64,000 nt of DNA from Fimbriiglobus ruber (lineage in GTDB: Bacteria > Planctomycetota > Planctomycetia > Gemmatales > Gemmataceae). Under the pieces are notes generated by a model, which saw nothing but the letters and a program-made list of their open reading frames with translations, had not been told where the DNA came from and made no database searches. The translations under genes were made by a program, and so were the position numbers. The DNA lies in NCBI RefSeq assembly GCF_002197845.1, contig NZ_NIDE01000001.1:1116001-1180000 (forward strand), in the 5' to 3' direction. This document shows positions 1 through 64,000 of this stretch, piece by piece (position 1 is the first letter of the stretch; each line of letters starts with the position of its first letter).

Positions 1-179
1 TTCTTGGCTCGAGCCTCCTTATCGGTCATTTGAGGACGCGAGCTAGGCTTGCCTGATCTCGAAGATTGCGATGCCGATATGGGGAGCAGGCAACTCGGGC
101 AGCTTTCCGTGTCGCCGACTCGGGTCAGGTCTTCGGCCCAACTGTGGCAGCAATGTGGACAGACGATCGTGAGTGTCAT
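1..179 (-). CDS. Small zinc-ribbon-like protein, partial (3' end off the left edge)
   Basis: Fifty-nine codons are visible and the frame is still open at the window edge. The ATG at 179 has a strong GGAGG 7 nt upstream (187-191), which makes this a real start. Residues C7-P-H-C10 and C27-P-S-C30 form two CxxC knuckles 16 residues apart, the usual spacing of a zinc ribbon. The rest is Ser/Lys-rich and polar. I infer a small cytoplasmic zinc-binding protein. The family and partner cannot be named, and the true length is unknown. Confidence 0.6.
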   Translation of the reverse strand, partial: MTLTIVCPHCCHSWAEDLTRVGDTESCPSCLLPISASQSSRSGKPSSRPQMTDKEARAK

Positions 180-237
180 GACGAGACCTCCGATGACCTT
201 TAGCCCCTCACATCAGTTTACCCAACGTTGTTCGGAA

Positions 238-1113
238 TTACTTCTTGGATTTGGCCGTTTCGCCTTTGAGAAATTCCGGGATCTCGTCGAAGTTGAACCG
301 CGTGTAGGGCTGCCGGTGGTCGTTCACGACGCGGATCGTGAGGTATTTGGCCGCCCAGACTTCCTCTTTCCGGTGGTGCAGCCACAGATCCACGTTCGTC
401 ATGCGGGTGACGGCGTATTTCCACCGGGCCGTGGCCGCGTTCTCTCCCCGGGCATCGATCAGCAGAAACAATTCGGGGTCCGTTCCCTGCACGAAAGCAA
501 AGAGGGAACCAGAATGGATTCCTTTTTTCGGCGCGGCGTAGCGGTAGACCGGCTGGGTGAGCAGCCGCAATTCGACCAGGGTCCCGCTTTTTTCCTTCAT
601 GGTCGTGGTGAAGTCTTTCGCCAGTTCCTTGGCCTGGAAGAATCGCTGGGCTTCTGTAACTGCCGGTGCGGGAGCCTTGGGCAAGTCCACGAACCGTAAC
701 CCGGGTTCGTTCGTTTTCCAGACCGGCTCGCCGTGGAACTTGGCGCTGATCGGTTCCTCGGATAGGGATTGAAATTCGTGGGTCATGTGGGTGAACGGCG
801 AAAACCACTTGTGCAACGAGGCCACTACGAGGGGTTGGTCGCCGCGAGTCCAAAGAAAGACGTTGCCGTGGAGTACGCCGACCGTCGGGTTCGACCAGCG
901 AAGGATCGGGTCACGTCGGAGGTTGAGCGGCTTGTCCTCTCCGGCGACCTGGATCTCGTATTCCGCCGCGGCCGCCTGCGTCAACTTGAGGGCGGCTTCG
1001 ATCTGCTCGCGGTCGGCGGGCGTTTCCTTCGGGGGTTGGGCGAAGCCGTGGCCGACACCGCCGACAAGTGCGGCGACCGCCAGAAAGCCGATTCGCCGCC
1101 ATCGTCCACTCAT
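238..1113 (-). CDS. Exported conserved hypothetical protein (intact copy of a tandem pair)
   Basis: A 291-aa protein starting at MSGRWRR, where a GGAG lies upstream of the ATG. A longer in-frame start at 1176 lacks such a site. Residues 1-26 are a Sec signal peptide (Arg-rich n-region, hydrophobic core, GFAQ at the likely cleavage site). The mature part is soluble, with a conserved block around HGNVFLWTR and PFTHMTHEFQSL and a C-terminal FDEIPEFLK. The next gene upstream (1201-2072) is a close paralogue with the same block order, so this is a tandem duplication. I do not recognise a named family. It is probably a planctomycete-specific periplasmic or secreted protein. Confidence 0.75.
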   Translation of the reverse strand: MSGRWRRIGFLAVAALVGGVGHGFAQPPKETPADREQIEAALKLTQAAAAEYEIQVAGEDKPLNLRRDPILRWSNPTVGVLHGNVFLWTRGDQPLVVASLHKWFSPFTHMTHEFQSLSEEPISAKFHGEPVWKTNEPGLRFVDLPKAPAPAVTEAQRFFQAKELAKDFTTTMKEKSGTLVELRLLTQPVYRYAAPKKGIHSGSLFAFVQGTDPELFLLIDARGENAATARWKYAVTRMTNVDLWLHHRKEEVWAAKYLTIRVVNDHRQPYTRFNFDEIPEFLKGETAKSKK

Positions 1114-1200
1114 GGACACTCCACATAAAGAAGGGTGGAAATTGTTTGAATCACGATTCGGGAAAGCGATTTCCAAAGTCGTGCCGAACCGACCGCGTGG

Positions 1201-2072
1201 TCACGGTTTCGGTTTGGCGATTGCGTCCTTCAGAAATTCGGGGATTTCGTCGAATCTGAAGCTCGTGTACGCATGTTTGTGATTGTAGATTTCTTGCTGA
1301 GATAACTTCTCCACCGACCAAACCTGTTCGTTCCGGTGGCGAAGCTGGATGTCCACACTGTTCATCCGGGTGGCCGCGTATTTCCACCGGGCACCGTTTC
1401 TCCGCGTGCCTCGATCAATACGAAAATTTCCGGGTCGGTCCCGTGAACGAGAGTGAACAGGGCGCCGTTCAGGATGCCTTTTTTCGGAACGGCGTAGCGA
1501 TAGATGGGTTGGGGGAGCAGCCGTAATTCAACCTGAGTCCCGTCTCTCTCTTTCTTACTCCCGGCAAAGTCTTTCGCCAACTGCTTGATTTGGAGGAGCC
1601 GTTGTTCCGCGGTGGCGGCCAGCGCGGGAGCTTTGGGCAAGTCGGAAAACTGTAGCCCCGGCTCACTCGTCTTCCAGACCGGCTTCCCGTGAAAGTTGCA
1701 GTCGATCGACTCGTCGGTCAACGACTGGAATTCGTGGGACATGTGGGTGAAGGGCGTGAACCATTTAAAGAGCGAGCCGACAATCAGTGGCTGCCCGTCC
1801 CGCGTCCAGAGAAAGACGTTGCCGTGGACAACGCCTACCGACGGGTTCGACCACCGGAGTACGGGTTCACGTTGGAGGTCGAGTGCTTTATCGCCTTCGC
1901 CGACCCGGATCTCGTATTCCGCCGCGGCCGCCTGCGCGAGCTTGAAGGCGGCTTCGATCTGCTCGCGGTCGGCCGGCGCCTCCTTCGGGGTTCGGCCGGG
2001 GCTGCCGGTCCCAGACGCGCCGATCTGCGTGCCAGCCAAAAACATTGCGACGTACATCCAGCGTCCGCTCAT
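1201..2072 (-). pseudogene. Frameshifted paralogue of the neighbouring exported hypothetical protein
   Basis: The frame opening with ATG at 2072 (MSGRWMYVAMFLAG, signal-peptide-like) matches the 238-1113 protein through HGNVFLWTRDGQPLIVGSL, FTHMSHEFQSL and LIEARGET. It then runs into an early stop at 1362. Changing frame by one base near 1389-1397 restores the homologous tail: RWKYAATRMNSVDIQLRHR is followed by FRFDEIPEFLKDAIAKPKP and a TGA at 1201-1203. The intact copy has RWKYAVTRMTNVDLWLHHR at the same place. A single lost base explains this. Either this copy is decaying or the assembly has a one-base error. The two genes are 87 bp apart, in the same orientation. Confidence 0.8.
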
Positions 2073-2348
2073 GAGTCACCTGTTGAAAACGAGGTAGAGC
2101 AGAACCGGGTATTGGCACGACGGAAAAAGCGTCACGCTATGAGATTCGAAGCGCTTCAAAGTAACATGCCCGGGGAGGGCGGAGCAATTCCGGATCTCGG
2201 ATTCTCACCGAGAGCGACCAGCGGGACGCCGCATAGCCTCGTCGCCGCGCAGTGTTCGAGTTTCTGGCGGTCTGCCTCTCAACGCGCGGGTCGCGGCCCG
2301 TAAATTATCCCGCACTGAGTCCGCTGCCTCCCGTCGGAGCCTCCCCTC

Positions 2349-3374
2349 ATGCGCGCCATCCAACTCGAACGCCCCCAACAATTCCGCATCATCGACGTGC
2401 CAGAACCGCCCGCGCCGGGGCCGGGAGAGGCGGTCGTCCGCGTCGCCCGCGTAGGGATCTGCGGCACCGACTTTTCCGGCTTCCTGGGCAAGATGCCGTT
2501 CTTCAGCTACCCGCGGATTCCGGGGCACGAACTCGGCGTCGAAGTGGTGGCCGTCGGGGAAGGGGTCAAAAACGTTACCGCGGGCGATCGGTGCGCGGTC
2601 GAGCCGTACATCAACTGCCAGACGTGCTACTCCTGCACACGCGGCCACACCAACTGCTGCGAGAACCACCAGACGCTCGGCGTCCACTGCGACGGCGGGC
2701 TGCGGAAGCTATTCACCGTCCCCGCCCGCAAGCTCCACATCTCGCGGCGGCTGAACTTCGAGCAACTCGCGCTGGTCGAAACGCTGGCGATCGGCTGCCA
2801 CGCGGTCTACCGCGGCGCGCCCAAGAAAGACGAAACGGTTCTGGTCATCGGGGCCGGCCCGATCGGTCTGAGTGTGATCGAGTTCGCGAAATTGTCCGGC
2901 GCGCGGACTATCGTTCTCGACATCAACGAGCAGCGCCTGCAGTTCGTCCGCGAGCGGATGGGTGTCCGCGACACGATCCAGGCCACGCCGGACGGCTCCG
3001 AACTGAAAGCCTTCACCGACCTGACTGGCGGCCGTCTGGGCAACGTGGTCGTGGACGCGACCGGCAGCAACAAGTCGATGGCGAACGCCCTCAACTACGT
3101 CGGCTTCGCCGGTCGGCTCGTGTTCGTGGGGATCACCACTCAGGAAATCAGCTTCGCGCACCCGCTCATGCACCGCCGCGAGATGACCCTGCTCGCCAGC
3201 CGGAACGCCCTCTCCCGCGACTTCGCGGACATCATCGCCCACATCGAGGAAGGGCGGCTCGACACCCGCCCGTGGATCACCCACCAGGTCGGTTTCGACG
3301 ATATGATCGGCGCGTTCCCCGGCTGGCTGAAGCCCGAAACGGGCGTGGTCAAAGCCGTCGTCGAAGTGAGCTAA
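2349..3374 (+). CDS. Zinc-dependent alcohol/polyol dehydrogenase (MDR superfamily)
   Basis: A 341-aa medium-chain dehydrogenase that oxidises a secondary alcohol or polyol with NAD(P). The N-terminal GroES-like domain carries the catalytic zinc ligands in GICGTDF (C38) and GHELG. A structural zinc lobe follows as a Cys-rich run (CQTCYSC then NCC). The Rossmann domain has VLVIGAGPIGL near residues 163-173, and the acidic residue of VLDIN suggests NAD preference. Length is normal for sorbitol or threonine dehydrogenases. GGAG lies upstream of the ATG. The sugar isomerase downstream on the same strand suggests sugar or polyol catabolism, but the repeat between them argues against tight coupling. 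Substrate is not predictable. Confidence 0.88.
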   Translation: MRAIQLERPQQFRIIDVPEPPAPGPGEAVVRVARVGICGTDFSGFLGKMPFFSYPRIPGHELGVEVVAVGEGVKNVTAGDRCAVEPYINCQTCYSCTRGHTNCCENHQTLGVHCDGGLRKLFTVPARKLHISRRLNFEQLALVETLAIGCHAVYRGAPKKDETVLVIGAGPIGLSVIEFAKLSGARTIVLDINEQRLQFVRERMGVRDTIQATPDGSELKAFTDLTGGRLGNVVVDATGSNKSMANALNYVGFAGRLVFVGITTQEISFAHPLMHRREMTLLASRNALSRDFADIIAHIEEGRLDTRPWITHQVGFDDMIGAFPGWLKPETGVVKAVVEVS

Positions 3375-3380
3375 ATACAA

Positions 3381-3480
3381 TTTTGCCACGGATGAACACG
3401 GATCAACACGGATCAGAAAAGATCAGATAAATGCAGATCAAATTCTGATCTTTTCTGATCGGCGTTCATCTGCGGCGAAA
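3381..3480. repeat. Dispersed long inverted repeat, copy A
   Basis: Two arms of about 40 nt face each other across a short loop. The inner arms 3411-3427 and 3444-3460 are complementary over 17 nt. The outer arms carry the 'GCCNCNGATGAACNCG' motif at the left (3384 on) and its complement ending near 3480. The same outer motif recurs at 14098, 14933 and 51954. The left arm has a 10-nt extra GGATCAACAC unit. It lies between two same-strand genes and ends 16 nt before the next start codon. Confidence 0.85.
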
Positions 3481-3496
3481 ACACAGGATTTTTACC

Positions 3497-4309
3497 ATGA
3501 AGTCGGCTGTGACCATCTCGCTGGTGCCGGAAGCCAAGGGCGGGCCGTTCGTGTACTGGGGCGATCTGGCCGGGTCGAGTCGGGCCGCCGCGGAACTCGG
3601 GTTCGACGCCGTGGAGGTCTTTCCTCCGGGGCCGGACGCGGCCGAACTGGGTGAATTGAAGAGCATTCTGGCGGATAACAAGCTGTCGCTTGCCGCCGTC
3701 GGAACGGGCGCGGGGTGGGTGAAACACAAGCTCACCCTGACCCACCCAGACCCGGCAACCCGCTCGAAGGCACGGGCGTTCGTCCGGGCGACGGTAGATG
3801 CGGCAGGGGCGTTCGGCGCGCCGGCCATCATCGGGTCGATGCAGGGGCGGTGGGGCGACGACGTGTCCCGAGAAACGGCCCTCGGCTGGCTCGGCGAGGC
3901 GGTCGCGGAGTTGGGCGAACACGCCCGACAGTATGGCACGTTCCTGATTTATGAGCCGTTGAACCGGTACGAGACCAACCTCGTGAACACCGTCGCGGAC
4001 GGCGTGGCGTTTTTAACAGGTGCGGGCGCGATGAATGCGAAACTGCTTGCCGATTTGTTCCACATGAACATTGAAGAGGTGAACGTTCCCGACGCGATTC
4101 GGGCCGGGGCAGGGGCCATCGGGCACGTCCATTTCGTCGATTCGACTCGGCGGCCGGCGGGTTCCGGGCACACCGACTTTGCGCCGATCACGGCGGCCCT
4201 CAAAGACATCGGCTATTCCGGCTACCTGTCCGCCGAAGCACTCCCCTATCCCGACTCGAAGGCTGCCGCCCGGGCGACGATTGAGGCCTACCGCCGACTG
4301 GTGAGGTAG
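3497..4309 (+). CDS. Sugar phosphate isomerase/epimerase (AP endonuclease 2-type TIM barrel)
   Basis: A 270-aa protein of the xylose-isomerase-like TIM-barrel family, which includes hydroxypyruvate isomerases and D-tagatose/psicose 3-epimerases. Metal- and substrate-binding motifs are in order: LIYEPLNRYETNLVNT (glutamate ligand), LLADLFHMNIEE (Asp/His), HVHFVDSTRRPAGSGHTDF (His/Asp) and a final LSAEALP (Glu). This is a complete divalent-metal set. No signal peptide, so cytoplasmic. A weak AGGA precedes the ATG. It follows the polyol dehydrogenase across repeat A, and the two may act in one sugar pathway. Confidence 0.85.
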   Translation: MKSAVTISLVPEAKGGPFVYWGDLAGSSRAAAELGFDAVEVFPPGPDAAELGELKSILADNKLSLAAVGTGAGWVKHKLTLTHPDPATRSKARAFVRATVDAAGAFGAPAIIGSMQGRWGDDVSRETALGWLGEAVAELGEHARQYGTFLIYEPLNRYETNLVNTVADGVAFLTGAGAMNAKLLADLFHMNIEEVNVPDAIRAGAGAIGHVHFVDSTRRPAGSGHTDFAPITAALKDIGYSGYLSAEALPYPDSKAAARATIEAYRRLVR

Positions 4310-4339
4310 CCCATTGGTCGGCTCGTTAACGTCGGAGGG

Positions 4340-5644
4340 TTACTTCGTCCCTAACGGCTTGTGCTGTTCGTAAACGCGGACGCGGTCCAAGCCGTCTCGA
4401 CCGAATTTCGCGAAGAAGTCCGGATCTTCCAGTGCCTTCTTTTGCCACTTCACAGCGTCGTCGAACTGTCCGTTCTCGGCGCAAGCGGCTGCCAGTGTGC
4501 AGAGCTTGATGGCATCCTTCCATTCGGTTAATTCGCAAGCTCGTCTGGCGTCGTCAACGGCTTTGACCCCGTTGCGTTGTTTCTCGTCCGGGCAGATCGC
4601 CCACAGCGACGCGCGGTTGTTCAGTGCGACGGCGTCGTTCGGATCGACCCGGATTGCCGAGGTGAAGTCCCCGACCGCCTGCTCGAAGCGTCCGCTTAAA
4701 CTCCAGGCGATGCCCCGGTAGACATACACATTCACGCTCCCGGGGCTGTGTCGGAGGACCGTGGTGTAGTCGTCAATCGCGCGGTCGAACTCTCCCCTCC
4801 GCACCCACACGTGGGCTCGTTTGAAGTACACATGGACGTTGACGGGATCGAGGCGGGCGGCCCGGTTGTAATCCTCGACCGCCTGGTAATGTTCCCCCTG
4901 GTAGTACCAGGCGTCGGCACGGGACTCGTAGAGGTCCGCCCGGTTGGGATCGAGCCGGATCGCCTCGTCGAAATCTTCGATCGCCTGACCGAACGCCTTC
5001 TTTTGGCTCCGTTCGGCCCCGCGGTTGGCGTACGCGGCGACGTAGGTCGGAGACAGGCGGATGGCCTCGGTGTAGTCGGCGATGGCCTTGTCGTGGTCGC
5101 CGATTTCGGCCCAGGCCGCGCCCCTGTTGAAGTGAACCGTCGGGCGGGAAGGATCGAGGCGGATCGCGCGAGTGTAATCCTCCACGGCGAGTTCGTGGGC
5201 CTTCTTGAGTGCCCAGAGATTTCCGCGCTGGAAAAATGCGGGCGCGGAGGTCGGGTCGAGGCGGATCGCTTCGTTGAAATCTTTGAGTGCCGGACCGTAC
5301 TTTTTTTGAGCGGTGTGGGCGACACCACGGAGGACGTACAGGGAGACGTCCGCCGGTCCGGGTTGCGGCTGGAGGGTAAAATAAGCGACCGCGTCTTTCA
5401 ACAACACGAACTCGGACTTCGGGAGCCAGCCTTCTTTCCCGACGGATCGAATCCGGACGAGACCCCCACTATCGGCCAGAACCGTGGCGACGACACAGCG
5501 GGCTTCCTCGGCGGTTGCGGTCCCGTCCGGCGTTACGAAATGGATCCCGAAGCGTTTGGCGATCACGTCCTGCCCGGTCCAGTCCTCGGCCGTCACAATT
5601 GCGGGGAACAGAACGACAAAGACGACAGCCCCGAGGCTTCGCAT
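4340..5644 (-). CDS. Exported TPR-repeat protein with N-terminal SH3-like segment
   Basis: A 434-aa protein with GGAGGAG ahead of the ATG. Residues 1-19 form a Sec signal peptide (VVFVVLFPAIVTA). Residues 20-85 include WTGQDVIAKRFGI and RIRSVGKEGWLPKSEFVLL, which look like a small SH3-type beta barrel. From about residue 95 to 420 there are seven to eight tetratricopeptide repeats, each with the A-x-x-D-x-x-x-AIRLDP signature. TPRs build protein-binding superhelices, so I infer a periplasmic scaffold or assembly factor. It ends 30 bp from the convergent isomerase gene. The partner is unknown. Confidence 0.85.
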   Translation of the reverse strand: MRSLGAVVFVVLFPAIVTAEDWTGQDVIAKRFGIHFVTPDGTATAEEARCVVATVLADSGGLVRIRSVGKEGWLPKSEFVLLKDAVAYFTLQPQPGPADVSLYVLRGVAHTAQKKYGPALKDFNEAIRLDPTSAPAFFQRGNLWALKKAHELAVEDYTRAIRLDPSRPTVHFNRGAAWAEIGDHDKAIADYTEAIRLSPTYVAAYANRGAERSQKKAFGQAIEDFDEAIRLDPNRADLYESRADAWYYQGEHYQAVEDYNRAARLDPVNVHVYFKRAHVWVRRGEFDRAIDDYTTVLRHSPGSVNVYVYRGIAWSLSGRFEQAVGDFTSAIRVDPNDAVALNNRASLWAICPDEKQRNGVKAVDDARRACELTEWKDAIKLCTLAAACAENGQFDDAVKWQKKALEDPDFFAKFGRDGLDRVRVYEQHKPLGTK

Positions 5645-5778
5645 AACCCACTCCTCCCTGAGTCGCGGGAGAATCTACCAAAGATGCGGCATATGCACAG
5701 CCCGAAAAACGTGGACCGTTGCATCGCCTGTAAACGACGCGCGATCGGCCGCCATGAGTCCGACTGCCGCTTCTGTGC

Positions 5779-5838
5779 CAACACAACGCCGGCGGCGGGC
5801 ACGAGTCTCTTGACTCGCCCGCCGCCGGCGTTGTGTTG
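5779..5838. terminator. Strong GC-rich hairpin downstream of the YTV-type gene
   Basis: A perfect 22-nt inverted repeat: the left arm is 5779-5800 (CAACACAACGCCGGCGGCGG and two more bases) and the right arm is 5817-5838. A small inner stem CGAGTC/GACTCG sits in the loop. It begins 12 nt past the stop codon of the minus-strand gene at 5851. There is no U-tract, so it is a terminator-like or mRNA-end-protecting hairpin, not a classic Rho-independent terminator. Confidence 0.6.
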
Positions 5839-5850
5839 ATCGAATTCCAA

Positions 5851-7812
5851 TCATGGGCACGGACAAGCCGGCACACAGACCGGCACGTACCGCGTCACGC
5901 ATCGCGTGACTGTGTACGGCTCCATCTGGCAGACCGGCGTTGCGACCATGCAACACGATTGAACGGCTTCGCACCGGGGCACGCACCGAGTCACGTACCG
6001 GCAGTGCTGTTCGGGCACGTACCGCACGGTACATTGGCGGTACGTCTGGCACCGCTCTTCGGGCACCATCCGGCACGTGCGGACGGGGATGTACCGCACG
6101 CATTCCTCGGGCACGCTTTCGCAATACCGCCGGACTTCGCACCGCACGTGATCTTGCTTGACCACCCGGCACGTCGTGTACGGGATGTCGTGGACGACCG
6201 TCTCCGGGACGACCGAACACTGCCGCCGGATTTCGTGCCGCACGTGGTCTTGCTTCTCCATCCGGCACGTCGTGTACGGAATCTGGACCGTCCGCGGCTC
6301 GCACACCGTGTAGCACTGCCGCCGCGTGACCATATGCGTGTGCGTCTCCGGGACGACTTGGCAGGTCGTGTACGGGATCTGGCAGGTGTGAACTTCCGGC
6401 ACCGTGTAGCACCGGTGCTTCGTGACCATCGTCGTGTGGTCCTGCTTGACGACGCGACAGGTCGTGTACGGGATCTGAACCACTTTCTCTTCGGGAACCC
6501 GGTAGCACGACTGGCGGCATTCGTACCGCACCTGGTCTTCTTTGACGACCCGGCAGGTCGTGTAACAGACCGGGACCGATTCGGTGTAAGCCACGGTCCG
6601 GCAGACCGGAATCTGGTACGTCTCCGTCACCGGCTTGCGGACGTAATGCGTCTGGCAGACCGTCTTGTATTCGGTGCGCGGAACGAACACTTGCCGGCAG
6701 ACGGTGCGCCCCGGACACTGGTACTGCTGGGCCATCACCTGGCCGGGGCAGTAGTGGGTCGTGCAGGTGCAGGGGTCGAAGCTGCAGGTGCCGGGGAGCC
6801 GGACGCACTTCGTGACCACCGGTCCAGGAATGTACTCGCTGACCGTTTCGTAGTGCCCGGTCTGGCAGGCGATCACGTGCTGCGTCGTCACGGGTTCGCA
6901 GACGTAGTTCGTCCGACAAGCGGTTTGGTATTCGGTCACGGTCCGGTATCGTGTGACCGGCACGCAGGTCGTGTGCTGATCGTACACGGTCCGGTACGTG
7001 CAGTACGGGATCGCGACCTGGTAGTTCTGTACTTCGGTGCGGTAGGTCGTGTACCGCTGTTCGCGGACGTGCTGTTCGTAGACCGGGTGGTACGTGCTGT
7101 AGCAGACGGGAACCTGATAGGGCTCCACGACCTGCCGGTACGTCGTGTACTGCTGTTCGCGGACGTGCTGCTCGTAGACCCGACGGTATGTCGTGTAGTT
7201 GACCGGAACCTGATAGTCTTGCGCGACGACCCGGCTCACGTTGTACGTGTGTTCGCGGACGTGTTGCTCGTAGACCGGGTGGTACGTCGAATACGGAATC
7301 TCGACGGTGTATTCCTGGACGACCGGGCGGTAGTACGTCCGCGAAACCTGCCGGACGTGCTGCTCGTAGACCGGGTGGTACGTCGAGTACGGGATGCTGA
7401 TCGGAACCTCGCGGACCACCGGGCGGTTCACGACGTACCGCTGTTCTTGCATGTGCGTTTCGTACACCGGCCGGTTCACCGTGTACGTGCGGACGGTGTC
7501 GTTGTACTCGTACACCGGCCGGTTGATGGTGTACGGGACCGCCTCGACGTGCTGGTCGTAGACCGTCCGGTAGCTCGTCCGGACTTCGGGCCGGAGAACC
7601 GTGCGCGTCACCGGCCGGTAGCAAACTTGCGTTTGCATCTCGGACACCGGCTGCATCGCGATCTGTGTCGTGACCACCGGCGCGACGCACTGTTCCGGCG
7701 CGACGCACGGCGCGGGGTAACTACACAGGCCGCAGTGGGACGCCCGGGCGACCCCCGGCCCGTACCAGAGAATCGCGGCGACCAGCAGGCCGAACTTCGG
7801 CAACGTCCTCAT
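5851..7812 (-). CDS. Cys/Tyr/Val/Arg-rich repeat protein, YTV-type planctomycete cell-wall protein
   Basis: A 653-aa exported protein. I take the ATG at 7812 (MRTLPKFGLLVAAILWYG), which has a GGGAGAGGGG just upstream and opens a signal peptide ending near VARA. The mature N-half has about seven units of roughly 33 aa built on Y-x-T-Y-H-P-V-Y-E-Q-H-V-R-E. The C-half has about six units built on IPYTTCRVVKQDHVR followed by CYxVPE. Cys recurs at a fixed phase, suggesting inter-chain disulfides. The composition matches the Cys-rich 'YTV' proteins described from planctomycete cell walls (Rhodopirellula). I infer a structural, cross-linked envelope protein. The repeats leave two other frames open, but only this frame has a signal peptide, a Shine-Dalgarno and regular protein repeats. 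Confidence 0.82.
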   Translation of the reverse strand: MRTLPKFGLLVAAILWYGPGVARASHCGLCSYPAPCVAPEQCVAPVVTTQIAMQPVSEMQTQVCYRPVTRTVLRPEVRTSYRTVYDQHVEAVPYTINRPVYEYNDTVRTYTVNRPVYETHMQEQRYVVNRPVVREVPISIPYSTYHPVYEQHVRQVSRTYYRPVVQEYTVEIPYSTYHPVYEQHVREHTYNVSRVVAQDYQVPVNYTTYRRVYEQHVREQQYTTYRQVVEPYQVPVCYSTYHPVYEQHVREQRYTTYRTEVQNYQVAIPYCTYRTVYDQHTTCVPVTRYRTVTEYQTACRTNYVCEPVTTQHVIACQTGHYETVSEYIPGPVVTKCVRLPGTCSFDPCTCTTHYCPGQVMAQQYQCPGRTVCRQVFVPRTEYKTVCQTHYVRKPVTETYQIPVCRTVAYTESVPVCYTTCRVVKEDQVRYECRQSCYRVPEEKVVQIPYTTCRVVKQDHTTMVTKHRCYTVPEVHTCQIPYTTCQVVPETHTHMVTRRQCYTVCEPRTVQIPYTTCRMEKQDHVRHEIRRQCSVVPETVVHDIPYTTCRVVKQDHVRCEVRRYCESVPEECVRYIPVRTCRMVPEERCQTYRQCTVRYVPEQHCRYVTRCVPRCEAVQSCCMVATPVCQMEPYTVTRCVTRYVPVCVPACPCP

Positions 7813-8221
7813 CCCCTCTCCCCCGCGCACAAGTGCGCTTCGCGACCCCACCCCGGGCACGGACTCCGTCCCCGGCGCCGATCGATTAAATGTGCCTGAC
7901 AAAGTGGCCGTAACCAACGCCCCTTCACGCAAACTGCCTACCTTCCCTCACCCCCGCCTCCTCTCAACCGGCGTATCCGCCCGGACCGGCGAAAGCTGGG
8001 AAAGCCGTTCCGGCTGTGCGACCCGTACCGTCGGGGAATTCCGATTTGCCGATTATTTGCAACCTTCTGCTAACCCGATTGAACAGAACGGCCGGCAGCA
8101 GAGGCATAAAGCGGGCAAACGGGAGATAAGATTGGGATTGGAAGAACCGGCACGTCCGCCGCCGCCACGCGATTCACGCGAACCGACACCGCGCCGCCCG
8201 ATCGCCGATACGATAGTCGTT
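7813..8221. other. Intergenic region, no gene seen
   Basis: About 410 bp between the divergent YTV-type gene and the next plus-strand gene. An open frame continues upstream of 8222 to 7892, but it lacks a ribosome site and conserved-looking sequence. The stretch probably holds the promoters of both genes. I see no clear -35/-10 pair, repeat or RNA. Confidence 0.5.
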
Positions 8222-9091
8222 ATGAATACCGGACCGACCCCCGGGCGCGCGCCCGACCGCGACGAGTGTATCGAGCAGGCCTATTTCTTTCGGACCTTCC
8301 GGGAGCGGCTGATCGACAACATTCCCGCGCAAGAGGTGCTCGACCGCGTCCACGAAGAATTGCTCACGACGACCCGGCTGCCGATGGCCGTCCAGTTCCT
8401 GTCGACCGAACTAAAGCATTCGGGCGTACTCGGGACGGGGTTCGCCCGGCTGTCGCACTATTTCACGCCGTTCCAGGCGTTCGTAGTCGACCAGGCCGAG
8501 GACGCCGGGCAGCGGTTTACGATGCTCGCCGCTCTCCTGGTGTTGGAACGGGAAGCGACCTTCAAAGCGAACTCGCCGACCGAGGCCGGGTTGTTCGTTT
8601 TCCAGTTTGAAACGATCGCCCGCAACCGCCTGGGCTACGACCCGGGTCTCGCGGCTTCCGGCGCGGACCCGTTCTTCGGCCCCGAATGGGCGGCTTACAT
8701 CGATTTGATTCGGCGACAGGTCGGAGCCATCGACTTTTGCGACTTGGTGTACGTCCGGTCGGCTCTGTACGTGGCGGACCACCGGCGGATGGACCCGAAT
8801 TACGAGCCGCCGGTGCCGCCGTTATTCGGGGACAAAGAGGGGAAGATCGCCAAGGCGAGCCGCGGCCGCGACCCGCTGTACTTATTCGCCGCACTCCAGC
8901 GGCAGCTCGGATATCCCGAAGTCCCCAAGCCGAAGCCCCGGGACGACATCACGGCGCAATTCGAGGCGATGCAGGTCCGGGTCCGAGAGTTGGAGGCCCG
9001 GCTCAGAATGGTCGAAGCCGAACAGCGCGGGACGTTCGATCCCACGCAGTTCGGCAAACCGGATTTGTTTCGCGATATTAAGGACGACTGA
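8222..9091 (+). CDS. Conserved hypothetical protein with C-terminal coiled coil
   Basis: A 289-aa soluble protein. I prefer the ATG at 8222 to the upstream in-frame start at 7892, because the protein-like composition begins there (MNTGPTPGRAPDRDECIEQAY). The N-terminal 230 residues are alpha-helical in character (ECIEQAYFFRTFRERL, TMLAALLVLEREATFK). Residues about 250-270 (FEAMQVRVRELEARLRMVEA) form a short coiled coil with regular leucine/valine spacing, so it probably oligomerises. No signal peptide or catalytic motif is visible. I do not recognise the family. The window gives no functional partner. Confidence 0.7.
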   Translation: MNTGPTPGRAPDRDECIEQAYFFRTFRERLIDNIPAQEVLDRVHEELLTTTRLPMAVQFLSTELKHSGVLGTGFARLSHYFTPFQAFVVDQAEDAGQRFTMLAALLVLEREATFKANSPTEAGLFVFQFETIARNRLGYDPGLAASGADPFFGPEWAAYIDLIRRQVGAIDFCDLVYVRSALYVADHRRMDPNYEPPVPPLFGDKEGKIAKASRGRDPLYLFAALQRQLGYPEVPKPKPRDDITAQFEAMQVRVRELEARLRMVEAEQRGTFDPTQFGKPDLFRDIKDD

Positions 9092-9153
9092 CGCGGCGAC
9101 GAAGTGTCTGGTCCACTCGGCCGCCGCGTGTCGATCGTTTCGAGATTCGACGA

Positions 9154-9384
9154 TCAGGCCGACGGCCGGCACCCGCGGAAGGTTTGCAGAACCTGGTGCA
9201 GGTCTTCGGTCACGCGGACTTCGTCGTCGAGGAAGTCTTTCAGCCAGATGAAATTGAGCTTTTGCGCCATCGCGACGAGCGGCAACAGATCACCGAGCCG
9301 GACCCCGACCGTCGGTTCGGGAGAATCGTCGGCGAAGCTGTTGGGCTCGTCGTACTCGCGGTAAACGCGGAGTTGAGCGGCCAT
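9154..9384 (-). CDS. Small conserved-type hypothetical protein (76 aa)
   Basis: The ATG at 9384 has a clear GGAGGG about 7 nt upstream. A longer frame open to 9693 has no ribosome site and reads as non-coding sequence. The protein is acidic and mainly helical, with YREYDEPNSFADDSPEP followed by GVRLGDLLPLVAMAQKLNF and a C-terminal EDLHQVLQTFRGCRP. No signal peptide or metal motif. It converges on the 8222-9091 gene and diverges from gpsA. Function unknown. Confidence 0.68.
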   Translation of the reverse strand: MAAQLRVYREYDEPNSFADDSPEPTVGVRLGDLLPLVAMAQKLNFIWLKDFLDDEVRVTEDLHQVLQTFRGCRPSA

Positions 9385-9627
9385 GGTTGTCCCTCCGTGA
9401 TGCTCGACGTGAACTTGGAGCGGTCGTGCGGACCGCACCGTCCCGTGCGCCCGACTGGAACGCCAGTCCAGACACGCGCACCTCTGTTGTCGACAGGCGG
9501 GGAATCCGGTCTTCAACCCGATACCACGGTTTTCGGCGGGCCCGGCCGAACGGTGGTAAGATGTTCCAGACCGCGACCCCGGGTAAACTTTGCCGGTTAT
9601 GCGGTGCGTCCGCGCGAGGAAGGTTTG

Positions 9628-10632
9628 ATGGCGACGTTCGCGGTACTCGGGTCGGGCGGTTGGGGGACCGCGATCGCGGTGTCCCTCGCGCAAAAGGCGG
9701 GGAACCGCGTTCGGCTCTGGTGCGCTCGCTCAGAAACGTGCCGCGTTCTCCGAGAAACGCGCGTCAACGATCGCCAGCTCGCTGGAATACCAATCCCGCC
9801 GACGATCACGATTACCGACGACCCGGGCGAAGCCACGGAGAGTGCGGACTGCTGGATCGCGGCCGTCCCAACTGCCTTCCTGCGATCCACGGCGATCCGC
9901 TGGAAGCCGTTCGCGCGGGAAACGACGCCGGTCGTGAGCTTGACCAAAGGAATTGAAACAACCACTTTCAGACGGCCGACTGAAATTCTCGAAGACGTAC
10001 TCGGCGTCACCCGGTTGGTCGCGGTGAGCGGTCCGAGCCACGCGGAAGAAGTCGCCCGGGGGATGCCGACCTCGGTGGTCGCCGCAAGCCCGGACGCGGG
10101 GCTCGCGGGGTGGGTTCAAGCACACCTGGGCAGCGAACGGCTGCGCGTTTACACGAACGCCGACTTGATCGGGGTCGAACTCGCCGGTGCTTTGAAAAAT
10201 GTGATCGGGATTGCGGCGGGGTGTTGCGACGGGCTCAAGTTCGGCGACAACGCCAAGGCCGCGATGCTGACCCGCGGGCTGGTCGAAATGACCCGCTTCG
10301 GCGTCGCCCACGGTGCCGACCCCGCCACGTTCGCCGGCCTCGCCGGTCTGGGCGACCTGATCACGACCTGCTTCAGCCCTCACGGGAGAAACCGTCGTGT
10401 AGGCGAGCGCCTTGCCCGAGGCGACACCCTGGCCGACGTGCAATCCGGTCCGCAGGTGGCCGAGGGCGTTTACACGGCGAAGAGTGTTTACGACCGGGTC
10501 ACGGTCATGGGCCTGGAAGTGCCGATCATGGCTGCGGTGTACCAGGTGCTTTACACGGGCAAGCCCGCGGTCGGGGCGGTCAGCGAATTGTTATCGCGGC
10601 GGCAGCGCGGGGAAAACACGGTCTTCGGCTGA
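9628..10632 (+). CDS. gpsA: Glycerol-3-phosphate dehydrogenase [NAD(P)+]
   Basis: A 334-aa enzyme that reduces dihydroxyacetone phosphate to sn-glycerol 3-phosphate, the backbone for phospholipid synthesis. The N-terminal Rossmann motif is GSGGWGTAIA (residues 8-17). LTKGIE, GPSHAEEVARG and the catalytic-lysine region NVIGIAAGCCDGLKFGDN are all present, as is the C-terminal helical domain with GLGDLITTC. Length is typical. The ATG at 9628 has GAGGAA upstream, and the longer frame reaching back to 9184 is not supported. The next gene starts 16 nt downstream, so the two are probably co-transcribed. Confidence 0.95.
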   Translation: MATFAVLGSGGWGTAIAVSLAQKAGNRVRLWCARSETCRVLRETRVNDRQLAGIPIPPTITITDDPGEATESADCWIAAVPTAFLRSTAIRWKPFARETTPVVSLTKGIETTTFRRPTEILEDVLGVTRLVAVSGPSHAEEVARGMPTSVVAASPDAGLAGWVQAHLGSERLRVYTNADLIGVELAGALKNVIGIAAGCCDGLKFGDNAKAAMLTRGLVEMTRFGVAHGADPATFAGLAGLGDLITTCFSPHGRNRRVGERLARGDTLADVQSGPQVAEGVYTAKSVYDRVTVMGLEVPIMAAVYQVLYTGKPAVGAVSELLSRRQRGENTVFG

Positions 10633-10648
10633 GCTTCGGGGGATATTG

Positions 10649-11212
10649 ATGTTAGCGGTCGCTTTTAAAGAATGGGCCGTCGTCTGCCGGGCGTTGGCCG
10701 AGGGTCGGCAATCGCTAATCTTGCGGAAGGGCGGGATCGCCGAGATGGGCGGCGAATTCCGGCCGGAGTACGACCGCTTCTGGCTCTACCCGACGCACTT
10801 TCACGAACAACAGCAAAAGGGAATCAAGGCAGCGAGCCTTCCGCTTTTGGACGCGGCCGAGGCTGCACGCACCGAGCCCGGCACAATTCCTTTCTCGCAT
10901 TTCGTCGAAGTGGCGGGCGTGTATCACGTCACCGAACTCGAACGCGCGCTCGCACTCGACGCATACCACATCTGGTCGGCGGATACGGTCCGGCAGCGAT
11001 TTCACTACCGTTCGCCCGGGCTGTACGTCCTCGCCGTCCGCGTGTTCCGTGCCGGCGTCCCAGCTGTGTTGCCCGAACACCCCAGCTACGCCGGCTGCAA
11101 GACGTGGGTGGAACTGGAACCCGGGGCGGAAGAACAGCCCGCCGTACCCGTACTTACGGACGCGGAGTGGGTAAGTCGACGGACGGAGATCCAGGCGGCA
11201 CTGAACCTCTGA
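10649..11212 (+). CDS. DUF1802 family protein
   Basis: A 187-aa cytoplasmic protein starting at MLAVAFKEWAVVCRALAEGR, with GGGGGA ahead of the ATG. The opening AFKEWAVVCRAL, the LRKGGIAE block and FWLYPTHFHEQQQ agree with what I recall of DUF1802, a family of unknown function found in cyanobacteria and planctomycetes. It follows gpsA by 16 nt and probably shares its transcript. That link suggests nothing specific about function. No catalytic motif is obvious, though His-rich FHEQQ could bind metal. Confidence 0.72.
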   Translation: MLAVAFKEWAVVCRALAEGRQSLILRKGGIAEMGGEFRPEYDRFWLYPTHFHEQQQKGIKAASLPLLDAAEAARTEPGTIPFSHFVEVAGVYHVTELERALALDAYHIWSADTVRQRFHYRSPGLYVLAVRVFRAGVPAVLPEHPSYAGCKTWVELEPGAEEQPAVPVLTDAEWVSRRTEIQAALNL

Positions 11213-11235
11213 AAGCCGACGCCAGATCTATCTCA

Positions 11236-12180
11236 TCACTCGCGCTTGAGCCGGTAAGCGGCTTTGGCGTTTTCGCCGAATACTTTGGCGACCGCCCCTT
11301 CGCCCTTCGCTTTGACGTACTCGGCCGCGAGGCGGTACACGGTCGGAAGCGTGGCAAAGTGTTCGCTCACCGGCCAGTTGCTTCCGAACATCAGCCGGTC
11401 GGCCCCGAATGCGTCCCAGACGGCGTCAACGACTGGTTGGTAAAAGGCTACGTTCGTGGGAGCCTTCTGCTGTCGCTTCTGCGTCCCTTCCACAAGAGCC
11501 GATAATTTACACCAGACGTGTTTCCCGGCCGCCGCTGCTTTCAGCCCCTTCACCCAATCCGGCGGTGGCGGTCCGCCGTCAATGACCACGTTGGCCATGT
11601 GGTTGGTAACGATGGAAAGTTTCGGCAACGCACTGGAGAGTTCGGCCACGACCGGCAGTAGTTCCGGGCCGCCGTTGACATCAAGAGTCAAGCCCGCTTC
11701 GCCCAGCGCTTTGAGCCGGTCACGTTCGGCCGCGTCTTTCAGGGCATGTTGAAGTTCGGCCGAAGAGATCCGAATACCTCGGAAGAGTGGGTTCTTGGCG
11801 AACCGGGCGAGGTGTTTCCCGAAATCCGCATCGCTCGGAATCAACCGACCGACAACTCCGAGGACGAACGGTTCGTCTCCAGCCAGGTCGAGCAGCCACT
11901 GATTGTCTTCCACGCGAGGACTGGCTTCGACTACAACCGCTCCCGTGATCCCGAGTGGTTTCGCGAGCGCTTTGTACTCGGCCGGAAGCACCTTGCGGTA
12001 CAGAACGGCGTCGTCTTTACCCGGCCACGGCACACCTTCCGGCCGAGTCGGATCGTAAAAGTGGGTGTGCGTATCGATGATACTTGCGTGTGGGGCCGCA
12101 GCGGTGGCGGTGGTCGCGAACGCCAGTCCCGCGGTCGCTTTCAGTATGTCGCGGCGCGTCGGTGTACCGAACGGGTACAT
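11236..12180 (-). CDS. Exported amidohydrolase 2-family hydrolase (lactonase-like)
   Basis: A 314-aa protein. I take the ATG at 12180 (MYPFGTPTRRDILK), which has GAGGA 7 nt upstream. The N-terminus has twin arginines, a hydrophobic stretch and ATAAAPHA, a Tat-type export signal. The mature enzyme opens with DTHTHFYDP, the first metal motif of the amidohydrolase 2 / L-fuconolactonase group. It closes with RLMFGSNWPVSEHF, carrying the conserved Asn/Trp of that family. I infer hydrolysis of a lactone or carboxylated ring in the periplasm; the substrate is unknown. It is divergent from the CoA-disulfide-reductase-like gene. Confidence 0.85.
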   Translation of the reverse strand: MYPFGTPTRRDILKATAGLAFATTATAAAPHASIIDTHTHFYDPTRPEGVPWPGKDDAVLYRKVLPAEYKALAKPLGITGAVVVEASPRVEDNQWLLDLAGDEPFVLGVVGRLIPSDADFGKHLARFAKNPLFRGIRISSAELQHALKDAAERDRLKALGEAGLTLDVNGGPELLPVVAELSSALPKLSIVTNHMANVVIDGGPPPPDWVKGLKAAAAGKHVWCKLSALVEGTQKRQQKAPTNVAFYQPVVDAVWDAFGADRLMFGSNWPVSEHFATLPTVYRLAAEYVKAKGEGAVAKVFGENAKAAYRLKRE

Positions 12181-12408
12181 CAGGAGATCCTCTTTGGCTG
12201 GCATAATGCGTTCGCGGCTACTTTGTCCCGATCCGCAATCGTAAGCCGCCGTTCGCCGCGACCGTACTCGAATCCTGGTCGTGCTTTGGATGTTTCCTTG
12301 GTACGGAGTCGGTACAAAAGTCCGCTCAAGCTCCTTGGGTCGGTTTTCGTTAGAGCCGCGATCCATACGCGGTATCGTCGGACGTACCTGGACGGATGAG
12401 GTGGACAG

Positions 12409-14088
12409 ATGGGCCAGCGTGTGTTGATCGTCGGCGGCGTGGCCGGTGGGATGAGCGCGGCCACCCGGCTGCGGCGGCTGGACGAATCGGCCGAGGTTCT
12501 GATCTTCGAGCGCGGGCCGTTCGTGTCGTTCGCCAACTGTGGGTTGCCATACTTCATCGGCGGCGAGATCACCGACCGAGCCAAACTCCTCGTTCAGACA
12601 CCAGAACGGCTCCGCGCTGCATTCAACCTTGATGTGCGACCGCGATCGGAAGTCGTCGCCATTCGACCCGCGGCCCGCGCGGTCGATGTCCACGATCTGG
12701 CCACCGACCGCGTGAAGACCGAACGGTACGACTCGCTTCTGCTGTCAACGGGCGCCGCACCGGTCGTGCCGCCCATTCCCGGCATTGATCGGCCCGGTCA
12801 CTTCACGCTCCGCACCATTCCGGACATGGACCGGATCTTGGACTGGGTCCGAACGAAGAGTGCGAAAACTGCCGTGGTCGTCGGCGGAGGATATCTCGGG
12901 TTGGAAGCGGCTGAGCAGTTGCATCGTCTCGGCCTGAGTATCACCGTCGTCGAGCAACTTCCGCAGGTTCTCGCGCCGCTCGATCCGGAGATGGCGGCCC
13001 ACGTTCACATCGAATTACGGAAACAGGGCGTAACGCTTCACCTCGCGAACGGCGTCACGCGGTTTGAAGCCCCCACGGGTGAAGAGTCGGCCGCGGCATC
13101 GACTGTCGTCCTGGCCTGCGGCGAGCGAGTTCCCGCAGACATCGTTGTTCTCGCAATCGGCGTGCGGCCGGAGACCAAACTGGCGAAGGAAGCCGGGCTG
13201 ACCATCGGACCAACGGGCGGAATCAAGGTGGACGCCCACCTGCGGACGAGCGACCCGCACATCTGGGCTGTCGGCGACGCGATCGAAGTGACGCACGGCG
13301 TCACCGGCCAACCCGCGCTGCTCGCCCTCGCTGGCCCCGCGAACCGACAGGGGCGAACCGCGGCGGACAACATCTGCGGTCGCCCCAGCGTGTACCGCGG
13401 CACGATCGGCACGGCCATCGTGCGCGTGTTCGATGTGACCGCCGCATGTACCGGCGCGAACGAATCCCTTCTGAAAAAATCAGGTATTGCGTTCGAGGCG
13501 CTTCACCTCTTCCCGAACTCGCACGCCGGATATTACCCTGGCGCCAAGTCGATCGCGCTCAAGGTGCTGTTCGCTCCGGATACCGGCCGTCTACTCGGAG
13601 CTCAAGCCGTTGGAGCCGATGGCGTGGATAAGCGCATCGACGTTCTGGCGACGGCTATCGCTGCCAGGATGACCGTGGACGATGTGGCCGAGTTGGAACT
13701 CTGCTACGCGCCACCGTTCGGGTCCGCGAAAGACCCGGTCAACCTCGCGGGCATGGCCGCCCAGAACGTCCGCGCGGGAGACGTTTCCCCGGTCCAGTGG
13801 CACGAACTGCCGGCCCTCGTCGCAAATGGCGCTGTTGTGTTGGATGTGCGTGAGCCGAAGGAGCGCGACGCGGGCGAGATCCCCGGCTCGATCGGCATCC
13901 CCCTCGGCGAACTCCGCGGGCGATTGGTCGAGCTGCCGAAGGATCGGGAAATCGTTGTGCATTGTGCCAGTGGTCAGCGATCGTACAACGCGTGCCGCGT
14001 ACTAACCCAGCACGGCTTCCGGTGCCGCAACCTGACCGGCTCGTACAAGACGTGGAAGGCGGCTATAGACGGGCTCGTGGGCGAGTAA
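12409..14088 (+). CDS. CoA-disulfide reductase-like flavoprotein fused to a rhodanese domain
   Basis: A 559-aa flavoprotein. Residues 1-440 form an FAD/NAD(P)-dependent disulfide reductase: VLIVGGVAGGMSAATRLRR binds FAD, VVVGGGYLGLEAAEQL binds NAD(P)H, and IWAVGDAIE closes the FAD site. The single redox Cys is in SFANCGLPY (C44), as in CoA-disulfide and persulfide reductases. Residues about 465-555 are a rhodanese domain with active loop HCASGQRSYNA. This architecture (CoADR-RHD / Npsr) reduces CoA disulfide, polysulfide or persulfide. I infer a cytoplasmic role in sulfur or thiol homeostasis. Confidence 0.9.
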   Translation: MGQRVLIVGGVAGGMSAATRLRRLDESAEVLIFERGPFVSFANCGLPYFIGGEITDRAKLLVQTPERLRAAFNLDVRPRSEVVAIRPAARAVDVHDLATDRVKTERYDSLLLSTGAAPVVPPIPGIDRPGHFTLRTIPDMDRILDWVRTKSAKTAVVVGGGYLGLEAAEQLHRLGLSITVVEQLPQVLAPLDPEMAAHVHIELRKQGVTLHLANGVTRFEAPTGEESAAASTVVLACGERVPADIVVLAIGVRPETKLAKEAGLTIGPTGGIKVDAHLRTSDPHIWAVGDAIEVTHGVTGQPALLALAGPANRQGRTAADNICGRPSVYRGTIGTAIVRVFDVTAACTGANESLLKKSGIAFEALHLFPNSHAGYYPGAKSIALKVLFAPDTGRLLGAQAVGADGVDKRIDVLATAIAARMTVDDVAELELCYAPPFGSAKDPVNLAGMAAQNVRAGDVSPVQWHELPALVANGAVVLDVREPKERDAGEIPGSIGIPLGELRGRLVELPKDREIVVHCASGQRSYNACRVLTQHGFRCRNLTGSYKTWKAAIDGLVGE

Positions 14089-14097
14089 AACAATATT

Positions 14098-14145
14098 TTT
14101 GCCGCAGGTTTACGCAGATAAACGCGGATCAGAGAGAACTAATCC
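14098..14145. repeat. Dispersed repeat, single-arm copy B
   Basis: After the stop of the flavoprotein, a stretch resembles the outer motif of the dispersed inverted repeats (TTTTTGCCGCAGGTTTACGC, then AGATAAACGCGGATCAGAGA). I cannot find a matching opposite arm before the next gene, so it looks like a decayed or one-armed copy. Confidence 0.6.
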
Positions 14146-14202
14146 GATTTGAGCCGTGATCATCGGCATTGATTTCCATCGTATCGTTCTTGTGGGCTCG
14201 CT

Positions 14203-14919
14203 GTGATCGGATTAACGAGCAATCTGTGGCCTTCCGCCGAGTACCAGTTCTCGGCCGGCGCCGATGCGGTTGACCGCCTGGCACCCAGGCTATTCGAGGC
14301 CGTGTGGCGAACCAGGCTCGACCGCCCGGGATTCGCCGTCGTGGTCATGCCCGAATCGCCCACGTCTCGCGAACTCAGGCGATTCATGCTCGAACTGGTT
14401 GATGCGTTCGGAACCGTGGCGGTAGGGCAGGGGCTCCCGCGGTTCGTGCCCGAACGACTCGGTCGATTCGATCAGCAAGTTACCTCGAAGTTCCACCGCG
14501 ATGGGGCACCGGCCGCGTCGTTGCTTGTACTCGGTTACGAGCCCACGTCAGTTCGGAGCCAGTTGTTCGTGGCCGACGCTGAGTGTGCGGCACGAGACGA
14601 AGGGATGACGGTCGCGGCGTTCCTGTCCGCGAACAATCCGATGTTCCCGGCGGGTGAACACCGGCTTTCGCGCTACATCACCGAGGTCGTGTTTCCACAA
14701 GACGTGCCGTGCGTCGTACTCATTAACAACAGCCTTTCAACGGACGACATTCCAGAGTGCCCGCTCGGAGTGCTTCACAAAGCCGTCATTCGATCACCCG
14801 ATCCGGCTGCGAGACGGGTCATCAATTCCGTCGGACTGATGTACGCGGGCGAGACGTCCACGAAAATGAAGACGCGAGAAGAGATCGAACACTTCAAACA
14901 GCGCGATGATTTGGATTAA
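14203..14919 (+). CDS. Hypothetical protein, possible 2-oxoglutarate/Fe(II)-type oxygenase fold
   Basis: A 238-aa soluble protein with a GTG start at 14203 and no strong Shine-Dalgarno. Residues H98-R-D100 (in SKFHRDG), H192 (in GVLHKAV) and R204/R205 have the order and spacing of the HxD...H...R facial triad and co-substrate arginine of 2OG-Fe(II) oxygenases. The segment between them is strand-rich, which suits a double-stranded beta helix. This is motif reading only, and I know no characterised member. The C-terminus is charged (KTREEIEHFKQRDD). The gene stands alone, bounded by two copies of the dispersed repeat. Confidence 0.55.
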   Translation: MIGLTSNLWPSAEYQFSAGADAVDRLAPRLFEAVWRTRLDRPGFAVVVMPESPTSRELRRFMLELVDAFGTVAVGQGLPRFVPERLGRFDQQVTSKFHRDGAPAASLLVLGYEPTSVRSQLFVADAECAARDEGMTVAAFLSANNPMFPAGEHRLSRYITEVVFPQDVPCVVLINNSLSTDDIPECPLGVLHKAVIRSPDPAARRVINSVGLMYAGETSTKMKTREEIEHFKQRDDLD

Positions 14920-14932
14920 CTCGAGTCGAATT

Positions 14933-15031
14933 GCGGTCGCAGATTGACGCAGATGAACACGGATTAGAGAAGACAGACCCAAATTGTCTGTCTTCTCTAA
15001 TCCGTGTTCATCTGCGTCAATCTGCGGCGAA
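14933..15031. repeat. Dispersed long inverted repeat, copy C (41-nt perfect arms)
   Basis: The arms 14938-14978 and 14986-15026 are perfect complements over 41 nt with a 7-nt loop. Each arm contains GCAGATGAACACGGATTAGA and neighbours. It fills the gap between two convergent genes (stops at 14919 and 15036), so its hairpin can end transcripts from both sides. The outer motif is shared with copies A, B and D; the inner part is specific to this copy. Confidence 0.92.
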
Positions 15032-15035
15032 AAAA

Positions 15036-16412
15036 TCAGATCTTCAAGCGGCCCGTGCTGTCGCCGAACCGCTCGACCGGGGCACCCATCCGGTCGAAGA
15101 TCGAGAGGTACAGGTTCATCAGTGGCGTGTCTTTTGGGTACTTCAGGTGCCGGCCGGCTTCCACGCTGCCGCCGCCCTTGCCCATGAACAAGATCGGCAA
15201 GTCGTCGTGGTTGTGGCGGTCGCCGTCGCCGATCCCGCTTCCGTACACGAGCATGACGTTGTCGAGAAGCGTCGAACCGTTGGCTTCCTTGACCGCCTTC
15301 ATTTTGCCGAGTAGGTAAGCGAGTTGCGTCGCGTAGAAGGTGTTGATCTTCTTGATCTTTTCGAGCTTCTTGGAATCGCGGCCGTGGTGCGACAGGTCGT
15401 GGTGGCCTTCCGGGACGCCGATGAACGGGTACGGCCGGTTGCTCCCGTCGTTGGCGAACGGCAGCGTGACGACCCGGGTCAGGTCCGTCTGGAACGCGAG
15501 GACCATCATGTCGCACATGAGACGGATGTGTTCGGCCACGTCCTTCGACGGAATCCCCGCCGGTTCCGGCACGTTCGGCTTCGGGATCGGCTTTCGGTCC
15601 ACCGCCGCCCTCCGCATCTTCTCGATGCGCTGTTCGATCTCCCGGACGGCGGTCAGGTATTCGTCGAGCTTGCGCTGGTCGCCCTGTCCGAGCCGGCTGC
15701 CGAGGGCTTTCGTGTCTTCCGAAACGAAGTCGAGAATGCTCTTGTTGTAGAGGTCTCGCTTCGCCCGAGCTTCACTCTGTTCTTTCGAGTCGTACCCGCC
15801 GAACAGGCGGTCGAACACGAGTTTCGGGTCGACTTCCTTCGCGTTCGGCGTCGATTCCGACCGCCAGGAAAGGTTCGAGGAGTACGCGCAGCTATACCCC
15901 GAGTCGCAGTTCCCGGCCTGCTGGCCGCGCTCAATCCCGAGTTCGAGCGACGAGAACCGGGTGTGATCCCCGACCGCGGCGGCGATGTGCTGGTCGGCCG
16001 ACGTGCCGACGCGGATGTCCGCCCCGTAGGTCTTCCGCGGTTGACGACCGGTGAGGAAGGCGGACATGGCTCGGGCGTGGTCGCCGGGGCCGTCGCCGTT
16101 CGGCTTGGCCTTGTCCAGCGCGAGGTTGGTCAGGACGTTCAGGTGGTCCTTGAACGGCTCCAGGGGCTGAAGGATTTCGGGCAGCGTACCGAGCTTGCCT
16201 TCTTCCTTCGGCACCCAGTATTGCATGTTCACGCCGTTGGGCATGTACAAGAACGCGGCCCGACGGATCACCGCCGAACCGGCGGCTTGCGTTCCCGTCC
16301 CGACGGGGGCGGCCACCGGCGCCGCGGCCGACGCGAGGGATTCGAGCCAGGGAAGGGCCACGACGGTACCCAATCCCTTGAGAGCGGTCCGACGAGATAC
16401 GTGGGGCTTCAT
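15036..16412 (-). CDS. DUF1552 protein with Tat signal
   Basis: A 458-aa planctomycete/Verrucomicrobia-type DUF1552 protein. The N-terminus SRRTALKGLGTVVALPWLES is a twin-arginine export signal. The mature part carries family blocks YMPNGVNMQYW, GDHARAMSAFLTGRQP, VFDRLFGG, VREIEQRIEKM, PFIGVPEGHHDLSHH and LVYGSGIGDGDRHNH. It starts 3 nt after the stop of the DUF1592 cytochrome gene, and this pairing is a hallmark of planctomycete genomes. The two are presumed to work together in the periplasm, perhaps in polysaccharide or redox chemistry, but no biochemical role is established. His-rich motifs suggest metal binding. Confidence 0.93.
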   Translation of the reverse strand: MKPHVSRRTALKGLGTVVALPWLESLASAAAPVAAPVGTGTQAAGSAVIRRAAFLYMPNGVNMQYWVPKEEGKLGTLPEILQPLEPFKDHLNVLTNLALDKAKPNGDGPGDHARAMSAFLTGRQPRKTYGADIRVGTSADQHIAAAVGDHTRFSSLELGIERGQQAGNCDSGYSCAYSSNLSWRSESTPNAKEVDPKLVFDRLFGGYDSKEQSEARAKRDLYNKSILDFVSEDTKALGSRLGQGDQRKLDEYLTAVREIEQRIEKMRRAAVDRKPIPKPNVPEPAGIPSKDVAEHIRLMCDMMVLAFQTDLTRVVTLPFANDGSNRPYPFIGVPEGHHDLSHHGRDSKKLEKIKKINTFYATQLAYLLGKMKAVKEANGSTLLDNVMLVYGSGIGDGDRHNHDDLPILFMGKGGGSVEAGRHLKYPKDTPLMNLYLSIFDRMGAPVERFGDSTGRLKI

Positions 16413-16415
16413 CGG

Positions 16416-18791
16416 CTATTCACTCCGCTTGACTGCCCGCTTCCGGAACGCGTCGCTCTCGGCGATCGCGAAAACCAGGGCGGAAAAGTGGTCGTCGTTG
16501 GTCTTCAGTTTCGTTACGATTTCATTGATGGCACATTTGTCGTAGTATTCTAGTCCACGACCCAGGGCGAACGTTAGCAGTTTTTCGGCCAGGCACGCGC
16601 GAAATTGATCGGACTTGCCCAGCAAGACCTTCCGGAGTTCCGCCGGCCCATCGAACTTGCCCCCGTCGGGCAGTACGCCCGTCGAATCGATCGGTTGCTT
16701 GTTGTCCTGGTCTCGCCACCCGCCGATACCGTCGAAGTTCTCCAACCCGAATCCGAGGGGGTCGAGTTTGGAGTGGCAGGTCGCGCACGAGGCGTTGGCG
16801 CGGTGCTGTTCCATCTGTTGCCGGAGCGTGCCTTTCAACTGACCCACGGGCGGAAGTTCGGGGACGTCCGGGGCCGGGGGCGGCGGTTGGACGCCGAGGA
16901 CGTTTTCGAGAACCCATTTGCCGCGCTTGACCGGCGACGTCCGGGTCGGGTTCGAGGTCACGGTGAGTACGCTGGCCTGCGTGACGATCCCACCGCGGCG
17001 CGTGTTTTCAAACTTCACCTGGCGGAACTCGCGTCCGCTGACGCCCTTGATTCCGTAATGCTTCGCGAGCCGCTCGTTCACGAAGGTATAGTTGGCGTCG
17101 AGGAATTCCAAGACGTTGCGGTCGTTCTTGACAATGTGTTCAAAAAACAACTCCGTCTCGCGGATCATGGCGGCCCGGAGCGGTTCGTCCCAGCTTTTAA
17201 ACGTGCCGGTGTCGGGGCTCAGCGAACGCAGGTTTCGCAGTTGGAGCCACTGCCCGGCGAAGTTTTCGACCAGGGCGCCGCTCTTGTCGTCCTTGAGCAT
17301 GCGGGCGATTTGCGCCTTCAGTACGGCAGGCTTTTGCAACTCCCCGCGTCCGGCGATTTCAAACAACTGCTCGTCCGGCATCGAGGACCAGAGGAAGTAC
17401 GACAGTCGGGCGGCGAATTCAAAGTCGTTGAGATCGCGAACACCGGCCCCGCCCGTCGGGTCGTCTTCGACGCGGAAAAGGAAGTTCGGTGAAACGAGTA
17501 CGGCTTTGAGCGGCAGACGGATCGCTCGGTGGAACGGTTCGCCCTTCGACTCGGCGAGTGCGAACAGTTTCATCAGACGATCGACTTCTTCCGGCTTGAC
17601 CGGCCGGCGGTAGGCCCGGCGGGCGAAGTTCGCGAGAACCTTGCGGGCGGCGACGGCCGTATCTTCCTTGCCGGCGGGCATCGCGACCAGCATCAGTTTC
17701 GCCGACTGGGATCTCATGTCGATCACGGTGCCGATCGGGCCGTCGATGTCGATCGATTCGATGCCGACCGCACGGGGCTGCTTATCCCCCAGAGTTTTGG
17801 GGTCTGAGGGGTTCGTGAAGGCGGCGGTAATTTTGTGATTACCGGCCCCGATCGTGAGTCGGGTTTCGAGCGGCTTGGTCTTTTCGGGCGGGTGGAACGT
17901 CTTGATCTCTTTACCGTCGAGCCGCACAGACATATTCGGCTCAACTCCCCCCTCGCTCCGACCCCAGGCCCGGACACGAATCGTGTACTCGGCCGTCGCC
18001 GGACAGGCGTAATTCTCGACAGAGGCCGAGCCCTCCGTGGTGAGAATGATTTTGGGACGTCGCTCGTCCGCTTTGACGACCTTGGCCGACTTGGGGACGA
18101 CTTCGAGAGCCCGCGGGATATTCACCGCGATCGTCGTCGCGATGGGCATGATCGCCGCGTCGAGAACCTGATCGGCGGCCGCCAGGTACTTTTCGAGCAG
18201 GATCGGCGGGAGGGAAAGAACGTCGCCGATGTTGTCGAAGCCGTACCCGACGTCGTCCGAGGGGAAGTCGTCGGCCGGCTTGATGGTGACACCGCAAAGA
18301 TCGCGGACGGTGTTGTTGTATTCCGTGCGATTGAGCCGCCGGAGTGTTACGTGACCCGGGTCTTGCGGTCCGGTGCAATTCAATTTCGTGAAGTTCTTTT
18401 CAATCCACCCGGCGAGCAACTCTCGTTCTTCTTTGGTGGGCTGTGGCTTTTTCTTGGGCGGCATTTCCCCGGTCGCGAGAACCTTTTCAACGGCCACCCA
18501 GGTTTTCCGATCCTTCCGGGCGATGGCCTCGGTCGTCAGGGTGTCCAGAGCGAGCCCGCCCGAAGACTTTTGAGCGTTGTGGCAGCCGTTGCAGTATTTC
18601 GTGAGAAGCGGCAGGATTTGCTTCTCATAAACCGGGTCTGTCGGCTTGGCGGCGGGTTCCGGGCGCGCGGTCACCTGGCTGGGGCTCTCGATCAACCCTC
18701 CCACGATCAGGACGGAAAGACCAATTGCCACGACGAAATAAAACGGAACCGTGGCACCGCGGGCCATTGGCATGCGAATCGAACCTGCCAT
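16416..18791 (-). CDS. Planctomycete cytochrome-c / DUF1587-1592-1595-1588-1585 protein
   Basis: A 791-aa exported protein if started at the ATG at 18791, which has AAGGCAGG upstream. An in-frame GTG at 18839 is possible but lacks a good site. The N-terminus has one membrane or signal segment (VPFYFVVAIGLSVLIVGGLI). A c-type heme site KYCNGCHNA lies in the 'PSCyt' domain, followed by the DUF1587, 1595, 1592, 1588 and 1585 blocks (LRRLNRTEYNNTVRDL, FARRAYRRPV, ARLSYFLWSSMPDEQL, RGGIVTQASVLTVTSNP). A second CxxCH, CATCHSKLDPLGFGLENFD, lies near the C-terminus. Co-transcribed with the DUF1552 gene. Probably a periplasmic multi-domain redox protein. Confidence 0.92.
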   Translation of the reverse strand: MAGSIRMPMARGATVPFYFVVAIGLSVLIVGGLIESPSQVTARPEPAAKPTDPVYEKQILPLLTKYCNGCHNAQKSSGGLALDTLTTEAIARKDRKTWVAVEKVLATGEMPPKKKPQPTKEERELLAGWIEKNFTKLNCTGPQDPGHVTLRRLNRTEYNNTVRDLCGVTIKPADDFPSDDVGYGFDNIGDVLSLPPILLEKYLAAADQVLDAAIMPIATTIAVNIPRALEVVPKSAKVVKADERRPKIILTTEGSASVENYACPATAEYTIRVRAWGRSEGGVEPNMSVRLDGKEIKTFHPPEKTKPLETRLTIGAGNHKITAAFTNPSDPKTLGDKQPRAVGIESIDIDGPIGTVIDMRSQSAKLMLVAMPAGKEDTAVAARKVLANFARRAYRRPVKPEEVDRLMKLFALAESKGEPFHRAIRLPLKAVLVSPNFLFRVEDDPTGGAGVRDLNDFEFAARLSYFLWSSMPDEQLFEIAGRGELQKPAVLKAQIARMLKDDKSGALVENFAGQWLQLRNLRSLSPDTGTFKSWDEPLRAAMIRETELFFEHIVKNDRNVLEFLDANYTFVNERLAKHYGIKGVSGREFRQVKFENTRRGGIVTQASVLTVTSNPTRTSPVKRGKWVLENVLGVQPPPPAPDVPELPPVGQLKGTLRQQMEQHRANASCATCHSKLDPLGFGLENFDGIGGWRDQDNKQPIDSTGVLPDGGKFDGPAELRKVLLGKSDQFRACLAEKLLTFALGRGLEYYDKCAINEIVTKLKTNDDHFSALVFAIAESDAFRKRAVKRSE

Positions 18792-19466
18792 CGAACCTGC
18801 CTTGGAGGGAACGGACGGGGGAGGTCCGTAGCCGATCACTGATCGTTAAAAGCCTGTTGCCGAGAAGGCGTGGGGCGGGAAAGCACAGCAAAGCAACAAC
18901 TTAAACCAGTATAATTTCCGCTACCTCTGACAGCAATCGAAATTAGGCCCGAGCGCAACTTTCGTTGACTTCGAGAGCTGCGAACGGAACCTCATCCTCT
19001 GTTTTCATGCCGATGAGAATCTGGCCATCCCGGGATCGGAACGAACCTCGGTAGTATCACCCGTCGTTGCCTTTACCACATTAAGCACCGATGATATTTT
19101 CGGGTATCGATCTTCCTCAAGACTCTCATCGTTCAATCATTTCTTCAAACTGGATCGTACCTTCGATCCGCCTTTTCACTGTTCACTGCGGGAGTTTCTC
19201 ATCGGCTGAAAAAACGGAGTTTCCGGCACACTCGGGCGGCCGGTGGGTTTACGATCATTTTCTCGCAATGGGTTCGCGGGTGTGTAACGATTCTGCGGGT
19301 GAGTGTGTTTCCACAAGGGGCTGTCGATCTACAGGTCGGCGCCCGCTTTAGACGATAGCAAGCGATGTCCCGGTAGCGAGATACTGCGTCGCCGCGCCCG
19401 ACGTCGGGAGTACCCGACCGTTACGATTAACCCGCCGTTTGCGTTCTGAATCGGAGAACCAAGGAT
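18792..19466. other. Long intergenic region, no gene seen
   Basis: About 630-675 bp, depending on the cytochrome gene's start, between divergent genes. It is less GC-rich than its surroundings in parts. Short open frames here lack ribosome sites and protein-like composition. It should hold promoters for the cytochrome pair and the Ig/FKBP gene, but I cannot point to a convincing pair of boxes. Confidence 0.5.
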
Positions 19467-21050
19467 ATGGATCAGTACCGTTTTCGCCCCCAATTATCGG
19501 AAATGGAAGGGCGGATAACACCAGCCGTGACGGCGGATGTGGGTCCGGCGATTCAGCGTCAGCTGGACACAACCGCGGAAGTGCAGTGGCTCTATCAAAA
19601 TCTCAATACGGTCGGGGTGTTTAACGCCACCAGCACCCTCGCCACCGTCATGCCCTCGGTCTACCAGCAGAGCAACATCGATACGGGTATCCTCCAGGCT
19701 TTCTATAACCAAATTCAAACCATCGCAGAAACTACGCCCGCGACGCTCGGTTACCTCGCGCCGTTCCTGGCCCAGACGCAAGTGGCGATCGAGTCCGCCC
19801 AGGCGAACGCAGCCTACGCGGGCTTTTTGGCTCTGTACACCGGCGACACCACCCAGGCACTGAATCCGACCCAAACCATCACCTTCGCGCTCACGACCCC
19901 GGTCACTTTCAGCTCGACGCCGATTGCGCTGACCGCAACCGGTGGGGGTTCTGGGAACCCGGTCACGTTCTCGGTCGTTTCTGGCCCGGCTACGATCTCC
20001 GGGAGCCAACTGACAACGACCGGCGTCGGAACCGTCGTCGTTCAGGCGGACGAAGCCGGCGGTGGCCCGTACACCGCGGCCCCTCCGGTCCAGCAAACGC
20101 TGGTCGTCAACCAGGCGTCGCAGACGATCGCGTTCACGCTCCCGTCCAGCACCGTCGATCTCGGCGTTTCGCCGATCGACTTGAGCAGCGCCGCAACGGG
20201 TGGCGCTTCCGGCAACCCGGTCACGTATTCGGTCGTTTCGGGGCCGGGGACGATCTCCGGAAACACCCTGACGGTAAACGGAACGGGCTCGATCGTCGTG
20301 GAAGCGGATCAGGCGGGCAATACCAACTACGCGGCGGCCACGCCGGTCCAACAAACCCTGACCGTCCAGGCGTCGGGCACACTCCTGCCTCAGACAATCA
20401 CCTTCAGCCTGTCCAGCCCCGTGACAACGGCCGCCAGCCCGATCACGTTGAGCGCCACGGGCGGCGCGTCGGCAGAACCTGTCACCTTCTCGGTCGTCTC
20501 CGGCCCAGCTACAGTATCCGGCAACCAGCTGACGCTGACCGGAACCGGCAGTGTGGTGGTCGAGGCCGACCAAGCCGGCGACGGCACCACCTACGCGGCT
20601 GCCACCCCGGTCCAGCAGACCCTGGTCGTCAATCCCGCGCCGGCCATCGTAAGCTCGATCCCCACGGTTCCCACCAGCTCTCCGGCAGTGACACTTGCCG
20701 ACGGGACGCGGTACAACGACGTCCAGGTCGGGTCGGGAACGGCGGTCGCCGCCGGCGCCCAGGTCACGGTTTACTACACGGGCTGGCTCGCCTCGAACGG
20801 CACCGAATTCGACAGCAACGTCACGGCGGGCGTCGAATCCGGCAACCCAAAGACGACGCAATTCACTCTGACCACGGGGAGCGGCGGCGTCATCCAAGGC
20901 TTCATCGACGGGATCGTCGGGATGCAGCCGGGCGGCATTCGCGACATTTACATGCCGGCCGCCAATGCTTACGGCTCGACCGGCTCCGGTTCGAGCATCC
21001 CGCCGAACTCGGACCTCGTGTTCGAAGTGCAACTCGTTTCGTCGCCATGA
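19467..21050 (+). CDS. Surface-type protein: three Ig-like repeats plus C-terminal FKBP prolyl isomerase domain
   Basis: A 527-aa protein. There is no classic signal peptide, but the N-terminus YRFRPQLSEMEGRITPAV resembles the 'LExRxxPA' start common on planctomycete surface proteins. Residues about 20-130 are helical. Residues about 132-395 hold three tandem 85-95-aa beta repeats (QTITFALTTPVTFSSTPIAL, then NPVTFSVVSGPATISG, then VVVEADQAG), an Ig/BIG-like fold. Residues about 410-527 are an FKBP-type peptidyl-prolyl isomerase domain: VTVYYTGWLASNGTEFDSN, GGVIQGFIDGIVGM and a Y-G...IPPNSDLVFEVQL end. The pocket Trp is replaced by Phe. Probably exported; the isomerase may act on envelope proteins. 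Confidence 0.82.
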   Translation: MDQYRFRPQLSEMEGRITPAVTADVGPAIQRQLDTTAEVQWLYQNLNTVGVFNATSTLATVMPSVYQQSNIDTGILQAFYNQIQTIAETTPATLGYLAPFLAQTQVAIESAQANAAYAGFLALYTGDTTQALNPTQTITFALTTPVTFSSTPIALTATGGGSGNPVTFSVVSGPATISGSQLTTTGVGTVVVQADEAGGGPYTAAPPVQQTLVVNQASQTIAFTLPSSTVDLGVSPIDLSSAATGGASGNPVTYSVVSGPGTISGNTLTVNGTGSIVVEADQAGNTNYAAATPVQQTLTVQASGTLLPQTITFSLSSPVTTAASPITLSATGGASAEPVTFSVVSGPATVSGNQLTLTGTGSVVVEADQAGDGTTYAAATPVQQTLVVNPAPAIVSSIPTVPTSSPAVTLADGTRYNDVQVGSGTAVAAGAQVTVYYTGWLASNGTEFDSNVTAGVESGNPKTTQFTLTTGSGGVIQGFIDGIVGMQPGGIRDIYMPAANAYGSTGSGSSIPPNSDLVFEVQLVSSP

Positions 21051-21104
21051 TAACTGTCGACGAACGAGCGGCACTGGCCGCATAAAGTCAATTAGTTTCC
21101 CCAT

Positions 21105-21135
21105 GCGACACCGCTCCTCCCCGGCGCGGTGTCGC
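21105..21135 (+). terminator. Rho-independent-type terminator after the Ig/FKBP gene
   Basis: The stem GCGACACCGC (21105-21114) pairs with GCGGTGTCGC (21126-21135) and is followed by TTTCATTTC. It sits 55 nt after the stop of the Ig/FKBP gene. Confidence 0.75.
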
Positions 21136-21283
21136 TTTCATTTCAACTGCCAACTCTTGTCTCATCAAAATGCCCCGACCTTGATCGCGTGCTATGGTGC
21201 AAAGAAGTGGACACGCGCTCGGGGCCTTTTCGGCACGGGCGTTGGAATTTCGGCACCAACCGAATTTGCACCGAGGTCGTGCT

Positions 21284-23770
21284 ATGAAACAACTCTATTC
21301 GACCGGAACGCTGAACGCCGGTTCGGTGACTTTCGGTGCAGTCGGTTACTCGCCGCTCACGACCTCGGCCATGCGGGCCACTTCTGCCGGCGTTGAGGCG
21401 GACGAACTTCAGACCGCCCTTTCTTTTGCGAATTACACTGCGCCACCCTCGAACGGGGAAGCCAACGGTCGTCCGTTGCCGGTCCGGCTCGCGCTGTTGA
21501 ACACCAGTTCGGGCCGGGTGTTGACGCACGTTACGCCGAACGGCGTTTCTTACTTCGCGCACACCCTCCTGAACGTCCCGACCACGGCGGACGCGCAACT
21601 CGCGATTCAAACGTGGGGCAGTCCCCTCTGGCAGAAAAACGAGCCGGACTCAGCCGCAGACCTCCCCGAATTGCCGTATCTCCCGGTCGCGGACGTTCTC
21701 GACGACGACGCCCTCCGTGGCTGGCTCGACACGCCAGCCCGCCGGGATCTGCTCGAATTCGCGCTGACCGCGCTCCTCGGCACCAGCCCGACGACGCGCA
21801 TCATCCTGGCGGCGGCCGCTGACGATGTGGCCAAGGTGGTATACGCCGTCACCCGTGCGCTGCCGCAAGGGCTACTCGACGACTTCACGTTCTCCACTTA
21901 TGAGGCAGAGCCGCTGGCTTGCACCGCCCGGCTCATCGGGCACGATACCGGGTCCGTCGACCGCGACCTGCCTGCCGAATGCTACTCCGGCATCGGGACG
22001 GTCGGCTTCAATCCGGCCACCGGCCGGCGGACGGAAATCCCAACCGACGTTCCGTTCGCCGCGTTCGCCGTCGCGGCGCTCGCCACCGGGGAATACGGGC
22101 CGCTCGATGAAGTTAAAGGCCAGTGGCAGCGGCTGGGCCTGAAAGAGCCCCGGCAGTTCGACCTCGTTTACCGCCTGGCCCGCGGTACCGGCGTACTCAA
22201 CAAAGAAGAAGCCGCCGCGGCGCTACAGCACCCGCCACTCGCCGCGTGGATCTCGACCCGCGCGGACGCCTTGAACCAGTTCCTGGAATGGGCTCTGGAA
22301 GACCGCGGATTCGCCAACACGTCGTTCACGCGGGCCGTTCAGGCGCTGCGGCAAAAGCCGGACGTGATTGGGAAACTCGGTCAGACGGTCAAGGATCTCG
22401 GGCTGAAAGCTCTTCGGGCGGGGGACAAGACCCGAACCGCCAACGCGCTAGAAGTCATCCTGCCGATGGCCGCGCCGTCCAAGGCGAACGCGGTCTGGGG
22501 CGAACTCATCACCCAACTCACCACCCCGGACAGCCTGTCGTGGGACATGCGGTGGTATCTGCTCCCGAAGTTCGTACGCTTCAAGCAACAACAGGGTACC
22601 ACCGGCGTCGACCCCGCGTTGGCGAAATGGCTGGACGTGCCGGCCGAGCATTTGACCGAAATTCTCGCGCTTGAGTTGCCCCGTGCCTACCACATCGCCG
22701 CCGGCCGCGCCTGCCTGGGCCGCGACGGGGAGCCGTCGGCTGTACTCACGAAGACGCTGGCCCAACACTCGACGCTGGCGCTGACACTGCTCCAGCCCGC
22801 GCCGACCGACGCGGACGCCCTCCGCCAGGTCAAGCTGTTCGACTCGTTGCTGGCCGAGGCCCCCGCCCACCCTTGGTTCGAGGACTTGCTCGCCCGGGCG
22901 ACCGACTACCCGGCCGTCCTGTTGAACAAGTTCTTTGAGGCGACGCTGACTGCCGGCAAGGTCGACGCCGATCGGGTGATCCGAACCCAGGGTCCGCGTC
23001 TTCTGGAATTGTTTACCGGGCAAACCGGCCTGGACCGGGTCGGCACCCAGTTCCTGGCCAACCCGCCGGCCGATTTACTGCGAAACCCTGGACTACTCGC
23101 CTTTTTAGACAAACTTCGCGACGAACCGCGTGTCGGTGATGAACTGAAAGGGCGGGTCGCGGCGGTCAAAGCCGTTCGCGCGTACCTCGATGCTCCCGCG
23201 TTCACCGCCGACGCGATGAAGCCGGCGGCCGACGCCCTCGTTTTGACCCCGCCGGTCGTGCCGCCGGGAACGAAGCACGAGGTGTTCTCTGCCGTGGCGA
23301 CCGCGTTGCTGAGCCGCGCGAACGCGGACACCCTGCAAACGGATCTGGAAGCCGCGCTCGTGTCTTTCGGTTCCGCGCTGGCGAACGACCCGTCCGACTT
23401 GTACGAAAACCTGCTCCGCGACCTACGTAGCCGGACCGAATTCTCCAGGCAAACGAACCTCGTCCACACGTTCCTCGCCGTCGCACTCGGTGCGGCCAAG
23501 GCGCCGGAATTGGTCGGTAAGCTCGACGGGTTGGACGGCCACGCGTTCGCGATCGCGGCCGAAGCGGCGAAGCGGGGCGGGAACCGCGTTCTCGGCGAGA
23601 TCGACCGCCGGAGCGAGGCGTGGCCGAAAGCCGCGCGGACGCAATGGGGATTCTTGCTCGCCGCCGTCCGCCCGCGGGGCGCGCGAGGCGTACTCCGCGA
23701 TGCGGCTCTAATTCTTGGCGGTGCTGGGGCCGCGACCGTGGTGTGGTGGGTGGTCAAGTTGGTTGGGTAA
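21284..23770 (+). CDS. Large protein resembling GTPase-associated protein 1 (GAP1-like), C-terminal membrane anchor
   Basis: An 828-aa protein. The ATG at 21284 has GAGGT upstream; the longer frame back to 21194 is unsupported. The N-terminal 100 residues (LYSTGTLNAGSVTFGAVGYS, then RVLTHVTPNGVSYFAHTLLN) and the block LPQGLLDDFTFSTYEAEP recall the GAP1-N2 and GAP1-M domains of GTPase-associated (GAS-type) conflict-system proteins. The middle (300-700) is helical and repeat-like. The last 25 residues are one hydrophobic segment (ILGGAGAATVVWWVVKLVG), so it is probably tail-anchored. No GTPase or effector gene lies beside it. The family link is from recalled motifs and is tentative. The frame itself is solid. 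Confidence 0.72.
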   Translation: MKQLYSTGTLNAGSVTFGAVGYSPLTTSAMRATSAGVEADELQTALSFANYTAPPSNGEANGRPLPVRLALLNTSSGRVLTHVTPNGVSYFAHTLLNVPTTADAQLAIQTWGSPLWQKNEPDSAADLPELPYLPVADVLDDDALRGWLDTPARRDLLEFALTALLGTSPTTRIILAAAADDVAKVVYAVTRALPQGLLDDFTFSTYEAEPLACTARLIGHDTGSVDRDLPAECYSGIGTVGFNPATGRRTEIPTDVPFAAFAVAALATGEYGPLDEVKGQWQRLGLKEPRQFDLVYRLARGTGVLNKEEAAAALQHPPLAAWISTRADALNQFLEWALEDRGFANTSFTRAVQALRQKPDVIGKLGQTVKDLGLKALRAGDKTRTANALEVILPMAAPSKANAVWGELITQLTTPDSLSWDMRWYLLPKFVRFKQQQGTTGVDPALAKWLDVPAEHLTEILALELPRAYHIAAGRACLGRDGEPSAVLTKTLAQHSTLALTLLQPAPTDADALRQVKLFDSLLAEAPAHPWFEDLLARATDYPAVLLNKFFEATLTAGKVDADRVIRTQGPRLLELFTGQTGLDRVGTQFLANPPADLLRNPGLLAFLDKLRDEPRVGDELKGRVAAVKAVRAYLDAPAFTADAMKPAADALVLTPPVVPPGTKHEVFSAVATALLSRANADTLQTDLEAALVSFGSALANDPSDLYENLLRDLRSRTEFSRQTNLVHTFLAVALGAAKAPELVGKLDGLDGHAFAIAAEAAKRGGNRVLGEIDRRSEAWPKAARTQWGFLLAAVRPRGARGVLRDAALILGGAGAATVVWWVVKLVG

Positions 23771-23792
23771 ACACATTATCGAATCGACGCGG

Positions 23793-23824
23793 AGTTGTGG
23801 CGGCAGTTTCCAACGTGCCGCCAC
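23793..23824. terminator. Bidirectional terminator hairpin between convergent genes
   Basis: TTGTGGCGGCA (23793-23803) pairs perfectly with TGCCGCCACAA (23814-23824), followed by TCTTTCT on the plus strand. It lies between the stops of the GAP1-like gene (23770) and the SDR gene (23832). Confidence 0.75.
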
Positions 23825-23831
23825 AATCTTT

Positions 23832-24566
23832 CTAAAAATATTGCTGGACCGTCGGCTTGATGACCAGTTCGGGGATCGAAACCCGGGCCGGTAAAGCGGC
23901 CACGAACGCCACGGCTTCCGCCACGTCTTCCGGCTTCAATATGGTTGCGCGCTGGTCGTCGGTGACGGGCCGCGGGCGTTGGGCGAGGATTGGCGTGTCG
24001 ATCTCGCCCGGGTAAATGTTGCTGACCCGGACGCCACTGTCTTTCTCTTCGTTGGCCAACACCAACCCGATCGCACCCATCCCGAACTTTGCCGCCACGT
24101 AAGCCGCCCCACCGAGCGGGTTTGCCCGCTTGCCGGCGACCGACACGACGTTCACGATCACGCCGTCGCGCCGTTCGAGCATTTGGGTGAGGACGGCCCG
24201 CGTGCAGTAAAACGCCCCGTCCATGTTGGCCCGAATCATCTTGTCCCACGAGTCCGGCGTCAGCTCGCGGAACGTCCGGGCCTTGATGTTCGTCCCGGCG
24301 TTATTCACGAGGATGTCGACCCGGCCGAACGCCTCGGTCGCTTTCTGAATCAACGTCTGGCACTGAGCGGCGTCGGTCACGTCGGTCGGGACCGCGCGGA
24401 GGCTGTCGCCGCCCGCGAGTTCGGCGGCCGCGGCCTGCAGTTTCGCCGCATCCCGGCCGGCGATCACGACTTTGGCCCCTTGTTTAAGGAAGAGTGCGGC
24501 GACCGCCTTGCCCACGCCGGACCCCCCGCCGGTGACGACCGCCACCTTTCCGGACAAGTTGCTCAT
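23832..24566 (-). CDS. Short-chain dehydrogenase/reductase (SDR)
   Basis: A 244-aa classical SDR. The start is the ATG at 24566 (MSNLSGKVAVVTGG); upstream in-frame sequence is not protein-like. The cofactor motif is TGGGSGVGKAVA (TGxxxGxG). The structural NNAG is in VDILVNNAGTN, and the catalytic set is Asn (ANMDGAFY), Ser (NVVSVAGKR), Tyr and Lys (AAYVAAKFG). GRDAAKL after the second strand suggests NADP preference. No signal peptide. It oxidises or reduces an alcohol or keto substrate that cannot be predicted. It is divergent from prfB. Confidence 0.9.
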   Translation of the reverse strand: MSNLSGKVAVVTGGGSGVGKAVAALFLKQGAKVVIAGRDAAKLQAAAAELAGGDSLRAVPTDVTDAAQCQTLIQKATEAFGRVDILVNNAGTNIKARTFRELTPDSWDKMIRANMDGAFYCTRAVLTQMLERRDGVIVNVVSVAGKRANPLGGAAYVAAKFGMGAIGLVLANEEKDSGVRVSNIYPGEIDTPILAQRPRPVTDDQRATILKPEDVAEAVAFVAALPARVSIPELVIKPTVQQYF

Positions 24567-24707
24567 GTGCAGTTGACCCCCGCTCCCATAATGAGATAAA
24601 GACGGACCCGCGAACCGATCGTGATATGCTACGGTCAGTAGACCGTGGCGGCACCCGCACCGGGACCGTCGTGCCCGGATCCTTTTATCGCCCCGAGGTC
24701 GCATTCG

Positions 24708-25836
24708 ATGAACGCCGAACTCCGCCGCCGGTCCGACGACGTCAACGCCCGATTGGCCCAACTCCGGGTGTCTCTTTGACATCCCCGGAAAACTAGCCCA
24801 GCGCGATCAACTCGAAGCCAAGCAGGGCGAACCCGGCTTCTGGGACGACCAGGACACCGCCAAGGCGGTCATTCAAAAAATCAAGCTCCTGAACGTCCTC
24901 CTCAAGCCATACGAGGAGATGACGAAGGAATCGGAAGACATCGCCGCGATGGGCGAGTTGGCCGCGGACGACCCGAGCTTTGAGGCCGAGATCGAGCCGG
25001 CGCTGGCCAAGTCCGAAAAGCAGCTCGAAGAGTTCGAGCTGAAGGCCATGATGAGCGGCAAGCAGGACGCCTGTAGCGCGATGGTCTCGATCAAGCCGGG
25101 GGCCGGCGGGACCGACGCCTGCGACTGGGCGGAAATGCTGTTCCGGATGTACACGCGCTGGGCACAACGGCACGGCTTCACCGTTAGCGAAATCGACGAG
25201 GAGCCGAACCTCGAAGCCGGGCTCCAGAGCGTGACCTTCAAAATCGTCGGCGAATACGCTTACGGCTACATGCAGAGCGAGATGGGCGTTCACCGGCTCG
25301 TTCGCATCAGCCCGTTCGGGTCGGGCGACACCCGGCAGACGTCGTTCGCCGCGATCGACGTCGTTCCCGAACTCGACGACACGATCCAGATCGAGGTGAA
25401 CGAGAAGGAACTCGTGATGCAGACGTTTTGTTCCGGCGGCCCCGGCGGGCAGCACCAGAACAAGACGCAATCGGGCGTGCGGCTGATCCACAAGTCCGGC
25501 GTCCGGGCCGAGAGCCGGACCGAGCGGAGCCAGCCGAAGAACTACTCGAACGCCCTCGCCCTGCTGAAGTCCCGGCTCTACGCGATCGAGGAGCAAAAGC
25601 GCCTAGGCGACATCGCGAACCGGTACGATGCCAAGGGCGAAATCGCGTTCGGTAGCCAAATCCGTAGCTACGTCATGCAGCCGTACACGCTCGTCCGCGA
25701 CGAGCGCGACGGGGTCGACGTCAAGGAACCGGCGATCATGAAGGTCCTCGACGGCGACCTGGATGAATTCATGTACGCCTACCTCCGACACAAAACGGCC
25801 CGGGCGAGCAAACAGGCCCAGAAGGCGGGCGTGTAA
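24708..25836 (+). CDS. prfB: Peptide chain release factor 2, with programmed +1 frameshift
   Basis: The product is 375 aa if joined as 24708-24776 + 24778-25836. It releases nascent peptide at UGA and UAA stops. The ATG at 24708 has GAGG upstream. Twenty-three codons lead to an in-frame TGA at 24777 in the context TCT-CTT-TGA-C; the +1 frame continues as DIPGKLAQRDQL. The anticodon-mimic SPF tripeptide (RISPFGSGD) identifies RF2 rather than RF1. The catalytic GGQ is in GGPGGQHQNKTQSG. Autoregulation follows: when RF2 is scarce the ribosome stalls at TGA and shifts, making more RF2. Confidence 0.95.
24771..24780 (+). promoter_or_regulatory. prfB: prfB programmed +1 frameshift site
   Basis: TCTCTTTGAC contains the conserved CTT-TGA-C slip core found in most bacterial prfB genes. 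CTT slips to TTT, so GAC (24778-24780) is read next. The upstream CCGGGTG may serve as a weak Shine-Dalgarno-like stimulator in place of the E. coli AGGGGG. Confidence 0.93.
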
Positions 25837-25847
25837 AACCGAAGAGA

Positions 25848-25989
25848 TGGCCACAAAAAGGCACAAAAAAGCACAAAAAAGCACAAAAATAGGAACGAAG
25901 AGAATAGCCAAAGATCACAGATTGAACGGTCTTCTTTAACATGGATTTGGGTATTCCTTTTTGTGTATTTTTGTGCCTTTTTGTGGCTA
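25848..25989. repeat. A-rich imperfect inverted repeat in the tsaE leader
   Basis: The left arm (about 25843-25893) has GCCACAAAAAGGCACAAAAA followed by two further AGCACAAAAA units. The right arm (about 25948-25989) is the complement (TTTTTGTGTATTTTTGTGCC and beyond). About 60 nt lie between the arms. The composition differs from the GATGAACACGG-type repeats, so I treat it as a second class. It fills most of the gap between prfB and tsaE. Confidence 0.75.
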
Positions 25990-26007
25990 AATTTGTCTTT
26001 TGTTTTT

Positions 26008-26475
26008 ATGCCTGTTACTAAAGCCATTGACCTCTCAGACCTGGCGGCCACCGAAGACTTCGGCCGGCGGTTGGGCTCGCTTTTGTTTCCCGGCGCGGTC
26101 GTCGCGCTGGTGGGGCAATTGGGGGCAGGGAAGACCCACCTGACTCGTGCCATCGCCGAGGGGCTGGGTGTGAAGAATCCGGCTGTGGTCAACAGCCCTA
26201 CGTTCGTGCTGATCCAGGAATACTCGGCCCGGCTCCCCATCTACCACTTCGACACGTACCGCTTGCCCGGCCCGCAAGAGTTCACGGATCTGGGTGCGGA
26301 CGAATACTTGCACGGCGACGGCGTCTGTGTCATCGAATGGGCCGATAAGGTTCCCGGCGCGCTCCCCGCGGATCGCTTGACCATCGCCATCACAATCACC
26401 GGCCCGACCGCGCGGCGGTTAGAAGTGACCGCGACAGGGACGAGGCACGAAGACATCGCGAACACACTGTCTTGA
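26008..26475 (+). CDS. tsaE: tRNA threonylcarbamoyladenosine biosynthesis ATPase TsaE
   Basis: A 155-aa protein, normal for TsaE/YjeE. It hydrolyses ATP to drive the TsaB-TsaD complex that makes t6A at position 37 of ANN-decoding tRNAs. Walker A is GQLGAGKTHLTRA, followed by SPTFVLIQEY, the HFDTYRL switch region and VIEWADKV. I start at the ATG at 26008 (MPVTKAIDL). There is no strong Shine-Dalgarno, because the leader is the A-rich repeat, and an upstream in-frame ATG at 25963 falls inside that repeat. The gene converges on the TPR-glycosyltransferase gene. Confidence 0.92.
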   Translation: MPVTKAIDLSDLAATEDFGRRLGSLLFPGAVVALVGQLGAGKTHLTRAIAEGLGVKNPAVVNSPTFVLIQEYSARLPIYHFDTYRLPGPQEFTDLGADEYLHGDGVCVIEWADKVPGALPADRLTIAITITGPTARRLEVTATGTRHEDIANTLS

Positions 26476-26495
26476 TTTCTCGACTTGTCTGATCT

Positions 26496-26645
26496 CGGCG
26501 CTCGGCGCGGGTGTCCGACCCCGCCGCTCTTCGGACCGCAGGTCTCCAACGCCAGCCTGGCGCAAGCGGCGGTGTCCGAGGAGGCGAGCGTCGGGAGACC
26601 TGCGGTCCGAAGAGCGGCGGGGTCGGAGACCCGCGCCGAGCGCCG
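26496..26645. repeat. GC-rich long inverted repeat (52-nt arms, one mismatch)
   Basis: The arms 26496-26547 and 26594-26645 are complementary at 51 of 52 positions (starting CGGCGCTCGGCGCGGG; inner end GACCGCAGGTCTCC). The 46-nt loop has its own small palindrome GCCAGCCTGGC. It lies between convergent genes (stops 26475 and 26697) and is far more GC-rich than the other repeats here, so it is a third class. It may act as a bidirectional terminator. Confidence 0.88.
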
Positions 26646-26696
26646 GTGCGGGGCGATTGCGACCGGATGGTTATGCCCTTTTCCACCTCTGCCGCC

Positions 26697-28648
26697 TCAA
26701 GAGCCAAAATCTTTCCGTAATTCGGCTTCGACTTGCTTAAAGGCCGCGTCCCAGTCGCCGAACTTCGGCTGGCGGACGAGCCGCGCCGAGGGATACCACG
26801 GCGAGTCATCGCGGTCGCGGAGCCACCGCCAATCGGCGTTGAACGGGAGTAGTACCCACACGGGCCGGTTCATCGCGCCGGCGAGATGAACGATGGCCGT
26901 GTCGACTGCCAGAACCAGGTCGAGATTCGCGACCAATCCGGCCGTGTCGCCGAAGTCCGAGCCGATCTCGGCGGCCAGGTCGAGAATCGGGAAACCGGCC
27001 TGAGGGAGTTGCTCGGCCCCGAGCCTTTTTGCAAGCTCACGATTGTGACGCCGGGGATACTCGCAAGCGGCGCGAACCGCGTCAGTGGGATCGAACGCCA
27101 GCGGTCGCCGATGTGTTTCGGGTTGCCCTGCCAGACGATGCCGACTTTTCGCCCGGGTATTCCAGCCAAACGATTCCGCCACCTGGCGACCGCCTCCTGG
27201 GGCGGCGTCAGGTACGGGGCGCGGTTCGGGATGCTCTCCGCACGAAGCTTGAGGATGTAAGGCAGGCTCATCAGTGCCGCGTGGAAGTCGAGCCGGGCAG
27301 GGGCCTCGTTCAGCGCGCACACCTGTCCGACGCCCGGGCAGGTTTTGACCAGGTCGGCGATCTCGGGCGGCGACGCGAACACAACGAACGCCCCCTGAGC
27401 CGCGAGTTCCGAAGTCAGGCGAATGAACTGGAACGTGTCGCCGATGCCTTGTTCCGAGTGAACGAGGATGGTCTTTTTTGCGAGCGGTTGCTTACCGTCC
27501 CAGTGCGGGGCAGGGTACTTCCGCTGGTGGGTTTTCATCTGGTCCGTTCGCCACCGCCATTCGTACTCCGCCCAGCCTTTCTCGTACTCGCCCAGGCTGA
27601 GGAGCGCGATCGCGCGATTGAAGCGGACCTCGCCCGCGTCCGGCCGCAACGCGAGCGACCGGTCGTACCACTCCAACCCCTCGCGAACGCGCCCGTTCAT
27701 CGCGAGCGCGAGCCCGAGGTTGCCGAGCGGGTCGGGGGCTTTCGGGTCGAGGCGGATCGCCTCGCGAATCACCCGCTCGGCTTCGTCGAGTCGGCCCAAG
27801 TCGCGGAGCGCGTTGCCCAGGTTGCCCCAACCCATTGCCAGTTTCGGGTCGAGTCGGGTGGCCTGTCGGGCGGCGACTTCCGCTTCCGACCACCGGTTCA
27901 TCTTGCCGAGCGCGGCGGCCAGGTTTCCGTAGCTCGTCGCGCTCGCGGCCGGGTGGCGAGTTGCTTCACGCAGGCAGCGTTCGGCCTCCGGAAAGAGTCC
28001 CGCCGAACCGAACGACACGCCCAATTTGTCCCAGAAAGCCGGCTGAAACCTCTTGGCGGCGAACAAGTTATCGAGCAGCGCCCGGGCGTCATCCGATTTT
28101 CGTTGTTCGAGCAAAATCGTGACGAGTTGAACACGGAATTCGTCGTTCCGCGGCTCGCGATCCAGGGCGGCGCGGACCGCGGCTTCGGCCTCCGGATACT
28201 TTCGCTGGTCGAGGCACGCTTGGATCACATTCCGTACCACCCCGGTGTTGGCAGGGTCGAGGCGGGCCGCGAGCCGGAAAGTGGCCTCGGCTTCCGGCAG
28301 CCTGTTCTGGCGGGCCAGGATCACGCCCAGGTGATCGTGCCAGACCGATTCCCGGGGCCGGAGCCGGATGGCACGAAGAATCGTCTGCTCGGCTTCGGCG
28401 AACCGCTGCTGGTTCAAGAATTGAATCGCCGTGGCATGGAGCTGTTCGGGGTTTTCACTGTTTCCAGGCTGTGCTGCACAGGCCGCGCGGCGCAGGTATT
28501 CGCCAGCAAGGTCCGCCCGCCCGGCCGCGAGGGCGAGTTCGGCGAATTGGGTCAACAATTCGGCTTCGGACGACGGGTCGGGAGTTCCAGCTGGCATGGG
28601 GAGTTCAGTCAGGTTGAGTTCGTCGGCACCTCCGGTCGCTTGATTCAC
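26697..28648 (-). pseudogene. TPR protein with glycosyltransferase-9-like domain, frameshifted
   Basis: About 650 codons if repaired. A GTG start at 28648 has AAGGG 7 nt upstream. Residues about 30-350 are eight or nine TPRs (AIRLRPRESVWHDHLGVILA, AIRLDPKAPDPLGNLGLALA). From about 380 a glycosyltransferase-like domain begins (KKTILVHSEQGIGDTFQFIR, GRKVGIVWQGNPKH). After GVTIVSLQKG the frame becomes nonsense and stops at 26870. The adjacent frame resumes with LGAEQLPQAGFPILDLAAEI, DLVLAVDTAIVHLAGAMNRP and WRWLRDRDDSPWYPSARL, the expected family end. The switch falls at an A5 run (coding strand; 27026-27030). It is a decayed gene, an assembly slip, or, less likely, a -1 recoding site. Confidence 0.8.
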
Positions 28649-28733
28649 GCCCGGACCCTTGGTAGTTTACAAACTTGCCTTCGCCCGGTAGTCACGGGCT
28701 TTTCTCGATATCTTCTTTGCCCACGGCCCAACT

Positions 28734-29665
28734 ATGCCCCTGTCGCTCGAAGCGTACGTCACGACGTACCTGGACGGCCGGAAACTGCCGTGGCCGGCCG
28801 CTCCGAAAATCGACCCCCCGAAAGCCCGCCCGCACCTCACCCGTCTCCCCGTCCGAGCCGTTCTGTGGAACGTGTACGGGTCGCTGCTCGTGATCTCACA
28901 GGGCGAACTCCTGTTCGAGCACCCCACCGACTTCCTGATGGACGCGGCACTGGATAAAACGATCCAGGAGTTCAAAATGTGGAACTCCATGAGTCGGAAG
29001 CCCGGCGCGCCGTCCGCGTACATGAAGGAACTTTACAACCGGGCGCTCGCCATGTTGCGGTTGACGGGGGGGAAGTCCAGAGCGAGCGGATCTGGGACGA
29101 TATCGTGAAGAAGCTTCTGCAGAAAGAGTACAGTTTCGATACCGGGGTGTACGGAGCGTTGAACGAATTCGTCCAGAAAGTGGCGTATTTCTTCCACGCG
29201 AGCATCCAGGGTACCGGAGCCTATCCCGAGGCGGCGGCGGCGATTCGGGCCGTCGGGGAAGCGGGCATCATGCAGGGCTTACTCGCGGACGGCCAGACGT
29301 TTACGCCCGCGCAGCTCGCCCGCGGTCTGAAGATACAGGATCCGAACTTTGATCTGGCTGCGTACATCCCGCCGGACTTGCGAATTCTGTCCGCGCCGCG
29401 AAAGGCCAAAAAGCCTTCGGAGACGATTTTTCGGGCCGCCGTCGACGCCCTGGCTGCCCGAAAAATCGACGCTTCTGAGATTCTTCACGTCGGCTCGAAC
29501 ATGACGAGGGACATCGCCCCGGCTAAGAAGTTCGGCATGCGGACGGCGCTGTTCGCCGGGGACAAGGGCTCGCTCGTCGCGACGCCGGAACAGTTGAAAG
29601 ACCCGCAGTACCGACCTGACGTCTTGCTGACCGAACTCTCGCAGATAGCCGAGGTGGTCGGCTAA
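28734..29665 (+). pseudogene. HAD-superfamily hydrolase-like gene, frameshifted at a G7 tract
   Basis: About 310 codons if repaired. The 5' frame (ATG 28734) gives VRAVLWNVYGSLLVISQGEL and continues to RALAMLRLTGGKS, then stops at 29108. The downstream frame carries QSERIWDDIVKKLL, AYPEAAAAIRAVGEAGIMQG, HVGSNMTRDIAPAKKFGMRT and LFAGDKGS. The break is exactly at seven Gs (29066-29072), and one more G would join both parts. HAD motif I is NVYGS, lacking the usual nucleophilic Asp (DxYGT), so activity is doubtful even if the frame is intact. The stop overlaps the next ATG by one base, so translation is normally coupled to the FabZ-like gene. Confidence 0.8.
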
Positions 29666-30204
29666 TGCTACTCGACCGGACCGGACCCTACGAGGATTCG
29701 TTGGACATGCCTCTCCCGGAGCCACATTACGACCTGGACCGGATCGATTACACACGAGTCATTGCGGACCGCGACGCGATCCGCGGCTATCTGCCCCACC
29801 GGTACGAGCTGGAAATGCTGACGGCGGTCGTTTACGTCGACCCCGAACGGCAGATCGTGGTCGGCTATAAAGACGTGACGCCCGACGAATTCTGGGTCCG
29901 CGGGCATTTCCCCGAACGCCCGCTGTTGCCCGGCGTCTTGATGTGTGAGGCGGCGGCCCAGTTGGCCGCGTTTTACGCCGCCTGGCAGAAAATCAACGAC
30001 GGTAAGCTGATGGGGCTCGGCGGGATCGAGAACACGCGGTTCCGCCGCAGCGTGGTCCCCGGCGAGCGGTTGACCCTCGTCGGGAAGGGGAGCCGTGTTC
30101 GCCCGCGGTTGACGATGTTCAACGTCCAGGGGTACGTCGGAACGGACCTGGCTTTTCACACCGACGTGATGGGCGTCGTACTCGAGCGCGCGGAGGAGGC
30201 ATGA
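29665..30204 (+). CDS. FabZ/FabA-like 3-hydroxyacyl-ACP dehydratase
   Basis: A 179-aa hotdog-fold protein. The catalytic segment GHFPERPLLPGVLMCEAAAQ carries the His and Glu of the FabZ active site in the HFPxxPxxPG...EAxAQ pattern. ENTRFRRSVVPGERL is the second conserved block. FabZ dehydrates beta-hydroxyacyl-ACP in fatty-acid elongation. The N-terminal 35 residues are longer than in E. coli FabZ, so it may be a specialised paralogue acting on another acyl chain. It starts in the stop of the HAD gene (TAATG) and ends in an ATGA overlap with trmB, so the three form a tight operon. Confidence 0.85.
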   Translation: MLLDRTGPYEDSLDMPLPEPHYDLDRIDYTRVIADRDAIRGYLPHRYELEMLTAVVYVDPERQIVVGYKDVTPDEFWVRGHFPERPLLPGVLMCEAAAQLAAFYAAWQKINDGKLMGLGGIENTRFRRSVVPGERLTLVGKGSRVRPRLTMFNVQGYVGTDLAFHTDVMGVVLERAEEA

Positions 30205-30947
30205 CCGTGCGTAAGCCCCGACGGCTGAGTCCCGAGGAACTCGCCCCATACCTGCTCGAAATTCCGGCCGCGAGCCCGTCCCGGCCGCCCTCGGGAAAAA
30301 TCTCCGCGTCGACCTCTGACGCCGGCCCGGCGCCACCGGACGTGTCCGCTCCGGAGTCGGTGGAAACGAACGAACCTCCCCGGTCGATCGACTGGGCGGC
30401 ACTGTTCGGGAACGGCAACCCCGTCGAACTGGAAGTCGGTTTCGGCAAAGGTTTATTTCTGGTTAACGCGGGGGCTTCGCGCCCAGACCGGAACTTCTTC
30501 GGGATCGAGATCGTTCGCAAATACCAACTCTTCGCGACCACGCGGATCGCGTTGCGGCAGTTAGCGAACGTCAAAACGTGTTGCGCGGACGCCAAGCGCG
30601 TTCTCCACGACTTCGTCCGACCCGGGAGTGTCGACACGGTCCACGTCTTCTTCCCGGACCCGTGGTGGAAGAACAAGCACAAGAAACGCCTCCTGTTCAC
30701 GCCCGATTTCGCGACCGACGTCTTAAACGTGTTGAAACTTGGTGGCCGGCTCCATTTCGTTTCGGACGTGGCGGACTATTTTGAGATGGTGACGGGGACT
30801 CTGGCTGGACTGACGAATTTTCGCCGACTCGCGCCGCCCGACGCGAACGAACCGGCGCACGACATGGATTACTTGACCAACTTCGAACGCAAATTTCGCA
30901 AGGAGGGCCGACCCATCTACCGCTCGATGTACGAAAAAGTTGACTAG
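30201..30947 (+). CDS. trmB: tRNA (guanine-N7-)-methyltransferase
   Basis: A 248-aa enzyme that makes m7G46 in the variable loop of tRNAs. Residues 1-70 are a Pro/Ser-rich planctomycete extension not seen in E. coli TrmB. The SAM-binding motif is VELEVGFGKGLFLV, followed by FFGIEIVRKY. The catalytic and substrate block VHVFFPDPWWKNKHKKRLL matches the FPDPW-K-K-H motif, and a late TNFERKFRKEGRPIY is typical. The start overlaps the FabZ-like stop by 4 nt (ATGA). Confidence 0.94.
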   Translation: MTVRKPRRLSPEELAPYLLEIPAASPSRPPSGKISASTSDAGPAPPDVSAPESVETNEPPRSIDWAALFGNGNPVELEVGFGKGLFLVNAGASRPDRNFFGIEIVRKYQLFATTRIALRQLANVKTCCADAKRVLHDFVRPGSVDTVHVFFPDPWWKNKHKKRLLFTPDFATDVLNVLKLGGRLHFVSDVADYFEMVTGTLAGLTNFRRLAPPDANEPAHDMDYLTNFERKFRKEGRPIYRSMYEKVD

Positions 30948-31016
30948 CCTCTCCGCCTATCATCTAGGCAGTGCCCCGCCGGGTCTTCCGGTCGTTGCGC
31001 CCAGGCAGGGTGGATT

Positions 31017-32666
31017 ATGGCTCAGGACGAAGACCGCACGGCCTTTCCCGCCTTGACGGCCGCCGAGTTCCGACACCTCAAGCTCCTTGCGGAAGCGATC
31101 GCGTATCCGGACGGCGCGCCCGTTTTCCGGGCCGGGGATGCCGAATTCGATCTGTTCGTGGTCGAGGACGGGGCGATCGAGATCCGCAACCCGGCCGACG
31201 ACAGCGAGATCATCGTCACCCACCACCCGGGCCAGTTCGCCGGCGACATCGACCTTCTGACCGGGCGACCGCCGATCGTGAGCGGCTTCGCCCGCGGCCC
31301 GACTCGACTGCTCCGCGTGCCGTTCGCCAAGGTTCGGACGCTCCTCAACCGGGTTCCGAGTTTCGGCGAAAAGCTCATCGTCGCGTTCACCCGCCGCCGC
31401 GAACTCCTGTCGAAGATGGGGAAGTTCGGAATCACGGTTGTCGGTGGGGCGCACTGTAAAGACACGCACCTGGTCCGGGAGTTTCTCCACCGGAGTTTTG
31501 TCCCCTTCAAGTGGATCGATACGGACACCGACGCCGGCCGCCCGGCTCTCGCCACCCACCCCCCCGGCCGCCCGACGCCGGTGGTCGACTGCGGCGGCGG
31601 GAGAGTCCTTTTCAACCCGACACTCCGTACTCTCGCCCAAAGTGCGGGCGTTTGGCAGGCGTGCCCGACGGACCTCGTCGACCTGGCGATCGTGGGGGCC
31701 GGACCGGCCGGGATCGCGGCCGCCGTGTACGCCGCCTCCGAAGGTCTTTCCACCCTTCTCCTCGACCGACTCGGCCCCGGCGGACAGGCCGGCGGGTCAT
31801 CGATGATCGAGAACTTCATCGGCTTCCCGGCGGGCCTGAGCGGGACCGAACTCGCTACCCGCGGCGTCCTCCAGATGCTCAAGTTCGGGGCCAAGATGGC
31901 GGCGCCGGTGGTGGTGGAGCGAATCGAGGCACCGCTCAACCCGCGCGAACCCCGGCTACTTCACCTCGATTGTGGCGCCACCATCCGCTCACACGTAGTC
32001 CTGGTCGCGACGGGCGTGCGGTGGCGCAAGCTCCCGGCGGAGGGAGCCTCGCGGTTCGAGGGCGCGGGCGTCCACTACGTCTGTACGGCGGTCGAGGCGG
32101 TCCTCTACGACGAGTACGACGTGATCGTGGTCGGCGGCGGTAACTCGGCGGGGCAGGCGGCCATGCACCTGGCCGAATGCTGCCGGTCGCGCCGGGTCCA
32201 CCTCCTCGTGCGTGGCAAGCTCGGTGCCGGTATGTCCGAATATCTCGTGAATCGACTCCGCGAGGCCGGGAACGTGACCGTCCACGAGGAGACGGAGATT
32301 GCGGAGGTCGAGGGCGGCCGACAGCTTGAGAGCGTCTCACTCGCGCGGAAAGGGAGCAACACACGTGACCGGCTCGCCTGTGCGGGCGTGTTCGTGTTCA
32401 TCGGCGCGGACCCGGCGGTGGAGTGGCTACCCCCGGAAGTCGCCCGCGACGACCTCGGGTATGTCCTCACGGGATCCGACGCCGTGCGGTCCGGCCGCTG
32501 GACGCTCCCCGACCGCGACCCGTGCCCGCTCGAAACCACACTCCCCGGCGTGCTGGCGGCCGGTGACGTGCGTGCGGGCTCGACCAAGCGTGTGGGCTTC
32601 GCCGTGGGCGACGGGTCGCTTGCGGTGACGTGTACGCATAAACTGCTGGCTTTCGGCAAGCAATAG
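31017..32666 (+). CDS. cNMP-binding domain + glutaredoxin-like + thioredoxin-reductase-like fusion
   Basis: A 549-aa three-domain protein. Residues about 10-135 form a cyclic-nucleotide-binding beta roll (AEFDLFVVEDGAIEI, HHPGQFAGDIDLLTGRP). Residues about 140-210 look like a glutaredoxin fold (ITVVGGAHCKDTHLVREFLH, FVPFKWIDTDTD) with the redox motif reduced to HCKD. Residues 225-549 are a thioredoxin-reductase-type flavoprotein (AIVGAGPAGIAAAVYAASEG, IVVGGGNSAGQAAMHLAE, VLAAGDVRAGSTKRVGFAVG). The usual CxxC of TrxR is replaced by CTAV in HYVCTAVEAV, so normal thioredoxin reduction is unlikely. I infer a nucleotide-responsive redox enzyme. Confidence 0.88.
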   Translation: MAQDEDRTAFPALTAAEFRHLKLLAEAIAYPDGAPVFRAGDAEFDLFVVEDGAIEIRNPADDSEIIVTHHPGQFAGDIDLLTGRPPIVSGFARGPTRLLRVPFAKVRTLLNRVPSFGEKLIVAFTRRRELLSKMGKFGITVVGGAHCKDTHLVREFLHRSFVPFKWIDTDTDAGRPALATHPPGRPTPVVDCGGGRVLFNPTLRTLAQSAGVWQACPTDLVDLAIVGAGPAGIAAAVYAASEGLSTLLLDRLGPGGQAGGSSMIENFIGFPAGLSGTELATRGVLQMLKFGAKMAAPVVVERIEAPLNPREPRLLHLDCGATIRSHVVLVATGVRWRKLPAEGASRFEGAGVHYVCTAVEAVLYDEYDVIVVGGGNSAGQAAMHLAECCRSRRVHLLVRGKLGAGMSEYLVNRLREAGNVTVHEETEIAEVEGGRQLESVSLARKGSNTRDRLACAGVFVFIGADPAVEWLPPEVARDDLGYVLTGSDAVRSGRWTLPDRDPCPLETTLPGVLAAGDVRAGSTKRVGFAVGDGSLAVTCTHKLLAFGKQ

Positions 32667-32743
32667 ACAATCGTACGTAGCTCGCGTCAAAGTTGATTTC
32701 CGAAAAAATGCACGAACGATCAACGTTCTACGGCTCCGTGTTT

Positions 32744-32925
32744 ATGAGTCACAACGCCTTTCTTCGCGTGTTGCGGATCAACCCGACGACGATCTGCCGC
32801 GGCTCGTTTACGCCGACTGGTTGGACGAATGGGGCGACCGCGCGCGGGGAAAGGTGTGTTCCAAGTTAGTGGGTGCAAAATGGGCGGGTGTCGGGTACGT
32901 TCGGGGAAGCGGCCCGAACTCGTGA
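32744..32925 (+). pseudogene. TIGR02996 domain remnant, frameshifted
   Basis: The ATG at 32744 gives MSHNAFLRV. Shifting by one base gives ADQPDDDLPRLVYADWLDEW followed by GDRAR, the signature of the TIGR02996 'repeat-companion' domain that heads many Gemmata-type repeat proteins. The shifted frame stops at 32923-32925, and no leucine-rich or other repeats follow. It is a truncated and frameshifted relic. Confidence 0.75.
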
Positions 32926-33312
32926 CCGGGCCGGACATTCCGACCAGGATGGGCACCATGTCTCCGACTCCCGACCGCCACGCCCGTATCGAGGCCCTTC
33001 TGACCGTGTCGCCGTACGCGGGACAATTTTCCAATCTTTTCTTGTCGTGATTTGAGACCTTGGCGACTTGTCGCTAATATCGTCACAAACGGTCTCGGCT
33101 CTCCAGTCGGCCCGGTTTCCAGTTTCATTTGAATCGTTTCGGGAACTTGATCCGGTCGACTCTTACGCCGTTCGCCCGCTTCTCGACCCGGTCGTTGTCG
33201 CGCGCGGGCTTTTACCAAGCTGTTGGCCTTGCTCGACCCGCTCGTTTTAGCTAACTTTCGCGGTCCCGGGAGATTTCCCCGGGCAAGGCTCAGACGGACC
33301 AAGGGGCCGACC
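32926..33312. other. Intergenic region ahead of lpxD, no gene seen
   Basis: About 390 bp. Short frames on both strands lack ribosome sites. It may contain further decayed sequence from the TIGR02996 gene and the lpxD promoter, but nothing is recognisable. Confidence 0.45.
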
Positions 33313-34338
33313 GTGAATTTAACAGTCCGGGAACTGGCCGACTGGGTGGGCGGAGAAGTGCTCGGCGACGGCACTGTTCCGATCCGGGCGGCGCGCACGC
33401 TTTCCGAGGCCGGGCCGGGCGACATCACGTTCGTCGACGGCGACCGCAACCTCACCGCCTGGCGCGAGAGTCATGCGTCCGCCGCGATCGTGACGGCGGT
33501 CGTCCCGTTGAACGGCCGGCCGCTCATCCGCGTCACCGACCCGCTGGCCGCGTTCGCGACGGTCGTTCTCCAACTTCGCGGGAACCAGAACAAATCGCGG
33601 ACCGGGAAAATCGACCCGACCGCCCACATCGACGCCTCGGCCGTACTCGGCCCCGGGACCACCGTGGGTCCGTACGTCGTCATCGGGGCGGAAACGGTCA
33701 TCGGCGCCGGCTGCCACATCCACGCCGGCGTCTCCATCGGCCAGTCCTGTCGCCTCGGCGACGCCGTCGAACTCTATCCGAACGTAGTCCTTTACGACGA
33801 TTGTATTTTGGGCGACCGCGTCATTGTTCACGCCAACTCGGTGATCGGGGCCGACGGGTTCGGCTACCGCATGCAGGGCGGGCGGCATATCAAATCCCCC
33901 CAACTCGGCCGCGTCGAGTTGGCGGACGACGTCGAAATCGGCGCGTGCAGCACCATCGACCGGGGGACGTTCGGCGCGACCCGGATCGGCGTCGGGACGA
34001 AGATCGATAATTTGGTCCAGATCGCCCACAACTGCCAGATCGGGAAGCACAACCTGATCGTCAGCCAGGTCGGGATCGCCGGTTCGTCGACGACCGGCGA
34101 CTACGTCGTGGTGGCGGGGCAGGCGGGCGTCGGCGACCACATCAACGTCGGCGACCGGGCGATCATCGGGGCCAAGGCCGGGTTGTCCAAGGACGTGCCC
34201 GCGGGCGCCAAAATGCTCGGCGCGCCGGCCCACCCGGACATCGAACAGAAGAAGATCTGGATGTCCATGGCGAAATTGCCGGAAATGCGCAAAGAGATTC
34301 GCCGGATCAAGAAGAAGATCGGGTTGGAGGACGAGTAA
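33313..34338 (+). CDS. lpxD: UDP-3-O-acylglucosamine N-acyltransferase
   Basis: A 341-aa enzyme, the third step of lipid A synthesis, that adds the N-linked hydroxyacyl chain to UDP-3-O-acylglucosamine. The start is a GTG at 33313 ([14 protein letters not shown]) with AAGGGG upstream. Residues 1-100 form the uridine-binding domain. Residues 105-300 are a left-handed beta helix of hexapeptide repeats ([20 protein letters not shown]). The catalytic His is in [15 protein letters not shown], and the C-terminal helix ([17 protein letters not shown]) is typical. The stop overlaps the lpxI start (TAATG). Confidence 0.95.
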
Positions 34339-35228
34339 TGGGTTTCGGGTTGCCGTCCGTCGCGGCCGAACCGGGAGCAACCCGCACGACGCCGGTCGGA
34401 CTCCTGGCCGGGGCCGGGCGGTTTCCGATCGTGTTCGCGGAGAAGGCACGCGATCTCGGGATTCCGGTCGTCTGCGTCGCGATCGAGGGAATGGCCGACC
34501 CGTACCTCGCGAGCGTCTGCCCGAAATTCCACCGGCTCAGGCGGATGTCGCTGGGGTTCATTTTTCGGTCGTTCCGCGCCGGCGGGGTCCGCCGGTGGAC
34601 GATGGCCGGGAAATTTTACAAGCACCTCACGCTCCGGCCCTGGCACTGGTGGCGCCTGATGCCGGACTGGCGGATGGCCCGGTTTTGGTACCTCCGGCGG
34701 AAGGCGGACCGCCGCGACGACCCGCTGCTGCTCGGGCTCATCGAGGAGTTTCGCGGGGAGGGGTTCGAGTGTGCGTCCGCCCTGGAATTGTGCCCGGAGT
34801 TGCTCGTGCGTGAGGGTGTCCTGACCCGCCGGAAGCCGACCCCGTCCGAAGAGTTCGACGTGAAATTCGGGTGGGCGCTGGCGAAGAAGATGGGCGAAGT
34901 CGACGTCGGCCAGAGCGTGATGGTCCGGAACCGGGTCGTCCTGGCGGTCGAGGCGATCGAGGGGACGGACCAGGCGATTCTTCGGGCCGGCGACCTGTGT
35001 GGCCGGGGCGCGTTCGTCGTCGTGAAGGTCGCGAAGCCGCAGCAGGACATGAGGTTCGACGTCCCGACCGTCGGGGCGACGACGATCGAAACCATGTCCC
35101 GCGCCGGGGCCAAGGTTCTGGCCATCGAGGCGGGCAAGACGATCATTCTGGACGAATCCCAAACCATCGAATTGGCGGACCGCCACGGGATCTCGATCAC
35201 GGCCTTCCCGCAAGGTGCGATGGGCTGA
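34338..35228 (+). CDS. lpxI: UDP-2,3-diacylglucosamine hydrolase, LpxI type (DUF1009)
   Basis: A 296-aa enzyme that hydrolyses UDP-2,3-diacylglucosamine to lipid X and UMP. LpxI replaces LpxH in many alpha-proteobacteria and planctomycetes. Recognised by the N-terminal GLLAGAGRFPIVFAEKA, the RRWTMAGKFYKH block, and the C-terminal catalytic region RAGDLCGRGAFVVVKVAKPQ, QDMRFDVPTVGATTIE and MSRAGAKVLAIEAGKTIILD. Residues 1-18 are a short extension. Translationally coupled to lpxD. Confidence 0.93.
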   Translation: MGFGLPSVAAEPGATRTTPVGLLAGAGRFPIVFAEKARDLGIPVVCVAIEGMADPYLASVCPKFHRLRRMSLGFIFRSFRAGGVRRWTMAGKFYKHLTLRPWHWWRLMPDWRMARFWYLRRKADRRDDPLLLGLIEEFRGEGFECASALELCPELLVREGVLTRRKPTPSEEFDVKFGWALAKKMGEVDVGQSVMVRNRVVLAVEAIEGTDQAILRAGDLCGRGAFVVVKVAKPQQDMRFDVPTVGATTIETMSRAGAKVLAIEAGKTIILDESQTIELADRHGISITAFPQGAMG

Positions 35229-35356
35229 GCGGGGCCGCCGCCGAAGTCCGCCGCCGGGGTCGGGGAATTTCCGGGCAGTCCGTTCGCCCCAAATTCATTT
35301 CGAGCAGGTATGATAATCGAGACGGCTGGACATAAAAGCGTGGTGTGGTCGGCCGT

Positions 35357-36805
35357 ATGGGTACTTTGACTTTTCTGATCCCCGATAGTATCACCCCGAC
35401 GGCCCGGCGGTGCCTGGAACAGGCCAACCTGGCCGGTCGCTACGACGTCGCCCCCGTGCCGACCCGCCGGTGGGTTGACCCGGTCAAGCTGATCCTGGCG
35501 AAGGAAGCGTCCGAAAGCGGGTGCCTGGTCGTCCCCTGGCCGCTCGTCAGCCAGGGGTGTCCGGTCATCACCTCATCGACGTTGCGCGAGTCCACCGCCC
35601 CGTACTATCTGGCCACCGAACTCGCCCGGGGCAAACTCAATCAGGTTCGCAATCAAATCACGGAATGGGAGTCGATCGGACTCGAACTCGCCGCCGACGA
35701 CCGTAAGGCGCTGGCGGACGCGGTGCGGAACTTCGGGCGCTCGGTCGTCGATCCGGCCGGCGCCGAGTCGGCCGTTTTGGCCGAGGGCGTACTCGGAACC
35801 GCGGCCGACCTGGGGGAGAAAGTCACGCGCCAGTTCGCCGAGCAACTTTTGAGTACCCGGTTCGCGGAAGAAGGCCGGTTGCGGACGGAACTCGGTTGCC
35901 GGATCGCGTCCGTGCCCCCGCCGACCAGCCAGGCGGCTTTTTTTGAAGCGTTCAAAACCGTCCGCCTGGTTCCGAACTGGTGCGAGATCGAGCCGTCCGA
36001 AGCGCATTATAACTGGACCGCGTTCGACGGACTCGTGGCGTGGGCGATCGACGCCGGGCTGACTGTTTCGGTCGGTCCGCTCATGGACTTCGCCCACGGC
36101 CCGTTCCCGAAATGGCTCCGCCGGTGGGAGGGCGACCTCCCGAGCCTGGCCGCCTTCGCCTGCGATTTCATCGAGACCGTGATCAACCGGTATCGCGGCC
36201 GCGTCCGCAGCTGGCAGGTGTTCAGCGGCTTCAACCACGTCGACGCGCACGGGTTGAACGAGGACGACCGACTCCGCCTGGCCGCCCGGTTGCTCGACGC
36301 GGCCCGCCAGGCCGACCCGAACGGGTTGTGGACCGTCGGTCTCGCCCAACCCTGGGGCGATTACCTCGTCTCCGAAGACCACACGTATTCGCCGATCGTG
36401 TTTGCCGACACGTTGTTGCGCGCCGGTTATTCACTCGCCGCGCTGGAACTCGAGCTGCTATGCGGTACGAGTCCGCGGGCCAGTTGGCCGCGGGATTCAC
36501 TCGACACGTTTCACCTCCTCGATTTGTTCTGTTCGTTGAACGTCCCCTTGGAGGTGACGGTCGGCGCGGACATGCAATACGGCCAATCGTCCGCCCACAA
36601 TGGTACGCACGCTTGCCCGCCGGAGTGGGCCGGAACCGCGGCCGTCCTCGCGGCATCGCTGCCGAACGTCGGTCGCGTTTTTTGGGAAGGCTGGTCCGAC
36701 GCCGATGGTCCCCGGTTGCCGGGCGTGTCACTTTCCGGCGAAACCGATCCCCGAAATGGAATGACTCGCCTCTTCCACGAGATGCGACGGTTGTTTCTCG
36801 CGTAG
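35357..36805 (+). CDS. GH10-like TIM-barrel protein lacking recognisable catalytic glutamates
   Basis: A 482-aa protein. I prefer the ATG at 35357 (MGTLTFLIPDSITP); a GTG 12 nt upstream is also in frame. Residues about 1-180 are a planctomycete-specific N-terminal region. From about 195 the GH10 barrel is recognisable (FFEAFKTVRLVPNWCEIEPS, EAHYNWTAFDGLVAWAIDAG, HGPFPKWLRRW). The GH10 acid/base motif (usually WDVVNE) reads SWQVFSGFN here, and the nucleophile motif (ITELD) reads LEVTVGADM. Both glutamates seem absent. It may bind rather than cleave glycans, or use other residues. No signal peptide, so possibly cytoplasmic. Confidence 0.75.
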   Translation: MGTLTFLIPDSITPTARRCLEQANLAGRYDVAPVPTRRWVDPVKLILAKEASESGCLVVPWPLVSQGCPVITSSTLRESTAPYYLATELARGKLNQVRNQITEWESIGLELAADDRKALADAVRNFGRSVVDPAGAESAVLAEGVLGTAADLGEKVTRQFAEQLLSTRFAEEGRLRTELGCRIASVPPPTSQAAFFEAFKTVRLVPNWCEIEPSEAHYNWTAFDGLVAWAIDAGLTVSVGPLMDFAHGPFPKWLRRWEGDLPSLAAFACDFIETVINRYRGRVRSWQVFSGFNHVDAHGLNEDDRLRLAARLLDAARQADPNGLWTVGLAQPWGDYLVSEDHTYSPIVFADTLLRAGYSLAALELELLCGTSPRASWPRDSLDTFHLLDLFCSLNVPLEVTVGADMQYGQSSAHNGTHACPPEWAGTAAVLAASLPNVGRVFWEGWSDADGPRLPGVSLSGETDPRNGMTRLFHEMRRLFLA

Positions 36806-37409
36806 CCGACCGCAAGTTTGCCTCAAGCCGTCGCGGCCCGCGACGAAAAAAATAGCCCCGTGCGTAAACTATTTCCCCGCGCCGCGCGTTAATAATATGA
36901 ACGGCGGTCGTCTTTGTTGCGCATGATCCCTCTCCGAAGTGAATCGCGGCGCTTGCATTCTGACTCGGCGAATCGTAATCTGACACGGACTGGCGGCAGC
37001 AGGTGACGTGATCGTTCAGACTCGCGGTTGTTTTAAATCATTTGATTGAAAGTCCTTGCGGTTACCGAAAACAACGGCGAGGACTGATTCGGCGGGTGAG
37101 ATCGCGAGACTCGCGAGTGTTGCGCGGAGTGGTGTCGATTACGGTCTCCCAATAACGCGATTGCTCCCAAAAGACTTGCTTTTTGTTGGCATACGAACCT
37201 GTTTCGATTTTTGAATCGACTGGTACGTCACAGCTGAACTACGAAAGAAACGATTCAGGGGATAAACGACGCGGTTGTTACACCCCGCGCGAAGAATTTC
37301 CGCGGTTTTCAGTCGTGAGACGGGTCGCGGTTCGTTAGTCTCTAAGAAATTTCGGTCTGGTACGGGGATCGATGTCGGTGATATTCGGGCGGCCCGCAGA
37401 GGGATCGCG
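36806..37409. other. Intergenic region, no gene seen
   Basis: About 600 bp upstream of the Ser/Thr kinase, less GC-rich than the flanking genes. An open frame extends upstream of the kinase start to 37275 but has no good ribosome site. No repeat or RNA recognised; it probably contains the kinase promoter. Confidence 0.5.
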
Positions 37410-38672
37410 ATGCCGGAGTTTTCTCCAGGATACGACCTTACGACGCGCGACGGCGGACCAAACGGTTCGAACGTCGACGAGGTTCCCCGCACGATTGGTG
37501 GGTATTGTCTCCTTCGCCAGATCGGGGAAGGGGCGATGAGCGAAGTGTTCTTCGGGTACGACCCCGAAGGATTTCGTGGCGTAGCCGTCAAACTCTTGGC
37601 CGATCACCTCGCGTCCCAGAAACTCTTCGTTAACCGCTTCTATCGCGAAGCCAAGATGAGCCGGTTGCTCGTACACCCCAACATCGTTCGGGGTGAGAGC
37701 CACGGACACGACGGCGCTTCGGGCAAGCACTTCCTGATCCTCGAATACATCGACGGCCCCAACGCTCTGGCCCTGGTGGATCGCTGTGGCCCGCTTCCCG
37801 TGGGTTCAGCCGTTCGGATCGGGATTGAAGTGGCCAGGGCTCTGCAATACCTGCACGACCTGAAATTCGTCCACCGCGACGTCAAACCCGAGAACATTCT
37901 CGTCGGGCCCGACGGGTCGGCCAAGCTCGCGGATTTCGGGCTGGCGAAACTCATCGAAGACGACGCCAATTTGACGTCCGTCAATACCGGCGTCGGGACG
38001 CCGCACTACATGCCGTACGAGCAGGCGGTAAACGGGGAACTGGTCGACGGGCGGAGCGATCTCTTCGCCCTCGGTGCGACCCTTTATCACTTGCTGACGG
38101 GCGTGGTGCCGTTCCGCGGCCAAACGCACGAGGAAATCGTGCGCGAGAAGGCCCACGACGTTTATTCACCCTCGCGCGATTTCCGCCCGGAAATTCCGCC
38201 GGTTCTGGACCAGATTCTCGCCCGGACGTTGGCCCTCGATCCCCGCGCGCGGTACCAAACCGCGGCTCAATTCGTCGAGGCGCTGGAAGCCACCGACCTC
38301 GCGACGGACGGACCGATCAACGCGGCCCAAAATTCTTCCGCAACAACGACCCCGACGGACCCGCAATCCGTCGCGAGAACACGTGCGGACCTCGGCGTCG
38401 TGCCCCCGGATTCGGCCGCCGATCCGGTTCACGAGTCCTCGGCCGCTCCCGAACCAATCGTACCGCCACTTTCGCTCACCGTGCGGGCTCGTTCCCTGCT
38501 GCTCGTGGGTCTTCTCGTCGGCTGTCTGGTCGGCCTCGCGATCCCCGGATTCCGCATGGCCACGCGGTCGATCATCCCGGACTCGGTTCCCGTGCCGGCC
38601 CTGGTCCCCGCCCGGGTGTTTCCCGACAGCGCGAACGTACCGGGACTTCCCGCCGCCCGCACGTCGCAATAA
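37410..38672 (+). CDS. Membrane-anchored Ser/Thr protein kinase (PknB type)
   Basis: A 420-aa Hanks-type kinase. The ATG at 37410 has GAGGG upstream. The kinase domain spans about 30-290: glycine loop IGEGAMSEVFFG, the VAIK-equivalent Lys in VAVKLLA, HRDVKPENIL catalytic loop, ADFGLAK (DFG), GTPHYMPYEQ activation end and DGRSDLFALG. After a Ser/Thr/Pro linker, one transmembrane segment (LLLVGLLVGCLVGLAI) lies near residues 372-388, leaving a short Pro-rich tail outside. This is the usual planctomycete layout. Substrates are unknown. The EamA gene follows after 59 bp. Confidence 0.92.
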   Translation: MPEFSPGYDLTTRDGGPNGSNVDEVPRTIGGYCLLRQIGEGAMSEVFFGYDPEGFRGVAVKLLADHLASQKLFVNRFYREAKMSRLLVHPNIVRGESHGHDGASGKHFLILEYIDGPNALALVDRCGPLPVGSAVRIGIEVARALQYLHDLKFVHRDVKPENILVGPDGSAKLADFGLAKLIEDDANLTSVNTGVGTPHYMPYEQAVNGELVDGRSDLFALGATLYHLLTGVVPFRGQTHEEIVREKAHDVYSPSRDFRPEIPPVLDQILARTLALDPRARYQTAAQFVEALEATDLATDGPINAAQNSSATTTPTDPQSVARTRADLGVVPPDSAADPVHESSAAPEPIVPPLSLTVRARSLLLVGLLVGCLVGLAIPGFRMATRSIIPDSVPVPALVPARVFPDSANVPGLPAARTSQ

Positions 38673-38731
38673 GTCATTTCTACGCGCCGTGCCAGCCGGT
38701 CGATTCGATCCTTTGATTATGGACATCCGTC

Positions 38732-39712
38732 ATGGGCTTTGCCCCGCCTTCCCCGGCCCAGGCGCGGGTGTTGTTGGTCGTTGCCGCGGTGCTGTGGAGT
38801 TTGGGCAGTTTCTTCACCAGAGTCCTGCGCGAGCCGACGGGACTCGGGCTCGACGACCCCCAACTGACGCCGCTCCAGATCGCGTTTTTCCGTAATTGCT
38901 TCGCCGGCCTCGTCCTCGTACCCGCCCTCCGGTTGCGCCACCTGCGGGTGCGGCCGACGATGCTCGCGATGGTACTCTGCTTCGGCGTGATGAGCGGCCT
39001 GTACCTGTCCGCTCTGGGGCTCGGTCAGGCCGCCAACGCGATCCTCCTGCAGAACTCCGCCCCCTTCTGGGTGTATCTGTTGGGCGTCTATCTGTTGGGC
39101 GAAGCCGCCGACCGGCGAAACCTCAGCGCCATCCTACTGGGCCTTTGTGGAACGATTGTGATCGTGTGCGGGAACTGGCCGCGCGGGGCAGGGGAGGGGA
39201 CCGACGCTTTGGTTCTGATGATGGGCGTCGGCAGCGGCGCGACTTACGCGGGCGTGGTCCTTTTCCTGAGGCACCTCCGGGCCGAATCGAGCGTTTGGCT
39301 GAGCGTCATGAACCTCGTGGGCAGCGCGGGGATTATCGGGATCTTCGTCTTGCTGAGGTACGGTCCTTCCGAGACTTGGGCGTGGGTCGCGGCTCCGTCG
39401 CCCGCTCAGATCGCATGTCTGGTCGTATTCGGTGCGGTTCAGATGGCGATTCCGTACTGGCTCTTTACCAGCGGCTTGCGCTCCGTCAGTCCGCAAGAGG
39501 CGGGGATCATCACCCTACTGGAACCGATCCTGAATCCCGTCTGGGCTTACCTGATCGCGCCGGATAAAGAAGTGCCGACGGTTTGGACGTGGGTGGGCGG
39601 GTTGTTGCTGCTCGGAGCCCTCGGGTGGCGGTATGTGCCCAGGAAAACGCGAGTGGCCGGCGTACTAGACCAACCACCCGCGGATGATTCAAGTCCGAGA
39701 ATCATGGCGTGA
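38732..39712 (+). CDS. EamA-family (drug/metabolite superfamily) transporter
   Basis: A 326-aa inner-membrane protein with about ten hydrophobic segments in two halves, each an EamA repeat. The first half has VAAVLWSLGSFFTR and LGLGQAANAILLQNSAPFWV; the second has GVGSGATYAGVVLFL and TLLEPILNPVWAYLIA. PxWxYL-type ends of both repeats are conserved. It exports or imports an unidentified small metabolite. No strong Shine-Dalgarno is visible. It may be read with the upstream kinase gene. Confidence 0.88.
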   Translation: MGFAPPSPAQARVLLVVAAVLWSLGSFFTRVLREPTGLGLDDPQLTPLQIAFFRNCFAGLVLVPALRLRHLRVRPTMLAMVLCFGVMSGLYLSALGLGQAANAILLQNSAPFWVYLLGVYLLGEAADRRNLSAILLGLCGTIVIVCGNWPRGAGEGTDALVLMMGVGSGATYAGVVLFLRHLRAESSVWLSVMNLVGSAGIIGIFVLLRYGPSETWAWVAAPSPAQIACLVVFGAVQMAIPYWLFTSGLRSVSPQEAGIITLLEPILNPVWAYLIAPDKEVPTVWTWVGGLLLLGALGWRYVPRKTRVAGVLDQPPADDSSPRIMA

Positions 39713-39824
39713 CGGTGACGAGTTCGGTAGTATTCATGGCGAAGAATGACTGGAATCAGAAAGGCGATTTGACTACGGAGGGTAAGCTGACACCGACGGC
39801 GCACCAATTAAACAGAGGAGTCAT

Positions 39825-40715
39825 ATGCTCACCGACAATCGGACAATTTTTAGCGTCGTTTTGCTTTGCACTTTTTGCTTCACGTTACAGTTGTCCGGCC
39901 AAACTGGTAGTCAATCCGACCTCTGCGAAAAGCGTAAACGATTGGCTGAACTGCAAGCAGGTATGAGTGCCGAGCAAGTGCTCAAAAAACTTGGGAAACC
40001 CGATGAAGTACGACCTGTGCCAAACAACTGTTTGCTTGACGGTACAAAAGATGTATGGTCAGACGAACGATGGGGATATGGCACTATGGGGAAAGGGTTA
40101 TTCACGCGGGTCGGGTTCGTGCTTTTAAAGTACGGAAAGGTAGTGGAGGCTAAATCCCCTGATGTATTCTTGTGCCCCGGAGAAAAAATGCCGGAGCGGG
40201 TTCTGACGAAAACCGACCAGGCAGTCGCCACTACGTCGAAGATGACCTGTCAAATCGGACCGGTGCGGTACATCTCCTCAGAAAAAATCGATATGGGAGG
40301 ATTAAAGCCCTTTATAGCGCCAGAAGGGTTGAAAATGACCGTCTCACTGGAGAACGCCGGCCCTAAGGTGTTTGACTTCAAGGACGATGCTGCCGATGGG
40401 ATAGTAGGGCTGCTGCTCATCGAACTTTACGATACTGACGGGGTGCTATTGTTCCGCGAGAATTACGTGCGGTATCACTCGAGATTCTCCTTTGATCCGG
40501 CCAAATGGCCGGTGCTCTCGGTCCCGTCTGGCCGAAGAAAGTCGGAAGAATTTGTCTTTCGGCCAGACGAGGAGTTCGGTCCCTTGCCGTCGGGCAGGTA
40601 TTCGGTTCGGGTTTATTTCCCGTTTGAGAATGAGAGAAATTACAAGTATTACCCCTCGAATCTATTAAGTTTTGATTGGAGAGAGGGTGACCGTGTGAAG
40701 AAGAAGTCGAAATAA
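39825..40715 (+). CDS. Exported hypothetical protein with BamE/SmpA-like N-terminal motif, low GC
   Basis: A 296-aa protein with GAGGAG before the ATG. Residues 1-25 form a signal peptide (IFSVVLLCTFCFTLQLSGQ); a Cys in the core makes a lipoprotein possible, but no perfect lipobox is seen. Residues 44-60 (LQAGMSAEQVLKKLGKPDEV) resemble the start of SmpA/BamE-type domains. The second half is beta-rich. Its base composition, near 50% GC, and its codon choice are clearly unlike its neighbours, which suggests recent acquisition. Function unknown. Confidence 0.72.
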   Translation: MLTDNRTIFSVVLLCTFCFTLQLSGQTGSQSDLCEKRKRLAELQAGMSAEQVLKKLGKPDEVRPVPNNCLLDGTKDVWSDERWGYGTMGKGLFTRVGFVLLKYGKVVEAKSPDVFLCPGEKMPERVLTKTDQAVATTSKMTCQIGPVRYISSEKIDMGGLKPFIAPEGLKMTVSLENAGPKVFDFKDDAADGIVGLLLIELYDTDGVLLFRENYVRYHSRFSFDPAKWPVLSVPSGRRKSEEFVFRPDEEFGPLPSGRYSVRVYFPFENERNYKYYPSNLLSFDWREGDRVKKKSK

Positions 40716-40779
40716 TTAAAACTACCATAACAATAGATGAATCGATAACGTTTAGCACGAAGACTTAGGACGAAAAGGG

Positions 40780-40849
40780 ATCCGCCGAAAAGTGGTTGTG
40801 TTTTCAATCGACCCAAGGCATCGTCTTGAAACACAATCTTCGGCGGATT
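40780..40849. terminator. Imperfect hairpin between convergent genes
   Basis: ATCCGCCGAAAA...TTGTGTTTTCAA (40780-40806) pairs with TTGAAACACAATCTTCGGCG and the next four bases (40826-40849), with two small bulges. It sits between the low-GC gene and the minus-strand TIGR03943 gene and could terminate both. Confidence 0.6.
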
Positions 40850-40952
40850 GTGCAGCTTTAGCTTTCCACAGTCACCTGGAGCTTTCGGATTGAAGACTCG
40901 GCTCTTAAAGCACCCTTAACTCATCGTCAGATGCTTGTTCTTTACCAGCTTG

Positions 40953-41891
40953 TTATTCCGGCTGAGCTTTTTGCATCCCTCTATCGTCCTTCACGCGGAT
41001 GACCGGCATGTACTGGTTTTTGCCCGGCACTTCCACGAATTGAAGAACGCCCTCGGCCGTGACCCAGTCGTAGTCCTTGAGGGCAGTCACCGAATTCGTT
41101 TTGATCCGGGCCTTTAGCGGGATCATGTCGGCCGCACAGCAGTTCATTTTCATCTTGAACAGGGTGAACTCGCGGTCGGAGATCTTCTTCAACTGCCCCT
41201 TCACCCGCACGGTCCGCCCTTCGTACTCGGCGCGCTTTCCCGAATCGTTGGTGGAGTTGTTCAGTTCGTCGAACGAGAAGGTCAACACGTTCCCGGCTTT
41301 CTCGCTCCCGGCCGTGATCTCGCCGAGTTCGACATCTTTCCCCAACCGCCGTTCCTTCCACTCGGTACTGAAGCCCGAATTCGGAAGACCCATGATGAAC
41401 AACAGGATCGGGAAGGCCAGGACGACGATCCGCCAGAAGATCCCGCCGTGTTCGTGGTCATCGTGCGAGTGGTCGCCGTGACCGTGGCCGCAATCTGCCC
41501 CGGGGGCGTGCCCGCAATCGGGACCGTGATCGTGGTGGGCGTGACTGGCTGAGCCAGCAGCAACCCACAACGAGATGGCGCGGATCGTCGTGAAAACGAG
41601 CAGCGTGACACCACCGGCCAGTACCCAGGCGTGGAACTCGTTGGCGAGGATGTGATCGAGTCGGTTGTCGTACCACATTAAAATGGCCACGACGCCGAAC
41701 GCCCCGCAAATCAGAATCGTGAGCAACTGCTCCAGGAAATACTCCCCGGCGCCGTGAGAATGACCGTGGCCGTGGTCATGATTATGATCGTGGCCGTGGT
41801 CATGATCGTGGTGCTGGTGATCATGGGAGGCGTGGTCGTGCGCGTGACCGCCGGCCGCCCCGGGCGTGTGCGATTCGTGTACGTGATCCAT
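40953..41891 (-). CDS. TIGR03943/DUF1980 family membrane protein with His-rich metal-binding regions
   Basis: A 312-aa protein; the ATG at 41891 has GAGGG upstream. Residues 1-50 are extremely rich in His and Asp (DHDHGHDHNHDHGHGHSHG), and a second His-rich loop lies near 115-150 (GPDCGHAPGADCGHGHGDHS). Both are likely divalent-metal buffers. Transmembrane segments lie at about 55-75, 88-108 and 155-170. The soluble C-terminal domain (NNSTNDSGKRAEYEGRTVRV, MKMNCCAADMIPLKARI) defines the family, whose members (YcgQ) pair with DUF318 permeases (YcgR). The permease is the next gene upstream, 45 bp away. Confidence 0.88.
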   Translation of the reverse strand: MDHVHESHTPGAAGGHAHDHASHDHQHHDHDHGHDHNHDHGHGHSHGAGEYFLEQLLTILICGAFGVVAILMWYDNRLDHILANEFHAWVLAGGVTLLVFTTIRAISLWVAAGSASHAHHDHGPDCGHAPGADCGHGHGDHSHDDHEHGGIFWRIVVLAFPILLFIMGLPNSGFSTEWKERRLGKDVELGEITAGSEKAGNVLTFSFDELNNSTNDSGKRAEYEGRTVRVKGQLKKISDREFTLFKMKMNCCAADMIPLKARIKTNSVTALKDYDWVTAEGVLQFVEVPGKNQYMPVIRVKDDRGMQKAQPE

Positions 41892-41936
41892 CGGCGGAGC
41901 CCTCGAGGTTTACGAGTATGGAATCGGGCCGTGGTC

Positions 41937-42977
41937 TCACGGGGCAGGGGAGGGGGACTCGACAGGGGCTTTGTCGGACGACCCGGTGGCCCCCGGCGCG
42001 GGATTGTAAAACCTGTGGACGATCACTGAGTACACACCGGACTGAATGATCGTGCAGGTCACGATCACCGCGATCAACCGGGCCCGGAAGACCCGGGTGT
42101 ACATCAACAACAGTTTCAAATCGAGCATCGGCCCGAGGACCAGGAACGCGAGTTTGGACGACACGCTCATTTCGGTAAAACTCGCGGCCACGAACGCATC
42201 GGCCTCGGAACAGAGGCAGAGAATGACGGCCAGGAACATCATCGCCGGGATCGCGAGGAGCGGGTAGTTGCGTGTGAGCGATTGGATGTCTTCGGTGCTG
42301 ATGGCCGATTTCGCCACCGCCGCCAGCGCAGCTCCCAGTGTGAGAAACACGGTGATGTCGAGGAAGTCGTGTAGCGCGGTCTCGGAGATGTTTCCGATCC
42401 GCTTGAGCCACGGCTGCCTCTTCTGGGGGGCCTCTTCGGCGTCACCGCCGGCCATTTGCAGCGACAACGACGAGGCCTTGGGCGGCAGCGCGAGTGGGGT
42501 GAGCAACGCGGCGTTCCCGTACTTCTTCTGGACCAGATGAACGACGCACCCGGTCACGACGGCGACAAAGAACCCCAGGCCGGCGCGGAGGGCGACCATC
42601 TGCCAGCCCAACCCGCCACCCTTGTTCAACCCGCCGAACGCGACGTAAGTACTCAACAGCACGATCACGTTCACGATCGGCCCGGCCAGCATGTACGAGA
42701 TGCAACTCGCGAGCGGCAGGCCTTTTCGCAGAAGCCGGCGCATGACGACCACGATGCCGCACTCGCACATCGGGAAGATGAGCCCGAGCAACCCGCCGAT
42801 GATCGCCGCCGGGAGGGCGCTGCGCGGGATGATGCGGCCGATGAGTTGCTGCGGCAGGAGTTCTTCGAGGATGCCCGCGATCACGGCCCCGAGAACGATG
42901 AACGGCATCGCTTCCCACAAAATCGAACTGAACGTGACGACGAAATCCGAAACCTGAGTCTTAATCTGTGTATCCAC
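41937..42977 (-). CDS. DUF318/UPF0718 permease (YcgR/ArsP-like)
   Basis: A 346-aa membrane protein with about eight transmembrane segments and a GTG start at 42977. The hallmark PMCECGIVVVMRRLL sits after the second segment, and LAGPIVNVIVLLST and LCLCSEADAFVAASF are the other conserved transport blocks. The paired cysteines resemble metal or metalloid-binding sites of ArsP-type permeases. With the His-rich TIGR03943 partner it forms a two-component transporter. I infer a divalent-metal or organo-metalloid substrate. Confidence 0.9.
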   Translation of the reverse strand: MDTQIKTQVSDFVVTFSSILWEAMPFIVLGAVIAGILEELLPQQLIGRIIPRSALPAAIIGGLLGLIFPMCECGIVVVMRRLLRKGLPLASCISYMLAGPIVNVIVLLSTYVAFGGLNKGGGLGWQMVALRAGLGFFVAVVTGCVVHLVQKKYGNAALLTPLALPPKASSLSLQMAGGDAEEAPQKRQPWLKRIGNISETALHDFLDITVFLTLGAALAAVAKSAISTEDIQSLTRNYPLLAIPAMMFLAVILCLCSEADAFVAASFTEMSVSSKLAFLVLGPMLDLKLLLMYTRVFRARLIAVIVTCTIIQSGVYSVIVHRFYNPAPGATGSSDKAPVESPSPAP

Positions 42978-43121
42978 GGTTCAGTCCGTCTGTGGCACGA
43001 AGAAAAGATGCCGCGGCCTACCCGGTGTACGCCTGGCGTGGGGCGGAGGTTCAAATCCCGGCGCAGGCCATTGTCGGAGTGGCGCCCGCGCCGAGCAAGG
43101 GGGGAACGGGGCAGGGGGGTA

Positions 43122-44078
43122 TTATCCGGCACGATCTCCGGACGACGCGACCCGCCGGCCGCGGAGCGACGCGATCGCCATCGTGAGAAAAAACCACGAC
43201 ACCGCGACCACGACGATCGTTCCACCCGGGGCGAATTCCAGCGGCCGGCTGGCCCCGATCGGCACCCGAATATGGTGGCTGATCTGTTGGCCGAGGACGC
43301 CGGCTCCGATACTTCCGACCAGCGTCAACCAGAACACCTGTCGGAGGTTGCGGCCGAGGTTCGCGGCCGCGGCCGCCGGCACCACCAGGAGGGCGTTAAT
43401 CAGCAGGACGCCCACCGCTTTGATGGAAAGATTCACCACCAGAGCCAGCAACACGATGAACAGATAGCTATTCCCCCGGAGGTTCACCCCGCGGGAGCGG
43501 GCGAGACTCGGGTTGAAGCTGGCGAACGTCAACGCATTATACCGCCACACGACAACCGCAATTGTGACCGCGGCCAGTGCGAAAAGTATGAAAAGGTCCG
43601 CGCCGGTTGCCAGCGTGACGGCTCCGAACAGGAATTGATCGGGGTCGATCCGGATCTGGGTTCGGATCTCGGGGAGCAGCATCGCGCCGACGCCCATCGA
43701 CAGCGCAAAGAAGACGCCGATCACCGTGTCGTTCGTCAGCCCGGTTCGCTCGCGGACGAACGCGATCGACACGCCGACGAGCATGCCGATCGACGCCGTG
43801 GCCAGCGGAACGGTCCACATGTACCGGTCGGCTTCCAGCGTGGTCCGCACGCCGGTCAGCAGCACTACCGAGAGCAGAGCCAGGGCAACACCCGCGAACG
43901 CCGTGTGTGCCATGGCGTCGCTAAAAAACGCCATGCGGTTGCCGACGACGAGCGACCCGACCATCCCGCACGTCAGCCCGACCAGAACGACGGCGATCAG
44001 CGGGTTGAGTTCAAACGTGGAAAGTCCCAGCGCGCTGGCCGCATCGAACAATAGCGAATCGAGCCACTCGAACGACAT
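43122..44078 (-). CDS. ABC-3 family metal transporter permease (ZnuB/MntB-like)
   Basis: A 318-aa inner-membrane permease with eight or nine hydrophobic segments. Conserved blocks are GLTCGMVGSLVVGNRMAFFS, DAMAHTAFAGVALALL, NDTVIGVFFALSMGVG and KAVGVLLINALLVVPAAAA, all typical of Zn/Mn ABC-3 permeases. The expected ATPase and solute-binding genes are not adjacent. It lies 27 bp after the aminotransferase on the same strand, which may be chance or read-through. Together with the next two genes it makes a metal-transport cluster. Confidence 0.9.
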   Translation of the reverse strand: MSFEWLDSLLFDAASALGLSTFELNPLIAVVLVGLTCGMVGSLVVGNRMAFFSDAMAHTAFAGVALALLSVVLLTGVRTTLEADRYMWTVPLATASIGMLVGVSIAFVRERTGLTNDTVIGVFFALSMGVGAMLLPEIRTQIRIDPDQFLFGAVTLATGADLFILFALAAVTIAVVVWRYNALTFASFNPSLARSRGVNLRGNSYLFIVLLALVVNLSIKAVGVLLINALLVVPAAAAANLGRNLRQVFWLTLVGSIGAGVLGQQISHHIRVPIGASRPLEFAPGGTIVVVAVSWFFLTMAIASLRGRRVASSGDRAG

Positions 44079-44105
44079 CGGGGCACCGGCTGGGGTGTCG
44101 TGGAC

Positions 44106-45542
44106 TTAACGGGCGTGGGCGTGCGGGAACTCGGCGGGTTGGCCGTCCGCCAATCGCCCGGCGGCGCGATCGAGGATGGTCATGGCTACCCGGGCCTCGT
44201 CCGGCGTAATAACGAGCGGCGGGGAAACGCGAACCACTTTTTTGGCGAGCGGACCGAGCAGGTGAACCCCGTCGCAGTTCGCCGACCCGTCCCCGTGATA
44301 GCAGGCCAGGACGAACTCGCTCGCCCACTGCTGGGCGGTCTTGCCGGCGTGGTCCCGCATCTCGACGCCCCACACCATCCCGTGGTGTTCGCCGCGGACG
44401 TGGGCCACGAACGGGTAGCGCTTCAAGGCGACCAGTCCCGTCTCGATGATCGCAGATGAGACCCGCGCCTCCGCCAGAACGTCCCGCGACTCGAACTCGT
44501 CCAACGTAGCAAGTACGGCCGCACAGTTCAGCGGGTTCGCGCTCCACGTGTCGGACGCCTCGCCGTAGTCGAGGGCGGCGAACAGGTCCGCCCGGCCGAC
44601 CGCGGCCGCGACCGGCACACCATTCCCGAGTCCTTTACCGAGGACAACGATGTCCGGCTCGATCCCCTGCGTCACGAACGCGAACAGGTCGCCGGTCCGC
44701 CCGAAGTTCGACTGGACTTCGTCCAGGATGAAAACGATGTCGTTCGCGCGGCAGAAACGCTCCAGCAGTTGGAGATAGCCTTTCGGCGGGTGGTACGAAC
44801 CGCCACCACCGAGGTAGGGTTCGGTGATCAGCACGCCGATCTTCTGGCCGAACTGGTGGAGCAGGGCTTCGAGTTCCTTTTCATACGGGGCGGGGTCGAA
44901 CACGGTGCCGCGGTTCGAGACGTCCCGGCATTCGGCCATCGGGAACCCGATGAACCGCACCCGCGGATCGCGGTCGGCGTCGGTCTCCGATCCGGTGACG
45001 GCGTTCGCCAGCCCTTTCTTGCCGTGAAACCCGAACCGCGTGGCGAGGATGACGGACCGCGAGCGGTCGCGGGCGAGAGCGGCCCAGAGCGCCTTCTGAA
45101 TCGCCTCCGACCCCGACGCCGCCCACATCACCTGTTCCATCCGCCCTCCCCCGCTCGACCGCTTCAGAGCAGCGATGAGGCGCTTGCCCGCTTCGGACTC
45201 GATCGGGGTGACGGCGTTATAAGCGGTCATCGCCACGGCGGGGAAAAACTCGTCCTGGGGCTCGTCCTTCGCGGCGAGCAGGTCCATCGGCCAGCCCATG
45301 TACCGGGTAAACCGCCGCGTCCATGCGGTCGGGTTATGGCCCAGGTTCGCGACCAGGACGCCGGACGTGAAATCGAACAGCCGGCGGCCTTCCGGAGTCC
45401 AGTGGAAAACACCCGCGCTCCGCGCGACGACGGCTTGTGTGGGGGTGAAGGTGCGGAGTGCCCGCGGCTCGACGCGGGCGGCCGCGGCGCGGGTGGCGTT
45501 CGACGTCGGTTCGTCCGGGTGAGCGATAGGGGTGGGGGTCAT
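44106..45542 (-). CDS. Class III aminotransferase (4-aminobutyrate/acetylornithine type)
   Basis: A 478-aa PLP enzyme that transfers an omega-amino group to a keto acid. Key sites: SGSEAIQKALWAA (phosphate binding), FGFHGKKG, ILDEVQSNFGRTGD (Asp to the pyridine N) and VLGKGLGNGVPVAAAVGR (the PLP-Schiff-base Lys). The substrate cannot be read from the sequence; GABA, ornithine or diamines are options. The ATG overlaps the kptA stop by 4 nt (ATGA), so translation is coupled. Confidence 0.9.
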   Translation of the reverse strand: MTPTPIAHPDEPTSNATRAAAARVEPRALRTFTPTQAVVARSAGVFHWTPEGRRLFDFTSGVLVANLGHNPTAWTRRFTRYMGWPMDLLAAKDEPQDEFFPAVAMTAYNAVTPIESEAGKRLIAALKRSSGGGRMEQVMWAASGSEAIQKALWAALARDRSRSVILATRFGFHGKKGLANAVTGSETDADRDPRVRFIGFPMAECRDVSNRGTVFDPAPYEKELEALLHQFGQKIGVLITEPYLGGGGSYHPPKGYLQLLERFCRANDIVFILDEVQSNFGRTGDLFAFVTQGIEPDIVVLGKGLGNGVPVAAAVGRADLFAALDYGEASDTWSANPLNCAAVLATLDEFESRDVLAEARVSSAIIETGLVALKRYPFVAHVRGEHHGMVWGVEMRDHAGKTAQQWASEFVLACYHGDGSANCDGVHLLGPLAKKVVRVSPPLVITPDEARVAMTILDRAAGRLADGQPAEFPHAHAR

Positions 45543-46105
45543 GTCGTGGCTGAATCCGTTGGGATGACGGAGAGGTAGGTGGGAGGAACGCGATCGACCA
45601 ACCAGACGCCGTTGCTGGACACGAAAAACGTGAAGCCGTCACCGGCCATCTTACCCGCGGCGACCGATAAGACCACCGGCTTGCCGTGCCGCCCCCCGAC
45701 TTTCAGCGCCGTCTCGAAGTCCCGGCTGAGGTGGACGTGGTGGCGGGCCATTTTGAGGAGGCCGCCGTCGAGAATGAGGGGCAGCGTCCGCAGGGCGGTG
45801 CCGTGGTAAAGGAGTTCCGGGGGAACCGCCGGATCGAGTTCCAGGTCGACTTCGACCGAGTGTCCCTGGTTCGCGCGGATGCGGGTGCCGGTCTCGTCAA
45901 AAGCACAGCGTTGCTTGTCGCACTTCGCAACGACTTCTTCGAGTTCGGCACGGCTGATCAGAAAGCCGTGTGCCCCGGCCGCGGCGAGCAGCGTGTCCAC
46001 GCCGACCCAACCGCCGGGTTCGAGCGTGAGCCCGATCTCGGCGGGCGCGTGGCGGAGGTGTTTGCTGATGAACTTACTGACGCGGACTCGGTGTTTGTCG
46101 TTCAC
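45539..46105 (-). CDS. kptA: RNA 2'-phosphotransferase (Tpt1/KptA family)
   Basis: A 188-aa enzyme; the start is a GTG at 46105. It moves the 2'-phosphate left at an RNA splice junction to NAD+, giving ADP-ribose cyclic phosphate and nicotinamide. The Arg-His-Arg-Arg catalytic set is visible as SKFISKHLRHAP, RIRANQGHSVEV, ELLYHGT and HHVHLSRDFETA. Length is normal. In yeast it finishes tRNA splicing, while its bacterial role is unclear. It sits between a Gfo/Idh gene (15 nt gap) and the aminotransferase (overlap). Confidence 0.93.
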   Translation of the reverse strand: MNDKHRVRVSKFISKHLRHAPAEIGLTLEPGGWVGVDTLLAAAGAHGFLISRAELEEVVAKCDKQRCAFDETGTRIRANQGHSVEVDLELDPAVPPELLYHGTALRTLPLILDGGLLKMARHHVHLSRDFETALKVGGRHGKPVVLSVAAGKMAGDGFTFFVSSNGVWLVDRVPPTYLSVIPTDSATT

Positions 46106-46120
46106 GGTAGGGCACTCGGG

Positions 46121-47410
46121 TCAGACACGCCCTTGGTAAAGGATGGTCGGTTCGGCGGCCCCGGGCTTGCACAGCACGAGCCCACCGAACGGGTCGTTCA
46201 CGCGAACGACGCAGCCCGGGTGTCCGTCGGCGTGGGCGGCCAAAATCGCCTCGCACGCCTGAACGATCGCGACACAGTTGCGGTCCGCCGAGACGTCGTT
46301 GTAAGCCAGGCCACTCATCTGATGGAGTCGGCCCGTGCGTTCCGAAGCGGGACCGCCGTGTTCGACGAAAGCCACTTCCTCGAAGAATCGGCGGATGACC
46401 TCGATCCCGTACCCGCGCTGAGACCGCTCCCCCCAAGGTTCGAGGAACGTTCCGTTGTAGTGATAGTTGGGGGTGTACTTGAGTTCGCCCGGCGACCGAT
46501 TTTCCACGGTCAACTCGACGCCGCGTTTGCGTTGATGTGCATTCCAGACGCCGTTGTCGAAGCGGAACTGCACTTCCTGTTCCACATACCCCGGAAAATT
46601 ATCGGGTGTTACCCAACTCGTGTGGATGTCAAACGCGGCCTCGCGCTCGTCCGGGTGGGTGTAGACGACCTGAAGTTGAACCGAGTCCCACGTCCGCCCG
46701 CCGGCCGAGCCGACCAACCCACGTTGTCCGGTGGCGGTGATTCGGGAGAGACGCCAGTGCGGACCGAAACTGAAGTCGATGAGCTTCAGGTAGTGGACCG
46801 CGACGTAAGTGGCCGGGTTGCGGCCGGTGAGCCATTCGGCGAACTGGCCGGTGCTGATGGACTTCGGTTCGAGGAGCGAGCAGTAGCCGTTGTTGACGTG
46901 CTTCAGCACGCCATCGGCGACGTGTGTCCGCAGTTTCTTGTGATCGGGGTCGGCTAACTTGTGATAGACGACTTTGGCGAGTACCCCATTTTCTCTCGCC
47001 AGTCGTGACAGTTCGTCCAGCTCGGTTAGACTCAATACGGAGGGTTTTTCGATCAGAACGTGTTTGCCGGCCGCGAGGGCGGCGCGGGCCGGGCCGAAGT
47101 GCCGGTCGTCCGGCGTGGCGACGCAGACGACGTCGACGCCGGACGCGATCATCTCCTCGGCGGCGGTCGGTCCTGTGAAACTGCCGAAGCGGTTTATGGG
47201 CTCGGGCGCTGCGCGGCGATACTTCTCGGCCCGCGACCCCGTGCGGGTGGCCACGGCCGCGAGCGAAACGTCGACCAGGCCCGTGCGACGGCTAAACAGG
47301 CCGTCTTTTGCTGCCTGCTCGAAGAAGGGGCGGTACGTCTCGTCAAAGATCATCCCGAGCCCGACCATGCCGGCCCGGAGGATTGGGGGCTGTGTGCTGG
47401 TTGTTTGCAT
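46121..47410 (-). CDS. Gfo/Idh/MocA-family oxidoreductase
   Basis: A 429-aa NAD(P)-dependent sugar or inositol dehydrogenase-like protein. The Rossmann motif is RAGMVGLGMIFDE (residues 12-24); the EKP motif is in GKHVLIEKPSVLS and the second-domain blocks follow. The ATG at 47410 has no Shine-Dalgarno. A TATACT (47418-47423, minus strand) lies 7 nt before it, so the mRNA may be leaderless. An in-frame ATG further up at 47452 is also possible. It is the first gene of the minus-strand run with kptA and the aminotransferase. Confidence 0.88.
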   Translation of the reverse strand: MQTTSTQPPILRAGMVGLGMIFDETYRPFFEQAAKDGLFSRRTGLVDVSLAAVATRTGSRAEKYRRAAPEPINRFGSFTGPTAAEEMIASGVDVVCVATPDDRHFGPARAALAAGKHVLIEKPSVLSLTELDELSRLARENGVLAKVVYHKLADPDHKKLRTHVADGVLKHVNNGYCSLLEPKSISTGQFAEWLTGRNPATYVAVHYLKLIDFSFGPHWRLSRITATGQRGLVGSAGGRTWDSVQLQVVYTHPDEREAAFDIHTSWVTPDNFPGYVEQEVQFRFDNGVWNAHQRKRGVELTVENRSPGELKYTPNYHYNGTFLEPWGERSQRGYGIEVIRRFFEEVAFVEHGGPASERTGRLHQMSGLAYNDVSADRNCVAIVQACEAILAAHADGHPGCVVRVNDPFGGLVLCKPGAAEPTILYQGRV

Positions 47411-47562
47411 GGGGAAAAGTATACCGGGACACGCCCGCGATTCACGCCCCATGAGTACAGCCAAGGGTGCGGCCAACCGCTGCATTGGGCATCCGGTGGC
47501 TGGCGTGCGATTCGTCGCCGCTCCCGGCTGCCGCAGTCTGTGGGCTGGCTCCAAACCCCTGG

Positions 47563-47675
47563 TTCAAACTAAACATAATATACGTTATCAGACTCTACCC
47601 AGGAACTTGAAAATAAAGGGGCAAATATGCGAGTCCCAGATAACGTCCGATAATGTATCTTATGTTTAGTTTGAA
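47563..47675. repeat. AT-rich inverted repeat element, MITE-like
   Basis: The terminal arms 47563-47589 and 47649-47675 are 27 nt long with two mismatches (TTCAAACTAAACATAATATA and onward). The 113-nt element is only about 40% GC in a far more GC-rich region. Nested GATAACGT/ACGTTATC segments add inner pairing. No transposase gene and no clear target duplication are seen. The remaining non-coding sequence up to accA (47676-47914) shows nothing recognisable. Confidence 0.65.
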
Positions 47676-47914
47676 TCGCTGCAAATGCCTTGGAAATGAG
47701 GGTTTTTGCCAAATAGGGATGGTCCGAAAACCTGCGAGGAGAGCCAGGAGAAGACCGGCTGAAGCCGGGACTCCAACCCGAGACCGAGCCAAACGGCCTG
47801 CAGGGGAGACACGGGGAGATTGAAGACGTGGGCGTGGGAGGAAGAGCCGGCTTCCCCGGCGGCCCACGATTCACGACTGTGAGCCGGCCGGTGAAGCTCG
47901 CGAGTGAGCCGGAG

Positions 47915-48880
47915 CTATGCCCCGATGAATTTGCCCATTCGGCGGAATTTCTCGTATCGGCTGGCGAGGAGTTTGTCGGTCGGCTGCGGCACCAGTTCGC
48001 GGAGGTAGCGAACGAGGTAGGTCTTCAGAGTGTTGCTCATGTCCCGGGGCGAACGATGGGCGCCACCCAGCGGTTCGGGGATCACGTCGTCGACGACGCC
48101 GTTCGCTTTGAGGTCGGCCGCGGTCAGGCGCAACGCACTGGCCGCCAGCGGCTTCGTTTCTTCGTTCGCGACCTTCCACAAGATGCCGGCACACCCCTCG
48201 GGGCTGATGACCGAATAATACCCGTATTGGAGCATGCTCACGCGGTCGCCGATCCCGATACCCAGGGCGCCGCCCGAGCCCCCTTCCCCGATCACCACGC
48301 AAACAACCGGCGTCGGTAGCTGCGTCATCTCAAGAATGCTCGTCGCAATGAGCTGCGATTGACCGCGCTCTTCGGCACCGATGCCTGGATACGCGCCGGG
48401 CGTGTCAATCAGGCAAATGATCGGCAGCCGGTATTTGGCCGCGAGTTTCATCTTGCCGAGCGCCTTGCGATACCCCTCGGGGTGGGCGCAGCCGTAAAAG
48501 CACTGCTGCCGTTCAGCCAGGGTTCGGCCCTTTTGGTGGCCGACCAGCATCACCTTGAACTCGCCGCCCAGGCGGGCGAAGCCGGTCCGGATCGCGCGGT
48601 CGTCGCCGAAGGCCCGGTCGCCGTGGAGTTCGACGAACTCGTCGAACAGCGATTCGATGTAATCGACCAACTGTGGGCGGTTTTTGTGCCGCGAGACCAG
48701 CACCGTTTCCCAGGCGGTGAGATTCCCGTAGAGTGATCGCTTTTTGGCGGCCACCTCTTTCCTCATCCGGCGCGCTTCGTCGCTGGACCCGCCCGAACCG
48801 TTGTCCGCCGCTTCGACTCGCGCGAGGGCTTGTTCGAGATCATGAAGTTCTTGTTCAAACGGCAACGGGTCGGGAATCAT
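47915..48880 (-). CDS. accA: Acetyl-CoA carboxylase carboxyltransferase subunit alpha
   Basis: A 321-aa subunit that, with AccD, moves the carboxyl group from biotin to acetyl-CoA to make malonyl-CoA, the first step of fatty-acid synthesis. Recognised by PFEQELHDLEQAL at the N-terminus, HGDRAFGDDRAIRTGFARLG, GCAHPEGYRKALGKMKLA, CLIDTPGAYPGIGAEERGQS and VIGEGGSGGALGIGIGDRV, the oxyanion-hole region. Length and order are standard. The Shine-Dalgarno is weak. The kinase gene is 82 bp upstream on the same strand. Confidence 0.96.
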   Translation of the reverse strand: MIPDPLPFEQELHDLEQALARVEAADNGSGGSSDEARRMRKEVAAKKRSLYGNLTAWETVLVSRHKNRPQLVDYIESLFDEFVELHGDRAFGDDRAIRTGFARLGGEFKVMLVGHQKGRTLAERQQCFYGCAHPEGYRKALGKMKLAAKYRLPIICLIDTPGAYPGIGAEERGQSQLIATSILEMTQLPTPVVCVVIGEGGSGGALGIGIGDRVSMLQYGYYSVISPEGCAGILWKVANEETKPLAASALRLTAADLKANGVVDDVIPEPLGGAHRSPRDMSNTLKTYLVRYLRELVPQPTDKLLASRYEKFRRMGKFIGA

Positions 48881-48962
48881 AACTCTTACTCGGGAACAAA
48901 ATTCAGTCCGTCAGGCAAAGCTCGTCAGTATCGCCTCGGTCACTCGTTCTGCGGCCAAAGGG

Positions 48963-49844
48963 TTACAGTTGCTCGTCGTCGTCACGCTCTGTAATCGATT
49001 TAAAGATCCGTATTTTTTTCAGTTCCATCAACACTTCGTGGAAGCCGGCGTAGCGGTCTTCTTTTTTCTTGGCCAGACATTTCACCACCAAGGCGGAAAA
49101 CTCGTCGGTCACGTCCGGGTTGTAGGACGTGAGCGAGGAGGGTTTTTCGACCAGGTGCTTTTTCAGCAACTCGCTGATGCTGCTGCCGCGAAACGGCGGT
49201 CGGCCGACGCACAACTCGTACAGGGTCGCCCCGAAGCTGTACACGTCCGACCGGCCGTCGAGCGGCAGCATCTGGATTTGTTCCGGGGACATAAAGCTGG
49301 GCGTCCCTTGGGGCCGTTTCTCCCTGTGGAACAACTTGTCGAAGAAGCTGGTCTTCATGCGCTTGGCGATCGCGAAATCGATGATCTTGGTCTGCCCGAG
49401 CGCGTTGACCAAAATATTATCGGCCTTGATATCGCAGTGGACCACCTTGCTCGCGTTCATGTACGCCAGGCCGGTCGCGACCTGCTTGAAGATTTTCTTG
49501 GCGTTGATCTTGATGAACTCTTTTTCGCGCGGGTCTTTCGACATGAGCCGCGTGCGGATACTGCCGGACGGAAAGAACTCCATGATGAAGTGAGGCGTCG
49601 ATTCGGACTGGTTCACCTTGATGATGTTGATGACGTTTTCGTGCCGGAGTTTGATGCCGATGTCGGCTTCGTGAAAGAGCGTCTTGCGGTGCTCTTTTTC
49701 CGAGGACACTTCGGGGAGCAAGATTTTCATCGCGAAGTGCCGACCGCTCAGCGGCTCGACCGCTTCGAAAACCTGGGTCAAGTGGCTCGTCTGGAGCAAC
49801 GACCGGAGTTTGTACCCGCCCACGATTTCGCCGACTTCTGCCAT
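48963..49844 (-). CDS. Divergent Ser/Thr protein kinase, soluble
   Basis: A 293-aa protein that is all kinase domain, with GGAGG before the ATG. The core Lys is in HFAMKILLPE and the catalytic loop is HCDIKADNILV (Asp and Asn kept, Arg of HRD replaced by Cys). The metal loop reads IIDFAIAK (DFA in place of DFG). The glycine-rich loop is lost (LLQTSHLTQVFEA). GTPSFMSPEQ and DGRSDVYSFGATL are normal. HRD-to-HCD suggests no dependence on activation-loop phosphorylation. No membrane segment. Activity may be weak or atypical. Confidence 0.88.
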   Translation of the reverse strand: MAEVGEIVGGYKLRSLLQTSHLTQVFEAVEPLSGRHFAMKILLPEVSSEKEHRKTLFHEADIGIKLRHENVINIIKVNQSESTPHFIMEFFPSGSIRTRLMSKDPREKEFIKINAKKIFKQVATGLAYMNASKVVHCDIKADNILVNALGQTKIIDFAIAKRMKTSFFDKLFHREKRPQGTPSFMSPEQIQMLPLDGRSDVYSFGATLYELCVGRPPFRGSSISELLKKHLVEKPSSLTSYNPDVTDEFSALVVKCLAKKKEDRYAGFHEVLMELKKIRIFKSITERDDDEQL

Positions 49845-49883
49845 GACCCGCCTCCCGAGACGACTGACCGACCGGCCCGACGA

Positions 49884-50813
49884 CTACCAGTATTCTTCAA
49901 AGTGGACGTTGCCCTTGATCTTGGCGGCCGCGTTGTCGACCGCGAACCCCCGCCCTTCCAGGATCTCGATCACCCCGGTCGGCTGCGGGTAGACGCGGGC
50001 GCCGGTCGCCTTGTCCTTCTCCGGCACCCCGATCATCTTGGGGTTTCCGCACAAGAACACGTGGGTATTTGCGGGGTCGAGCGGGCGCCCGAGGTGCTGC
50101 TCCAGTTCGCCGCTGGTAATCAAGTCCTGAATGTAGACCTTTTTCGTGGCCCCGGCTTCCCGCGTCGTCAGCCCGAGGTAGATGTAATTCGGGAACTGGC
50201 GCATGAGTTCTTCGTGCGTGTCGAGGTAGCCCAGGTCTTTTTTGTACCGGACGCAGCACGCCGAGAGAATCCGCCCGGGGTGCCCGCGGCGGAGGAGATC
50301 CCAGAGCATCGAGTTGTGCGGGGCTTCCCCGGTCCCCGTGCCGAGAAAGACGACGTTGTCTTCCGGGCGAACGGGTTCGACTGTGAAGTGGCCGGTGATC
50401 TTCTCGCCGATGTTGATGCGGTCCCCTTCCCTGAGCGCGAACAGTCGCGGAGTCAGGGCCGGCACACGGCCGTCCAGGTTTTCGCGAACGAGGACAATGT
50501 AGAACTCGACCCAGTCATCCTGCGTCATGTCGCGGAGGACGCCGGGTTCCTTGTAAACAGAGTTGCTGATCGAATACGACCGCCGGACCAATTTCGTCAG
50601 GTCCTCCGGTTTCAGCACTTCTTGCTGGCACCCCTCGGCCCGCGGCTCCCAGTAGCCGAGCCCGAGCGCGCAGTACTGGCCCGGAAGGTAGTGGGGGCGG
50701 GGAAAGTCTGGCCTGATCCGAACGACCATCAGGTCGGAATGGATCTTGTGGAGGTAAACGACGGTGCCGTTGTACCGGTGCTTTCGGAGGTCGGCGATTT
50801 GTTCAGGCGTCAT
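49884..50813 (-). CDS. Ferredoxin-NADP+ reductase family flavoprotein
   Basis: A 309-aa enzyme. I take the ATG at 50813 (MTPEQIADLRKHRYNG), with AGGTG upstream; a longer in-frame reading to 50915 is unsupported. The FAD domain has RRSYSISNSVYK (RxYS motif). The NADP domain has VVFLGTGTGEAPHNSMLWDL and HVFLCGNPKMIG, and the C-terminal aromatic HFEEYW stacks on the flavin. It exchanges electrons between ferredoxin/flavodoxin and NADPH. It lies 39 bp upstream of the kinase and on the same strand. Confidence 0.92.
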   Translation of the reverse strand: MTPEQIADLRKHRYNGTVVYLHKIHSDLMVVRIRPDFPRPHYLPGQYCALGLGYWEPRAEGCQQEVLKPEDLTKLVRRSYSISNSVYKEPGVLRDMTQDDWVEFYIVLVRENLDGRVPALTPRLFALREGDRINIGEKITGHFTVEPVRPEDNVVFLGTGTGEAPHNSMLWDLLRRGHPGRILSACCVRYKKDLGYLDTHEELMRQFPNYIYLGLTTREAGATKKVYIQDLITSGELEQHLGRPLDPANTHVFLCGNPKMIGVPEKDKATGARVYPQPTGVIEILEGRGFAVDNAAAKIKGNVHFEEYW

Positions 50814-50979
50814 TCCGAGGGCACCTTTCCTGATCGCCCGAGAGAGGGGCGGATTAAGAAATAACCCCCGCCGGGCTCGGCTTTCATGCGGCCGGCTGGC
50901 GAGGGGCAGACCCACTACCCGTCATTTATACGAATCGCGGCGGCCGTTGACCGCCGCGATCGGATCACACACAGACCGC

Positions 50980-51858
50980 TCAGCCGATCTTTTTCACCGT
51001 GTCTTTGAAGTACGCGACGCACTTCTTCACGTCGTCGGACGGGTTGCTCTCGTTCGCCTCGTATTCGATGCTGATGTACCCGCCGAACTTCACTTCCTTC
51101 AGGGCCTTCAAAACCCCGGCTACGTCGAGGACGCCGGTCGGGTCGCCGTAGGGCACGTCGGTCTTCCGCTTGTTGTCGTGGTCCTTCAGGTGCAGGCCGA
51201 AGTTCCGCGCGCCCATGACCTTGATCTGCTGCACCGGGTCGAGGTTGACGCCGATTTGGGCGGACCGGATCAGGTGCCCGGTATCGAGGCAGGTGCCGAT
51301 GAGGGGGCTGTGGTCCTTGAGCGCCTTCATGATGAACTCGGCCGAGGACCATCGGTGCATCTTGCCGCCGCCGACCGGGCCGTGCGGGTGGATGGCGATC
51401 GCGATCTTGTACTCGTCGACGAGTTTGTCCAGGCTGTCGAAGCTGTCCGGGTCCGGGTCGGCGCTCAGGTACTTGATTCCGAGCAGAGCCCCGAACTCGA
51501 ACTTCTTCTTGTTGTCGTCGTGTTTCTTGGAGAAGTGTTCGACCCCGAACGCGATCGGCGTGATGCCGTATTCGGTGCAGAGCTTTTTGATGCCGGCGAT
51601 CTTTTCCGGGCTGCTGTTGACCGGGATGTGCCCGTTGTAGAACTCGGCGAAGGGGAGGCCGGCTTCCTGGGTCTTCTTGAGCGCCTGTTCCAGGGTGAAC
51701 TTACGGAACGTGTACGACTGGATGCCGACGGTGAACCCGCCGAACGATTCGTCCGCGGCGGCCGCGTGCGACCGGCCGGCGAACAGCGCCGCTCCGGCGG
51801 TGAGGGCCGAGGCGCGCAAAAATTCGCGACGCCCGACGGCGGTATGAATGAGAGACAT
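50980..51858 (-). CDS. Tat-exported sugar phosphate isomerase/epimerase
   Basis: A 292-aa TIM-barrel protein; GGAG precedes the ATG. The signal GRREFLRASALTAGAALFAG is a twin-arginine signal ending near HAAAA. Mature family motifs are VGIQSYTFRKF, IAIHPHG, TCLDTGHLIRSA and FGLHLKDHD, followed by YISIEYEANE. The Glu/Asp/His metal set is present. Planctomycetes carry many such exported isomerases of unknown substrate. Related in fold to the 3497-4309 protein but differently located in the cell. Confidence 0.9.
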   Translation of the reverse strand: MSLIHTAVGRREFLRASALTAGAALFAGRSHAAAADESFGGFTVGIQSYTFRKFTLEQALKKTQEAGLPFAEFYNGHIPVNSSPEKIAGIKKLCTEYGITPIAFGVEHFSKKHDDNKKKFEFGALLGIKYLSADPDPDSFDSLDKLVDEYKIAIAIHPHGPVGGGKMHRWSSAEFIMKALKDHSPLIGTCLDTGHLIRSAQIGVNLDPVQQIKVMGARNFGLHLKDHDNKRKTDVPYGDPTGVLDVAGVLKALKEVKFGGYISIEYEANESNPSDDVKKCVAYFKDTVKKIG

Positions 51859-51953
51859 GGCGTACTCCGAGGGAGGGATACCGGCAGGTGGGAACCGGGC
51901 TGGTATTCTGGCCCCGGCAATCGCGAAATGCTAGTGGTCGCCGCAAAAAAGAC

Positions 51954-52050
51954 GTTTCGCCACAGATGCACGCGGATGAACGCGAATCAGAAGAAGATGA
52001 GAAAAGCCAGATTTCCATCTTCTTCTGATCCGCGTTCATCTGCGGCGAAA
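51954..52050. repeat. Dispersed long inverted repeat, copy D
   Basis: The left arm (51954-51999) has GTTTCGCCACAGATG, a 16-nt insert, then AATCAGAAGAAGATG. The right arm (52016-52050) is the complement of TTTCGCCGCAGATGAACGCG and GATCAGAAGAAGATG. The outer motif is shared with copies A-C. It lies just after the stop of the VIT-vWA gene (52054, minus strand). Confidence 0.88.
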
Positions 52051-52053
52051 TAC

Positions 52054-54624
52054 TTACTTCTTTGCTGCCGCGAACAGGGCGTCGATCTCCGCGTCGGTCA
52101 GTTTGTCCTTCCCGTCGTTGGCGTCGATCACCAGCCCGGTGCCGCTGGGCGTCAGCCAGACGAGGTGATTGCCGAGGCGGAACACGTCCTTCATTTGGGG
52201 CTGCTTTTCCAGAATGCGGAAGTACGCATCGCTCTGGGCTTTGACCGCGACGGTTTTCGTCTGGGCGGTGAACTTGTCGTCGATCCAGACGCCGCCGATC
52301 TCCACGCAGTTGCGGCCGCCGACCTGCTGATTCGCGGTCGCGGTGAGGCGATTTTGCTCGCGGAGTGCGTTCGACGACAACGAGAGGTCGACACCCAACG
52401 TCCCCTGCTGATTCTGTTGGAGACGCCGGGCGGAGTAATTGTCCGCGGCATCTTTAAACGTCTTCGACTCGCTCTGGGCTTTCTTTAATGCGTCGGCGTA
52501 GACGGCGTCGCGTTTGTCGGCCGGCAGGTTCCGGAGTTCTCCTTCGAGTAACCGGTCCTGTTCCGTCCCGCGGGCCGCACCGAGGTTGCCTTTCGCCTCG
52601 GGTTTCGCCGCCTGCTCGCGGGCGTAATCCGTCACCGTCTTCGGCGAAGCAGTAACCGTGGTGGGTCTGAGAGCGCCGGGGCGCGGTGCGGGAACAAGTC
52701 CAGGCGGCCTGAAGCCCCCACCGAACCCGCCACCGATGCCACCGATCCCGCCGTTCCCGCTAAGATTTCCAGGACCGCCGGCCCCACTGATACCAGTGCC
52801 GGTGCTGGCTCCCGCTGCCCCTTGCGGGCCGTTCGACGGGTCTAAACCGCCAAGCGGCACGAATCGGTCGCGTTCGTGGCGAATCACCGGCAGCGGCGCG
52901 TCCGGGACGACGAGGTAACTCGTGTACGGCGTCGCGATGCCGTACTTCTTCGCCAGGGTGGTCACTTCCTCGACCACTTCCTTCGACTCGCCGCTCGCGC
53001 GAATCTGGTCGAGCAGGTAGCCGACCTTTCGACGGGCCCAAAGATGCTCGACGAAGCCGTTCGCTTCGGCTTTGACCGGGAAGGTGAGTTCGTACACCAG
53101 TTCGCGCTCCTCGGCCCCGACCATCCCGGTCAGTTTGACGGCCGAGGCCCCCTGCCCCGTGTACCGGCCGATGACCACGAGTTGCCCGCCGTGAAAGAGG
53201 TCGGGCAACTTGGGCGGGTACATTTCGCTCAGTTTCACGTTCGTGGTCGTCAGCTTCACGTTGGTCATGACCGGGTGGCTGATCTTCGCGTTCAGCGCCG
53301 CGGCTTTGGTCTCGATGTCCTCAGCCGGGCGGACGTAGGTACTCACGGCCCGGGTCGCGTCCGCGAGTTGGTCGAGCATGGTGGCATTCACGTCGTCGCC
53401 GACGCCGAATGTGAAGATGCGGACGTTTTCGGACTTGTCGGCCCGCGCGGTCACGTTCTTCACGATCTTGGCCGGGTCGCGCTCGTCGATCGTCGGCATC
53501 CCGTCCGTGAAAAAGGCGATGGTGAACGACCGGCCCGGGTCTTTGGTCCGCATGTCGAGGGCGGCGTCGAGTGCCGGTTGGATGGCGGTCCCGCCGCCGG
53601 CGCGGAGGTCGTCGACCCACTTCCGCGCCCGTTCCAGTTGCTCGCTGTTCGCCGACAGCAGTTTGCTTTCGTAATTGTGGACGGTGCTCGCGAAGCCGAT
53701 CAGCCCGAAGCGATCGCCTTCGTCGAGGTTGGAGAGAAGGTGCTTGAGTGCCTTCTTCGCCTGGGACATTTTCAGGTCGGACATGCTGCCCGAGGTGTCG
53801 AGGACGAGGACCAGGTCGCGCGGCACGCGGGTCGCCTTCATCGCCCCGATTTGCGGCGAGATCAGCAGCATGAAGTACCCGTCGTCGCCCGTCACCGGGC
53901 GGTAGGTCAACGGGGTGAGGCCGATTTCCTGCTTGCCGAGCCCGTAGAAGAGTTGGAAGTCCTTATCGAGTAGCGCCTGGGACTTCTCGAATTCGACCGC
54001 GACTTCGTTGTCCCCCTTGCGCTTCAGGTCGATCGCGTGGGTCGGGCTGTAGACCGACTGCACCGGGTGCTGCGACTTGATCGTGAGCTTGACCGAAAAC
54101 TCTTCGAGCGTGCGCGTCGCCTTCCCGTCCGTCCTCAGCGGGTAAACGTATTCGACCACCCCCTGCTCCATCGGGGCGACGCTGGTAAAGCTGATGCGGA
54201 CCTTTTGGTCTTTCCTGGGGAGGACGGGAAACACCTTCAGCCGCATCAGGTCGTTGCCGAGGTATTCGAGGAGGCCGGGGTCTTGAGTCCGGCGGACGAT
54301 GTCGGTGTAAACCTGATGGGCTTTCTTCGCGTCGAGCAGTTCGCCGGTCGTCTCCTTGCCGTCGACCCACATCGTGAATTTGTTCACGCTCGCGCCGCGG
54401 GGCACGGGGAACAGGTAGGTCGCTTCGAGGTTTCGGTCGGTGTGGTTGCGGAACGCCTGCTCGACGGTCGTGACCGCGACCTGGTCTTCGATCGCGACCG
54501 TGACCTTGTGGTTGACCATCGCGAGCGGCGGGAGTTTCACGTCGTCCGGGACGAGTAAACCCGCGGCCGGGGCGGATTGGACCGCCGCCAGCACCAACAC
54601 GCCGAGCAAGAATCGGTAGCGCAT
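52054..54624 (-). CDS. VIT and von Willebrand factor A domain protein, exported
   Basis: An 856-aa protein with GGAGG before the ATG. Residues 1-21 are a signal peptide. Residues about 25-155 are a VIT domain (VTTVEQAFRNHTDRNLEATY, LFPVPRGASVNKFTMWVDGK). Residues about 268-440 form a vWA domain with an intact metal site (VLVLDTSGSMSDLKMSQAKK, then GGTAIQPALDAAL, then FFTDGMPTID). A Gly/Pro-rich linker near 600-650 (GGIGGIGGGFGGGFRPPG) is followed by a helical C-terminal region. Eukaryotic relatives (ITIH) bind matrix. I infer a periplasmic or surface adhesion or scaffold role. Confidence 0.9.
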   Translation of the reverse strand: MRYRFLLGVLVLAAVQSAPAAGLLVPDDVKLPPLAMVNHKVTVAIEDQVAVTTVEQAFRNHTDRNLEATYLFPVPRGASVNKFTMWVDGKETTGELLDAKKAHQVYTDIVRRTQDPGLLEYLGNDLMRLKVFPVLPRKDQKVRISFTSVAPMEQGVVEYVYPLRTDGKATRTLEEFSVKLTIKSQHPVQSVYSPTHAIDLKRKGDNEVAVEFEKSQALLDKDFQLFYGLGKQEIGLTPLTYRPVTGDDGYFMLLISPQIGAMKATRVPRDLVLVLDTSGSMSDLKMSQAKKALKHLLSNLDEGDRFGLIGFASTVHNYESKLLSANSEQLERARKWVDDLRAGGGTAIQPALDAALDMRTKDPGRSFTIAFFTDGMPTIDERDPAKIVKNVTARADKSENVRIFTFGVGDDVNATMLDQLADATRAVSTYVRPAEDIETKAAALNAKISHPVMTNVKLTTTNVKLSEMYPPKLPDLFHGGQLVVIGRYTGQGASAVKLTGMVGAEERELVYELTFPVKAEANGFVEHLWARRKVGYLLDQIRASGESKEVVEEVTTLAKKYGIATPYTSYLVVPDAPLPVIRHERDRFVPLGGLDPSNGPQGAAGASTGTGISGAGGPGNLSGNGGIGGIGGGFGGGFRPPGLVPAPRPGALRPTTVTASPKTVTDYAREQAAKPEAKGNLGAARGTEQDRLLEGELRNLPADKRDAVYADALKKAQSESKTFKDAADNYSARRLQQNQQGTLGVDLSLSSNALREQNRLTATANQQVGGRNCVEIGGVWIDDKFTAQTKTVAVKAQSDAYFRILEKQPQMKDVFRLGNHLVWLTPSGTGLVIDANDGKDKLTDAEIDALFAAAKK

Positions 54625-54794
54625 CGCACACCTCCGCGCGGTCAGGGTCTCCCGGACTCTGACTATACAACGAGGCAGGACGCCTTGGCGATTGCGAATA
54701 CGACGACTTGTTACACGCGAGTTACCGGGTGCGACCGTGCGAGCCCAAGCCTGGCGGGGTTACTTCTTGTGGTTTTTACGCAAACGATATGAGA

Positions 54795-55247
54795 TCAGTT
54801 CTTCTCCAGTAGTCGGTCCAATTCCAAAGCCTCGCTCGCAAGTTTTCGGGCCACCTCGATCCTCTGTTTCTCCCCTTCTTCCGTGCGTGCCGATTCCCGC
54901 TGGCGCTCCTGGGCTTCGTCCGCCCGGATCGCCGGTATGATCCGGGTTTCCATGTCGTTGGCGATACTTTTTGCTTGGGTTCGCAGGTATTCCAGATCCT
55001 GGGGGCGGTACGCATTTCGGTCTTTGACTGCGGCACGGAGAGCCCGGACCAAAATGCCGAGATCGCCGACGGATTCGGCGGCGTACATGGTATTTGTCAC
55101 GAGAAAGAACGTTTCCTGCCGGGTTTCCACTTTACCGTGTTCATGGCCCACGTCGTAAGCCGCCAAATGGCTGACAACCAACCCGATCACGAGCGCGGAC
55201 AGCCCCGTTGCCACGGTTGTGCGGTTCGACTTGAGCCATGACCTCAT
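54795..55247 (-). CDS. Small membrane-anchored coiled-coil protein
   Basis: A 150-aa protein. I take the ATG at 55247 (MRSWLKSNRTTVATG), with GGAG upstream; 19 in-frame codons further up look non-coding. One transmembrane segment lies at about 14-28 (ATGLSALVIGLVVSHL). The rest is helical and charged, with a coiled-coil C-terminus (ESARTEEGEKQRIEVARKLA). No named family recognised. It may act as a periplasmic sensor or assembly helper. The base composition is somewhat lower in GC than the neighbours. Confidence 0.68.
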   Translation of the reverse strand: MRSWLKSNRTTVATGLSALVIGLVVSHLAAYDVGHEHGKVETRQETFFLVTNTMYAAESVGDLGILVRALRAAVKDRNAYRPQDLEYLRTQAKSIANDMETRIIPAIRADEAQERQRESARTEEGEKQRIEVARKLASEALELDRLLEKN

Positions 55248-55752
55248 ACTTTTCTCCGGGAATCCGATTCGTCTCATCCGGTCCACGAACAACCCATTTA
55301 CCAACCCGAGATACCGTCTCCGTTTTTAAATCATTCGGCTTTTCCCAAATACCGGGGCGAAAGTCTTCTATCTCCGAGTTCGTCGGATAGAAAGCCGGAT
55401 TTTCGGTTCGATCACATTTGGAGCTTCGATTGCTGGTCTTTTGAAAGGTGACGACGCCGAGGACATTATTTTCCTTCACGGTCTGGCGGTTTGCGTGAAC
55501 TACAAAAGCCGGATCTCACCAATAAGGCGTTCGGCAGTGATAGCTGACCCACTCCAACCAACCTGTGGAACTCTTCGTGGCACGGCCTTCCAGACCGTGC
55601 GCGAGTTAGTCGAACCGTGGCGTCTGGGGCATTTTTTGCATTTATTGCGCTGAAACCCCCGTTTTGGGACGAGCGGGTCGTCACAGTTATCGAGGGAGTC
55701 GGGATTGGTAATGGATTTGCTGCCGAACGCCTAAACTGTTCCCGCTCAAATC
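55248..55752. other. Intergenic region, no gene seen
   Basis: About 500 bp between two minus-strand genes, of relatively low GC. Short frames on both strands lack ribosome sites. Nothing recognised except the terminator at its right end. Confidence 0.5.
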
Positions 55753-55815
55753 GAAGCATAAAGCGTCCGGGGGCCGTGGAATTAATCCGCGGTCCTCGGA
55801 CGCTTTACGTGCTTC
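55753..55815 (-). terminator. Long hairpin after the anti-sigma-like gene
   Basis: GAAGCATAAAGCGTCCGGGG and the next 7 nt (55753-55779) pair with 55786-55815, with a few mismatches and bulges. It begins 12 nt after the stop of the minus-strand gene at 55828. There is no long U-tract. Confidence 0.6.
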
Positions 55816-55827
55816 GACAATTCTCTC

Positions 55828-57144
55828 TCAACCCACCGGACGGATCACAATCATCAGCGGAATGGTGGTCGCCTTGCGTTCTTCGCGACGTTCGAGGAAT
55901 TGTTTCACTTCCTTCGACATCTGGGGCGGAACCCGACCGCCAACGGGCAGGTACGTCAACAGAACCGCCGATTTCTCGGGGGACTGCTTGTCCTTTTTGT
56001 TGAGGGCTGCCGTCAGTTGATCGACGGTGTTGGACGAGATCGCGCGGGAACCAGCCGGGGCCACCTTCGGACGCTTCCAAAGCCCGGGATCGACGCCGAG
56101 CAGTTCGCGAAGTTCTTTTTGCTCCGTCAACTTGGCGGGGAAGAGGTGAGCCGTTCCAAACGGCAGGCTCTTGTCGCCGCGCGTCTGAATCGCCAACTGG
56201 GCGAAGAGTTTAGCAATGTCCTCGGCAGACAGGCTCTCGACGAACACCACCCACGCGGAAGGAACCTTCTTGGCCATCCGCTCTTGGGCCGTTGCGTCCA
56301 CGACGACTTTAATGCCCGCCGCGTTGGCGGCGGCCTGGAACACCTCGGCTGCGCGGTGCGGATCGCGGGTGAACAAATCGAGCCGGAAAGCGTGGTCGCG
56401 AGAGAGGTTGTCAAGGACCTTGACGCGGATGTCTTCGCGATCGCCATCAACAATCGACACCAAGAGTGGCAGGCGAACGGTCACGGTTGAGAATTCTTGT
56501 TGGTCGCTAAACGAACCCGATCCGATCACATCACCGATCCCGTAAGGCCGTGGCGAGGGAGCAGCCTCCACAACGGCCACTACGGACGGCGTCTCGACCG
56601 GCCGTTCGGCTACCGCAACTCGCGGGGTAGAAATAACTTCCGGCTCTTGCTTGGTCGTTCGTTTTGCAGAGGCGACCGCGCGATCGGTGTTGTGTTCCGT
56701 GACTTTCGGCAGACGGTGAACCTCGACCACTTCGGCGGCTTCCCGCGAGTCGCGTGACGCGAACCAGAACGAGCCGGAAGTCACAGCCAACAAAGCGGAT
56801 GCGGCAATGGCGTAGGGCAACCAGCCGACGCGGCGAGCCGAACGCGAGGGCACGGAAACGGGAGTCAGTTGTTCGACCGGAGCCGAAACGACGATCGGCC
56901 GTGAGGCTGCCGGCACGGCTTTGGGCAACGAACGAATCCGTGTGGCGACAGTGGCTTGCATGCTCGACGGGGCCGGGATTCGACGAAGCGCGCGCAGGCG
57001 ACGGCTGTGAGCCTGGAGTTGCTGAAAGAGCGCGACCGCTTCTGCGGACTGGGAAAGAAGCCGCCGGAAGGATTGCTCCTGGGCGGGCGTCAATTCGGCG
57101 TCCACGGCTGCGGCGATCAACTCGCGGTCGGCGTCGGGCAACAT
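55828..57144 (-). CDS. Membrane anti-sigma-factor-like protein paired with an ECF sigma factor
   Basis: A 438-aa protein starting at MLPDADRELIAAAVDAELTP. Residues 1-70 resemble the N-terminal sigma-binding helices of anti-sigma factors (AELTPAQEQSFRRLLSQSAE). A transmembrane segment lies near 110-128 (LPYAIAASALLAVTSGSFWF). A long C-terminal domain (about 200-438) follows outside the membrane, with no recognised fold. There is no HxxxCxxC zinc motif. No strong Shine-Dalgarno is seen; a GGGGTTTAACCCC palindrome at 57153-57165 lies just before the start and could cover it. The sigma gene ends 94 bp upstream on the same strand. Confidence 0.75.
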   Translation of the reverse strand: MLPDADRELIAAAVDAELTPAQEQSFRRLLSQSAEAVALFQQLQAHSRRLRALRRIPAPSSMQATVATRIRSLPKAVPAASRPIVVSAPVEQLTPVSVPSRSARRVGWLPYAIAASALLAVTSGSFWFASRDSREAAEVVEVHRLPKVTEHNTDRAVASAKRTTKQEPEVISTPRVAVAERPVETPSVVAVVEAAPSPRPYGIGDVIGSGSFSDQQEFSTVTVRLPLLVSIVDGDREDIRVKVLDNLSRDHAFRLDLFTRDPHRAAEVFQAAANAAGIKVVVDATAQERMAKKVPSAWVVFVESLSAEDIAKLFAQLAIQTRGDKSLPFGTAHLFPAKLTEQKELRELLGVDPGLWKRPKVAPAGSRAISSNTVDQLTAALNKKDKQSPEKSAVLLTYLPVGGRVPPQMSKEVKQFLERREERKATTIPLMIVIRPVG

Positions 57145-57238
57145 AACTAGTTGGGGTTTAACCCCCCTCCCCTTCCACAATCCTACTACCAACAAGACGA
57201 ATTACGTGTGCTTCGGTTTCGGCCGAACGAGATCCGAT

Positions 57239-57802
57239 TTATTCGGACCCAGCTTCCAACAAATCTCGTAACTCCAATCTGGCCCGGTGGATGCGGCTTC
57301 GAATCGTCCCGATCGGCACACCCAGAATCTCGGCAATTTCCTCGTATTTCAATCCTTCGATGTCTTTCAAAACCAATACCGTTCTATGTTCCGGCGACAA
57401 CCGATGAAGAGCCGCCCGGAGGATTTCTTCTTCCTCGGTCCGCTCCAGCGCGGCGCCGGGTCTCGTCTCTTCCGACGTGTCAACGGGATCGCCGATCGAT
57501 TCCCCGTCTCGACCCGTTTCCAGGCTCACCAACGCTTTGCGGCGCCGCTTGAGGCTCACGGCGGTATTAAACGCAATTCGATACAGCCAAGTATAGAACT
57601 CGGCGTCACCTTTAAATGACGCGAGCGATTGGTAGGCGTTCACGAATGCGTCTTGAACCACGTCCTGAGCGTCTTCGGCGTTGTCGACAACGCGGATGAC
57701 GGCGTTGAAGAGTCGGTCCTGGTATCGGCGAACGAGTTCACCGAAGGCCGAAGATCGGCCATCCAACGATTCGAGAATCAGGCGGCGGTCTTCGTGGTTC
57801 AC
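57239..57802 (-). CDS. ECF-type RNA polymerase sigma factor (RpoE-like)
   Basis: A 187-aa group 4 sigma factor with a GTG start at 57802. Region 2 spans about 20-90 (LFNAVIRVVDNAEDAQDVVQ, then DAFVNAYQSL and FYTWLYRIAFNTAV, which bind the -10 element). Region 4 spans about 125-180 (LSPEHRTVLVLKDIEGLKYE, then EIAEILGVPIGTIRSRIHRAR, the -35-binding helix-turn-helix). The acidic linker (VDTSEETRPGAALERTEEEE) is typical. The next gene is a likely membrane anti-sigma, so this sigma probably answers an envelope signal and may control its own operon. Confidence 0.93.
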   Translation of the reverse strand: MNHEDRRLILESLDGRSSAFGELVRRYQDRLFNAVIRVVDNAEDAQDVVQDAFVNAYQSLASFKGDAEFYTWLYRIAFNTAVSLKRRRKALVSLETGRDGESIGDPVDTSEETRPGAALERTEEEEILRAALHRLSPEHRTVLVLKDIEGLKYEEIAEILGVPIGTIRSRIHRARLELRDLLEAGSE

Positions 57803-58043
57803 GTCAGCCTGTGGTTATGACGTGGAGACTGGGTCATAAGTTCCATCGTTCGGCCGAATTGGTTTCCGACCGGAAAACGAATGATGGTAACGGAAGTTTA
57901 ACACAAACCGGAAGTTATGTCGAATAGCTACTTTCCATAAATCGACGACCGATTTTGTCGACGGTCGCCACCAACCCACGCGGACAAGAGCTGCCGAACA
58001 GCGATCCACGTTGTAAGGGCGACGAATCCGTTTTCAGATACTG

Positions 58044-58073
58044 TTCGTCTGTACCGCACACCGCGCCTATACT
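58044..58073 (+). promoter_or_regulatory. Possible sigma-70-type promoter of uvrA
   Basis: TATACT (58068-58073) with a weak TTCGTC-type -35 (58044-58049) 18 nt upstream and about 57 nt before the uvrA ATG. I see no clear LexA-type operator (neither CTGT-N8-ACAG nor GAAC-N4-GTTC). The rest of the 57803-58130 gap shows nothing else. Confidence 0.3.
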
Positions 58074-58130
58074 AGTCACCTGTACCCTAACCACACTCGC
58101 GCCGCATTGTGCAGGAGCGGTTCGGCCGTC

Positions 58131-61100
58131 ATGGATAGTCAGAATATCGTCGTGCGCGGCGCGCGCGAACACAATCTTCGCAACGTTAATCTCGAACTCC
58201 CGCGAAACAAGCTTATCGTCTTTACCGGAGTCAGCGGCTCCGGGAAGAGTTCCCTGGCGTTCGACACGTTGTACGCCGAGGGCCAGCGGCGGTACGTCGA
58301 AAGCCTCTCGAACTACGCCCGCCAGTTCTTGGGCCAGCTGCCGAAGCCGGAAGTGGAATATATTGGCGGCCTGTCCCCTGCCATCAGCATTCAGCAGAAG
58401 ACTGCGGGGCGGAACCCACGTTCCACGGTCGGCACCGTGACCGAGGTGTCGGACTTTCTGCGCGTGCTGTTCGCGCGGGTCGGCCAGGGGTACTGCCCGA
58501 ACTGCCAGCGGCCGATTACCGCCCAGACGCGCGAACAGATCATTGCTCGTATTCTCGCCCTGCCCGACCAGACGCGGTTCTCGATCCTCGCACCCGTCGT
58601 CCGCGGCCAGAAGGGAGAATTCAAGGACTTCTTCGCCGACATGGTGAAGCGCGGGTACGTCCGCGCGCGGGTCGACGGCCAGATCGTTCGCATGACAGAT
58701 GATCTGAAGCTGGACAAGAAGATCAAGCACCACATCGAAGTCGTCGTCGACCGATTGAAACTGGAAGGCACCGGGGCCAAGGGCGACGCGGCCGGCGGCA
58801 AGCTCCGCCCCCGGATCGCGGAAGCGGTCGAACAGGCGCTAGCGCTGGCCGAAGGTGCGGTCATCATCGCCGTCGAGGCCGATACGCCCACCGAGAAGGG
58901 AGCACCGGCCCGAACCAAGGGCACGGCCGCCCAACCCACCGACCTCCTGCTCTCGGCGCACTACGCCTGTACCCATTGCAACATCAGCTACGAGCCCCCT
59001 TCCCCACAACTCTTCTCGTTCAACAGCCCGCACGGCATGTGCCCCGCCTGTGACGGGCTTGGCACGCAATACACGTTCGATCCCGACCTGCTGATCCCCG
59101 ACCCAAAGCTGAGCCTGTTCGACGGCGCGATCCCGCTCGTCGGGGCGCTCAAGTCGATGGGCAAGTGGCGGCGGCACGTCTACGAGGGCGTGGCGAAATC
59201 GCTCGACATCGACCTCAAGGCGCCGTGGCGGTCGTTGCCCGACGACCACCAGAACCTGTTACTACACGGCAGCGGCGACGCCCACATCGTCTGGGAATGG
59301 AAGCAGCGCGGCGGGAAGGTGTGGAAACACAGCGGGAAGTGGGAGGGAATTGTTCCCCAACTTGTGTCGCAATTCAAGAAAGCCGCCGGCGGCCCGCGGC
59401 GGATGCAACTCGAAAAGTACATGCGCGTCGTCCGCTGCCCGGTTTGCGCGGGGCAACGGCTAAACGCGCAAGCCCGCGCCGTCCGCGTCGGCGACAAGAC
59501 ACTGGTCGAAGTCGGGCACATGTCGGTGGGCGATCTTCTGCCCTGGTTCGACACGTTCGAGAAACACCTGACGCCACTTCAGCGAACCATCGCCGGCGAG
59601 TTACTGAAGGAGATCCGCGCCCGCCTCGGCTTCCTTTTGAACGTCGGCCTGCACTATCTGAGCCTCGACCGATCCGCGCCCACTCTTTCAGGTGGCGAGG
59701 CCCAGCGCATCCGACTGGCGGGGCAGATCGGCTCCGGCCTGGTCGGCGTCCTCTACATTCTCGACGAGCCGAGCATCGGCCTGCACCCGCGCGACAATAT
59801 TCGCCTGCTCCGGAGCCTCGAACGCCTCCGGGACATGGGCAACACCGTCTTGGTCGTGGAACACGACGAGGACACTATGCGGGCGGCCGACTACCTCGTC
59901 GACTTCGGCCCCGGCCCCGGCATCCGCGGCGGCGAGATCGTGGCCGCGGGGACGCCGGCGGAAGTGTTCGCGAACCCGGCCAGCGTGACCGGCCAATACC
60001 TCACGGGCGTGAAGACGATCGCGATTCCCGCGAAACGTCGCCCGCCTACCGACAAGACACTCCGAATCATCGGTGCGCGGCACAACAACCTGAAGAACGT
60101 GACGGTGGACGTGCCGCTCGGGGCGTTCGTGTGCGTGACCGGGGTGAGCGGGTCCGGAAAGAGTTCGCTGGTCAACGACATCCTCCGCGAAGCGCTCGGC
60201 GCGGCCGTCAAGGCGTCCGGCGGCCGCTCCGGGGACGAGGCCACGGTGGTGGAGGACGATGCCGAAGAGGCCGCGCTGCACGAGGTCGGTGCACACGACC
60301 GGATCGAGGGGGCGGAACACGTCGATAAGGTCATCGACATCGACCAGACGGCGATCGGCCGGACGCCGCGGTCGAACCCGGCCACGTACATCAAGGTGTT
60401 CGACGAGATCCGCTCGCTGTTCGCCGAGATGTCGGACGCGAAAGTTCGCGGCTACCAGCCCGGCCGGTTCAGCTTCAACCGCCCCGGCGGTCGCTGCGAG
60501 GCGTGCGAGGGGAACGGGTCGAACCGCCTCGAAATGGACTTCCTCGCGGACGTCTGGGTGACCTGCCCCGTCTGCGACGGCCGCCGGTTCAACCACGAGA
60601 CGCTGCAAGTCAAATACCGCGGCAAATCGATCACGGACGTTCTCGAACTCGAAGTCGCGCAGGCGCTCGACCACTTTGAACACGTCCCGAAAATCCGCGC
60701 GATGCTGCAGACGCTTCACGACGTCGGCCTGGACTACATCAAGCTCGGCCAGCCCTCCCCGACCCTCTCGGGCGGCGAGGCCCAGCGCGTGAAACTCGCG
60801 AAAGAACTCTGCCGCCGCGGGACCGGGAAGACGCTTTACATCCTGGACGAGCCGACCACCGGCCTCCACTTCGAGGACATCCGCAAGCTGCTCGAAGTGC
60901 TGCACGGCTTCGTCGAGCAGGGCAACACAGTCCTCGTCATCGAACACAACCTGGACGTCATCAAGACCGCGGACTGGCTCATCGACATGGGGCCGGACGG
61001 CGGGTCGGGCGGCGGTATCGTGGTCGCGACGGGAACGCCGGAACAGGTCGCAAAGTGTAAAGAGTCGTACACGGGGCAGGCACTCGTTCCGATCCTCTTT

Positions 61101-64000
61101 CCCAAGAAGGTCGCGAAGAAAACCGCCAAGACGGACAAGGCAAAGAAAGTGCCCGCCGGGGCCGAATACATCACGCACCTGGAAGTCCAGGGCGCGAACC
61201 AACACAACTTGAAGAACGTCAGCGCCCGCATCCCGCGCGAGCAGATGACCGTGTTTTGCGGGCCAAGCGGGTCCGGGAAGTCGTCGCTGGCGATGGACAC
61301 GATCTACGCCGAGGGCCAGCGGCGGTATGTCGAATCGCTGTCGAGTTACGCCCGTCAGTTCCTCGGCCAGGTCCAAAAGCCGCGGGTGGAACACGTCACC
61401 GGGCTCTCCCCGGCCGTCGCGATCGAGCAGAAGACGACGAGCAAGAGCCCCCGCTCGACGGTCGGCACGATCACCGAGATTTACGACTACCTCCGCATCC
61501 TCTACGCCCGCGTCGGCGTGCGGCACTGCCCATATTGCAACGTCCCGATGGGCACCCAGACGAAAGACCAGATCACGGCCAAGATTCTGTCGCTACCCGA
61601 GGGCACAAAGCTCTACATCATGGCCCCGATGGAACGAAAGGGGCAGGAAAAGTACGAGACGCTGTGGGACGAGATCCGCCGGGCCGGGTACGTCCGCATG
61701 CGGGTCAACGGCAAGTCGTACGCCCTCGACGAAGCGCCCGCGATCGACCACCGGCGGAAGCACGCGGTCGAAGTCGTCGTGGACCGCAACGTCGTCCGCC
61801 CGAACTCGCGGACGCGAATCGCGGAGGCGGTCGAACAGGCTCTCGGCCTCGGCCGCGGCGTCGTTCACATCGCTTACGTGGACAACGATAAGGACGAGAC
61901 GCAGTGGCGTGTCGAGCGGTATTCGCAGCACCTGGCCTGCTCGTCGTGCGGCCGGAGTTACGAGACGCTCAACGCCCACAACTACTCGTTTAACAGCCCA
62001 CTCGGCTGGTGCCCGACCTGCGAAGGGCTCGGCTTCCAGCGCGGGGCGAACGCGAACCTGCTCATCCGCGACCCCGCCCTCTCGGTTCGCGCCGGGGCCA
62101 TCGCCGCGTGGCCGCCGCTCGAAGCGGGCGGCGCGTTCCTGACGTTCGCCGGCGCCCTGGCGAAGCACGTCGGCTTCTCGCTCGACACGCCGTACAAGGA
62201 TCTCGACCCGGCCCACCAACGGGCCATCCTGCACGGCACCGGCGACGATTACATTCCGCTCGCCCAGTCGGCGAAAGGAACTCTGCCCACCAAGTTCCAG
62301 TACAAGGGGCTATTCCCGACCATCGACGAAGCCTCCCGCGTGAGCTTCGTTTACCGGATGCGGCTCGACCACCTGGTGGACGAAGTCCCCTGCTCTGCTT
62401 GCCACGGGTCGAGACTCCGCACGGACGCGGCCGCCACCCGGTTCGAGAACCTGACCCTGGGCGAACTCTGCCATCAGCCCCTCGGCCAAACCAAGCAACT
62501 CTTCGGTTCGTTGAAACTCGAAGAACACGACCGCGAGATCGTCGGCGAGGTGAGCCGGGAGATCGTGAACCGGCTCACCTTCCTGGTGGACGTCGGTCTC
62601 GATTACCTGAGCCTCGACCGCAAGGGACCGACGCTCTCGGGCGGCGAGGCCCAACGCATTCGCTTGGCCTCCCAGATCGGAAGCGGGCTAACCGGCGTAC
62701 TGTACGTGCTGGACGAGCCGACGATCGGCCTGCACCCGCGCGACAACGCCCGCCTGCTCACCGCCCTGCACCGCCTCCGCGACCTCGGCAACACCCTCAT
62801 ACTGGTCGAACACGACCGCGAGGTGATCGCGTCCGCCGACTACCTCCTCGATTTCGGCCCCGGCGCCGGCGACAAGGGCGGCGAAATCACGGCCGACGGC
62901 ACGCCGAAGCAAATCGAGCGATCGAAGACGTCGCTGACGGGTCAGTACCTGTCGGGCCGGCTGGCGATCCCGGTCCCCACCAACCGCCGGGTCGCGGGGG
63001 GCGGATACGCGGGGGCCGAACCGACCGAGCAGGAAGTGGTCGCCCTGAGCCCGCAGGGAACGGCGCTGAGCATCATCGGCGCGCGGCAGCACAACTTGCA
63101 GAACGTCGACGTTCACATCCCGCTCGGCGTCATGGTCGCCGTCACCGGCGTCAGCGGGTCGGGCAAAAGTTCGCTCGTGAACGAAGTGCTTTACAACACG
63201 CTCGCGCGGAAACTCCACCGCGCCCAGACGCCCGGCGCGGCCCACGACGAAGTGCGCGGACTGGAACACGTCGACAAGATCATCAACGTCGACCAGGACC
63301 CGATCGGCAACGCGCCGTCCTCGAACCCGGCGACGTACACGGGCGTCTTCGATCTCATCCGCGAACTGTTCGCCCGGCTGCCCGAGTCGAAGGTCCGCGG
63401 GTACCAGCCCCGGCGGTTCAGCTTCAACCAGAAGGGCGGCCGCTGCGAGGCGTGCGAGGGGAACGGACAGAAGAAAATCGAGATGCACTTCCTGCCGGAC
63501 GTCTGGGTCGAGTGCGACGTCTGCCACGGCAGCCGGTACAACCCGGAAACCCTCGTCGTCCAGTATCACGGCCGGTCGATCGCCGACGTGTTGAACATGC
63601 GGGTGGGCGAGGCGCTGGAACTGTTCGGGAACATCCCGAAGATTCGCGTCATTCTCCAAACCCTGACCGACGTCGGCCTCGGCTACATGGCCCTCGGCCA
63701 GCCCGCCCCGACCATGTCCGGCGGCGAGGCTCAGCGGGTCAAGCTGGCCGCGGAACTCGCGCGGCCGAGTACCGGTCGCACGCTTTACTTGCTGGACGAG
63801 CCGACCACCGGCCTGCACTTCGACGACGTGCGCAAGTTGCTCGACGTCCTCCACCGCCTCGCCGACCTGGGCAACACGGTCGTCGTCGTCGAACACAACC
63901 TGGATGTCATCAAGACGGCCGACTGGATCATCGACATGGGCCCGGAGGCCGGGACCGGCGGCGGCCGCGTGGTCGCGCAGGGGACGCCGGAAGACGTGGT
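58131..64000 (+). CDS. uvrA: Tandem double-length UvrA (two UvrA copies in one protein), 3' end off the window
   Basis: The ATG at 58131 has AGGAG 11 nt upstream. At least 1,956 codons remain open to the edge with no stop. UvrA is the ATPase that finds bulky DNA lesions for nucleotide excision repair and is normally about 950 aa. Here copy 1 (1-985) and copy 2 (about 1013 on) each have two ABC ATPases. Walker A lies at 33, 671, 1044 and 1673 (G-x-SGSGKSS). The signature SGGEAQR follows T-L at 519, 879 and 1502 and T-M at 1862, and [18 protein letters not shown]-type Walker B motifs are present. Both copies keep the CxxC-x19/20-CxxC zinc modules. A Lys/Ala-rich linker ([19 protein letters not shown]) joins them. 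All motifs look active. Chlamydiae have a similar double-length UvrA. Confidence 0.95.

What the first reader, a model, noticed from the sequence alone, without database searches (positions are those of the whole stretch)
5851..7812. YTV-type cysteine-repeat wall protein with two distinct repeat families
The protein has two zones of about 33-aa repeats, one Tyr/His-rich (Y-H-P-V-Y-E-Q-H-V-R-E) with few Cys and one Cys-rich (IPYTTCRVVKQDH). Regularly spaced Cys and Tyr suggest disulfide or dityrosine cross-links in a peptidoglycan-poor wall. The two-zone layout within one chain is worth describing.
Basis: partly seen in the sequence, partly recalled or inferred. Interest (0 to 1): 0.58.

Follow-up and report, generated by a model that had tools for sequence, protein, structure and literature searches.

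The report
Giant beta-hairpin planctomycete wall protein
This gene encodes a known type of cell-wall protein of planctomycete bacteria, and comparing it across many species indicates that the whole chain folds back on itself as one enormous hairpin whose cysteines are kept apart inside the molecule, apparently so that they can tie neighbouring molecules into a wall without peptidoglycan.

Summary
The gene is real: minus strand 5851-7812, 653 aa, Pfam YTV (PF07639), the family of SDS-resistant planctomycete wall proteins. The period is exactly 32 aa (two 16-aa halves), not 33. The two zones are not two repeat families: they share one register, with Tyr in zone 1 where zone 2 has Cys every 16 residues, twelve in a row.

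The main result goes further. Across 65 homologs, zone 1 and zone 2 covary residue by residue along one antiparallel line, i+j=697 (z 10.3; maximum elsewhere 2.8), the mirror line of a low-confidence AlphaFold2 model. Arm lengths mostly change together in 32-aa units (13 of 17 homologs with changes). The same signature recurs in a paralog family and in another family of the class. The chain is most likely one giant beta-hairpin of about 280 residue pairs turning at a conserved DPCTC tip. Cysteines facing each other across the arms are avoided (7 seen, 63 expected), so disulfides are more likely intermolecular. The genome shows no MurA above cut-off and no PF00905 transpeptidase. Hairpin versus antiparallel dimer, location and disulfides are not shown; dityrosine was not testable.

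The parts
5851..7812 (-). YTV wall-protein gene, 653 aa, ATG at 7812, stop at 5851-5853
   Evidence: homologs
7813..7824 (-). purine-rich stretch before the start codon, possible ribosome-binding site
   Evidence: read; not tested
7738..7812 (-). N-terminus aa 1-25 that reads as a Sec signal peptide (hydrophobic core, then ARA before SHCG)
   Evidence: read; no predictor run
6829..7668 (-). arm 1 (zone 1), aa 49-328: Tyr-rich, Cys-poor 16/32-aa repeats
   Evidence: arm-arm covariation
6709..6828 (-). tip region aa 329-368 with PG pairs placed symmetrically (329/330 with 367/368; 340/341 with 356/357)
6763..6777 (-). DPCTC, aa 346-350, conserved (D 0.98, P 0.98, C 0.97, T 0.84, C 0.98 of 65), proposed turn; centre of i+j=697 is 348.5
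   Evidence: (low-confidence model)
5869..6708 (-). arm 2 (zone 2), aa 369-648: Cys-rich 16/32-aa repeats
   Evidence: arm-arm covariation
6073..6603 (-). Cys ladder, aa 404 to 580, one Cys every 16 residues, 12 in a row

Best explanation
A secreted YTV-family structural wall protein of a planctomycete that lacks key peptidoglycan genes. The mature chain folds as one giant antiparallel beta-hairpin: arm 1 (aa about 49-328) pairs residue by residue with arm 2 (aa about 369-648) in the register i+j=697 and turns at the conserved DPCTC tip. Arm 1 carries mostly Tyr, and arm 2 Cys, at the same place of the 16-residue repeat. Cysteines are kept from facing each other across the arms, so a ladder of one Cys per 16 residues stays free to link neighbouring ribbons by disulfides into an SDS-resistant fabric. 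Shown here by sequence: the repeat, the ladder, the antiparallel arm-arm covariation, the mostly matched arm lengths, the Cys-Cys avoidance, no MurA above cut-off and no PF00905 match. Inferred: that the pairing is within one chain, the wall location (from relatives), disulfide formation, and the fabric.
For: Covariation (APC-corrected mutual information) of 65 homologs peaks at i+j=697 (z 10.3) with 695 and 699 (6.2, 6.8), maximum elsewhere 2.8; one protein per genus (32): 6.4; without length changes (47): 15.7; arms shuffled between species, three runs: no peak. 15 of the top 20 pairs more than 40 apart lie on sums 694-700, background 1.06%. Strand boundaries of the AlphaFold2 model mirror each other exactly about the same line, 647 in mature numbering. 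Arm lengths: 17 of 64 homologs changed by more than one residue, 13 equally in both arms; 60 of 64 equal against a permutation mean of 37.7 and maximum of 50. Facing pairs: opposite charges 885 against 682, like charges 38 against 126, Cys-Cys 7 against 63, each outside all 2,000 permutations. Same signature in type B paralogs (70 proteins) and in another family of the class (70 proteins, sum 491, robust z 16.5, Cys-Cys 51 against 152). Not a nucleic-acid hairpin. No MurA above cut-off, no PF00905. Wall location of relatives: PMC5287468, PMC8567305 (passages).
Against: The model has pLDDT 54 and pTM 0.20, and arm 2 alone gives no fold at all (pLDDT 27). 4 of 17 homologs with length changes have unequal arms. 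Segment aa 201-250 shows no peak at 697 (z 1.5). A scan of single sequences by charge and Cys found the tip centre exactly in only 1 of 60. The same covariation would arise from an antiparallel dimer. No VKOR or DsbB match was found, so an oxidising pathway is not identified. Repeats are partly alike within a species (best cross-species match is the same unit in 183 of 300 zone-1 and 113 of 250 zone-2 comparisons), so part of the ladder's conservation may come from copying between units.
Confidence: 0.72

Rival explanations
1. Trans version: two chains lie antiparallel, arm 1 of one pairing with arm 2 of the other and crossing at residue 348.5, with no turn. The contacts and the wall role would be the same.
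For: The covariation cannot tell it from a hairpin.
Against: The centre falls on a conserved D-P-C-T-C with PG pairs placed symmetrically on both sides, which looks like a turn; the low-confidence model of one chain turns there.
Confidence: 0.15
2. Beta-solenoid: each 16 or 32 residues make one coil, and Tyr and Cys form stacked ladders.
For: Exact period and length changes in whole 32-aa units.
Against: The arm-to-arm antiparallel line holds the strongest long-range signal; the lag-32 signal within an arm is weaker (z 5.2 and 4.1) and is also expected from repeat copying.
Confidence: 0.04
3. The cysteines bind metal or stay reduced for a redox role, and do not cross-link.
For: No VKOR or DsbB match in the genome; facing Cys-Cys pairs avoided.
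Against: Ladder Cys are 16 residues apart, not in close metal-site spacing. Walls of relatives survive boiling in 10% SDS (PMC5287468, passage), and a protein sacculus with disulfide bonds is stated in PMC2754498 (passage).
Confidence: 0.06
4. One reading: two different repeat families in one chain, with Tyr zone and Cys zone as separate cross-linking blocks (dityrosine and disulfide).
For: The zones do differ in composition: Cys 3.9% against 11.3%, Tyr 13.1% against 6.0%, means of 65 proteins.
Against: The zones align in one register and covary with each other. No data bear on dityrosine.
Confidence: 0.03

Closest known systems
YTV family, Pfam PF07639 (planctomycete wall proteins; Gemmata obscuriglobus, Tuwongella immobilis, Planctopirus limnophila)
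   Same: Member by Pfam score (43.9 bits, cut-off 21); Cys-rich; relatives are found in SDS-resistant walls (passages).
   Different: In the passages and listings I saw, no paper describes the 16/32-residue register, the arm-to-arm pairing or the avoided Cys pairs. PMC8078820 lists YTV without a template (one table row seen).
Type B YTV paralog of this genome (P0002, contig C14)
   Same: Same 16-residue repeat, central DPCTC, antiparallel arm covariation.
   Different: Cys on arm 1 instead of arm 2 (30 of 30 against 0 of 65); pairing in two blocks shifted by 45 residues.
Cys-rich outer-envelope proteins of Chlamydiae (recalled, not compared here)
   Same: Works alike in outline: a disulfide-linked protein shell in bacteria with little peptidoglycan (recalled).
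   Different: No sequence relation was tested.

Membership tests
YTV (PF07639) | Pfam gathering score | tested here: met
   43.9 bits against 21, four stretches
YTV (PF07639) | found in the class Planctomycetia, not in distant bacteria | tested here: met
   Profile A1 matched 118 of 118 genomes of the class; PF07639 matched 14 of 199 genomes of a phylum sample, 12 of the class (own included) and 2 weak ones outside it (E 4.7e-5 and 7.8e-4), and 0 of 14 control genomes
YTV (PF07639) | Cys-rich | tested here: met
   49 Cys in 653 aa, 7.5%
YTV (PF07639) | export signal | tested here: inconclusive
   N-terminus reads as a signal peptide; no predictor was available
YTV (PF07639) | present in SDS-resistant cell walls | not testable with these tools
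   Known for relatives only (PMC5287468, PMC8567305, passages)
Peptidoglycan-lacking wall (setting) | no MurA, no penicillin-binding transpeptidase | tested here: met
   MurA model 51 bits against a cut-off of 392.7; PF00905 0 matches; one Mur_ligase_M protein, 460-aa frame, possibly folC (name recalled). Genome 97% complete
Giant antiparallel hairpin (proposed here) | residues i and 697-i covary | tested here: met
Giant antiparallel hairpin (proposed here) | arm lengths change together | tested here: met
   13 of 17 homologs with changes, 12 of 15 genera; 4 homologs in 3 genera against
Giant antiparallel hairpin (proposed here) | both arms pair within one chain with a turn at the tip | tested here: inconclusive
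   low-confidence model and symmetric tip sequence
Beta-solenoid | contacts mainly between neighbouring repeats of one arm | tested here: not met
   the strongest long-range pairs lie on the arm-to-arm line (15 of top 20)

The most novel reading that the evidence does not exclude
The wall of these bacteria is woven from two complementary kinds of giant beta-hairpin ribbon, up to about 90 nm long if fully extended. Type A (this gene) carries its cysteine ladder on arm 2 and type B on arm 1. Selection keeps cysteines from meeting inside a hairpin, so disulfides join different ribbons, A to B through their Cys-rich arms. The 16-residue period would be one full twist of the ribbon, setting out one cross-link per turn.
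Probability: 0.3. Interest if true: 0.92.

Novelty: new variant of a known kind. Interest (0 to 1): 0.82.

Why it matters
How planctomycetes without classical peptidoglycan genes keep a rigid wall is a long-standing question. YTV proteins are its known main constituents in relatives, but the one modelling paper found lists the family without a template (PMC8078820, one table row seen). A giant hairpin with a defined register, tip and cross-link pattern turns the question into concrete tests: named residue pairs, no disulfide between facing positions, matched arm lengths. A two-stranded pairing of about 280 residues would also be an unusually long beta structure (judgement from recall; no survey was made).

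Tried and rejected
Arm 2 alone by AlphaFold2: no fold, pLDDT 27. PDB by profile: 0 matches. Foldseek with the low-confidence model: 36 matches, 0 at E <= 0.001, not used. NCBIfam: 0 families. Viral contigs: no relative in two scans. A 50-row alignment of shifted 128-residue windows spread over 228 columns and was dropped. Locating the hairpin centre from one sequence at a time by charge and Cys patterns failed: exact in 1 of 60 type A proteins, off by +2 in 7 of 60, elsewhere in the rest; I think because the repeat makes many registers alike. RNA or DNA hairpin as cause of the antiparallel signal: rejected, base complementarity at that register is 0.232 against a mean of 0.264. Literal two-family reading: rejected. 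Beta-solenoid: disfavoured.

Selection of rows. Type A alignment: this protein and 64 homologs, of 91 genomes with a match (own included). Left out: the frameshifted copy L050, the loci L073 and L085 of another type, this genome's paralogs, and genomes not fetched (fragments, weak matches, but also full-length ones such as G012, G020 and G023). Class-wide arm lengths: 14 of 40 fetched proteins used; 26 dropped for no single tip motif, no recognised start or a contig end. The tip-motif count lost 15 of 65 type A and 14 of 30 type B proteins and was replaced by the alignment-based count (65 and 30, none lost). In one search homolog L069 has a gap at the tip, so its 25/24 is counted as equal with that reservation. 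Loci named-93 of the locus list (L087-L093) are named copies of genomes already used, so they were not added to the 64.

Full report
What is there. The gene lies on the minus strand at exactly 5851-7812: 653 aa, ATG at 7812, a purine-rich stretch before it, an N-terminus that reads as a signal peptide, 49 Cys and 64 Tyr. Pfam gives YTV, PF07639, E 2.5e-11 with four stretches. The genome (12.36 Mb, 20 contigs, 97% complete) has YTV matches in three genes. Matches to the protein, some of them fragments or weak, occur in 91 of 95 genomes of the family. Named relatives are Limnoglobus roseus and MAGs labelled Gemmataceae (2), Fimbriiglobus (2), Planctomycetota (1) and, surely by mislabelling, Bacteroidales (1), so the organism is a Gemmataceae-type planctomycete.

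The repeat. The period is 32 residues with a 16-residue half (z 20.4 and 13.9). In zone 2 a Cys stands at 404+16k twelve times in a row; 12 of 18 zone-2 Cys share one phase (0 of 100,000 random placements). These ladder positions are Cys in 92% of homologs on average (one of them, 564, in only 47%), the other six zone-2 Cys in 16%. Zone 1 and zone 2 align in one register, mostly Tyr at the place of the ladder Cys. The 'two repeat families' are one repeat in two flavours. A caution: units of one species are partly alike (the best cross-species match is the same unit in 183 of 300 zone-1 and 113 of 250 zone-2 comparisons), so copying between units may help to keep the ladder.

The two zones are two arms. 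AlphaFold2 on the mature chain with seven relatives gave a low-confidence model (pLDDT 54, pTM 0.20). I saw its strand boundaries, not its coordinates. They mirror each other exactly: 24-96 with 551-623, 105-227 with 420-542, 230-303 with 344-417, and two short pairs nearer the tip, all with sums of 647 in mature numbering, which is 697 in precursor numbering; the turn falls on residues 347-350 of DPCTC. I tested this independently. In 64 homologs, 36 of 38 length events in the repeat region are whole multiples of 32 residues (two of them split 2+30 by the aligner and counted as one each); the other two are 1 and 15 residues. Lengths match between the arms: 17 homologs changed by more than one residue, 13 equally in both arms, 4 not; by genus 12 of 15. 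60 of 64 are equal against a permutation mean of 37.7 and a maximum of 50. Covariation in the 65 proteins peaks at i+j=697, flanked by 695 and 699, the pattern of antiparallel strands (z 10.3, 6.2, 6.8; maximum elsewhere 2.8). It stays with one protein per genus (32 proteins, 6.4), is stronger without length changes (47 proteins, 15.7) and vanishes in three runs with arms shuffled between species. Of the top 20 pairs more than 40 apart, 15 lie on sums 694-700 (background 1.06%). Of six segments along the arm, four peak at 697, one (301-328) at 695, and one (201-250, where units were lost in several species) does not (z 1.5). Opposite charges face each other more often (885 against 682) and like charges less often (38 against 126) than in any of 2,000 permutations. 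Base complementarity at that register is not raised, so this is not a nucleic-acid hairpin.

Replication. The paralog on contig C14 and its relatives (type B, 70 proteins) show the same signature in two blocks, sums 599 and 644; the shift of 45 I read as a stretch inserted in arm 2. Their charge signal is strongest two residues off, at 601 and 646. YTV proteins of another, unnamed family of the class (70 proteins) peak at a single sum, 491, robust z 16.5, flanked by 489 and 493; 18 of the top 20 pairs lie on these three sums, centred in the same kind of tip sequence. In the 14 usable of 40 proteins fetched class-wide, the two arms correlate in length (Pearson 0.93, Spearman 0.71, mean ratio 0.98, sd 0.10). 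A scan of single sequences could not locate the centre (exact in 1 of 60).

What the cysteines do. Facing Cys-Cys pairs are avoided: 7 against 63 expected in type A, 5 against 45 and 5 against 52 in the two blocks of type B, 51 against 152 in the other family. The expectation uses the frequency at each position, so it is not a by-product of where Cys is common. Cys thus avoid pairing between facing positions of the arms, and links between molecules are the likely use (inference). Type A has its Cys on arm 2 in 65 of 65 proteins and type B on arm 1 in 30 of 30; Tyr is denser in arm 1 in both types. At E <= 1e-20, 84 of 95 genomes have a type A match, 73 a type B match and 66 both (counted by hand from the tables). 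Some nearly complete genomes show no B at that level, which speaks against a strict A-B pair. The third paralog has 0 Cys in its first and 20 in its second zone.

Setting. The genome has no MurA above cut-off (51 against 392.7 bits), no PF00905 match and one protein with a Mur-ligase middle domain. VKOR and DsbB were not found; DsbA-like proteins were not searched, so how disulfides would be made is open. Of the literature I saw passages, not whole papers. PMC5287468: YTV proteins are the major constituents of walls of Gemmata obscuriglobus boiled in 10% SDS. PMC8567305: the two Cys-rich YTV proteins that scored highest in wall preparations of Tuwongella immobilis were found only in the SDS fraction. 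PMC10632474: a YTV protein is among the essential genes of Planctopirus limnophila, a role in rigidity being suggested from its Cys. PMC2754498: a protein sacculus with disulfide bonds. PMC8078820: YTV in a table without a template; 'hairpin' does not occur in its main text. The paper on envelope evolution by Mahajan and others was not held, nor were older subscription papers available, so 'not described' rests on searches only. Search 98, for very long hairpins, listed one phage tail-fibre paper (PMC10579305), of which I saw only the listing.

Mechanism and limits. I judge that each YTV chain is a hairpin ribbon about 280 residue pairs long (about 92 nm at 0.33 nm per residue if straight; inference), turned at DPCTC, presenting one Cys per 16 residues for links to neighbours. 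That 16 residues equal one full twist of a two-stranded ribbon is inference from recalled values. Covariation cannot by itself separate a hairpin from an antiparallel pair of chains. No structure, disulfide or location was measured for this protein. Only mutual information was used, on alignments of 65 to 70 proteins (effective numbers 50, 48 and 43).

Noticed in passing
window 8201-9091 (+): Divergently transcribed neighbour (about 296 aa) without a Pfam match, yet conserved beside the wall gene at 62-71% identity in 5 of the 7 named loci (L087, L088, L089, L091, L092).
   Followed up: partly
window 4340-5644 (-): TPR-repeat protein directly downstream on the same strand.
   Followed up: no
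window 21974-22070 (+): tRNA-SeC gene, anticodon TCA, the only tRNA found in the window; suggests selenoprotein synthesis.
   Followed up: no
L092 (JAIXLE010000025.1): MAG contig labelled Bacteroidales carries this planctomycete wall gene, split into two frames; likely mis-binned or mislabelled.
   Followed up: no
type B matches of G022, G046, G087, G089: Matches to type B genes run across one or two in-frame stop codons; whether these are real breaks, assembly errors or alignment over the gene's end was not examined.
   Followed up: no
genera g4, g10, g35 (L065, L060, L070, L074): Four type A homologs with unequal arm lengths (differences of 32 or 96 aa); they would need a bulge, an overhang or an assembly error.
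   Followed up: no
G000:C2:273000-275500 (L067): Third YTV gene of the genome (466 aa): zone 1 without Cys, zone 2 with 20 Cys, 16-residue period.
   Followed up: partly
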